From: a bacterium | GTDB lineage: Bacteria; Bdellovibrionota; FAC87; UBA2466 | Direction: 5' to 3' | Assembly: GCA_009927045.1 (NCBI GenBank) | Contig: RFNT01000151.1 | Location: forward strand, 1 to 32,889 | DNA length: 32,889 nt | Shown here: positions 1 to 32,889 of the stretch, piece by piece | Layout of the letters: each line of letters opens with the position of its first letter | How positions within the stretch are numbered: position 1 is the stretch's first letter | The notes under the pieces: generated by a model | What the model was told of the DNA's origin: nothing | The model's input: only the letters and a program-made list of their open reading frames with translations | Database searches by the model: none | Made by a program: the position numbers and the translations under genes

Positions 1-193
1 CGAGGAGCGTGCAGAAAACGCAGCTTTGAGAGGAATGTGCTTCCGCTCCTTGAATAAACGTCATGCGCCAAGGCGCCCATAATTGTTTAATGGAAGACAT
101 AGGCATTATCCATTTGTGTTATCGACACTCGGTTGGGGTTGCCTTATTGCTTTCAGTCCTGGCAAGTAACTAATTGAAATAAAACAACTAAAT

Positions 194-1405
194 CTAGGTG
201 TTTCGGTAGAAAATGGGGTTGTAGATCACGTAAGGGATCCACTTTCTTAGAAGAATCCAAAATACACTGTGAGGTCTTACTAGGATCTCAACACGATATT
301 GTCCTCGGCCGGCCAAATCAAAAGTAGCCTGAGCATTCTGTATAGCTAATTCATGGAGGACATCACCGTCCTTGTAAACCAGAGCTTTGCTGGAATAGGG
401 GAGGTCTTCTGGAACGCTCACTTGGCCTTTACAGTCTGTCAATTGTTCTGGAATAAAGTCGCCACTCCTAAATACTTGGCCACTAGAACAGACGATTTGA
501 AAATCATTGCCAAGGAAAGGATGAATCGCCTGATAGGCAACGGCTAAATGGGCATCTCGAATCGATCGATAGATTTGCTTCTTTCTTAATTGAAAATCTG
601 ATTCGGGGGGGGAGTTTAAAAAGACGATATTACTCCCCAAACCAAATATTTCCTCATGGGTTGGCCATGAAGCTTGAACTAGGGGTAAATGAACGACCCG
701 TTCAAATTGAGAAGACAAAATACCAAAGTGGCGGGAGCCCAAAGTGTTCATGTTGTCCCACATCCCAATATCTTTAGGATACGGATTCAATGCCCGAAGC
801 GAAGCCATAAAAGGATTTAAGGGATACATCAGAGATATCCCCATAAAATCAACGGGGTTCGATTGAAGCTTGCGCCACAACAAGGCATCCCAATTAAAGA
901 TTTCGAGACCATCTGGGAAGCGCTCTAATTGAGTCCAAGGCTTCTTAATATGACTCGGATGTGAGATCGATACAAAGAGCTCTGGAATAGAGGTCTCTCC
1001 TAAAAAATGCTGGTAGGCGATTCGGGCCAATTCCTTTGGAGGTTTGTTCGCCAGTTGAGTGTGTGAAAAGAACGTCAGTAAATTTCCGGAGGGAGTCTTG
1101 CTCTCGATCTCAATAAAAGCATCCAACCCCTCATAAGATTTCTCTAGGCCCAACCTGCGTCCTTCAGTGCTGGCCAGATCCGCGAAAATTACGAAAGAGT
1201 GCCCATATTTTTTTGCTTTGAGAGCTAGTTCAGGAATATTCCCGTAGCCATCCGAAAACTGTGTGTGAACATTGATCAGACCAGATACAAAGGGCACCTT
1301 TGGAACCTTCAAAGCCTCGGGAAGGGGCTTCGAACGGTTTGGAAACAAGCTAAAAACCTCAACAAGGAAAAAGAACAAGAAAAGACTTAAAATCCAATGT
1401 TTCAT
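194..1405 (-). CDS. Exported PHP-fold (CehA/metallohydrolase-like) protein with degenerate metal site
   Basis: A 403-residue protein that begins with a hydrophobic signal or anchor (MKHWILSLFLFFFLVEV), so it is probably exported or membrane-tethered. Residues 44-52 (INVHTQFSDG) and 70-77 (SFVIFADL) match the first two motifs of PHP-domain phosphoesterases, and DGLEIFNWDALL resembles a later motif. The C-terminal segment ending GRGQYRVEILV resembles the beta domain that closes CehA/McbA-type PHP proteins. The usual HxH is N-x-H here and the usual D-H pair is D-L (residues 76-77), so two metal ligands are missing. Catalysis is therefore doubtful and a binding or structural role is possible. The start lies just after the end of the glycosyltransferase tail frame (stop at 1413), so it is probably the last gene of that operon. 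The substrate is unknown. Confidence 0.7.
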   Translation of the reverse strand: MKHWILSLFLFFFLVEVFSLFPNRSKPLPEALKVPKVPFVSGLINVHTQFSDGYGNIPELALKAKKYGHSFVIFADLASTEGRRLGLEKSYEGLDAFIEIESKTPSGNLLTFFSHTQLANKPPKELARIAYQHFLGETSIPELFVSISHPSHIKKPWTQLERFPDGLEIFNWDALLWRKLQSNPVDFMGISLMYPLNPFMASLRALNPYPKDIGMWDNMNTLGSRHFGILSSQFERVVHLPLVQASWPTHEEIFGLGSNIVFLNSPPESDFQLRKKQIYRSIRDAHLAVAYQAIHPFLGNDFQIVCSSGQVFRSGDFIPEQLTDCKGQVSVPEDLPYSSKALVYKDGDVLHELAIQNAQATFDLAGRGQYRVEILVRPHSVFWILLRKWIPYVIYNPIFYRNT

Positions 1406-1412
1406 AAAGTTC

Positions 1413-1797
1413 CTACAATTTGCTCAACTCCACCAGTTCCCAAACTGCGAGTTGATTCTCTCGAAGGATCAACGGTAATTCTATAAGGGATCGCAGTTTA
1501 GAAAAACAGGATAAGTCTTGAGGTAGGGGTTCATTTTTAATTCGAAACCATATGATTTGAGAGTTGAGACAGGGATCATTTGGAAAAAGTGTGAAATGGC
1601 TAGCTCTTCCCACGTTCTTCAGTTGTCGGGTGTTCCGAAACCCAAAAAACTGAAAGTAGGAAGTCCATTGATAGGTAGGTGTATATATAGGGATGTCTTT
1701 TGGAAGAATGGCATTGGCTGAAATTGCTTTGAATAAGCTGGAGTAAGCCGACATTTTGGCCAGCCGGTCTTGATGCGGTTTTATGAACTGAATTGGA
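1413..1797 (-). CDS. C-terminal part of the GT83-like glycosyltransferase, out of frame with the main part
   Basis: This is the open frame that continues the membrane glycosyltransferase after a one-base frameshift near 1795-1797. It encodes about 127 residues, starting around PIQFIKPHQDRLAKMSAYSS and ending LAVWELVELSKL. Proteins of this family usually carry such a soluble C-terminal domain after their last membrane span. The frame stays open to a stop at 1413, only a few bases before the start of the PHP-like gene, as expected for the real end of a gene in an operon. The open frame extends upstream to 2171, but there it only shadows the main gene. It probably has no start of its own and is a tail, not a separate gene. 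Confidence 0.6.
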
Positions 1798-2863
1798 GAA
1801 AAGAAAGGTGGATCGTCAGTACTAACGAAATCAAAAGGGGAACAGTGAAGGCAAATCCAATGAATCCCAACTTTCTGGCAGGTCCCCGGCTCTGAGCGTA
1901 GAAGTGAGAGGCGAGTGGCCAGAAGGATAAATAAGTCACGAGTCCCCAATTCATTTCCAGATAAGAGTGAGAAGATTTGAATAAGAAAAAAACAAGAGGG
2001 ATTAGAAAAAAGAAGGTTAAAACTCGGGTCTGATATCCGCTGAGAAGTTCTCGGAAATTGATTGCTATCCAGGGGGTTAATAGGAACGGCAAAGCTCCCA
2101 GCAGGGCGATTTGTCCGGCCAAATAAGTGAAAATAAAGTTCGGTGAAACTGGAATGCGCGTATGGTTCCATTGAAACAACAAGGGTTCATAATGATGTTG
2201 GATATTAAACCAAATAACAGGAGTGAAAAGTACGAGGGCCAATAACAGATGTCCCAGAAAACCAACGCCCCATTTTTTTATCGAGCGAGTTGAAACGAGA
2301 AAGATTCCCAAAACCATGGGTGCGAGTGCCATGGTGTATTTACTGAGCAGGCCTAAACCAAGGATTAAACCTCCCTCAGCCCAAGTGCGAAGTCTGGGCC
2401 TCTCTTTTTCTGAGAAAAGTTCCTCCAAACGAATAACCCAGATAAGATAGAGCACCCAAAAAAAGATTAAGGGAATATCAGGGGTCATGAACACTGCGCC
2501 AAAAATACTCAGTGGAGTTAAAAGTAAAAAATAAAGAATGATTCGGTTCTTTGAAGCCTGCATCATCCATAAAAACAAGAAAAGGTGTAAAAAAACTCCG
2601 GGAAGTCGCACGGCAAGTAAGGAGTCTCCAAAGAGGCGCGTGGCAATGAATATCCACCAAGCGATCATTGGAGGATGATCGAAGTAACTGAGCGAAGGAT
2701 TTTTGGACCAACTCCAGTAATAAAGCTCATCTTCTGCGGCAGGCAAGAAACCGGCGAGCAAAATGTGGACAATCAGAGCAAAAGCTAAAACGAGCCAGTA
2801 TGCCCTGTTATCTCGGGCGGTCGTCCACAGAGAGAATAAGCTTTCGTGCTGCCCCCACTTCAT
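1781..2863 (-). CDS. GT83/PMT-type membrane glycosyltransferase (ArnT-like), frameshifted near its end
   Basis: A polytopic inner-membrane protein with many hydrophobic spans. It has the GT83/PMT_2 signature early on: AEDELYYWSW, then SYFDHPPMIAWW. The acidic pair just after the first span is the catalytic region in ArnT and protein mannosyltransferases, which use polyprenyl-phosphate sugars as donors. The acceptor cannot be told; lipid A, a glycan or a protein are all possible. The frame is open from 2935, but the ATG at 2863 (MKWGQHESLF) places about 20 residues before the first span and is preferred. It still overlaps the end of gcvPB by 56 bases. The reading frame ends at 1781 with LSFLQFSS, while the family-like tail continues in another frame. 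Lengthening CC to CCC near 1795 joins them as HLSFLPIQFIKPH, giving about 485 residues. Confidence 0.75.
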   Translation of the reverse strand: MKWGQHESLFSLWTTARDNRAYWLVLAFALIVHILLAGFLPAAEDELYYWSWSKNPSLSYFDHPPMIAWWIFIATRLFGDSLLAVRLPGVFLHLFLFLWMMQASKNRIILYFLLLTPLSIFGAVFMTPDIPLIFFWVLYLIWVIRLEELFSEKERPRLRTWAEGGLILGLGLLSKYTMALAPMVLGIFLVSTRSIKKWGVGFLGHLLLALVLFTPVIWFNIQHHYEPLLFQWNHTRIPVSPNFIFTYLAGQIALLGALPFLLTPWIAINFRELLSGYQTRVLTFFFLIPLVFFLFKSSHSYLEMNWGLVTYLSFWPLASHFYAQSRGPARKLGFIGFAFTVPLLISLVLTIHLSFLQFSS

Positions 2864-4292
2864 CCACTTTTCCCACGAATGTTTTTGTAGGTGCGTTTTC
2901 AAAGGTGTCCTCTTTGTTTTCGATTCGAGCTGCAATTTCTAAAAAAGCTTCAGCGAGTTGATCTAGCTCTTGCAGGCTCTCAGTCTCGGTGGGTTCAATC
3001 AGCATCGCGCCGGGAACCGTTAAGGGAAAATAAACTGTTGGTGGATGGTATCCATAATCCATTAGGGCTTTGGCAATCTGTAAAGTCTTTGTTCCGTTTT
3101 GCTGAATCTGGCGGGAATCAGATAATACGCACTCGTGAAAATGGGGCGTTGAGGTTCCCAATTGATATTTTTTTTGCAGTTGAGCACGAAGATAATTCGC
3201 ATTTATCACGGCGTTCTTCGATACCGTTCTCAACCCCTGGCTTCCATGGTTCATGATATAAGTCAGCGCTCTGACCATTACGCCAAAATTTCCAAAGGCT
3301 CCTTTTACTTTTCCAATGGAGTCCGGAAGGTATTCAACATCATAAATCCCTGCTTTGTGAACGATTCTGGGGTTCGGCAAAAAGGGAATTAAGTGAGATC
3401 TGCAAGCAACGGGGCCTGCGCCAGGGCCACCGCCACCATGAGGAGTTGAGAAGGTTTTGTGCAAATTATATTGCATGACATCCACTCCCATATCTCCAGG
3501 CTTCGCGATTCCCAAAATAGCATTCATGTTAGCGCCATCCATGATCAACTGAGCCCCTATCCCATGGAGAAGTTCAGCAATATGAGAAATGTTTTGTTCG
3601 AAAACTCCCAGGGTATTCGGATTAGTGGTCATGAGAGCAGCAATATCTCGGCCATATTTCGAAATCGCATCTTCCACTGAAGCAGTGGTCATGTACCCCT
3701 CTGGCCCCACTTTGATAGTGATGGCTTGGTACCCTGCTAAGATACAAGAGGCCGGGTTCGTTCCATGAGCGCTTTCTGGCACCAAAACGTATTTACGGTG
3801 GCTCCCATGTTTTTCATGGAAAGCCCGAACCATGGTGAGACCGGTAAACTCACCGAGCGCACCTGCAGCTGGTTGCAAAGTGCAGGCATCCAGACCGACG
3901 ATTTCAGCCAATGCGCGTTCCAACTGAAAAATCAATCGCAGAGAGCCTTGGCAAAATGGTGGGGGAAGTTCTGGATGGACGTCACAAAAACCTGCGAGAG
4001 CCGCCATTTCCTCATTGATTCTCGGATTGTATTTCATGGTGCATGAGCCTAGAGGAAATGTTCCCAAATCAATGGCGTAGTTCCATGAGGATAATCGTGT
4101 AAAGTGGCGCACTACTTGTAATTCAGCCACTTCCGGTAATTCGGCTGGTTCCGTGCGAGAAAAGGTGGTAGGGGTTAAACGAGGTACCTCTGGAAACGAT
4201 AACTGAAATCCTTTTCGTTCAGGTGTCGAGCGTTCAAAAATAGTACCTTCTCGTAGCATCAAGCATGAAGTAGCGCCGCTTTGAGGTTTCAT
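2808..4292 (-). CDS. gcvPB: Glycine dehydrogenase (decarboxylating) subunit 2, P-protein C-terminal half
   Basis: PLP enzyme of the glycine cleavage system. With GcvPA it decarboxylates glycine and passes the aminomethyl group to the lipoyl arm of GcvH. The 494-residue length is normal for the separate subunit 2. Visible motifs are YAIDLGTFPLGSCTMKYNPR, the DGANMNA segment around residue 252, and LHKTFSTPHGGGGPGAG, where Lys279 is the PLP-binding lysine. The start codon overlaps the stop of gcvPA by four bases (4289-4292), so the subunits are translationally coupled and should be made in equal amounts. The split into two chains is common in Firmicutes, archaea and several deep lineages. Many proteobacteria instead have one fused chain. 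Confidence 0.95.
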   Translation of the reverse strand: MKPQSGATSCLMLREGTIFERSTPERKGFQLSFPEVPRLTPTTFSRTEPAELPEVAELQVVRHFTRLSSWNYAIDLGTFPLGSCTMKYNPRINEEMAALAGFCDVHPELPPPFCQGSLRLIFQLERALAEIVGLDACTLQPAAGALGEFTGLTMVRAFHEKHGSHRKYVLVPESAHGTNPASCILAGYQAITIKVGPEGYMTTASVEDAISKYGRDIAALMTTNPNTLGVFEQNISHIAELLHGIGAQLIMDGANMNAILGIAKPGDMGVDVMQYNLHKTFSTPHGGGGPGAGPVACRSHLIPFLPNPRIVHKAGIYDVEYLPDSIGKVKGAFGNFGVMVRALTYIMNHGSQGLRTVSKNAVINANYLRAQLQKKYQLGTSTPHFHECVLSDSRQIQQNGTKTLQIAKALMDYGYHPPTVYFPLTVPGAMLIEPTETESLQELDQLAEAFLEIAARIENKEDTFENAPTKTFVGKVDEVGAARKLILSVDDRPR

Positions 4293-5659
4293 GAAGTCAA
4301 ACTCTCCACTAAAAAGTCTAATTGTTTAGCTGTGTGTTTAGGATTTACCGTAATTAAAAGGCTGTTTTCAAAATCAGGGCCATATTTATCTCTCAGACGG
4401 ATGCCCGGAACGATATTTTTTTGGAGGCACCGGTCGAATTTGTTTTCTAATTCTGGAATCTCAAAAACCGCTTCACGATAATGAGTAGCTTTAGGGAACT
4501 TTTGATGAATGCCCCGATGGGCCAATGATTTTCTCAAATATTCAAAAAGTGAGTAATTGATCTCTCCCAAGGTTTGAAATCCTCGTTTACCTAAAAAGCT
4601 AAGATAAATAGTGGTGCGAAGAGCAATCAGGCCTTGATTGGTACAAATGTTTGAGGTCGCTTTATCCCTTCTAATATGTTGTTCCCTCGTGGAGAGGGTT
4701 AAAGTGTAACAGGGATTTCCTCGAGCATCTGTTGTTTCCCCAACAATTCGGCCCGGCAGTTGTCGCAAATACTCTTTGCGTGCAGTGAAGAAGCCTACAT
4801 GGGGCCCGCCGAAAACCATTGGAGTCCCAAGTTGTTGAGCTTCTCCCACTACGATGTCGGCGCCTAACTTTCCCGGAGGTTCAAAAATAGATAATGCCGA
4901 CAAATCAGGAACACAAACAATCAGCAAACAGGAACTCGGGAGTTCAGATTTGATTGACCGCAAGTCTTCCAAAGAGCCAAATGCATTTGGAAAGCTCACC
5001 ACGAGCGCACAGGGTTGGTGAGTTTCTAGTTGTTTTCTCAGGTGTTCCCGATTGAGCATTCCTGCGGCATCGTAGAGCACTTCAAACAAAGACGGGGGTT
5101 GTCCAGATAAAAATGTTTTTATTACGTTTTGGTAATCGACGAGGATGTTGTTAGACACCAGCACATTTTTATTTTTTGAACTCAATCGTTGTGCCATTAA
5201 AACCGCTTCGGCAGTAGCAGTAGCTCCATCGTACATAGAGGCGTTTGAGAGGGGCATCCCCGTTATCCGACACATCAAAGTTTGAAACTCGAAAATGGCT
5301 TGTAAAGTGCCCTGACTGATTTCAGGCTGGTAGGGAGTGTAGCAGGTTAAGAATTCTCCTCTGAGCGTCAGTTGATTCACAATTGCAGGAATGACATTGT
5401 CATAGATCCCGCCCCCCAAAAAATGAAGAACTTCGGGAGCTGTTTTATTGCAGTTGGCTATTTGTGAGAAAAAGTTTCTGAGTTCATGTTCTGAAAGACC
5501 GTCGGACAAATCCGGATATTCAGGTTCAAATTGAAGATGAAACTGCGCCGTCTCTCTGATTTTAGGTGGAATCGTTGCGATCAAATCATCAAAAGAGTGA
5601 ACCCCGATGGTTTGATAAGCTTTCTTTTCTTCATCTGGAGTGAGAGGAAGCGAGGGCAC
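4289..5659 (-). CDS. gcvPA: Glycine dehydrogenase (decarboxylating) subunit 1, P-protein N-terminal half
   Basis: A 456-residue protein with the whole layout of GcvPA. It starts MPSLPLTPDEEKKAYQTIGV, has FLGGGIYDNVIPAIVNQLTLRGEFLTCYTPYQPEISQG in the first third (the YTPYQ.E..QG stretch is diagnostic), NASMYDGATATAEA, and VGEAQQLGTPMVFGGPHVGFF. It has the aminotransferase fold type I but not the PLP lysine, which sits in GcvPB. The gene starts five bases after the gcvH stop (5665) and ends in a four-base overlap with gcvPB, so the three are one transcription unit. The active enzyme is expected to be an alpha2-beta2 cytoplasmic complex. Confidence 0.95.
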   Translation of the reverse strand: MPSLPLTPDEEKKAYQTIGVHSFDDLIATIPPKIRETAQFHLQFEPEYPDLSDGLSEHELRNFFSQIANCNKTAPEVLHFLGGGIYDNVIPAIVNQLTLRGEFLTCYTPYQPEISQGTLQAIFEFQTLMCRITGMPLSNASMYDGATATAEAVLMAQRLSSKNKNVLVSNNILVDYQNVIKTFLSGQPPSLFEVLYDAAGMLNREHLRKQLETHQPCALVVSFPNAFGSLEDLRSIKSELPSSCLLIVCVPDLSALSIFEPPGKLGADIVVGEAQQLGTPMVFGGPHVGFFTARKEYLRQLPGRIVGETTDARGNPCYTLTLSTREQHIRRDKATSNICTNQGLIALRTTIYLSFLGKRGFQTLGEINYSLFEYLRKSLAHRGIHQKFPKATHYREAVFEIPELENKFDRCLQKNIVPGIRLRDKYGPDFENSLLITVNPKHTAKQLDFLVESLTS

Positions 5660-5664
5660 TTAAA

Positions 5665-6054
5665 TCACCCTTTCTCTTCAATGTATTCTTTGTAGGAGCC
5701 TGGATCCATTAAGTCCTCAGCGTCACTGGTATCTTTTACTTCTACTTTGACCATCCAGCCATCAGAGTAAGGATCCTGATTAACTAATTCGGGTGCATCT
5801 AGAAGGGGTTGATTAACTTCAATCACTCTACCGGTCACTGGGGAATAGAGATCGCTGACCGCTTTAACAGATTCCACGACTCCAAAGGGATCATTTTTAC
5901 TGATCATTTCGCCTTCTTTGGGTAACTGGATATAAGTGACATCACCCAGTGATTCCTGAGCAAAGTCTGTGATACCAATGGTGGCTATATTATCTTCCAT
6001 AAGCACCCATTCATGTTCTTTGGTGTAACGAAGACCGCCGGGCACTGATGCCAT
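5665..6054 (-). CDS. gcvH: Glycine cleavage system H protein (lipoyl carrier)
   Basis: A 129-residue lipoyl-domain protein that shuttles the aminomethyl intermediate between the P, T and L proteins. It starts MASVPGGLRYTKEHEWV, typical of the family, and carries the lipoylation site in GVVESVKAVSDLYSP, with Lys64 as the modified residue. Length is normal. The ribosome-binding site is a good AGGAG seven bases before the ATG, but it forms the right arm of an 8-bp inverted repeat (6059-6106), so translation may be gated by RNA structure. It is followed five bases later by gcvPA. No lipoamide dehydrogenase (L protein) or lipoate attachment gene lies in the window, so these must be elsewhere. Confidence 0.96.
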   Translation of the reverse strand: MASVPGGLRYTKEHEWVLMEDNIATIGITDFAQESLGDVTYIQLPKEGEMISKNDPFGVVESVKAVSDLYSPVTGRVIEVNQPLLDAPELVNQDPYSDGWMVKVEVKDTSDAEDLMDPGSYKEYIEEKG

Positions 6055-6058
6055 ATCA

Positions 6059-6106
6059 AACTCCTGTTGGATAATTTTCGTATAAATTTAATAAAAATCA
6101 GGAGTT
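6059..6106 (-). promoter_or_regulatory. RBS-sequestering hairpin in the gcvH leader
   Basis: A perfect 8-bp inverted repeat, AACTCCTG (6059-6066) and CAGGAGTT (6099-6106), separated by 32 A/T-rich bases. Read on the minus strand, the 3' arm CAGGAGTT is the Shine-Dalgarno sequence of gcvH and lies five bases before its ATG; the 5' arm is a complementary anti-Shine-Dalgarno. Folding would hide the ribosome-binding site. What would open it (temperature, a protein, an sRNA, ribosomes leaving the upstream gene) cannot be told. It could also be a DNA operator. Confidence 0.55.
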
Positions 6107-6126
6107 AGTCAATGTCAAAGTAAGCT

Positions 6127-7347
6127 TTATTGAGTGAGGGCGGTGAAGCCTGCTTTGGGTTCAGAACTTAGGAAAAACTCAATCAATGCAGCTTTTTCTT
6201 GGTCTGATAAGGTTTGTGGCGGTTGAGGCATTGAGCCATCTCTTACGGCCTGGGCTGCGGCCTCAAAATTCTGGATGACCATTCGATTCGTTCGATGGCA
6301 CTGAGCGCACGCTCGTGCAAAGATGGGAAGAGCTCGAGTTGCCAGGGGAGTGGTCGAAAGCTGGTTGCTTTCATTTTGCGTTTGAGATTGGAGCTGTGGT
6401 TTCCCAGTGAGATTAATTTGTTCGGGGTTAGCTGAAGTCAACGAAACGGGCGATAACGAAAATCCTGTTAACCGCTTTGGGTTTTTCTTTAAGAAGGAAC
6501 CGAGTTGCCGAGCATGATCTGACGCCGTTGGTCCTACCAAAAGGCGCACACTTTTCCCCTCTGAGTTGGCAAAGTCGTGGTATTTTGTTCCCTGATCGTC
6601 TTTCCATACTAGAGCCTCAGCTACGTTCTGAAAAAGAGCTTGTCCTCCAGATTGACTTTGTCCCTGTAGGAATGGAACGAGCGACTTGAGATCCAATCGA
6701 TTGCGTAAGTCATTTTTTGCACGTTTGTCTCCGGATTTAGCCAATTCAATTTTATCCAGGAGTTCTCGGTTTGCGGTGTTCACCTTCTCGTGTTCTTCTA
6801 GAAAAATCTTCTTAAAGTTCTGGAAAGCTTGTTCATCTTTCGGGAGTGGTAAACTTGAGGGAGGTGGAGTTTTGCCCTTAAGAATGTATCCTACCCATTC
6901 GCCTCGCTCAACTAAGGTGAGCAAGCGAGAGTCACGATCTTCTGGAGCTTGTTCTCGAATTGAATGAGCCAAAGTTTCGCTTTTTTGTTGGAGTTCCAAA
7001 ATTTGTGTTTTGTTCATGGAGCCTAAGAGATCCGCATAGACCGATGCCAATACTTCTTCACTGGAACGCTGAGAAAGTGCAGCTGTAATTCCATCGGCCA
7101 CAAAAAGTTGGGGCTTCTTCGGTTTGTTATCATACCGGGCTTGAATGGATTCCTGAGCACGATAAAAATTTTCTGTTAAATAGTTCATTTCATCCTCGGA
7201 CAGGCGATCCGTTACCGGGGGACGTTTTTTCTTTTTTTGAGTAACGGAATCTTCGGAGTTGTGAGTTGGCTCACAAAAACTGCGGAAGGAAAAAAGGCTG
7301 GAGCAGGCAATCACTAACAAACAGGCACGTAGAACTGTAATCTTCAT
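6127..7347 (-). CDS. Exported monohaem cytochrome c-like protein inside the gcv operon
   Basis: A 406-residue protein with an N-terminal signal peptide (MKITVLRACLLVIACSSLFSF). A long, charged, mostly helical middle of about 290 residues has no family I recognise. A single C-terminal cytochrome c domain has the haem motif CAQCH near residue 350 and a likely axial Met in DGSMPQPP about 30 residues later. The expected place is the periplasm, with haem attached covalently after Sec export. The middle holds short pieces such as LLVGPTASDHARQLGSF but no other haem motif. It sits between gcvT and gcvH on the same strand, with its own hairpin-covered ribosome-binding site. Whether it has anything to do with glycine cleavage is unknown. 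It may simply share transcription. Confidence 0.7.
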   Translation of the reverse strand: MKITVLRACLLVIACSSLFSFRSFCEPTHNSEDSVTQKKKKRPPVTDRLSEDEMNYLTENFYRAQESIQARYDNKPKKPQLFVADGITAALSQRSSEEVLASVYADLLGSMNKTQILELQQKSETLAHSIREQAPEDRDSRLLTLVERGEWVGYILKGKTPPPSSLPLPKDEQAFQNFKKIFLEEHEKVNTANRELLDKIELAKSGDKRAKNDLRNRLDLKSLVPFLQGQSQSGGQALFQNVAEALVWKDDQGTKYHDFANSEGKSVRLLVGPTASDHARQLGSFLKKNPKRLTGFSLSPVSLTSANPEQINLTGKPQLQSQTQNESNQLSTTPLATRALPIFARACAQCHRTNRMVIQNFEAAAQAVRDGSMPQPPQTLSDQEKAALIEFFLSSEPKAGFTALTQ

Positions 7348-7351
7348 GGCT

Positions 7352-7390
7352 GAACCCTCATTTGAAATGAAATTTTATTTTAGAGGGTTC
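7352..7390 (-). promoter_or_regulatory. RBS-sequestering hairpin in the leader of the cytochrome gene
   Basis: A perfect 8-bp inverted repeat, GAACCCTC (7352-7359) and GAGGGTTC (7383-7390), with a 23-base A/T-rich loop. On the minus strand the 3' arm GAGGGTTC contains the Shine-Dalgarno GAGGG and ends four bases before the ATG at 7347. The layout is the same as in front of gcvH, but the arms differ in sequence. This argues for RNA structure over a shared protein operator. Confidence 0.55.
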
Positions 7391-7428
7391 AAGTCATTTG
7401 TGCAAAGAGAATGCAAAACGGCGTAACA

Positions 7429-8544
7429 TTAGGGCCTCTTTTTCACTCGACTAGGAACAAAAGGAAGGGGTTGGATCTCCGCTTTTATCCAATCCTGTCG
7501 TACTTGAATTAAAAAATCCTTCTCATGAGCTGCTTCTGTCTTAACAAATCCAAGAGCAATGGGCGACTCTAAGTGAGGGCTCAAAGTGCCACTGGTCACT
7601 TCGCCTACGGGGGTTCCATCACTCAATGCGATACAATATCCCTGTCTTCCGATGCGCTTATCGTACAGACGAAAAGCCTTGAGGGCTCTTGGTATTTTGG
7701 TTTCTTTTTGTTTTAACAGCGACGTTTTACCAAAAAAGAAATCGACTTCATCGGGCTTGACTACCCAAGACAAACCCGCCTCCCAAGGACTTATATCAGC
7801 TGAAAGTTCGTGTCCATGCAGGGGGTATCCCATTTCTAATCTTAGAGTATCTCGAGCCCCTAAACCGCAGGGAGTAACACCCAGAGGCTGCCCCTTTTCT
7901 AGCAGAAGCTCCCAAAGAAAAAGTGCTTTGTCAGCTGGGACATATAATTCGAAACCATCTTCTCCGGTGTAACCCGTGCGCGATAAAAAAGTGGGCACTC
8001 CTTCAACCTCAGTATCTACAGCCCAATAATAAAAAAGTTGGTGGAGTTCTACCCCGCACGATAGCGTTTTCAAAAGCGATTCGCTCTGAGGACCTTGAAG
8101 TGCGATGAGGGCAAAAGAGTCACTTTGGTCTTCAAGTGTCACGGATTTGGAAAGGTGTTGTTGAATCCAATTCCAATCAACCATGCGATTGCTCGCGTTG
8201 ACACAGAGGAACGCCTCCTCTTCAGACTTTCTATAAACAATCACGTCATCAATGACACCACCCGCTTCATTGCATAACAAATTATATTGGGCTTGATGGT
8301 TTTGAAGGCGTTTCAAATTGTTGGGGAACAGGGGTTGCAGGTGTTTGAAGACTTCTTTGCCTCTGATCGAAAATTGTCCCATGTGACTCACGTCAAAGAG
8401 ACCTCCACGCGCCCGACAATTTTTAGTTTCTTCTATGACACCCCGGTATTGAACCGGCATTTGAAACCCGGCAAAAGGAACCATGCGAGCTCCCAATTTT
8501 AAATGGGATTGAAACAAGGGGGTTTTTAAAAAAGAATTATTCAT
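7429..8544 (-). CDS. gcvT: Glycine cleavage system T protein (aminomethyltransferase)
   Basis: A 371-residue enzyme that moves the methylene group from aminomethyl-lipoyl GcvH to tetrahydrofolate, releasing ammonia and giving 5,10-methylene-THF. Visible family motifs are FDVSHMGQFSIRG near residue 50, LIALQGPQSESLL, LSRTGYTGEDGFELYVP, and ARDTLRLEMGYPLHGHEL, which holds the conserved Asp and Arg of the folate site. The C-terminal barrel ends with GEVTSGTLSPHLESPIALGF. Length is normal. The start overlaps the metF stop by eight bases (8537-8544). It is therefore coupled to the enzyme that uses its product, which supports a one-carbon function for the operon. Confidence 0.95.
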   Translation of the reverse strand: MNNSFLKTPLFQSHLKLGARMVPFAGFQMPVQYRGVIEETKNCRARGGLFDVSHMGQFSIRGKEVFKHLQPLFPNNLKRLQNHQAQYNLLCNEAGGVIDDVIVYRKSEEEAFLCVNASNRMVDWNWIQQHLSKSVTLEDQSDSFALIALQGPQSESLLKTLSCGVELHQLFYYWAVDTEVEGVPTFLSRTGYTGEDGFELYVPADKALFLWELLLEKGQPLGVTPCGLGARDTLRLEMGYPLHGHELSADISPWEAGLSWVVKPDEVDFFFGKTSLLKQKETKIPRALKAFRLYDKRIGRQGYCIALSDGTPVGEVTSGTLSPHLESPIALGFVKTEAAHEKDFLIQVRQDWIKAEIQPLPFVPSRVKKRP

Positions 8545-9406
8545 GAAAACCTTTCACCACTTGAGGAATCAAAGATTCCTTTCGGATGGTCATGAGATGG
8601 AATCCTGCACAATAGGGACGAAGAGATTTCATGGATTCGAGGGCTATTGAAATGCCTTCTTTTTCAGGGTCTCGGCTCTTTTCTAATCTTGAAAGGATCT
8701 CTTGAGGAAGTTGAATGCCCGGAATATTATCGTGAATGTAGTGAGCTACTTCTGATGAGTGCAACACCAAAATCCCCGCTAAAATGGGTACATTGAGTGG
8801 AAGAGCAGTTTTTAGAAAGTCAGCAAAGTCGGCGGTGTCATAATTGGCTTGGGTCTGAAAAAAAGCTGCTCCCGCCTCAATTTTTTTCTTCATTCTTTCA
8901 ATTTGGCCTGTGCCGCCCTTCAGAGTGGGATTGACTACAGCTCCAGGAAAAAAACGAGTTCTAGAATTCATCTTGTTGCCAGCTCCGTCTAAGCCGTTTT
9001 GTAGGGACTTCATGAGTGTAAGGAGTTTAACGGATTCCATTTCAAAAACGGATTTACTGGAGGGGCTATCTCCAACTTTCACAGGATCTCCCGTTAGACA
9101 CAGGACATTGGAAATTCCCAGAGCTGCGGCGCCCATAAGGTCTGCTTGAAGGGCGATACTGTTTCTGTCTCTACAAGTCACCTGAAGAATAGGTTCAGCC
9201 CCCTCGTCCAGGATGACTTTACAGGCTGCCCAAGAGGCCATCCTGACAATCGCTCGTTGACAATCGGTGATATTCAAAGCCTGAACATATGGACTGAGCA
9301 GCCGAATATTTTCTTTCAGTTTTTTGATGCCCGGTCCCTTAGGTGGCGATATTTCCGCAGTTAACACAAACTGTTTCTGAGTCAGAAGGGCAGCAAGTTT
9401 GGACAT
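8537..9406 (-). CDS. metF: 5,10-methylenetetrahydrofolate reductase
   Basis: A 289-residue TIM-barrel flavoprotein of the MTHFR family, which reduces 5,10-methylene-THF to 5-methyl-THF for methionine synthesis. Visible pieces are LTAEISPPKGP at the N-terminus, ALNITDCQRA (the D-x-Q region), VLCLTGDP around residue 125, GAVVNPTLKGG, and GAAFFQTQANYD near residue 190, which is diagnostic. The length matches bacterial MetF, with no C-terminal regulatory domain. It is the first gene of the one-carbon operon and overlaps gcvT by eight bases. The GcvT product is its direct substrate. The 94-base gap to the divergent lipoprotein gene must hold the promoter of the operon. Confidence 0.85.
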   Translation of the reverse strand: MSKLAALLTQKQFVLTAEISPPKGPGIKKLKENIRLLSPYVQALNITDCQRAIVRMASWAACKVILDEGAEPILQVTCRDRNSIALQADLMGAAALGISNVLCLTGDPVKVGDSPSSKSVFEMESVKLLTLMKSLQNGLDGAGNKMNSRTRFFPGAVVNPTLKGGTGQIERMKKKIEAGAAFFQTQANYDTADFADFLKTALPLNVPILAGILVLHSSEVAHYIHDNIPGIQLPQEILSRLEKSRDPEKEGISIALESMKSLRPYCAGFHLMTIRKESLIPQVVKGFHE

Positions 9407-9426
9407 GAGCGGAGACTACCTGCATT

Positions 9427-9469
9427 CAATCAACGCTTCAACTCTAAGTTAAAAAGATTAAGTTGATTG
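9427..9469. promoter_or_regulatory. Inverted repeat in the divergent metF/lipoprotein promoter region
   Basis: Perfect 7-bp arms CAATCAA (9427-9433) and TTGATTG (9463-9469), with a smaller pair inside (AACT near 9440, AGTT near 9447). It lies in the only intergenic space from which the metF-gcv operon can start. It could be an operator, a structured leader or chance. The gap is too short for a tandem glycine riboswitch, and I see no such motif. Confidence 0.3.
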
Positions 9470-9500
9470 CCTTTATAAAAGATCGACGTAAAATACAGGA

Positions 9501-9974
9501 ATGAAAAATCTCATTCGTTCTGCTTTTGTCATTTTGTTTTTCGGCTTCGTGGGATGTACCAAGAAAGAAGTTAAAGAAGTGGTCATCGCCGTTTCGCCTG
9601 AAGATGTTGTGAAAAACTTTGTGCAGGTCAGTGGCCAAGCTAAGGAAGTTCTAGATAAAAGTAAATTGGTTGAATTGTGTACGGGCGAAATGAAAACAGC
9701 CTTTGAGAACATGAATGATGAGCAGTTTAGAATGTATTATCTGAATGGGAATATCAGTATCCAAGAATTAAAAGTGCTATCGGTGAATCGAGATAAAAAC
9801 AAAGCGGTGGTGCACTATCAAGTAGCTGTTGAAAATCGGCAGGGTACGGATATTACCAAAGAAGTTAATGAACGCGAGGTGGACTTGATCGAATCGCCCT
9901 CCGGTTGGCTGATTGAATCTATTCGTCCCAAAGGAACTGATAAGTTAGTTTTTTCCAAAGGAATGATTTTCTAG
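9501..9974 (+). CDS. Small lipoprotein, function unknown
   Basis: A 157-residue protein with a type II signal peptide. MKNLIRSAFVILFFGFVGC ends in a lipobox with Cys19 as the likely lipidated residue, so the mature protein should be anchored to a membrane facing the periplasm. The mature part starts with Lys/Glu/Val-rich sequence. It is then built like a small alpha+beta cone domain of the NTF2-like/DUF4878 kind: a helix region at 40-75, then beta-like stretches ending SGWLIESIRP. That fold guess is weak. An AGG lies five bases before the ATG. The last 30 bases overlap the end of the convergent uracil-DNA glycosylase gene. No partner is evident. Confidence 0.7.
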   Translation: MKNLIRSAFVILFFGFVGCTKKEVKEVVIAVSPEDVVKNFVQVSGQAKEVLDKSKLVELCTGEMKTAFENMNDEQFRMYYLNGNISIQELKVLSVNRDKNKAVVHYQVAVENRQGTDITKEVNEREVDLIESPSGWLIESIRPKGTDKLVFSKGMIF

Positions 9975-10643
9975 AAGTCTGCTCGATTTCTTAAAGACCG
10001 CATTCCACATTTTTGGCGTTAGCTTTTTCGTCGCTGTATTTTGTCGACTGGGATGGTAGGAAACCAAAATTTCTGTACCATTTAGCGAGTAATGGGCAAG
10101 GTGTTTAAAAATCCAAGTGGGTTTTTTGGCCAGTCGATAGTGCTCCGTGAGTAGAGCTTTCACGGATTCAAAAGCAGTTTTTCCCAAAGTTAAAATCAAG
10201 GGCGGGAACTTCAGTAGCTCCCATTCGGTGCGAAGATAAGGAGCGCAGTTAAGAATTTCACTCGGCAATGGTTTGTTCTGCGGAGGGGCGCATCGGCAAA
10301 CACAGGAGATATAAACGTTGCTCAAACAAAGGTTATCCTGGGCGTTTCGGGAAACCTCTTGAGAGCTCCAACCGTGCTCATATAAAGCACGATAAAGCCA
10401 ATCTCCGGAGGAATCTCCAGTGAAAACTCTTCCGGTTCTATTGGCCCCATGAGCCCCCGGGGCTAATCCCACAATCCACAACTTCGCCCTAAAATCCCCG
10501 AAGCCCGGCACTGGCCTGCCCCAATAGGTCTCTTGATGATAGGCTTTTCTCTTAGTTTTAGCGATGGTAGCGCAGTGCGTCCTAAGTCGAGGGCAGCGGG
10601 TACAGCGGATTATCTTTTGATGGAGTGAGTGGAATGATTCCAT
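9945..10643 (-). CDS. Family 5 (UdgB-type) uracil-DNA glycosylase with Fe-S cluster cysteines
   Basis: A 232-residue DNA repair enzyme that removes uracil, and in this family often hypoxanthine, from DNA. The N-terminal [12 protein letters not shown] supplies cysteines for the 4Fe-4S cluster, with further Cys in the CVCRC segment. The active-site motif A reads [19 protein letters not shown] near residue 56. The GANRTGR form is that of family 5 and not of family 4 (GEAPG..E). Motif B is SYHPSRQNT near residue 196. Length fits the family. It converges on the lipoprotein gene with a 30-base overlap and starts 86 bases upstream of the divergent acpP gene. Confidence 0.88.
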
Positions 10644-10664
10644 AACAAATTCAATTCAGTTAGC

Positions 10665-10693
10665 TTGCGTAGCGTGTTTACTACTGCTAGAGT
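10665..10693 (+). promoter_or_regulatory. Candidate sigma-70 promoter of the acpP cluster
   Basis: TTGCGT (10665-10670), a 17-base spacer, then TAGAGT (10688-10693) preceded by TG one base away (extended -10, TGCTAGAGT). It lies 35 bases before the acpP start, which has a strong GGAGGA ribosome-binding site. It is the only gap in which a promoter for the five-gene cluster fits. Confidence 0.45.
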
Positions 10694-10728
10694 CTGCCGA
10701 CAACTTTGATTTTGGAGGAAAGAAGCAG

Positions 10729-10962
10729 ATGTCGATTGAAGAAAAAGTTAAAAACATCATTGTTGAACAATTAGGCGTGGATGTAGAAAGCGTAACTCCA
10801 GAGGCCTCGTTTATAGACGATTTAGGTGCAGATTCTCTGGATATCGTGGAATTAGTGATGACCATGGAAGAAGAGTTTGATCTTGAGATCCCAGATGAAG
10901 ATGCTGAGAAGATCAAAACCGTCGCCGACGTTTCCAATTACATTAAATCGAAGGTTAACTAA
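10729..10962 (+). CDS. acpP: Acyl carrier protein
   Basis: A 77-residue acidic, four-helix acyl carrier of type II fatty acid synthesis. The phosphopantetheine site is [12 protein letters not shown], with Ser36 as the modified residue. The sequence is almost canonical throughout ([36 protein letters not shown]). The ribosome-binding site GGAGGA is ten bases before the ATG and is the strongest in the window, as expected for a very abundant protein. fabF follows eight bases later, the usual partner. This is probably the housekeeping ACP. It might also supply acyl chains to the ceramide synthase further right, but nothing in the sequence shows that. Confidence 0.97.
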
Positions 10963-10969
10963 GTAGATC

Positions 10970-12217
10970 ATGAATCGGGTTGTCGTCACAGGATTTGGGG
11001 CGATTACACCGGTCGGTCTCACCGCAAAGGCCAACTGGGACTCCCTGATGCAAATGAAATCAGGGGTAGCGTCCATCACTCTCTTTGATGCCAGCCAATA
11101 TTCCTCTCGAATTGCCGCTGAAGTGAAAGGCTTTGAGCCTGAAAAACACTTTCCTGTGAAAGAGCTGAAACGTATCGGAAGATTCATTCAGTTTGCTATG
11201 GTTGCAGGAACGGAGGCTATTGCACATTCCGGGATCGATTTAAAAGCAATGGATCGAACTCGAGCCGGAGCTTGTGTCGGAGTCGGCATAGGGGGATTGG
11301 CTGAAATCCAATCTGAGTATTGGACCGTTCGTGAAAAAGGTCCGAAGCGGGTCAGTCCCTTTTTTATCCCCTCAGTGATAGGGAATTTAGCGGCAGGGCA
11401 GCTCTCCATCAAATTTGGACTCCAAGGGCCTAATACCTGTATTACGACCGCCTGTTCTTCAAGCGCACACGCAGTGGGGGAATCTTTTCGATTGATTCAA
11501 AGAGGCGATCAGGACGTGATGGTTGCTGGAGGCGCTGAAGCTGTTGTTTGTGAGCTTGGGGTAGGTGGATTTTGTTCTATGCGGGCTTTGTCCGAGCGCA
11601 ATGACGCTCCAGAAAAAGCTTCGCGGCCGTTTGATAAGGATAGGGATGGATTTGTTATTGGAGAAGGTAGCGCCATTCTCATCTTGGAATCCTTAGAGCA
11701 CGCGCGGAAACGAGGTGCTAACATTTACGCTGAAGTTGTCGGCTATGGATTGAATGCGGATGCTTTTCATTTAACTTCCCCCAGCCCGAAGGGAGAAGGA
11801 GCCGCCCGATGCATGCGACTTGCTTTGAAAGACGCGCAGTTGAACCCGGAAAGCATTGATTATGTCAACGCTCACGGCACGTCTACCCCGGTCGGTGATG
11901 TGAATGAAACTTTGGCTATCAAAAGTGTTTTTGGAGATCATGCTTATCGATTGGCGGTGAGTTCAACTAAATCACTCACCGGACATCTTCTTGGAGCCGC
12001 TGGAGCTGTGGAAGCTCTTTATTGTATTCAGGCTTTGGGCGAACAAGTCGCTCCTGGAACCGCGAACTTGGATAATCCTAGCCCAGAATGTGATCTCAAC
12101 TTTGTGCCCCATCAACCGCAACCCAGGAAAATGGAGTATGTGCTCTCTAACTCTTTTGGTTTTGGAGGCACAAATGGGACTCTTATTTTTAAAAAGTTCC
12201 ATTCAACTGAAAAATAG
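10970..12217 (+). CDS. fabF: 3-oxoacyl-ACP synthase II (KAS II)
   Basis: A 415-residue condensing enzyme that elongates acyl-ACP with malonyl-ACP. The thiolase-fold active site is complete: Cys162 in TACSSSAHAVG, His in NAHGTSTPVGD near residue 304, and the Lys/His pair in STKSLTGHLLGAAGAVE near 335-340. The C-terminal NSFGFGGTNGTLIF is typical. The N-terminus MNRVVVTGFGAITPVG fits the usual start. The ribosome-binding site is weak, so translation may depend on coupling to acpP. rpiB starts nine bases after the stop. Confidence 0.97.
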   Translation: MNRVVVTGFGAITPVGLTAKANWDSLMQMKSGVASITLFDASQYSSRIAAEVKGFEPEKHFPVKELKRIGRFIQFAMVAGTEAIAHSGIDLKAMDRTRAGACVGVGIGGLAEIQSEYWTVREKGPKRVSPFFIPSVIGNLAAGQLSIKFGLQGPNTCITTACSSSAHAVGESFRLIQRGDQDVMVAGGAEAVVCELGVGGFCSMRALSERNDAPEKASRPFDKDRDGFVIGEGSAILILESLEHARKRGANIYAEVVGYGLNADAFHLTSPSPKGEGAARCMRLALKDAQLNPESIDYVNAHGTSTPVGDVNETLAIKSVFGDHAYRLAVSSTKSLTGHLLGAAGAVEALYCIQALGEQVAPGTANLDNPSPECDLNFVPHQPQPRKMEYVLSNSFGFGGTNGTLIFKKFHSTEK

Positions 12218-12225
12218 GAATTAAA

Positions 12226-12684
12226 ATGTCCGTCTGTTCGATTTACATCGGCAGTGACCATGCGGGTTTTGATCTCAAGCAAGAGATCGTGCAGCGTCTA
12301 CGTGCTGAATTTCCAAAGGTTAACGTAATCGATCACGGATGTGCCTCTACCGAATCCGTTGACTATCCGGCTTACGCACAAAAAGTAGCTCAATCGGTGG
12401 CTCAAGAAACCAACTCCAGGGGCATCCTGATTTGTGGAACAGGGATCGGGATGTGTATCGCAGCCAATAAAGTTCGTGGAATTCGTGCCGCTAGTATTTG
12501 GAATTTGGAGAGTGCTCAGTTGTGCCGGGAGCACAATGATTGCAATGTGATCTGTTTAGCAGGGCGCTTTCTTAAGCCAAACGAGGCCTGGAGTTTCATA
12601 CTACAATTTATCAAGACTTCTTTTCTAGGGGGAAGGCACCTGCAACGCATAAAAATGATCGACGATTTGGAGAAACCTGAATGA
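12226..12684 (+). CDS. rpiB: Ribose-5-phosphate isomerase B
   Basis: A 152-residue RpiB/LacAB-family enzyme interconverting ribose-5-phosphate and ribulose-5-phosphate in the pentose phosphate pathway. The N-terminal [16 protein letters not shown] and the [24 protein letters not shown] stretch are diagnostic; the Cys in ICGTG is the catalytic base of this family. [13 protein letters not shown] follows near residue 105. An AGGA lies seven bases before the ATG. The stop overlaps the glyA start by four bases. Confidence 0.95.
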
Positions 12685-13925
12685 AAGCACTACCTGAAAT
12701 TGATTTCCAGTTGCATGAAGCCATGGCAGCAGAATTAAAGAGACAACAGCAATCTTTAGAGCTTATTCCGAGTGAAAACTTAGTTTCAAGAGCCGTGATG
12801 GAAGCTCAAGGCAGTGTTCTCACCAATAAATATGCAGAAGGGTATCCAGGGAAGAGGTATTACGGTGGCTGTGAGTATGTGGACGTGGTGGAATCATTAG
12901 CTCTGGAGAGATGTCTGAAATTGTTTGGAGCGGATGGGGCCAATGTTCAGCCTCACAGTGGTTCTCAGAGTAATACAGCTGTTTATCTAGCATGCTTACA
13001 ACCCGGGGATACTATTTTAGGGATGAATTTATCCCACGGGGGACACCTAACCCATGGTCACCCGATCAATTTTTCAGGGTTAATTTATAAGGCTCAGTTT
13101 TACGGAGTTCGGGAAGACAATCATTTGATTGATTACGATCAGGTGAGGGATCTGGCTCTTCAACACAAGCCTAAACTCATTATTGCTGGAGCGAGTGCAT
13201 ATTCTCGAATTATAGATTTTGAAAAGTTTGGACAGATTGCCCGGGAAGTTGGGGCACTCTTATTAGTCGATATGGCGCACATTGCCGGATTGGTAGCAGC
13301 TGGCTTACATCCCTCGCCAGTGCCTCATGCCGATTTTGTGACAAGTACTACGCACAAAACCCTTCGAGGGCCTCGAGGTGGAGTGATCCTTTTCAAAGAA
13401 CCTTGGCGACAAAAAATCAATAGTAGAATCTTTCCTGGGATCCAAGGGGGCCCGCTCATGCATGTGATAGCTGCAAAGGCCGTTGCTTTTCAAGAGGCGC
13501 TTCAGCCCGACTTTAAACAGTATCAAAAACAAGTCCTTTCTAATTGCAAAGCCCTTGGAGAACATTTGATTTCTGAAGGTTTCCAACTGGTGAGCGGCGG
13601 GACAGACAATCACCTATTATTGATTGATTTAAGGAAACATGGAATTACGGGTAAAGATGCTGAGGCTTTGTTGGATCGAGCTGGATTGACCGTAAATAAG
13701 AATACGGTTCCCTTTGAGACGGTATCTGCTTTTGTCACAAGCGGAATCCGTTTGGGAACTCCTGCAATTACCACTCGAGGGCTCAAAGAATCTGAAATGG
13801 GTTGGCTTGCTAAGGCAATCAGGAGAGTATTGTTGGAAGGGGGCGAAACTGTTATTGGACAGGTTCGTGGCGAAGTGAAAGAAATTTGTCAAAAGCACCC
13901 CATATATTCCTGGGCCTCAATATGA
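12681..13925 (+). CDS. glyA: Serine hydroxymethyltransferase
   Basis: A 414-residue PLP enzyme that converts serine and THF to glycine and 5,10-methylene-THF. The [33 protein letters not shown] stretch near the N-terminus is nearly invariant. The PLP-binding Lys226 is in [14 protein letters not shown]. Other markers are [15 protein letters not shown] and [16 protein letters not shown]. It starts in a four-base overlap with rpiB. It shares substrates with the metF-gcv operon 3 kb to the left, so both routes from serine and glycine to one-carbon units are in this window. Confidence 0.97.
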
Positions 13926-14353
13926 AAAGCGTTCGGAGAAAAGCTCGAGAAGATGCGCTGCAGATTCTTTATCAGTTGGATCTCAATAATGATCTGAGTG
14001 TTGAACTCGCCTTAAACTATTTTCAATCGCTCTATTCAAAAAATCAAATGGCTCTCGACCCATTCACTCGAAGATTGGTGATGGGGGTTGGTGAGAAGGC
14101 CAATGACATTGATCACAAGATCAAAGAAATTTCATCTAATTGGCGTCCGGACCGAATGGCGGCTGTGGATAGGAATATTCTTCGTCTGGGTGCCTTTGAG
14201 TTGCTCTTTTGCGATGATATTCCTGCAACGGTTACTCTGAATGAAATGGTGGAGCTAGCAAAAGAGTTTGGCGCTGAGAATACTCCCGCTTTTGTAAATG
14301 GTGTGCTGGATCAACTGAAGACCAAGTTCCCCGTGACTGGAAAGACAGAATAA
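13922..14353 (+). CDS. nusB: Transcription antitermination factor NusB
   Basis: A 143-residue all-helical RNA-binding protein that, with NusE (S10), binds boxA and supports rRNA antitermination. Family markers are [17 protein letters not shown] at the N-terminus, [22 protein letters not shown] in the middle and [30 protein letters not shown] at the end. The frame is open from 13886, but the ATG at 13922 overlaps the glyA stop as ATGA and gives the normal N-terminus. The usual nrdR/rib genes seen between glyA and nusB in related clusters are absent. Confidence 0.94.
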
Positions 14354-14384
14354 AAATTATACGACCATAGTGTTTTTGGATCAC

Positions 14385-15200
14385 TTAAGAGGGATGAGTA
14401 ATGACCCGTTCTATCTCTGCCGCCGTTTCCTCTAAAGCCTTATTAGTTACATCGAACACTGGCCACCGGCGATGATTTCTAAAAAGTTGCTTACAATAAT
14501 CAATTTCCAATTCGACTTGAGCAGGGTCTGCATAGCTACTATTGGGGTCCTCTCCCATTTTTAAGAGGCGCTCTCTGCGAATTCTGACGAGAGCCGAAGG
14601 GTCAATGATCAAGCCGACAATTTTTTTCTGATCGGTTTGGAAAAGACGTTCGGGCAGGGGAATGCCTCGCACTACGGGAACGTTCGCCACTTTCCATCCT
14701 TTATACGAAAGATAAATTGAAAGCGGCGTTTTACTGGTTCGTGAAAGTCCTACGAGAACGATGTCAGCGAGTTCTAAGTTATCCGGAAAGCGGCCGTCAT
14801 CATGTTTCACCGTAAACTCAATGGCTTCAATACGCTTAAAGTAGGATTCATTCACTTGGTGAAATAAGCCAGGCTCCCCCTTTTGATTCTGTGTCAAAAA
14901 TTTTGAGAGCAGGTTTAGTAAAGGCCCTAGTAGGTCTACAGCTGGAACCACACAGGTCTGAGCACTTTTTTCAACAAAGTCTCGAAGAGTCTTGGAGACC
15001 ACTGTGTAGATAACGATGCCTCTTTTTTCTTGTGCCTCTTGAAAAATAGCTGTGACTTGGGGCTCAGTTCGGACATTTTTATACCGAATCATTTTGAGGT
15101 TCATGCCAGAGTATTGCACCAGAGCTGCCTTGATCATGAGATCGGCTGTCTCTCCGGTGCCATCTGACATAATAAAAACGGTGAGTCCTGTTTCAGTCAT
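14385..15200 (-). CDS. ppsR: Pyruvate, phosphate dikinase / PEP synthase regulatory protein (kinase-phosphorylase)
   Basis: A 271-residue DUF299-family bifunctional protein that uses ADP to phosphorylate and inactivate PPDK or PEP synthase, and a phosphate-dependent reaction to reactivate it. Visible markers are FIMSDGTGETADLM at the N-terminus, the P-loop-like VGLSRTSKTPLSIYL near residue 152, and the downstream NVPVVRGIPLP. Length is normal. The target enzyme is not in the window, so PPDK or PPS cannot be decided. The gene starts six bases after the hflX stop and is probably in one transcript with it. Confidence 0.92.
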   Translation of the reverse strand: MTETGLTVFIMSDGTGETADLMIKAALVQYSGMNLKMIRYKNVRTEPQVTAIFQEAQEKRGIVIYTVVSKTLRDFVEKSAQTCVVPAVDLLGPLLNLLSKFLTQNQKGEPGLFHQVNESYFKRIEAIEFTVKHDDGRFPDNLELADIVLVGLSRTSKTPLSIYLSYKGWKVANVPVVRGIPLPERLFQTDQKKIVGLIIDPSALVRIRRERLLKMGEDPNSSYADPAQVELEIDYCKQLFRNHRRWPVFDVTNKALEETAAEIERVITHPS

Positions 15201-15206
15201 TTGAGT

Positions 15207-15734
15207 CTATTTAATAATCACACCGGGTTTGTCAAGTAAACCCAGCCAATTCGCTGTTGAACGCATCACCCGAATGTGAAAATGAGCTCCCGCTTCCAGA
15301 TAGTCTTTTTTGATCACTTTGGAAAATTCGTGAATCTGCGATTGAAGCCATGTATCGCTATAGGGAATAGTCAGTTCTAAGTCCATCATATCGCGTTCGA
15401 AATAAGAAAAAATAGCTTCACGCAAACGCCGCATGTCAGGAGATCGGAGAGCAGAAACTGAAATGCAATCAATGTATTTGCGTTCTAAAATCTTAGGTAG
15501 AAAAACTTCTTTTACTAGGTCTGCCTTATTAAAAACTAAAAAAGTAGGATTGTCGCCAGCGCCAATCTCTTCTAGCACTTTTTTAGTAACCTCCATTTGC
15601 TCCATAAAATAAGGAGAAGACATATCTACTACGTGTAATAAAACATCGGCTTCTAAAACTTCTTGAAGAGTGGATCTAAAAGACGCGACCAACCCATGGG
15701 GTAATTTATCGATGAAACCTACGGTATCACTCAA
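15207..15734 (-). CDS. hflX: C-terminal part of GTPase HflX (second half of a frameshifted gene)
   Basis: A 175-residue open frame that begins LSDTVGFIDKLPHGLVASFRSTLQEVLEADVLLHVVD, the G3 (DTVGF) and following part of the HflX G domain. G4 is NKAD in FLVFNKADLV, and a G5-like VSAL follows. It ends with the small C-terminal domain. It lacks the P-loop, which is in the preceding frame. As drawn it would start at a GTG/ATG-like codon near 15734, but the homology runs through without a start, so it is the continuation of the upstream part. The true joint includes the residues KHAPILLSDTV. Confidence 0.85.
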   Translation of the reverse strand: MSDTVGFIDKLPHGLVASFRSTLQEVLEADVLLHVVDMSSPYFMEQMEVTKKVLEEIGAGDNPTFLVFNKADLVKEVFLPKILERKYIDCISVSALRSPDMRRLREAIFSYFERDMMDLELTIPYSDTWLQSQIHEFSKVIKKDYLEAGAHFHIRVMRSTANWLGLLDKPGVIIK

Positions 15735-16506
15735 TAAAATCGGGGCGTGTTTTTCGGGTCAATAATGCGAACCGTGGAATCCAAGTAGCAAAGAGACGAT
15801 CATCCACATATACGTTGCTGTGAGTGAGGTTGTTCATGAGTGTTGATTTGCCCGCATTCGTATAGCCAACAATAGCTACCCTTAAAAATTTATCTCGATG
15901 TCTTCGCTGTACTGATCGGTCTTGGGCTTGGTGAGCGATTTCCATTTTGAGTTTTGCAATGCGACTGCGGATCATGCGGCGATCAAGCTCAATTTGTTTT
16001 TCTCCTACGCCTTTCAAACCAATACCTCCCCGTTGCCTCTCAAGGTGGGTCCATTTGCGGGTAAGATGGGTGGATAAGTATTCTAACGTCGCAAGCTCCA
16101 CTTGGTTCTTGGCTTCCTTGGTTCTAGCGTGTTTTGAGAAGATATCTAAAATGATACCCGTGCGATCAATCACACGGCAATTCAAGGTGCGTTCCAAATT
16201 TCTTTGTTGGGTTCCAGTCAACTCCTGATCAAAAGCAACCAGGTCGCATTGTTTCTCTTTGAGCATTCGACCGATCTCTTCGGCTTTGCCTTTTCCGATA
16301 AACATGGATGGGTCAGGCTTGGTTCGCTTTTGAATAACAGTCTCTATGACTTTTCCCCCAAGGGTTTGTATCAATCTGTCCAATTCCTGCAATGAGTTAT
16401 CCACTTCATCGGGGGAGGTGTCGGGAAACTGCACGCCGACACTTAAAACCGTTTCTGTGCGGTCTGCAGAAATGGTGGTACTTCTTCTTTCCAGAAATGA
16501 GCTCAT
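15727..16506 (-). CDS. hflX: N-terminal part of GTPase HflX (first half of a frameshifted gene)
   Basis: HflX is a ribosome-binding GTPase that splits stalled or hibernating 70S ribosomes. This part holds the HflX N-domain (MFIGKGKAEEIGRML, DLVAFDQELTGTQQRNLE, DRTGIILDIFSKHARTKEAKNQVELA, GIGLKGVGEKQIELDRRMI) and the G1 P-loop VGYTNAGKSTLMNNL. It derails after DDRLFAT: the read frame gives WIPRF and a stop at 15727, where the family has LD-x-T. Adding one T at 15783-15784 and one A to the run at 15750-15754 restores ATLDSTVRIIDPKKHAPILLSDTVGF. An upstream TTG at 16537 is possible, but ATG at 16506 is preferred. G1 and G3 are on different frames, so no working GTPase is made if the bases are right. 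Confidence 0.88.
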   Translation of the reverse strand: MSSFLERRSTTISADRTETVLSVGVQFPDTSPDEVDNSLQELDRLIQTLGGKVIETVIQKRTKPDPSMFIGKGKAEEIGRMLKEKQCDLVAFDQELTGTQQRNLERTLNCRVIDRTGIILDIFSKHARTKEAKNQVELATLEYLSTHLTRKWTHLERQRGGIGLKGVGEKQIELDRRMIRSRIAKLKMEIAHQAQDRSVQRRHRDKFLRVAIVGYTNAGKSTLMNNLTHSNVYVDDRLFATWIPRFALLTRKTRPDFIE

Positions 16507-16601
16507 GTGGAGTTGGTTAACCGTACCATAAAAAACCAATGATGAACAAAAATTCGAGTTTAGGCCATTGTTCTTTTAGAATATTTCCCATGAGGAAATG
16601 C

Positions 16602-18128
16602 ATGGGAAAAAAGCACATTTTGAGCATTCTTATTTTACTCTTTTTCAGCCCTATTCAATCGTTAGGCGAGGTGCCTTGTGGGGAGGCTCGGATTATCTCC
16701 GGAGCTTCTTGTAAGACTCTCAGAGTGGAATTCAATTTGTCGGGATGTGGAGGAAAGCCTAAAGGGCTGGCCATGGTGGTTTGTGAAGACGATCAGGCTC
16801 GTGCCCAATGGCAGCTAGAAGACCACCTCTATGTTATTCCATTGAGAGAGTTATCAGCTGGCGTATGGGCACCAGTAGGGAGTGTTAGGCAATATCCTAA
16901 AAACTGGAATCCTGATCTTGGCAAGAATGCTAACATCAAATTCCGAGTTTTACCTACCCCCTCTAAACCTGAGGAATGGCCTTCAATTTTTGAACTCGGG
17001 GGACATTTTAGGTTTCGCGCAGAAGAAAATCGGAAGAATGATTTTTTATCCGAAAGGGGTTTCTCGTCCCTCAGGCTGCGGCTGGGATTTTTATTACGGC
17101 CTCATGAAAGCGCTAGTTTTTTTCTGGAGCCCCAAGCAAATCACATCTTTGGTAACTTGCTCCTTCAACCCGCTACTGCTTCCGTAAATGCTCCTGTAGC
17201 AACCAGTGGAGTCAATCAAGATCCGAACCTGGGATTTCATCAGGCTTTTGCTGAATTTCGATGGACTCCCCAATGGAGGTTTCTCGTAGGACGCCAAATG
17301 CTGGCTTATGGAGATGAGGTTCTAGTCGGAGCGTCAGATTGGGACAATCCTGGACGAAGTTTCGATGGCGTCCGGTCCCGCTTTGAATGGGGCCTGAGCT
17401 GGTGGGATCTGTTTTCTACAAAATTATGGGAATCGCAATCTCAAGCCAATGGGGGCGGCGATCGAGATTTTCATGGTACTTATATGTCCTGGACCCACCC
17501 GAATCAGCAAATTGAATTACAGCCTTATTTTTTCTGGTTACGGGATCACCGCAGTTCCTTTCAACAGCTTTTTACGACAGGGATTCATACCCGCTTTCGA
17601 TTGGGTGAGTTGGAACTCAAGGGCGAAATGGTAGGCCAATGGGGGCAATCTGCCGGGCAACAGGCTTGGATACAACTTCAATCCAAGAGGTTCACTTCCT
17701 GGGGCGTTCAAATTTCCGGTGATGGATTTTGGGCGAGTCAAGAATTCAATCCTCTGTTTCCTTCCGTACATACTTGGTTAGGTTGGGCAGATATTTTCGG
17801 GAGAAGAAATTTGTCTGGGCTGGGCGGAAACTGGTCTTTTCAAATTCCGCAGGGGCCTGAATTTAACGTACGAGTACTGCATTTTTTAAGGACTCATACT
17901 TCAGTGCCTGTCTATGGTTCAGACGGTTCAACTGTGATTCAGCAAGTTTCAGGTCAGAGACAATCGCTGGGCACAGAGTGGGATATTATTGGCCGAGTCA
18001 ATTGGCTAGCTTCCGTAGATGTCTTAGCCGCTGCCTCTTTATTTTTTCCTTCTGAGGAATTAAAGAATGTGATATTGAATCGAGATTGGCTAGGCAGACT
18101 GGAACTTTCAATTTCAACCCGTTTTTAA
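16602..18128 (+). CDS. Outer-membrane beta-barrel of the alginate-export type
   Basis: About 508 residues starting with a Sec signal peptide (GKKHILSILILLFFSPIQSLG). The frame is open from 16539, but the ATG at 16602 has AGGA a few bases upstream and directly begins the signal peptide. After a short Cys-containing N-terminal part comes a barrel-like region with alternating aromatic strands. LVGRQMLAYGDEVLVGASDWDN followed by PGRSFDGVRSRF matches the core motif of the alginate_export family. The chain ends LELSISTRF, a terminal Phe typical of outer-membrane barrels. A porin or export channel for a polar solute or polysaccharide is likely; the substrate is unknown. It diverges from hflX and converges on recO, with both stops inside one hairpin. 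Confidence 0.75.
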   Translation: MGKKHILSILILLFFSPIQSLGEVPCGEARIISGASCKTLRVEFNLSGCGGKPKGLAMVVCEDDQARAQWQLEDHLYVIPLRELSAGVWAPVGSVRQYPKNWNPDLGKNANIKFRVLPTPSKPEEWPSIFELGGHFRFRAEENRKNDFLSERGFSSLRLRLGFLLRPHESASFFLEPQANHIFGNLLLQPATASVNAPVATSGVNQDPNLGFHQAFAEFRWTPQWRFLVGRQMLAYGDEVLVGASDWDNPGRSFDGVRSRFEWGLSWWDLFSTKLWESQSQANGGGDRDFHGTYMSWTHPNQQIELQPYFFWLRDHRSSFQQLFTTGIHTRFRLGELELKGEMVGQWGQSAGQQAWIQLQSKRFTSWGVQISGDGFWASQEFNPLFPSVHTWLGWADIFGRRNLSGLGGNWSFQIPQGPEFNVRVLHFLRTHTSVPVYGSDGSTVIQQVSGQRQSLGTEWDIIGRVNWLASVDVLAAASLFFPSEELKNVILNRDWLGRLELSISTRF

Positions 18129-18140
18129 CTGTTAAACGGG
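18118..18140. terminator. Hairpin spanning the two convergent stop codons (candidate bidirectional terminator)
   Basis: Arms CCCGTTT (18118-18124) and AAACGGG (18134-18140), with inner AAC/GTT pairing and a two-base bulge. The barrel gene's TAA (18126-18128) and recO's stop (18132-18134) both lie within it. There is no clear T-run on either side, so termination strength is uncertain. Confidence 0.45.
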
Positions 18141-18860
18141 GAGTTTGATGTGAGTATGAAATGAGGCGAACTGAGTCAGCAGTTTGCTTAAGTGAATGGC
18201 TTCCTCTGGAGCAGCTGAAAATGAATTCCACGTATTTAATTTAATTTCCTCTGCTTTTTGTAAAATAAAACGTTGTTCGTCTGCCAGACGATAAGTTTCT
18301 CCTAGATGGGTATGATGACATCGGTTGCAAATCACGCCGCCAGCGCTCAGATCGAAAAGTGAGGTTGGGTCTAATGGGCCATCACATCGCGTGCATTTCT
18401 CCAGTTGAGGCATGAGTCCCAAAAAAGATAAGAGCTTGAGTTTAAAAACGAGGGTTAATAGTTCTAATCTGTCTAGATGTCTTTCTTGTTCAATGAGAGA
18501 AAGGGTTTGTCCCAATAAGCTGTAAAGCTGAGGCATGGGAGTTGGCACATCGGCTAATTTTTTTACCCAATGAAGTGTTTTTCCAGCAACAAGAACCTTC
18601 TCTAGGTGATCTCGAATTCCTGTGAAAGCATTGATCACATTGAGTTCCTGTAAATAAGGCCGGTCTTTGGGATCCCCCCTGAGAGTGATTTCATCATGAC
18701 AGAATAAATCTAGACCGCCCACGTACCGTTTTTTACTTTTACGAGCAGATTTAGCAAGCGCTGAGATCACGCCCCATTTTTGGGTCAAAAATCTTACATA
18801 GCAATCGGCTTCTCCAAATTTTTCGACTGAAATGACAATCGCTCGCGAGGTCTGGGTCAT
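18132..18860 (-). CDS. recO: DNA repair protein RecO
   Basis: A 242-residue RecO, which loads RecA with RecR at gaps and anneals SSB-coated strands. It has the N-terminal OB-fold part (SRAIVISVEKFGEADCYVRFLT, then SALAKSARKSKKRYVG), a helical middle, and a C-terminal zinc site with two pairs: CTRC near residue 149 and CNRCH near residue 173. Length is normal. The start overlaps the stop of the upstream flippase-like gene by four bases. It ends four bases from the end of the convergent barrel gene. Confidence 0.92.
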   Translation of the reverse strand: MTQTSRAIVISVEKFGEADCYVRFLTQKWGVISALAKSARKSKKRYVGGLDLFCHDEITLRGDPKDRPYLQELNVINAFTGIRDHLEKVLVAGKTLHWVKKLADVPTPMPQLYSLLGQTLSLIEQERHLDRLELLTLVFKLKLLSFLGLMPQLEKCTRCDGPLDPTSLFDLSAGGVICNRCHHTHLGETYRLADEQRFILQKAEEIKLNTWNSFSAAPEEAIHLSKLLTQFASFHTHIKLPV

Positions 18861-19870
18861 GACAGAGTATGATTTAATTCAGGGGATTTTACTGAGGTCT
18901 GAGAAGCAGGTTTGCGCTTGAAGTTTAAATAAAAGAAATACCCCAAACAATTAAAGAGGATTGAGTAAAATTGGATAATAGTGCAAAGAGTCCCCCCTAA
19001 TTCGGGGTTAGGCACTCCAAGCCATTTAAAGAGTGTAAAAAAAGCAATTTGCCCGGTACCGATACCGCCGGGAAGTAGCGGGACCGCAGAAACCGTAACT
19101 GCAACTGGAACTACGAAAAAGTATTGCTCCCAGGTTAATGAAGCTCCAATCAGTTGTCCTTGAAAAGAATGAAAATAAATGGCGGAGAGGAATGAAAGAG
19201 CAGATAAGAATGCGGCAAAAATAATTTGCTTTGATTGATGGCGATATAGAGTGGTTGCATCAATCAATTTGGAAATTCTTTTGAATCGTTTCAGAGAACC
19301 TAACAGGTCGTTCAGAAATGCGAACTTGAATCTATTGGACTGGAAGAAGAGGAGAGCTGATACCACAGCTACTACTGTAAAAAGCCAAAGCGAGTAAGCA
19401 ATTGCTTTGAGCTCTTTTTTATCTTGGAGCCAATCAGAAAAAATGGCTAAGGTGATTGCAGCGTAAAATACAATAATGGCAAGTCCAAGAACGCGATCCA
19501 GAACCACAGTAAACACTGCTTGGGTCCTCTTTTTGGGTTCTTTGCCAGCAATATACCAAGCCTTGATAAGGTCTCCGCCTACGGATCCGGGCATGAAAGT
19601 GTTAAAGAAATTCCCGATCATGGTCAGTGAAAATAAATCGGAAAATGAAAGATGTAGCCCTTGACCTCGGACTAAAATGAGCCAGCGAGTGGTACATAAA
19701 ACGGCAGAACCCAATAAGAACAAAAAAGCGATTGCTAAATTAGTTGGACTCGTGAGCAACTCTTTAACCAAAGAAAAATCGACCATCTTGCTTTGGCAGA
19801 CCCAAACAACAAGCACAATTCCCAATCCGCTTTTTAGAACTGTTTTAATTGTGTTATTCCAAGTTTTCAT
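18857..19870 (-). CDS. Flippase-like integral membrane protein (LPG synthase TM / UPF0104 family)
   Basis: A 337-residue inner-membrane protein with about eight hydrophobic spans. The family motif is TMIGNFFNTFMPGSVGGDLIKAWYIAG near residues 83-110, followed by VFTVVLDRVLGLAIIVFYA, and then PLLPGGIGTGQIAFFTLFKWLGVP near residue 265. These are hallmarks of the membrane half of lysylphosphatidylglycerol synthase and of AglD-like proteins. No aminoacyl-transferase domain is present, so MprF activity is not expected. Lipid or glycolipid translocation is the usual guess. It is coupled to recO by a four-base overlap, which probably reflects only shared transcription, and diverges from ugd. Confidence 0.82.
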   Translation of the reverse strand: MKTWNNTIKTVLKSGLGIVLVVWVCQSKMVDFSLVKELLTSPTNLAIAFLFLLGSAVLCTTRWLILVRGQGLHLSFSDLFSLTMIGNFFNTFMPGSVGGDLIKAWYIAGKEPKKRTQAVFTVVLDRVLGLAIIVFYAAITLAIFSDWLQDKKELKAIAYSLWLFTVVAVVSALLFFQSNRFKFAFLNDLLGSLKRFKRISKLIDATTLYRHQSKQIIFAAFLSALSFLSAIYFHSFQGQLIGASLTWEQYFFVVPVAVTVSAVPLLPGGIGTGQIAFFTLFKWLGVPNPELGGTLCTIIQFYSILFNCLGYFFYLNFKRKPASQTSVKSPELNHTLS

Positions 19871-19891
19871 GCTTCAAAATCGGGCTACCCA

Positions 19892-19920
19892 TTGACTAGA
19901 AAAAGTCAGCAGTCTAAGAT
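19892..19920 (+). promoter_or_regulatory. Sigma-70-like promoter of ugd-uxs
   Basis: TTGACT (19892-19897), 17-base spacer, TAAGAT (19915-19920): five of six and four of six consensus bases at the ideal distance. A hyphenated palindrome, TGACT (19893-19897) and AGTCA (19904-19908), covers the -35 and spacer and could be an operator. The leader to the ugd start is about 77 bases. Confidence 0.6.
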
Positions 19921-19939
19921 CTTTACCAGTCTCTCACAA
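19911..19939 (-). promoter_or_regulatory. Sigma-70-like promoter of the flippase-recO pair
   Basis: On the minus strand, TTGTGA (19934-19939), 17-base spacer, TAGACT (19911-19916). Its -10 overlaps the -10 of the divergent ugd promoter by two bases, so the two promoters should exclude each other. Confidence 0.45.
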
Positions 19940-20003
19940 CTAAAAAGATATGAAAATCATCCCGCTTATTTTGTTAAGTCTTTCGGGGATCTAGGGGGCC
20001 ATC

Positions 20004-21308
20004 ATGAGATTAACTGTACTGGGTACAGGCTATGTTGGATTGGTGGCGGGTGCCTGCTTTTCTGACTCAGGTAATCATGTCGTGTGCGTCGATGTGGATC
20101 CTGAAAAGGTTCAAAAACTGAATGCAGGGGATATCCCTATTTATGAACCCGGCTTGGAAGACATTGTCGTTAGAAATAAGAAAGCTAAACGACTGAGTTT
20201 CACGACCGACGCCTCGCAGTCCATTGCTAATAGTCAGGTGGTATTTATTGCCGTTGGGACCCCTACTTCAGAAACCGGGGCTTTGGATCTGACTTTTGTC
20301 CTAGGGGCGGCAAAGATGGTCCGAGAGTACATTAAGAGCAATCTCATTGTAGTTTTAAAGAGCACGGTGCCAGTTGGAACAGCAGATAAAGTAAGAGAGG
20401 TTTTGAAGGGGGTTAGCCACACGGTTGAGGTGGTTTCTAATCCCGAGTTTCTCAAAGAAGGAACCGCGGTGAATGATTTTATGAAACCGGAACGAGTTGT
20501 GGTAGGGGCTCAATCCGAATGGGCAAAACAAGTCATGGCAGATCTGTATGCTCCTTACGTGCGGTCGGGTAATCCCATTTTTTTCATGGATAATCGTTCT
20601 GCTGAGCTTGCGAAGTATGCGGCCAATGCATTTCTTGCGACTAAAATTTCGTTTATTAACGAGATTGCCAATTTGTGTGAACGGGTGGGCGGGAATATTC
20701 AGGATGTGAGAAGGGTATTAGTTACCGATAGCCGCATCGGTTCCAAATTTCTTTATGCGGGATGTGGTTATGGGGGGTCGTGTTTCCCCAAGGATGTTCA
20801 AGGTCTTATTCATTTAGGAAAAGAATATGGTCTCGGATTTGAAATGTTCCAAGCGGTGCATTCGGTCAATGAAAATCAAAAAAAAGTTCTTTTTGAAAAA
20901 ATGAAGAAATATTTCGGGAATCAACTTTCTGGAAAAACGATAGCGATTTGGGGTCTGTCGTTCAAGCCGGAAACCGATGATATGAGAGAGGCTCCAGCGG
21001 TGAGACTCATCGAGTTGTTATTGCAATCGGGATGTGCTGTGAAGGCTTATGATCCAGTGGCTCACGATGAAGCCAAGAAGGTGTTTCAAAATCGAATTGC
21101 AATTGTGGATCAGGCCTATGATGCGCTACCAGGCGCCGATGCTCTAGCGATATTGACTGAATGGAATGAGTTTCGAACTCCTGATTTTGAAATGATCAAG
21201 AGAGAGCTCAACAATCCGGTTATTTTTGACGGAAGAAATCTGTACAACCGGTTAAGTCTCGATAATCAGGGGGTTCAGTACTTCTGTATTGGACAAGTAG
21301 ATCCATGA
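20004..21308 (+). CDS. ugd: UDP-glucose 6-dehydrogenase
   Basis: A 434-residue NAD-dependent enzyme that oxidises UDP-glucose to UDP-glucuronate in the cytoplasm. It has the Rossmann motif [18 protein letters not shown] at the N-terminus, [15 protein letters not shown]-type residues near 83-95, STVPVGTA, and the catalytic Cys260 in [18 protein letters not shown]. The C-terminal UDP-binding domain contains [26 protein letters not shown] lies six bases before the ATG. The stop overlaps the next gene by four bases, and that gene uses its product. Confidence 0.96.
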
Positions 21309-22264
21309 GTGAAAATGTGCTTTCGGGACGATATTTAGTTGCGGGTGGAGCTGGATTTATAGGCTCTCATGTATGTGAGACGCTCCTCAACCGTAACTGT
21401 GAGGTTGTTGCAGTCGATAATTTTGTGACTGGGAGTCCAGCGAATATAAAAACGCTGCTTGGGAACAAAAACTTTACTTTTATTGAGCAAGATATTGTAC
21501 GGCCCCTCTCAATTTCCGGACCAGTCACGGGAATTTTTCATCTTGCGAGTCCTGCAAGCCCGGTAGACTACGCAAAACTTCCGATTGAAACTTTGCACGT
21601 TGGCGCCTTAGGAAGTGATCAAATTTTAAAACTAGCCTTAGAAAAAAGAGCTTCAATTTTAGTGGCCTCTACTTCTGAAGTGTATGGAGACCCACTGGAG
21701 CATCCTCAGAAAGAAACGTATTGGGGAAATGTCAACACGATTGGGCCGCGCGGCTGTTATGACGAATCCAAGCGCTACATGGAGGCCCTCACTATGGCCT
21801 ACCATCGGGTGCATCAGCTCTCTACGCGCATTGTGAGAATATTCAATACTTATGGACCCCGAATGCGAGTCAATGATGGAAGAGTGGTCCCTAATTTTTG
21901 CATGCAAGCTTTGGCGGGCGAGCCTGTCACAGTTTATGGTAAGGGAGACCAAACTCGAAGTTTTTGTTACGTCGATGATATGGTGGATGGGTTGCTGCGG
22001 CTCATGGCAAGTTCCTATTTCAAGCCCGTTAACATAGGAAATCCCCTAGAGATGTCCATTCTTCAATTTGCCCGCAAGATCATCGAGCTCTGTGCGAGCA
22101 AATCAACTATTCAGTATTTGCCCTTACCGGAGGATGACCCAAAAATACGGCGTCCAGACATCTCTTTGGCCCAAGAGCTTTTAGACTGGAGGCCTCAGAT
22201 TGGACTCGATGAAGGCTTGCAAAGAACGGTCAATTACTTCAAAAGTCAGCGTTCCCATCTTTAA
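21305..22264 (+). CDS. uxs: UDP-glucuronate decarboxylase (UDP-xylose synthase), extended SDR
   Basis: A 319-residue extended short-chain dehydrogenase. It shows [15 protein letters not shown] (NAD binding, residues 14-28), the DNFVTGS loop, and [11 protein letters not shown]. It also has [15 protein letters not shown] with the catalytic Ser/Thr, [18 protein letters not shown] with Tyr152 and Lys156, and [11 protein letters not shown]. The [24 protein letters not shown] and RGCYDE.KR pieces are typical of UXS and not of GalE or RmlB. It converts UDP-glucuronate to UDP-xylose. Coupling to ugd gives a two-step UDP-glucose to UDP-xylose route. The user of the sugar is not identified here. Confidence 0.9.
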
Positions 22265-22270
22265 AGAGCT

Positions 22271-22285
22271 TTGCGTTGAACGCAA
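22271..22285. other. Short perfect hairpin after uxs
   Basis: TTGCGT (22271-22276), 3-base loop, ACGCAA (22280-22285), six bases after the uxs stop. It has no T-run, so it is at best a weak terminator or an mRNA 3'-end stabiliser. Confidence 0.3.
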
Positions 22286-22349
22286 GAAGCCAGGAGAGCG
22301 CTGCGGCACTAACTCCAATCATCAAATGAGTGTCCCCGCAGAAGGCCCA

Positions 22350-22358
22350 TGTTATAAT
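22350..22358 (+). promoter_or_regulatory. Extended -10 promoter element before the PilZ gene
   Basis: TGTTATAAT: a perfect TATAAT (22353-22358) preceded by TG one base away. No good -35 is seen, as is usual for extended -10 promoters. It lies about 50 bases before the PilZ gene start and suggests that gene is transcribed on its own. Confidence 0.5.
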
Positions 22359-22409
22359 TAGACAGTTCCTGCAGCACTCAATCTAAACTTTTTAATTCGG
22401 ATAACAAAA

Positions 22410-22880
22410 ATGGATAAAAGAAAATCTCCCGGTAAGGGCGGTAAAGAGCGTGTTATTGACTTAAATAGTTACCGGAAAAACAAAAATGAAGAGCGCAGGA
22501 GAGAGTACGAGAGAGTTCTCTTTAATCGTGTTCTGGGCGTTTACAGCTTTGCTGAGAAGAATGGTTTGACCCATGTAGAAGTGGTGGATGTGAGCTTTTC
22601 GGGATTACGCTTTCGGGAAGAGCATCCAGAAATGCCGTTTCAGATGGGACAAAAAATGGCCCTTCGGTTTTACTTTACTCCGAACACCTATTTGAGGGTG
22701 GTATTAGAAGTCAAGCGTACAATCCCTTTTGAGGAAAATGGACGGAGTGGCTTGGAATATGGTTGTGAAATCGATAAGGACACCAAGTCATTTGAAGTGA
22801 TCAATCAACTGGTTACTTTTATGTACAAATACGCTGAAGTAGCCTGCCAAGATGCGCATCCACCCATGATTTGGTTTTAA
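22410..22880 (+). CDS. PilZ-domain protein (probable cyclic-di-GMP receptor)
   Basis: A 156-residue cytoplasmic protein. A Lys/Arg-rich N-terminus (DKRKSPGKGGKERVIDLNSY) leads into a PilZ-like domain. RRREYERV gives an RxxxR-type site around residue 30, DVSFSGLRF matches the D/N-x-S-x-x-G motif near residue 65, and GLEYGCEI matches the later beta strand. These are the residues that bind cyclic-di-GMP in canonical PilZ proteins. The RxxxR lies slightly further from DVSFSG than usual, so binding should be checked. It follows the UDP-xylose genes, and a link to polysaccharide output is plausible but only inferred. Its stop shares TTAA with the stop of the convergent gene. Confidence 0.75.
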   Translation: MDKRKSPGKGGKERVIDLNSYRKNKNEERRREYERVLFNRVLGVYSFAEKNGLTHVEVVDVSFSGLRFREEHPEMPFQMGQKMALRFYFTPNTYLRVVLEVKRTIPFEENGRSGLEYGCEIDKDTKSFEVINQLVTFMYKYAEVACQDAHPPMIWF

Positions 22881-23431
22881 GAACTGGGGAGTTCTGGATC
22901 CCAAAATATTCTCTTCGTGAGGTCTAAATCCGAGCAATAGGGATAAAGGAAAAGGCCCAGTCGCTTGAAGTCCTCCACCGTTAAGCCTGCCTCTGGTAAA
23001 ACAACCTCAATACAGGATTCTGCAGTAACAGGAAAAGTCAGGATTCGTTTGCCAGGCTTTTTTTTGTGATTGTTCGTGGCTGGTTGTAAATGCCAACCGA
23101 AAGGGTCTGCGCTCCAAGCTTGATATCCACGCACTGCCATTTCCAAGGCCGATTGATAAGAGGCTCTTTGCGCTGGTGATAACTGGGGCAGGCGGTCTAA
23201 AATCATATCAATATGATTGAGAACCCAATCACAAGAGTCTTCATCCTCCATCAAAAGTGAAAAACAAGTCTCACACTGAGAACGAATGGCCGGAAAAAGT
23301 TCTGGAGGTGATACGTGATTTTTATAAATCAAATCCAAAAACTTAAGCACTTCCTCACTGTCCTTAATCAGCGAAAGCTGATTTCCTCCAGCGATTAATT
23401 TCATTTTTGATCTCAGACGAGAGCGTTTCAA
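22877..23431 (-). CDS. Unknown protein, last gene of the tetR-GDPD-HAD operon
   Basis: A 184-residue protein I do not recognise. It has a basic N-terminus (MKRSRLRSKMKLI), no signal peptide and no membrane span. A helical region over residues 22-95 contains CETCFSLLMEDEDSCDWVLNHID, with three Cys. A Lys-rich link (HKKKPGKR) near residue 122 is followed by a short C-terminal part. The CxxC pair near residue 53 could bind metal or be redox-active, but this is only a possibility. It starts in a four-base overlap with the HAD gene, so it is probably co-translated and may work with it. Confidence 0.6.
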   Translation of the reverse strand: MKRSRLRSKMKLIAGGNQLSLIKDSEEVLKFLDLIYKNHVSPPELFPAIRSQCETCFSLLMEDEDSCDWVLNHIDMILDRLPQLSPAQRASYQSALEMAVRGYQAWSADPFGWHLQPATNNHKKKPGKRILTFPVTAESCIEVVLPEAGLTVEDFKRLGLFLYPYCSDLDLTKRIFWDPELPSS

Positions 23432-24216
23432 GGGACTCTCCCCAGAATATGAGAAACCAACTCCTCGAAACCTGTCCCGCTTTCCTGAACGGTCATGAAT
23501 CGAGGTGGATGTTTGAGTTGCGGTAAAAAGTATTTCACGTTGGCGACTCCAACGCTATTAGGAAAATATTCAAAGAGGGGTTCGTCATTGGGGGAATCTC
23601 CAGAAAAAACAATGTTCTCTTTGTGGATTCCCAGATTAGAACCGAAACGATTGAGCCAGAATTCACACGCCGTTAATTTCGTATGGTGGCCCACCCAAAA
23701 ATTGATGTGGATGGAACTCAGTTTGGCGGTAACAGCCGAGTCCTTCTTTAAGAAATTCATCATCCAATGCACTTGATCAGGGGAGAGCAGAGGGGGCTCC
23801 TCATTAAAATCTATAGCAAAATCAAACAGGCGATAAGGTTGGTCGGTAGCCAGCTTGGCATCTGGAATCTGCTGTTGGATCTGATTAAATAATTGTGTGA
23901 GATGATTTTTCTGTGACTTGAGGTCATTTTGAGCTGCTAAGCAATGGGTGGTTATTCTTTTTCCTTCACGCCACATGATACCTGCCCCGTTTTCAAAAAT
24001 CATTGCAGAAAGAGGAAGTAATCGCATGAGGGTATCTGCCCATCCGGCCGGTCTGCCAGAGACAATAACGACTGGATATCCGTGATGATTCAAATCGTGG
24101 ATGGCCTGTAAGGTGCTCGGCATGATTTGAGAGTTTTTGGTGATGGTATCGTCCAGATCTGAAAACAAAGCCTTAATAGGTTTTCGAACTAATTGGGTCA
24201 ATGGAAGTGGCTTCAT
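23428..24216 (-). CDS. HAD-superfamily IIB (Cof-type) phosphatase
   Basis: A 262-residue HAD hydrolase. Motif I is FSDLDDT near residues 18-24, with Asp20 as nucleophile and Asp22 as acid/base. Motif II is VIVSGRP near 52, and motif IV is FSGDSPNDEPLFEYF near 208. A C2-type cap lies between motifs II and IV, as in Cof, sucrose-phosphatase and mannosyl-3-phosphoglycerate phosphatase enzymes. FENGAGIMW is close to the ENGA motif of those sugar-phosphatases. The substrate is not decided by sequence; a phosphorylated sugar or polyol is likely. It lies between GDPD and the unknown protein, with four-base overlaps on both sides. Confidence 0.85.
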   Translation of the reverse strand: MKPLPLTQLVRKPIKALFSDLDDTITKNSQIMPSTLQAIHDLNHHGYPVVIVSGRPAGWADTLMRLLPLSAMIFENGAGIMWREGKRITTHCLAAQNDLKSQKNHLTQLFNQIQQQIPDAKLATDQPYRLFDFAIDFNEEPPLLSPDQVHWMMNFLKKDSAVTAKLSSIHINFWVGHHTKLTACEFWLNRFGSNLGIHKENIVFSGDSPNDEPLFEYFPNSVGVANVKYFLPQLKHPPRFMTVQESGTGFEELVSHILGRVP

Positions 24217-25112
24217 TTGGTTTCCTCATTCAGAAATTGAATCAATCGTCTGGGATAGTCGGTGATGATGCCATCTACGCCCCATGCCACCGCTTGCTTC
24301 CATTCGTCTAATCGATTCAAGGTCCAGGGATGAATTAAAATTCCTAAGCGGTGACACTCTTGAATCAAGTCCGGGCTGAGTAAATGAAATGCAGGAGAGA
24401 TAATTTGGGCGCCCAGTTTTTTGGTTTCCTCACAGAGGGATAATTTTCCCGTTTCAAAAAGGGCTGATAGCTTCAGGTTAGGATCAAGAAGTTTTGCCTC
24501 TCGAAGAGTGGGGATGTCAAAGCTTTGGAAAACGACGTTTTCAGTGTAGTTGTGCTTTTTCAAGAGCGTCACTACAGTGCGGACAAAAGTGCTTTTTTCG
24601 GTGGAGTTCTTCAAACCCGCCATCTTGGCTTCGATGTTTAAATGGACTTTCTTTGGAGATTTTGATTTTGCCCAAATTAATACTTCCTCCAGAGTGAGCA
24701 GGCGTTGACCTGGGACGGACTTCTGGTCGGGAAACAGCGGATTAGGTACTGAGCCACAATCAAATTTTTTGAGTTGGTTTACGCTCAACGTTCGGATGGG
24801 CAATGACCGCTTTAAAGGACGCTGGTCGGGGCCGATGCAGAAGTCTACTGACACTGCAGGGTCATGGGAGACCACGGGGACATCTCCCTTCGCTAGGTTC
24901 AAGTCGAGTTCTACCCAATCGGCTCCGGACTCAACCGATTCTTCAAATGCACTGAGCGTATTTTCAGGATGAGTCCCTCGAGACCCTCTATGCCCGTGTA
25001 CTTGGGGGCGCAACTTTTTCGGTTCTTTGGAAGTAGCTGGAGCGGGAGTCAGAGACTGGCAACCCCACAGAAAAAATACGATTGTGCTGATGATGGAAAA
25101 GTACGAGTTCAA
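24213..25112 (-). CDS. Glycerophosphodiester phosphodiesterase lipoprotein (GDPD)
   Basis: A TIM-barrel phosphodiesterase that cleaves glycerophosphodiesters from phospholipid turnover to sn-glycerol-3-phosphate and an alcohol. The core reads VHGHRGSRGTHPENTLSAF, the H-R-x(n)-E-N-T active site; Glu-x-Asp in VELDLN and VVSHDP follow, and the C-terminus has GILIHPWTLN and GVDGIITDYP. The frame is open from 25202, but the TTG at 25110-25112 overlaps the TetR stop as TTGA and puts a clean lipoprotein signal (NSYFSIISTIVFFLWGC, Cys18) at the start, so I choose it. The longer start would give a charged 30-residue extension inside tetR. The mature enzyme should be membrane-anchored, facing the periplasm. 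Confidence 0.87.
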   Translation of the reverse strand: MNSYFSIISTIVFFLWGCQSLTPAPATSKEPKKLRPQVHGHRGSRGTHPENTLSAFEESVESGADWVELDLNLAKGDVPVVSHDPAVSVDFCIGPDQRPLKRSLPIRTLSVNQLKKFDCGSVPNPLFPDQKSVPGQRLLTLEEVLIWAKSKSPKKVHLNIEAKMAGLKNSTEKSTFVRTVVTLLKKHNYTENVVFQSFDIPTLREAKLLDPNLKLSALFETGKLSLCEETKKLGAQIISPAFHLLSPDLIQECHRLGILIHPWTLNRLDEWKQAVAWGVDGIITDYPRRLIQFLNEETK

Positions 25113-25828
25113 GTAAGGCCCATTGAAGAAGCTTCGCGGAGCGATTTTTGAAATGTTTTCGATCCTTCCCGTGGCTCTACGGGAAGTTTTCCGACCCCAC
25201 ACAGAATCTGCTCAATCATATCCTTGATAAAGACATCTTTTTGAAAGGCAAAGAGATGTCCTCGTCCAGCAGACTCGAATAACTTATGACATCCTAATAA
25301 AAGGCCCCATAAGAGGAAGGTGGTTTGAAGAGCTGCATCTTCTTCCTCTGCGCGAAAGTAGGGCGATTGCTGAATGAAGTTTTTTATTCTGTCTAAACTA
25401 GCCAATGTAACGCTCATCAAGCGCGTGAGGGTCGTTGCTTGAATCTCAACCTCTTTCATTCCTTTGTAGGAATACAGGAGCAAATCAAAGTACTCTCCGT
25501 AAGGGCCATAAAATGCGAAAAACGAGTGAGCAATTTCAACCAAACATTCTCGGACTTGGGTTTTGTTTTTATGGTTTTTTGCCTTTTTAAGAAGCGCCTC
25601 AAGCCGTTTATCGAACTGTTCCGCCCCTTTGAGGGCTAGCGAAGCAAAAATATCCTCTTTGGATTGAAAATAGCGATAAATCAGACCAACGCTGATTTCC
25701 GCTTCCTGTGCCACATCCTGCAGGGGAGTATTCAAAAAGCCTTTTCTTTCAAATAGCTGCCGAGCAGCTTCGAGAATATCATTCGTGCGCTGCCGTTTTT
25801 CGCGCTCTTTACGTTCTTTGATGCCCAT
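25109..25828 (-). CDS. TetR-family transcriptional regulator
   Basis: A 239-residue regulator with an N-terminal helix-turn-helix of the TetR/AcrR type: DILEAARQLFERKGFLNTPLQDVAQEAEISVGLIYRYFQSKEDIF (residues 18-62). The C-terminal ligand domain (from about residue 80) is helical and of unknown specificity. It heads a minus-strand operon with GDPD, HAD and the unknown gene. It starts 190 bases from the divergent spt gene. TetR proteins often repress their own and the divergent gene, so control of both the ceramide and the GDPD operons is a reasonable inference. A short palindrome at 25902-25913 (CAAGACTTCTTG) is one candidate site, weak on its own. Confidence 0.88.
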   Translation of the reverse strand: MGIKERKEREKRQRTNDILEAARQLFERKGFLNTPLQDVAQEAEISVGLIYRYFQSKEDIFASLALKGAEQFDKRLEALLKKAKNHKNKTQVRECLVEIAHSFFAFYGPYGEYFDLLLYSYKGMKEVEIQATTLTRLMSVTLASLDRIKNFIQQSPYFRAEEEDAALQTTFLLWGLLLGCHKLFESAGRGHLFAFQKDVFIKDMIEQILCGVGKLPVEPREGSKTFQKSLREASSMGLT

Positions 25829-25952
25829 TTTTTTCCTCGCTTACCTGCGCGATTTTGTGATAAATCGGCCCCTCAGTCTCGTACAGGAGTGGGCTCCCTG
25901 GCAAGACTTCTTGTAGTGGGCAAAAAAAAATGAACGGCATTCAAAAAGAAAA

Positions 25953-25958
25953 TATGAT
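25953..25958 (+). promoter_or_regulatory. Candidate -10 element of the spt operon
   Basis: TATGAT, five of six consensus bases, about 60 bases before the chosen spt start. The matching -35 place (ATGAAC) fits poorly. A second TTGACT further down (25974-25979) has no good -10 partner. This call is tentative. Confidence 0.3.
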
Positions 25959-26019
25959 TCAATAAGCAGTTGAATTGACTCGGGTTTTCTTTTGGACGAT
26001 TCTAGACAAGGTAGAGGGA

Positions 26020-27369
26020 ATGAAAGAGTTGGAAATGACAGGATCTAAAGACATTTTTCAGAAATGTGCCTCTTTTGAAGAAGCTAATCGTGTGCGTCAA
26101 TTAGGCGTTTATCCCTATTTCCGATCCATTGAGGAAACCAAGGGCAATGAAGTGATTTGTAATGGCCAAACTAAGATCATGATTGGGTCTAATAACTATC
26201 TTGGACTCGCCCAAGATCCTCGAGTGATTGAAGCTGCCTGTGAAGCCGCCAGGAAATATGGCTCTGGTTGCACGGGGTCTCGTTTTCTGAATGGTAATAT
26301 TCAACTGCATGAACAGCTTGAAGCAGAATTGGCTGAATTTTTACAAAAAGAAGCAGTTCTCTTGTTTTCTACGGGCTTCTTTGTGAATCAAGGGGTGTTA
26401 GCCACCTTATTAGAAGACGGCGATGCTATTTTATGCGACCGGGAAAACCACGCCAGTATTTTAGATGGCTGTAAGCAGTCAGCAGCCAAGACGATTCCAT
26501 TTGCGCATAATTCAGCTGAGGCACTCAGGCGCCGCCTGGAACGGTTACCAGAAACAGCTGGTAAACTCCTGATAGTAGATGGTGTGTTTAGCATGTCAGG
26601 AGATATTGTGGATTTGCCTGCCATGACCAAGGTGGCGAAGGAGTATGGCTGTAGGATTTATGTGGATGAAGCGCATGCTCTTGGGGTTTTGGGGCCTCGA
26701 GGTGAAGGAACCGTACATCATTTTGGAATGAATCAAGATGTAGATCTGGTCATGGGGACATTCTCCAAAAGTTTGGGGTCAATGGGAGGGTTCATTGCTG
26801 GGCCCGAATACGTCGTTGATTACTTAAAACACAAAGCACGATGCTTCATGTTCACTGCTTCTTTAGCGCCTGCAGTGGCCGGCGGCGTATTAAAAGCACT
26901 TCAGATCCTGAAAAAAGAGCCAGAACTCATGGAAGGATTGTGGAAAAACACCCGCAAGATGCATAAAGGATTCAAGGAGCTGGGCTTCCAAATTGGCACG
27001 ACTCAAACTCCGATTGTTCCTATTGTGATTGGGAGCGAAGTTAAGGCTTTCATGTTCGCCCAAAAATTGTTCGAAGCGGGCATCTTCGCTACTCCTGCAG
27101 TCTTCCCAGCGGTTCGTTACGGCGAAGCAATCATTAGAACCAGCTACATGTCGACCCATACCGATCAGGAATTAGATTATGTGTTAGAGACTTTTGCTCG
27201 CCTCGGTCGAGAATTGGGAGTATTTGAAGAAGCTGCATATACGGGGGGCACTAAAAAGAATGGTTACGATTTCAGCAGCAACAACGCCGAAATTATTAAA
27301 AATCTTCGAAAATCTTCCGGAGATGCTGCATCCGAATCTGCAGCATCTGGTACCCCCATTCCCCGGTAG
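26020..27369 (+). CDS. spt: Serine palmitoyltransferase (alpha-oxoamine synthase)
   Basis: A PLP enzyme of the alpha-oxoamine synthase family, which condenses serine with an acyl-thioester to 3-ketosphinganine. From the ATG at 26020 (AAGG eight bases before; an earlier TTG at 25975 is less likely) it has IMIGSNNYLGLAQDPRV and GTGSR-like GCTGSRFLNG. It also has His144 in CDRENHASILDG, Asp216/His219 in VDEAHALGVLG, and PLP-Lys250 in GTFSKSLGSMGGFIAG. The latter, with KHKARCFMFTASLAP, resembles SPT more than BioF or KBL. The context (ceramide synthase and ceramide reductase follow) decides. Enzymes of this family usually end near RLGRELGVF. Here a 45-residue low-complexity tail (to PIPR) overlaps the next gene by 110 bases, perhaps through a lost G near 27215-27217. 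Confidence 0.87.
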   Translation: MKELEMTGSKDIFQKCASFEEANRVRQLGVYPYFRSIEETKGNEVICNGQTKIMIGSNNYLGLAQDPRVIEAACEAARKYGSGCTGSRFLNGNIQLHEQLEAELAEFLQKEAVLLFSTGFFVNQGVLATLLEDGDAILCDRENHASILDGCKQSAAKTIPFAHNSAEALRRRLERLPETAGKLLIVDGVFSMSGDIVDLPAMTKVAKEYGCRIYVDEAHALGVLGPRGEGTVHHFGMNQDVDLVMGTFSKSLGSMGGFIAGPEYVVDYLKHKARCFMFTASLAPAVAGGVLKALQILKKEPELMEGLWKNTRKMHKGFKELGFQIGTTQTPIVPIVIGSEVKAFMFAQKLFEAGIFATPAVFPAVRYGEAIIRTSYMSTHTDQELDYVLETFARLGRELGVFEEAAYTGGTKKNGYDFSSNNAEIIKNLRKSSGDAASESAASGTPIPR

Positions 27370-28375
27370 CATTTCAAAACTCATCGGTACGCAATCTCCA
27401 CTGGTAAGAGCCGGCGGAAAAATACTCCCTTTGATAGCTTTTCAGGGACAGCGGCCGGTGGGGCGCATTGCCGCCATTTTGAATCGTGCCCACAATGAAT
27501 ATTATCAAGACCGGACCGGGTTTTTTGGGTTTTTTGATTTCGTTCAGGATGAGAAAGTAGCCGAGGCTCTGTTGAAAGAAGCTGAGGCTCAGTTGCTGAG
27601 CTGGGGATGTGGCATTCTCCGAGGGCCTTATAGTCCGTCAGTAAATGACGAATGCGGACTCCTTGTTGAGGGGTTTGATTCCGCGCCCATGATCCTCATG
27701 CCGTTTAACCCAGATTATTATCAAGCAATTTATTCACGACTGGGCCTGAATAAGGTTCGTGATTTGTATGCGTACTACTTAACTTCTGACTTGGTAGTTC
27801 CAGAAAAGATCAAGAAAGTCGTCGAACGTGTGAAAAAAAGAAGCGGCGTCTCTTTTCGCAATATTGACTTAAAAAACCTTGATGCGGAACTGCGGGTTAT
27901 CCAGGAGCTCTATAACGGGACTCTAAAACGGAATTGGGGTTTCGTTCCCATTAGTTTTGAGGAGCTAAAATTTGCAAGTGAGGATTTAAAACAAATTATA
28001 AAACCGGACTTGGTTATGATTGCAGAAAAAGAAGGGGTTCCGGTTGGATTTTCCATGCTTTTACCCAACATGAACGAATTCATGTTGAAGTCAAAAAAAC
28101 ACTCCGGACTGCTACGCGTTCTGAATTTTGTATGGCAATTAAAGACCCGAACCCCCAGCGAAGCCCGCTTAGCAGTGCTTGGGGTGAAACCGGAATTTGA
28201 GAACGCAGGAATTCCCGCCGTTTTTTATTGGGAAAGTATTCAAAGAGGGAGAAAGAGTTTTAAAGGAGGAGAGCTTTCCTGGATCGAGGAGAGTAATATT
28301 CCTATGATGAGAAGTTTAGAGCTCATGGGAGCAAAAAAATATAAAACTTATTCTATTTTTGAGAAGCCCATATGA
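27260..28375 (+). CDS. bcerS: Bacterial ceramide synthase (GNAT-type acyltransferase, bCerS)
   Basis: A 371-residue cytoplasmic protein with a GNAT-like fold. PVGRIAAILNRAHNEYYQDRTGFFGFFDF near residue 70 and ILRGPYSPSVNDECGLLVEGFD near 125, followed by MPFNPDYY and DLYAYYL, are the conserved stretches of the large GNAT-like family that includes the Caulobacter ceramide synthase. That enzyme N-acylates 3-ketosphinganine and is unrelated to eukaryotic CerS. The frame opens at 27194. The ATG at 27260 puts the family-like N-terminus (LLKIFENLPEMLHPNLQHLVPP) right after the start. The stop overlaps cerR by four bases. Function is assigned from family resemblance and position between spt and cerR. 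The acyl donor is unknown. Confidence 0.82.
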   Translation: MVTISAATTPKLLKIFENLPEMLHPNLQHLVPPFPGSISKLIGTQSPLVRAGGKILPLIAFQGQRPVGRIAAILNRAHNEYYQDRTGFFGFFDFVQDEKVAEALLKEAEAQLLSWGCGILRGPYSPSVNDECGLLVEGFDSAPMILMPFNPDYYQAIYSRLGLNKVRDLYAYYLTSDLVVPEKIKKVVERVKKRSGVSFRNIDLKNLDAELRVIQELYNGTLKRNWGFVPISFEELKFASEDLKQIIKPDLVMIAEKEGVPVGFSMLLPNMNEFMLKSKKHSGLLRVLNFVWQLKTRTPSEARLAVLGVKPEFENAGIPAVFYWESIQRGRKSFKGGELSWIEESNIPMMRSLELMGAKKYKTYSIFEKPI

Positions 28376-29376
28376 AAGTCATGTTGACTGGTGCCAGCGG
28401 GTTTGTGGGGCGCAATCTGTTTATATCGCTACTAACAGATCCGCGGGTTCAAAAGATTGTTTTGCCGGTGAGAGAACCTCGAAAGTTAACAAAGCAGTGG
28501 GAGCAAGATGGGATTCGGGTTTCAGAGAATAAAGTAGAAGTGATTGAGACCGCGGCTCCCGAATGGCATGGTTTAGGATCTCAAGCAGTTGATGTTTTGA
28601 TTCACTCTGCCGGAATTTTGTTTGCCCGTGCCCAAAAAGATTTTTTTGATACGAATGTGAAGGGAACTCTAAACTTACTGAAGCAGGTCAAGTACGATCG
28701 GGCAGTTGTTTTGTCTTCGCAGGCGGCCAGCGGTCCATGCCAAGCTGGACAAAACACCAAGACTGAAAACGATGTTCCTGAACCGATCACTTGGTATGGG
28801 CGGTCCAAGCTGGAAATGGAACGCCTGGTGCAGGAACAGTTAGGTGACAAAAATATTATCTGTATTCGGCCTCCGATCATTTTAGGGGCGCGAGATACAG
28901 CTACTTTACCCCTTTTTAAGATGGTTAAAGGACGGGTTCTGTTCAAGCCTGGATTGAAGCCAAAATATTACAGCTATATTGCGGTAAAGGATTTAGTCAG
29001 AGCGATTGAGCAGGTGATATGGGTGTCAAATCCTCTGAAGGCATTCCAACAGAAAGTTTATTTTGTAGCTTCTGAGGAAGTCATCACGGATGAAACCCTG
29101 ATTGTCACAGCTGCGGCAGCTGCAAAAAAACGGGGCGTCTTGTTGAAGATTCCGCAGCCCCTTTTGAAGGGAATCGTAAAAGTAGTGGATGCCGTCCCTG
29201 CATGGAGAGAAGCGATTCCCTCCTTGTCGAGCGATCGTGCTCAAGAGATTTGGCCTGACCGATGGGTGGTTTCATCCCATAAGTTTCAACAAATGTTTGA
29301 ATGGCAGGCGAAATGTCCGCTATTAGAGACTCTTAAGGAAACCCATGATTGGTATGTTCGGAATGGAGATCTTTAA
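28372..29376 (+). CDS. cerR: Ceramide reductase, extended SDR (CerR-like)
   Basis: A 334-residue NAD(P)-dependent epimerase/reductase of the extended SDR group. It has the nucleotide-binding TGASGFVGRNLF at residues 6-17, VLIHSAGILFARA, the catalytic Ser in VLSSQAASGP, and YGRSKLEMERLV with Tyr and Lys. The SSQAASGP and YGRSKLE forms are those of the CerR relatives seen beside spt in Caulobacter-type sphingolipid loci. There the enzyme reduces 3-ketoceramide to dihydroceramide after N-acylation. Gene order here (spt, bcerS, cerR) follows that reaction order, and the start overlaps bcerS by four bases. Other sugar-epimerase activities cannot be excluded from sequence alone. Confidence 0.8.
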   Translation: MKVMLTGASGFVGRNLFISLLTDPRVQKIVLPVREPRKLTKQWEQDGIRVSENKVEVIETAAPEWHGLGSQAVDVLIHSAGILFARAQKDFFDTNVKGTLNLLKQVKYDRAVVLSSQAASGPCQAGQNTKTENDVPEPITWYGRSKLEMERLVQEQLGDKNIICIRPPIILGARDTATLPLFKMVKGRVLFKPGLKPKYYSYIAVKDLVRAIEQVIWVSNPLKAFQQKVYFVASEEVITDETLIVTAAAAAKKRGVLLKIPQPLLKGIVKVVDAVPAWREAIPSLSSDRAQEIWPDRWVVSSHKFQQMFEWQAKCPLLETLKETHDWYVRNGDL

Positions 29377-29377
29377 A

Positions 29378-30055
29378 ATGACAACGGGAGATCTGCTGTT
29401 AACTGGGCAAACTGAGAGTCACACGTATGTGTTTCAAGAGAGCTTCAGAGTGCATCAGGATTTGATTAAGCCACTTCGAGCTTTGGAAGCAGAGGCTCGA
29501 AACGCCGGCTTTCAATTTCAAGTCGTCAGTGCCTTTCGAAGCTTTCAAAAGCAGGTAGATATTTGGAACGCTAAAACCGAAGGGAAGTTACCGGTTTTAG
29601 ATGAGCAAGGGGTTCCGTTGAGCACTGAGAAATTGTCATCGCATGAACTGATGGAGGCCATCTTGAAGTGGTCCGCATTACCAGGGACTAGCCGACACCA
29701 TTGGGGCACTGATCTCGATGTGATCGATGGGGCAGGTCTCAGAGAGGGAGACCGTGTTCGATTAGTGCCAGAGGAGTTTTCCGGAAACGGCCCCTTTGCC
29801 GCTCTTCACCTGTGGCTGGACCAGCATTTGTCTCGTTTTGGTTTCTTCAGGCCCTATCGAATGGATCGAGGGGGGGTACGTCCTGAAAGATGGCATATCA
29901 GTTATGCCCCGTTGGCAGAAAAATTTTTGGAGCAACTAACAGAGGAAAAAGTAGCTCAGGCATTAGAAAGTAGTAACTTAATTCTAAAAAAGGAAGCGCT
30001 CCAGAACCTAAAGAGCATCTTCCAAACCTACGTAAAAAACATCGATCCGGTTTAA
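29378..30055 (+). CDS. M15-family D-alanyl-D-alanine carboxypeptidase (VanY-like)
   Basis: About 225 residues with the LAS-type zinc peptidase signature. VVSAFRSFQKQVDIWN near residue 48 is followed by SRHHWGTDLDVID near 105 (His and Asp zinc ligands) and ERWHISYAP near 170 (third ligand His and its Trp). It trims D-alanine from peptidoglycan stems or a related peptide. The frame opens at 29345, inside cerR. The ATG at 29378 follows the cerR stop by one base and has GGAG eight bases upstream. Neither start gives a signal peptide, which is unusual for a periplasmic peptidase. It could be cytoplasmic (recycling) or exported by another path. Confidence 0.82.
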   Translation: MTTGDLLLTGQTESHTYVFQESFRVHQDLIKPLRALEAEARNAGFQFQVVSAFRSFQKQVDIWNAKTEGKLPVLDEQGVPLSTEKLSSHELMEAILKWSALPGTSRHHWGTDLDVIDGAGLREGDRVRLVPEEFSGNGPFAALHLWLDQHLSRFGFFRPYRMDRGGVRPERWHISYAPLAEKFLEQLTEEKVAQALESSNLILKKEALQNLKSIFQTYVKNIDPV

Positions 30056-30273
30056 GCACCCGTATTTCTATCTGAATCTGAGAGAATACAAAACTGCTGG
30101 CTAGCGATTAGTCGTTGTCTTTCTGAATTCAGCCTTCAATTGAGTAGAGTTTTCTGGCATTTGCGTTGCACACTTGGGGGAGCATTAGGGAATCTCGCAG
30201 CTGATTTTTGAGTGGGTGTTGAATTTTTGCTGGATGTGACGAGTTTAACAGTTGCAACGTCCCCTAACCCCCA

Positions 30274-30290
30274 AACTCCCCTAAGGAGTT
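30274..30290 (+). other. Small perfect hairpin upstream of the terminator
   Basis: AACTCC (30274-30279), five-base loop, GGAGTT (30285-30290). It ends two bases before the larger hairpin. The pair of adjacent structures is more than a simple terminator needs. Confidence 0.35.
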
Positions 30291-30292
30291 AT

Positions 30293-30341
30293 GATAAAAT
30301 CGGGGATAGTGACTCATCTTGAGTTCGTCCCCGTTTTTATC
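30293..30341 (+). terminator. Intrinsic terminator-like hairpin, possibly bidirectional
   Basis: Arms GATAAAATCGGGGA (30293-30306) and TCCCCGTTTTTATC (30328-30341) pair over 14 positions with one mismatch and a 21-base loop. On the plus strand the CGGGGA/TCCCCG core is followed directly by TTTTT; on the minus strand by TTTTATC. It lies 240 bases past the M15 gene and probably ends the ceramide operon or a small RNA before the PBP pair. Confidence 0.6.
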
Positions 30342-30439
30342 GTAAAATAAAGAACCTCATAAAAAACAGTGACTCGCTGCGATAACAAGATCCAATAGAC
30401 AGATTGACCAGTGGCTCACGTCCGACAAGAATAACCATT

Positions 30440-30652
30440 ATGTCGAATCGATCAAAAATGGGAGTCGAGCTCCAGTCGAGTGAACTCAAATTGACTCAGC
30501 TAAACGTCTCACTCCCTGCTTGGATAGTGCAGGACCTAGAACAGATGAGCAAAACCACGCAACGTCCGCTCGATGAATTGATCCAGACCTCGCTGATGAT
30601 GTTCATCGCTACTCATAATGATTACTTAGGAAAAAATAAAAACAATCAATGA
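30440..30652 (+). CDS. Small ribbon-helix-helix-like protein coupled to the PBP gene
   Basis: About 70 residues. The frame opens at a TTG at 30404, but the ATG at 30440 is preferred. LKLTQLNVSLPAWIVQDLEQMSKTTQRPLDELIQTSLMMFI looks like a MetJ/Arc or CopG-type domain: one beta strand, then two helices. Such proteins bind DNA as dimers. There is no toxin beside it. Instead its stop overlaps the start of the class A PBP by four bases (30649-30652). It may be a regulator of that operon or an unrelated small helical protein. A promoter-like TTGACC (30404-30409), 17-base spacer, AAGAAT (30427-30432) sits just before the ATG, which would give an almost leaderless mRNA. Confidence 0.55.
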   Translation: MSNRSKMGVELQSSELKLTQLNVSLPAWIVQDLEQMSKTTQRPLDELIQTSLMMFIATHNDYLGKNKNNQ

Positions 30653-32358
30653 ATCCAAACAAGGGTCAGATTCGAAAGTTTTTTCAAACATTTTCACTGT
30701 TAGTTTTATCTTTGTTTGTTGTAGTTGCGCTCGGTGGATTAGGGGTCCTTTACTACATCACCTCAGGGCTTCCACCCGTCAGCCAATTAAAAGATTTCCA
30801 ACATGCTCACGCCACCGAGGTTTTTTCAGACGAGGGGAAAAAAATAGGGGAGTTTACAACTGAAAGAAGGTATCCGGTCGAATTTAAAAAAATCCCCCAA
30901 CACGTTATTCATGCTTTTCTCTCTGCCGAAGATGCCCATTTTTTCGATCACAAGGGAATCGATTTGAACAGCATTGCCCGCGCTGTGTGGTCAAACGTAG
31001 TTCGGGGCCGTTATGCCCAAGGGGGTAGCACCATCACTCAGCAAGTGGCTCGAGCGCTCTTGTTAGAATCTAAAAAGAAAGTCATCACGCGAAAGCTGCG
31101 AGAAATGGTGTTGGCCTATCGCATGGAGAGAGAACTCTCCAAACAAGAAATTTTATCTTTGTATTTAGCCGAAATCTATTTGGGGCATGGGGCCTATGGA
31201 ATCGGTGCTGCAGCCAGAAATTATTTTCATAAATCTGTTTCCGACCTCACTGTGGCTGAAGCCTCCTTGTTGGCTGGGCTCCCTCAACGTCCCAATGATT
31301 GGAATCCATTCCATCATCCCGACTTAGCAAAAAAACGACAGAGCTATGTGCTGAGACGAATGGTAGACGATAAACATTTAGAAGAAGAGGAAGCGAAGAC
31401 GGTGTTTGCTGAACCCATTCGTTTGTTTCCGCTAGTAGATGTGAACAATACTGAGGCTCCTTACTTTGTCGAGTACGTGCGGCAGCATCTCATGACCAAA
31501 TACGGGTCCGAAGAGGTGTTGAAACAGGGGTTTAAAGTTTACACTACGGTGAATTACGAATTTCAAAAAGCAGCAGAGCGATCCTTGCATCGAGGAGTTC
31601 GAGAGGTTGATAAAAGAGCGGGGTGGCGGGGAGTTGCCCAGCATTTGAATTCACAAAGTGAGAAGGACGAGTGGCGCGCCCAAGTGCACAGAAAAGTCTT
31701 GGATGAATTGAATCCCCCGAGAGTGTTACCCGGCGACGCCGCTGAAAGAGCTCTGAAAGTTCTTGATATTGATTTGAGTCCATATGGTGCAAAAGCAAGT
31801 AATTTTGTGGGTGATACGCCGGTGAAGGTGGGAGGGTATTATCCTGCTTTAGTCATAGGGGTCGACTCCCAAAAAAATGAAGCAGAAATTCGAATCGGAT
31901 TGACCTCGGGAAGAATTACGCTGGAGCCAAGCCAGTGGATTCTCATTCAGGGAAGACCCTTGGAGCGGCTGAATGATGTAATCAGTGAAGGGGATGTCAT
32001 TTCAGTCAAAGTAGAGCAAGTCGATAAACAGCGTGGGGTTGCTCTTTGTGCCATCGATCAAGAGCCCGAAGTTTCCGGGGCTTTACTTTCGTACGATGTA
32101 AAAAATGGATTTGTTCGCGCCATGGTGGGAGGTCTTGATTTTTTAAAAAGCAAATTCAACAGTGCACTTCAGGCAAAGCGTCAGGTGGGGTCTACCTTTA
32201 AGCCGCTTTTGTATGCTGCAGCTTTTGATAAGGGCTTCTCGCCGTCTTCTTTAGTTACTGATTCACCGGTAGTGTTCAAAAACGATGACAAGGTAGAAGT
32301 AGATACCAGTGCCGTTCCAGGTGAAGATTGGAAACCCATAATTTTGGGGGCGTTTTGA
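30649..32358 (+). CDS. Class A penicillin-binding protein (PBP1A-like), main part before frameshifts
   Basis: A bifunctional peptidoglycan synthase. A short cytoplasmic N-terminus and one membrane span (residues 15-37) are followed by the GT51 glycosyltransferase: EDAHFFDHKGID with catalytic Glu94, QGGSTITQQVARALLL, RKLREMVLAYRMERELSKQEIL, and IYLGHGAYGIGAAARNYF. A linker/OB-like region follows, then the transpeptidase with the SxxK motif in VGSTFKPLLYA (Ser near 515). The frame ends DWKPIILGAF at 32358, but the sequence goes on in another frame as a normal transpeptidase. One extra C or A at 32335-32338 and one extra G in 32346-32350 restore a KP-x-NFGGRFEGEIPLREAL joint. It is coupled to the small RHH-like gene. 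Confidence 0.92.
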   Translation: MNPNKGQIRKFFQTFSLLVLSLFVVVALGGLGVLYYITSGLPPVSQLKDFQHAHATEVFSDEGKKIGEFTTERRYPVEFKKIPQHVIHAFLSAEDAHFFDHKGIDLNSIARAVWSNVVRGRYAQGGSTITQQVARALLLESKKKVITRKLREMVLAYRMERELSKQEILSLYLAEIYLGHGAYGIGAAARNYFHKSVSDLTVAEASLLAGLPQRPNDWNPFHHPDLAKKRQSYVLRRMVDDKHLEEEEAKTVFAEPIRLFPLVDVNNTEAPYFVEYVRQHLMTKYGSEEVLKQGFKVYTTVNYEFQKAAERSLHRGVREVDKRAGWRGVAQHLNSQSEKDEWRAQVHRKVLDELNPPRVLPGDAAERALKVLDIDLSPYGAKASNFVGDTPVKVGGYYPALVIGVDSQKNEAEIRIGLTSGRITLEPSQWILIQGRPLERLNDVISEGDVISVKVEQVDKQRGVALCAIDQEPEVSGALLSYDVKNGFVRAMVGGLDFLKSKFNSALQAKRQVGSTFKPLLYAAAFDKGFSPSSLVTDSPVVFKNDDKVEVDTSAVPGEDWKPIILGAF

Positions 32359-32889
32359 AGGTGAAATCCCATTGAGAGAAGCCTTGATTCGTTCAATGAA
32401 TATCCCGACAGTCAAACTCTTATCTGAAATCACTATTGATTATGGAATTCAATATGCTCGAAGCTTGGGGATCACTTCACCGTTACCTCGTGATCTTACG
32501 ATTGGCTTAGGTTCATGGTCTGCGAGTCTCGAAGAGATCATGCGGGCCTACGCTATTTTTCCACGCTTAGGAAAACCGATTGTGTTGAACTATATCAAGA
32601 GAGTTGAGGACAGTTCTGGAAAGATCCTTGAGGAACTTCCTGCACTTCAAAATCCAGCGGAAGCAACTGGAACACCTGAAATAGTGGCAGGAGCTCTTCA
32701 AGCTGATGAGCCGCCTGTTATTTCCCCTCAAACGGCCTATGTGATGACTGATTTACTGAAGGCCGTGATCCGAGAAGGTACTGGGAGAGCAGCTGCCGGA
32801 GCTTCGGGTTCCATTGCGGGTAAGACTGGCACTTCAAATGATCATCGAGATGCTTGGTTTGTCGGCTATTCCCCCCATGTGATGGCGGG
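32351..32889 (+). CDS. C-terminal part of the class A PBP (transpeptidase), cut by the window end
   Basis: This frame continues the PBP with RFEGEIPLREALIRSMNIPTVKLL, which holds the SxN motif (SMN), then LGSWSASLEEIMRAYAIF and, near the window end, AGKTGTSNDHRDAWFVGY with the KTG motif. Together with the SxxK in the first part, all three transpeptidase motifs are present. It has no start of its own. No stop is reached before base 32889, so the gene is incomplete here. Confidence 0.85.

Follow-up and report, generated by a model that had tools for sequence, protein, structure and literature searches.

The window analysed here, a 32,889-nucleotide stretch of a 2.39-Mb Bdellovibrionota draft genome, carries four minus-strand and three plus-strand genes that diverge from a 191-bp gap (25829-26019). 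All seven were confirmed as open and lie at the coordinates and on the strands originally predicted, and the limits of the gap are exact. The genes are as follows:

22877..23431, minus strand: unknown 184-aa protein (unk184), without Pfam or NCBIfam match
23428..24216, minus strand: HAD-IIB phosphatase (TIGR01484 above cut-off; Pfam HAD Hydrolase_3)
24213..25202 (ORF), minus strand: GDPD-family lipoprotein (Pfam GDPD, 3.8e-39)
25109..25828, minus strand: TetR-family regulator (Pfam TetR_N, 7.5e-17), probably acting on the spt operon
26020..27369, plus strand: spt, SPT-type alpha-oxoamine synthase (AOS) of 449 aa, its C-terminal tail (about residues 405-449) being specific to the clade
27260..28375, plus strand: bcerS, bacterial ceramide synthase-type N-acyltransferase of 371 aa with a tandem GNAT fold
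28372..29376, plus strand: cerR, extended SDR and probable 3-oxo-ceramide reductase (motifs TGASGFVG and YGRSK)
29378 (probable start)..30055, plus strand: VanY-type D,D-carboxypeptidase (Pfam VanY, 1.3e-28), a possible fourth gene of the operon

Since neighbouring genes overlap by 4 nt (unk184/HAD, HAD/GDPD, bcerS/cerR) or more (TetR/GDPD, and spt/bcerS by 110 nt), the layout is consistent with two operons. The GDPD gene may start at the GTG at 25202, which overlaps tetR, or possibly at a TTG near 25116. The neighbourhood is found again in related genomes, where most proteins are 45-90% identical, and such recurrence implies that the arrangement is not due to chance. The VanY-type gene starts 2 nt past the cerR stop. 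It is close downstream of cerR in two genera and elsewhere either 1.4 kb away or not found. Like the spt/bcerS overlap and the operator-like palindromes in the gap, it was absent from the original prediction.

Enzymes of the plus-strand operon

Spt has the aminotransferase I/II fold (Pfam), and its best PDB matches are the SPT structures 3a2b and 8guh of Sphingobacterium multivorum (phmmer, E ~1e-120). This closest solved enzyme aligns with Spt over 386 columns with zero gaps and shares its active site: the S. multivorum residues N52, S81, H138, D210, A212, H213, T241, K244 and M271 are all kept, among them the PLP lysine (K244), the stacking histidine (H138) and the residues contacting serine. 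Unlike Spt, it is without the C-terminal FxDxAY...GYDF tail. By bit score, Spt is nearer to SPT (406 bits) than to KBL (about 250-260), BioF (about 200 or less) or ALAS, the next groups reaching about 300 or lower, which upholds the earlier assignment to SPT and not to BioF or KBL. The occurrence of DEAH in place of DDAH was dropped as an argument against SPT, since characterised SPTs also carry DEAH.

The curated NCBI SPT equivalog cut-offs, which are curation thresholds and no biochemical definition, are nevertheless missed by Spt (495 against 640, 395 against 500 and 331 against 670 bits). Those for KBL and BioF are missed likewise, and Spt, passing none of the three sets, thus appears to belong to an uncurated subgroup. 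The shortfall from the SPT cut-offs would also fit an operon whose product is a ceramide-like lipid built on an amino acid other than serine, by the same chemistry but with a different head group, either a 1-deoxyceramide (from alanine or glycine) or a sulfonolipid (from cysteate). Two changes near the active site relative to S. multivorum SPT (A79 to T85 and S53 to N59 in Spt) point the same way, as does the ability of the S. multivorum enzyme to accept alanine and glycine, albeit with much lower efficiency (PMC10196870). This product is considered unlikely, given that the residues contacting L-serine are retained and that the solved cysteate C-fatty acyltransferase scores only 245 bits against Spt, compared with 406 for SPT.

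The 371-aa protein matches no model among those searched in Pfam and NCBIfam, and no part of a broad 21-row alignment of the family was sufficiently conserved to be used in a contig scan. Its predicted structure (AF2 pLDDT 89.9) is most similar to the tandem GNATs MAB_4324 and MshD (Foldseek, E 1.7e-14), and it is homologous over its full length to E. coli YghO (31.4% identity over 371 aa, E ~4e-43). The yghO gene and Caulobacter CC_1154 have been given together as the N-acyltransferase of the ceramide pathway (PMC9386255). Full-length homologues in Rubrobacter, Pseudomonas, Aureispira and Acidisoma adjoin an AOS gene and, in most cases, a reductase gene as well; the AOS of the E. coli yghO locus exceeds the NCBI SPT equivalog cut-off. 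Across 80 bcerS loci from many phyla, spt adjoins in most and cerR also in many. Homology, predicted fold and synteny thus support the proposed placement of the protein in the bCerS/YghO family, its tie to Caulobacter bCerS running through YghO and gene order.

CerR matches the Pfam families Epimerase (9.6e-18) and NAD_binding_4 (2e-15), and its homologues adjoin spt or bcerS in many phyla. Synteny and SDR motifs make its tie to Caulobacter CerR probable. The Caulobacter protein is periplasmic (PMC11087976). In the present CerR the Rossmann motif begins at residue 6, which leaves no room for a signal peptide.

The three genes are best read as a ceramide pathway in which Spt acts first, bCerS second and CerR third, with substrates and reaction order that we infer from the enzyme families. 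Spt would form 3-oxosphinganine by condensation of serine and a long-chain acyl thioester; bCerS would acylate the amine of this product, and dihydroceramide would arise on reduction of the 3-oxo group by CerR. The core that was originally proposed is upheld by the Spt scores, the bCerS/YghO grouping with its GNAT fold, and synteny across phyla. A search of the genome with Pfam DAGK_cat gave no match above the cut-off, and hence no CpgB-like ceramide kinase.

The ceramide pathway of Caulobacter crescentus (spt, bcerS/CC_1154, cerR) employs the same three enzyme families, presumably in the same reaction order. Its cluster is larger and includes a dedicated ACP and an acyl-ACP synthetase, both of which are required (PMC11087976, PMC9386255). 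Here, in contrast, three contiguous genes stand beside a divergent TetR gene, with no adjoining ACP or synthetase. The missing Caulobacter-type ACP and synthetase, the lack of a signal on CerR and the position of Spt below the SPT cut-offs count against the pathway reading. The yghO sphingolipid locus of E. coli BL21-type strains (plasmid record NZ_MG591698) also groups AOS, reductase and N-acyltransferase homologues (35.5%, 22% and 31% identity), but in another order and on other strands, and with an ACP and a fatty acyl-AMP ligase. An AOS-bCerS-reductase cluster on a plasmid of Rubrobacter radiotolerans (48/32/27% identity) has the gene order and strand seen here; it differs in having no adjoining TetR gene and an overlap of a few bases at most.

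The divergent gap and the minus-strand genes

Three features were recognised in the gap:

25931..25943: operator-like palindrome TGAACGGCATTCA (consensus TGAAYGSCRTTCA)
25957..25975: second operator-like box, ATTCAA-N7-TTGAAT, which extends into the -35 element and was found by phylogenetic footprinting
25975..26003, plus strand: probable spt promoter, with -35 TTGACT (25975-25980), a 17-nt spacer and -10 GATTCT (25998-26003)

In the palindrome, TGAA-N5-TTCA is unchanged across all 10 of the gaps that were compared, the motif being derived from the same alignment that displays its conservation. The palindrome occurs once in the whole 2.39-Mb genome; genome-wide, the motif is single-copy in G000, G027 and G034. 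Of the 34 invariant intergenic columns of the gap alignment, 30 fall within 25929-25988. A consensus promoter scan of 25829-26019 yielded no match, the spt promoter being too weak for it, and the promoter call therefore relies on conservation: TTGAC and a GANNNT-like hexamer about 17 nt apart recur in most relatives. The palindrome and the box on the -35 element likely form an operator-promoter.

TetR orthologues adjoin operonic spt in 12 genomes, and close orthologues (63-78% identity) occur only in genomes having the spt operon. In two relatives, both draft genomes, spt and TetR have been lost together while bcerS-cerR is retained. In the two genera without operonic spt, an AOS encoded next to the fatty acyl-AMP ligase might provide the base that bCerS acylates. 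The divergent TetR is thus probably tied to operonic spt as its regulator. From this pattern we infer repression: TetR would probably bind the predicted sites at 25931-25943 and 25957-25975 and block the putative spt promoter, to be released by a lipid ligand such as an acyl-CoA or a long-chain base. A keyword search of the literature, which was not exhaustive, turned up no case of a bacterial spt operon regulated by a TetR protein.

It had been proposed that TetR controls both sides of the gap and that the remaining minus-strand genes, also under its control, serve as a module for the head groups or the turnover of ceramide. The spt side of this proposal is supported by the footprint and the co-loss, and TetR alone among the minus-strand genes follows spt. 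Among relatives that have kept the neighbourhood intact, nearly all do show the HAD gene adjoining TetR/GDPD, and the 4-nt overlaps suggest co-transcription. Nevertheless, a shared module is improbable. HAD orthologues occur in 111 of 192 genomes of the phylum, and their presence appears independent of bCerS (66/120 against 45/72, Fisher p 0.37). In one entire genus, and also in the other family, the set is without the GDPD gene, and the 184-aa gene, present in 16 of the 192 genomes, is on a different contig in two and undetected in one. All three remain in place in a genome lacking spt and TetR, and among the 80 bcerS loci none of them neighbours spt, either in the Verrucomicrobiota copies or in other phyla. 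No link of the HAD, GDPD or 184-aa proteins to lipid head groups emerged from this analysis.

Taken together, the locus is read as a self-contained ceramide operon with its own switch, in which Spt, bCerS and CerR would stand under TetR control (probability roughly 0.82). This reading is based on homology, fold, conserved catalytic residues, synteny, the footprint, the co-loss of TetR and spt, and the conserved overlap described below.

The spt/bcerS overlap and the spread of the operon

The first two enzyme genes share 110 nt out of phase:

27260..27369, plus strand: spt/bcerS overlap, in which Spt NGYDFS and bCerS MVTIS share bases

The overlap is kept in relatives of the same family and order and in related Verrucomicrobiota, and is missing from most other Bdellovibrionota checked. 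Among 51 comparable codons in 12 genomes, the third base is invariant at only two, V2 and T3 of bcerS, which suggests dual coding. The invariant bases preserve GYDF in Spt, and VFDF or IFDF in Verrucomicrobiota, despite differing surrounding DNA. Ribosomes ending spt would probably restart on bcerS within the overlap, thereby coupling the two enzymes.

The overlap may also be incidental, the Spt tail being neutral read-through and the invariant bases reflecting selection on the bcerS translation start and not on Spt. The tail is predicted to be disordered (pLDDT below 50 past residue 412) and the predicted structure shows no docking site for it. The Spt end varies in length among genomes, and translation-start regions can constrain synonymous sites. 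Such an origin is a serious possibility, if somewhat short of probable; it has to contend with the preservation of GYDF and its VFDF/IFDF counterparts in otherwise differing DNA, and with the survival of the overlap across deeply diverged lineages and a transfer from one phylum to another.

The nearest relatives outside the order are the spt-bcerS(-cerR) operons of Verrucomicrobiota (L076, L077, L078, L082, L091 and L092), with Spt identities of 62-68%, the same gene order and the overlap kept. They differ in that no TetR, HAD, GDPD or 184-aa gene was detected alongside, and in L078 a different reductase-like gene follows bcerS. Trees show the operon as having crossed between Bdellovibrionota and Verrucomicrobiota, as judged from a shallow sampling of the latter. 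A wider reading would hold that spt and bcerS truly overlap, with the same bases selected in both frames (the GYDF tail motif of Spt and the MVTI start of bCerS) and the enzymes coupled, in one lineage of Bdellovibrionota and the Verrucomicrobiota sharing the operon, and that entry into sphingolipid synthesis in Bdellovibrionota is governed by a dedicated TetR sensor that has one operator in the genome. This combination is put forward tentatively, at a little under even odds.

The enzymes are of known kinds; the new details are the probable dedicated switch, the interlocking of spt with bcerS, and the operon's passage between phyla. Little is known about the regulation of bacterial sphingolipid synthesis, for which a candidate regulator, a probable operator and a putative promoter are here defined to the base. 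The spt/bcerS overlap provides a case in a metabolic operon where dual coding is statistically testable. Finally, the complete cassette has moved between phyla, which suggests that no more than three contiguous genes may be needed to hand on ceramide synthesis.

The probable ceramide core

The seven genes of the arrangement claimed in the original prediction are all present:

26020-27369, plus strand: spt, a serine palmitoyltransferase (SPT)-type alpha-oxoamine synthase (AOS) of 449 aa
27260-28375, plus strand: bcerS, an N-acyltransferase of 371 aa
28372-29376, plus strand: cerR, an extended SDR
25109-25828, minus strand: TetR
minus-strand neighbour: GDPD
23428-24216, minus strand: HAD
22877-23431, minus strand: unknown gene of 184 aa

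Assignment of the plus-strand trio to ceramide synthesis is supported at the sequence level by an SPT-like alignment, by YghO homology together with a tandem GNAT model, and by synteny across phyla. In phmmer searches of the PDB, Spt matched a Sphingobacterium SPT with 406 bits over 386 residues without a gap, compared with about 250-260 bits for KBL and about 200 or less for BioF; it is thus nearer to SPT than to the two AOS groups in which the prediction had placed its counter-case. Because the alignment is ungapped, residue n of the S. multivorum SPT corresponds to n+6 in Spt, and nine residues placed in the active site of that enzyme (N52, S81, H138, D210, A212, H213, T241, K244 and M271; PMC10196870) are all retained. 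Spt scores under the curated cut-offs of all three NCBI SPT models, and its subgroup therefore lies outside any curated model.

The bCerS protein has no match in Pfam, NCBIfam or PDB sequences. Its AlphaFold model (pLDDT 89.9, 30 aligned sequences) resembles tandem GNAT proteins, among them MAB_4324 and mycothiol synthase. Homologues were found by tblastn on plasmids of E. coli (YghO), Pseudomonas, Rubrobacter, Aureispira, Sphingomonas, Roseomonas and Acidisoma. The genes adjoining the homologue match both Spt and CerR in E. coli, P. veronii, Aureispira and Rubrobacter, and in Acidisoma the adjoining AOS matches Spt. The E. coli AOS near YghO exceeds an SPT equivalog cut-off, and yghO has been listed together with Caulobacter CC_1154 as an N-acyltransferase of dihydroceramide synthesis (PMC9386255). 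Through YghO as the counterpart of CC_1154, the 371-residue protein appears to belong to bCerS. Among 192 genomes of its phylum, Bdellovibrionota, 120 carry a homologue, and spt adjoins bcerS at most of the loci retrieved from other phyla.

Two genera of the window's family, represented by genomes G064 (loci L045, L196) and G072 (L044, L195), carry bcerS-cerR with neither spt nor TetR there. Both encode another AOS elsewhere (39-41% identity to Spt), adjoining cyclopropane-fatty-acid-synthase-like and fatty acyl-AMP ligase-like genes, and this AOS is possibly a replacement for the operonic spt.

Given the known enzymology of the three families, the product expected of the operon is dihydroceramide, built from serine plus two acyl thioesters. 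The Caulobacter and E. coli ceramide loci include a dedicated ACP or acyl-ACP synthetase (PMC9386255), whereas neither lies beside this operon. Since, in addition, dependence on palmitoyl-CoA is described for the nearest SPT of solved structure (PMC10196870), the acyl donor is likely acyl-CoA or a housekeeping acyl-ACP. In the CerR encoded here the Rossmann motif begins at residue 6, which leaves no room for a signal peptide; reduction may be cytoplasmic in this case, as against the periplasmic CerR of Caulobacter (PMC11087976).

The spt-bcerS overlap and the history of the cassette

The bcerS start is firm: in G019 and other Bdellovibrionota no other start codon lies between the preceding stop and the homologous one. 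The Spt reading frame continues 110 nt past it. This overlap is kept, over roughly 50-130 nt, in the compared genomes of the window's family and its sister family, and its length in related Verrucomicrobiota is at least about 50-110 nt. Elsewhere the two genes mostly abut or stand apart, with a 23-nt overlap at one locus (L112). Across 12 genomes, bCerS has 51 invariant residues whose codons are degenerate. The third base is fixed at just two of them, V2 and T3, and at I4 it is the same in 11 genomes. The three codons sit inside the overlap and encode Y, D and F of the Spt GYDF; if all 51 positions are equivalent, the chance that the top three fall there is ~5e-5. A translation-initiation constraint is the main alternative explanation of this conservation, and the simplest is that the overlap bases code in both frames. 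The tail concerned, FxDxAY...[GIV][YF]DF, occurs among the aligned sequences only in this clade and related Verrucomicrobiota. Its structure is predicted with low confidence, which would fit a short linear motif or a flexible extension.

The Spt, bCerS and CerR trees each unite the two families with Verrucomicrobiota (SH-aLRT 100), the other Bdellovibrionota forming the next branch for Spt and CerR. In the concatenation, a tree constrained to a single Bdellovibrionota group is rejected (p-AU 6.6e-6) and a clade of the two families is not (p 0.18); the Verrucomicrobiota form one clade (100/98). This topology and the rejected monophyly show that the cassette passed between the phyla. A move out of Bdellovibrionota into Verrucomicrobiota would be the more economical course, within the limit that the Verrucomicrobiota loci were chosen by closeness to the query only. 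At one Verrucomicrobiota spt-bcerS locus (L078), an ORF (11086-12114) that looks aldo/keto-reductase-like by eye replaces cerR and overlaps the end of bcerS. A further locus from Verrucomicrobiota (L104) encodes a bCerS (42%, E 1e-100), and neither spt nor cerR was matched in the 10 kb to each side of it.

The divergent regulator and its neighbours

Both families have the gene order ugd, epimerase, pilZ / unknown-HAD-(GDPD)-TetR, with spt-bcerS-cerR-(vanY) diverging from it. The PilZ-domain gene (22410-22880), which adjoins the 184-aa gene, is strongly conserved (62-87%) and syntenic across the family. A VanY-type D,D-carboxypeptidase gene (29378-30055) starts 2 nt past cerR, and lies close behind cerR in two genera; it is possibly a fourth gene of the operon, which would connect the operon's lipid function with the cell wall.

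The original prediction tied the whole minus-strand set to the ceramide core, and this holds for TetR only. Close TetR orthologues (12 genomes, 63-78% identity) adjoin spt wherever the contig lets the place be seen; in G068 a contig end covers it. TetR and the operonic spt are both gone from G064 and G072, which retain bcerS-cerR. HAD is present in 111 of the 192 genomes independently of bCerS (66/120 with it, 45/72 without; Fisher p 0.37). Genus g2 and genome G056 have the set without GDPD, and the 184-aa gene lies on separate contigs in G051 and G056 and was undetected in G046. The role proposed for these three in the pathway finds no support here. In G046, GDPD and HAD are separated by an inserted 704-aa ORF with a signal-like N-terminus (L197, 2305-4419). 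These unequal ties suggest that TetR is part of the operon and that HAD, GDPD and the 184-aa gene are long-standing neighbours.

When ten of the divergent gaps (25829-26019 here) were aligned, 30 of 34 invariant columns fell within 25929-25988. They include TGAA-N5-TTCA (TGAACGGCATTCA in the window, 25931-25943) and also spell a run of A followed by TTCAATAA...TTGAATTGAC, a box whose second arm runs into a -35 TTGACT, with GATTCT 17 nt further. The motif TGAAYGSCRTTCA, defined from the same sequence set that shows its conservation, has one copy in the whole 2.39-Mb draft genome to which the window belongs, in the divergent gap, and the other two genomes of the genus likewise carry it once, at the corresponding position. 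Neither G064 nor G072 has it in the intergenic region; outside the genus, extra copies occur elsewhere in several genomes, and G019 and G060 carry a variant TGAAN5TTCA at the site. A local repressor would be expected to leave such a pattern, which marks a candidate operator. Together with the orthologues beside spt and their joint loss, this palindrome favours the predicted role of TetR as regulator of the operon.

Judged from its sequence, the locus appears to be a genuine bacterial ceramide operon whose type is already known; what sets it apart are a probably dedicated TetR, a candidate operator, the interlocked spt and bcerS genes and a past transfer between phyla.
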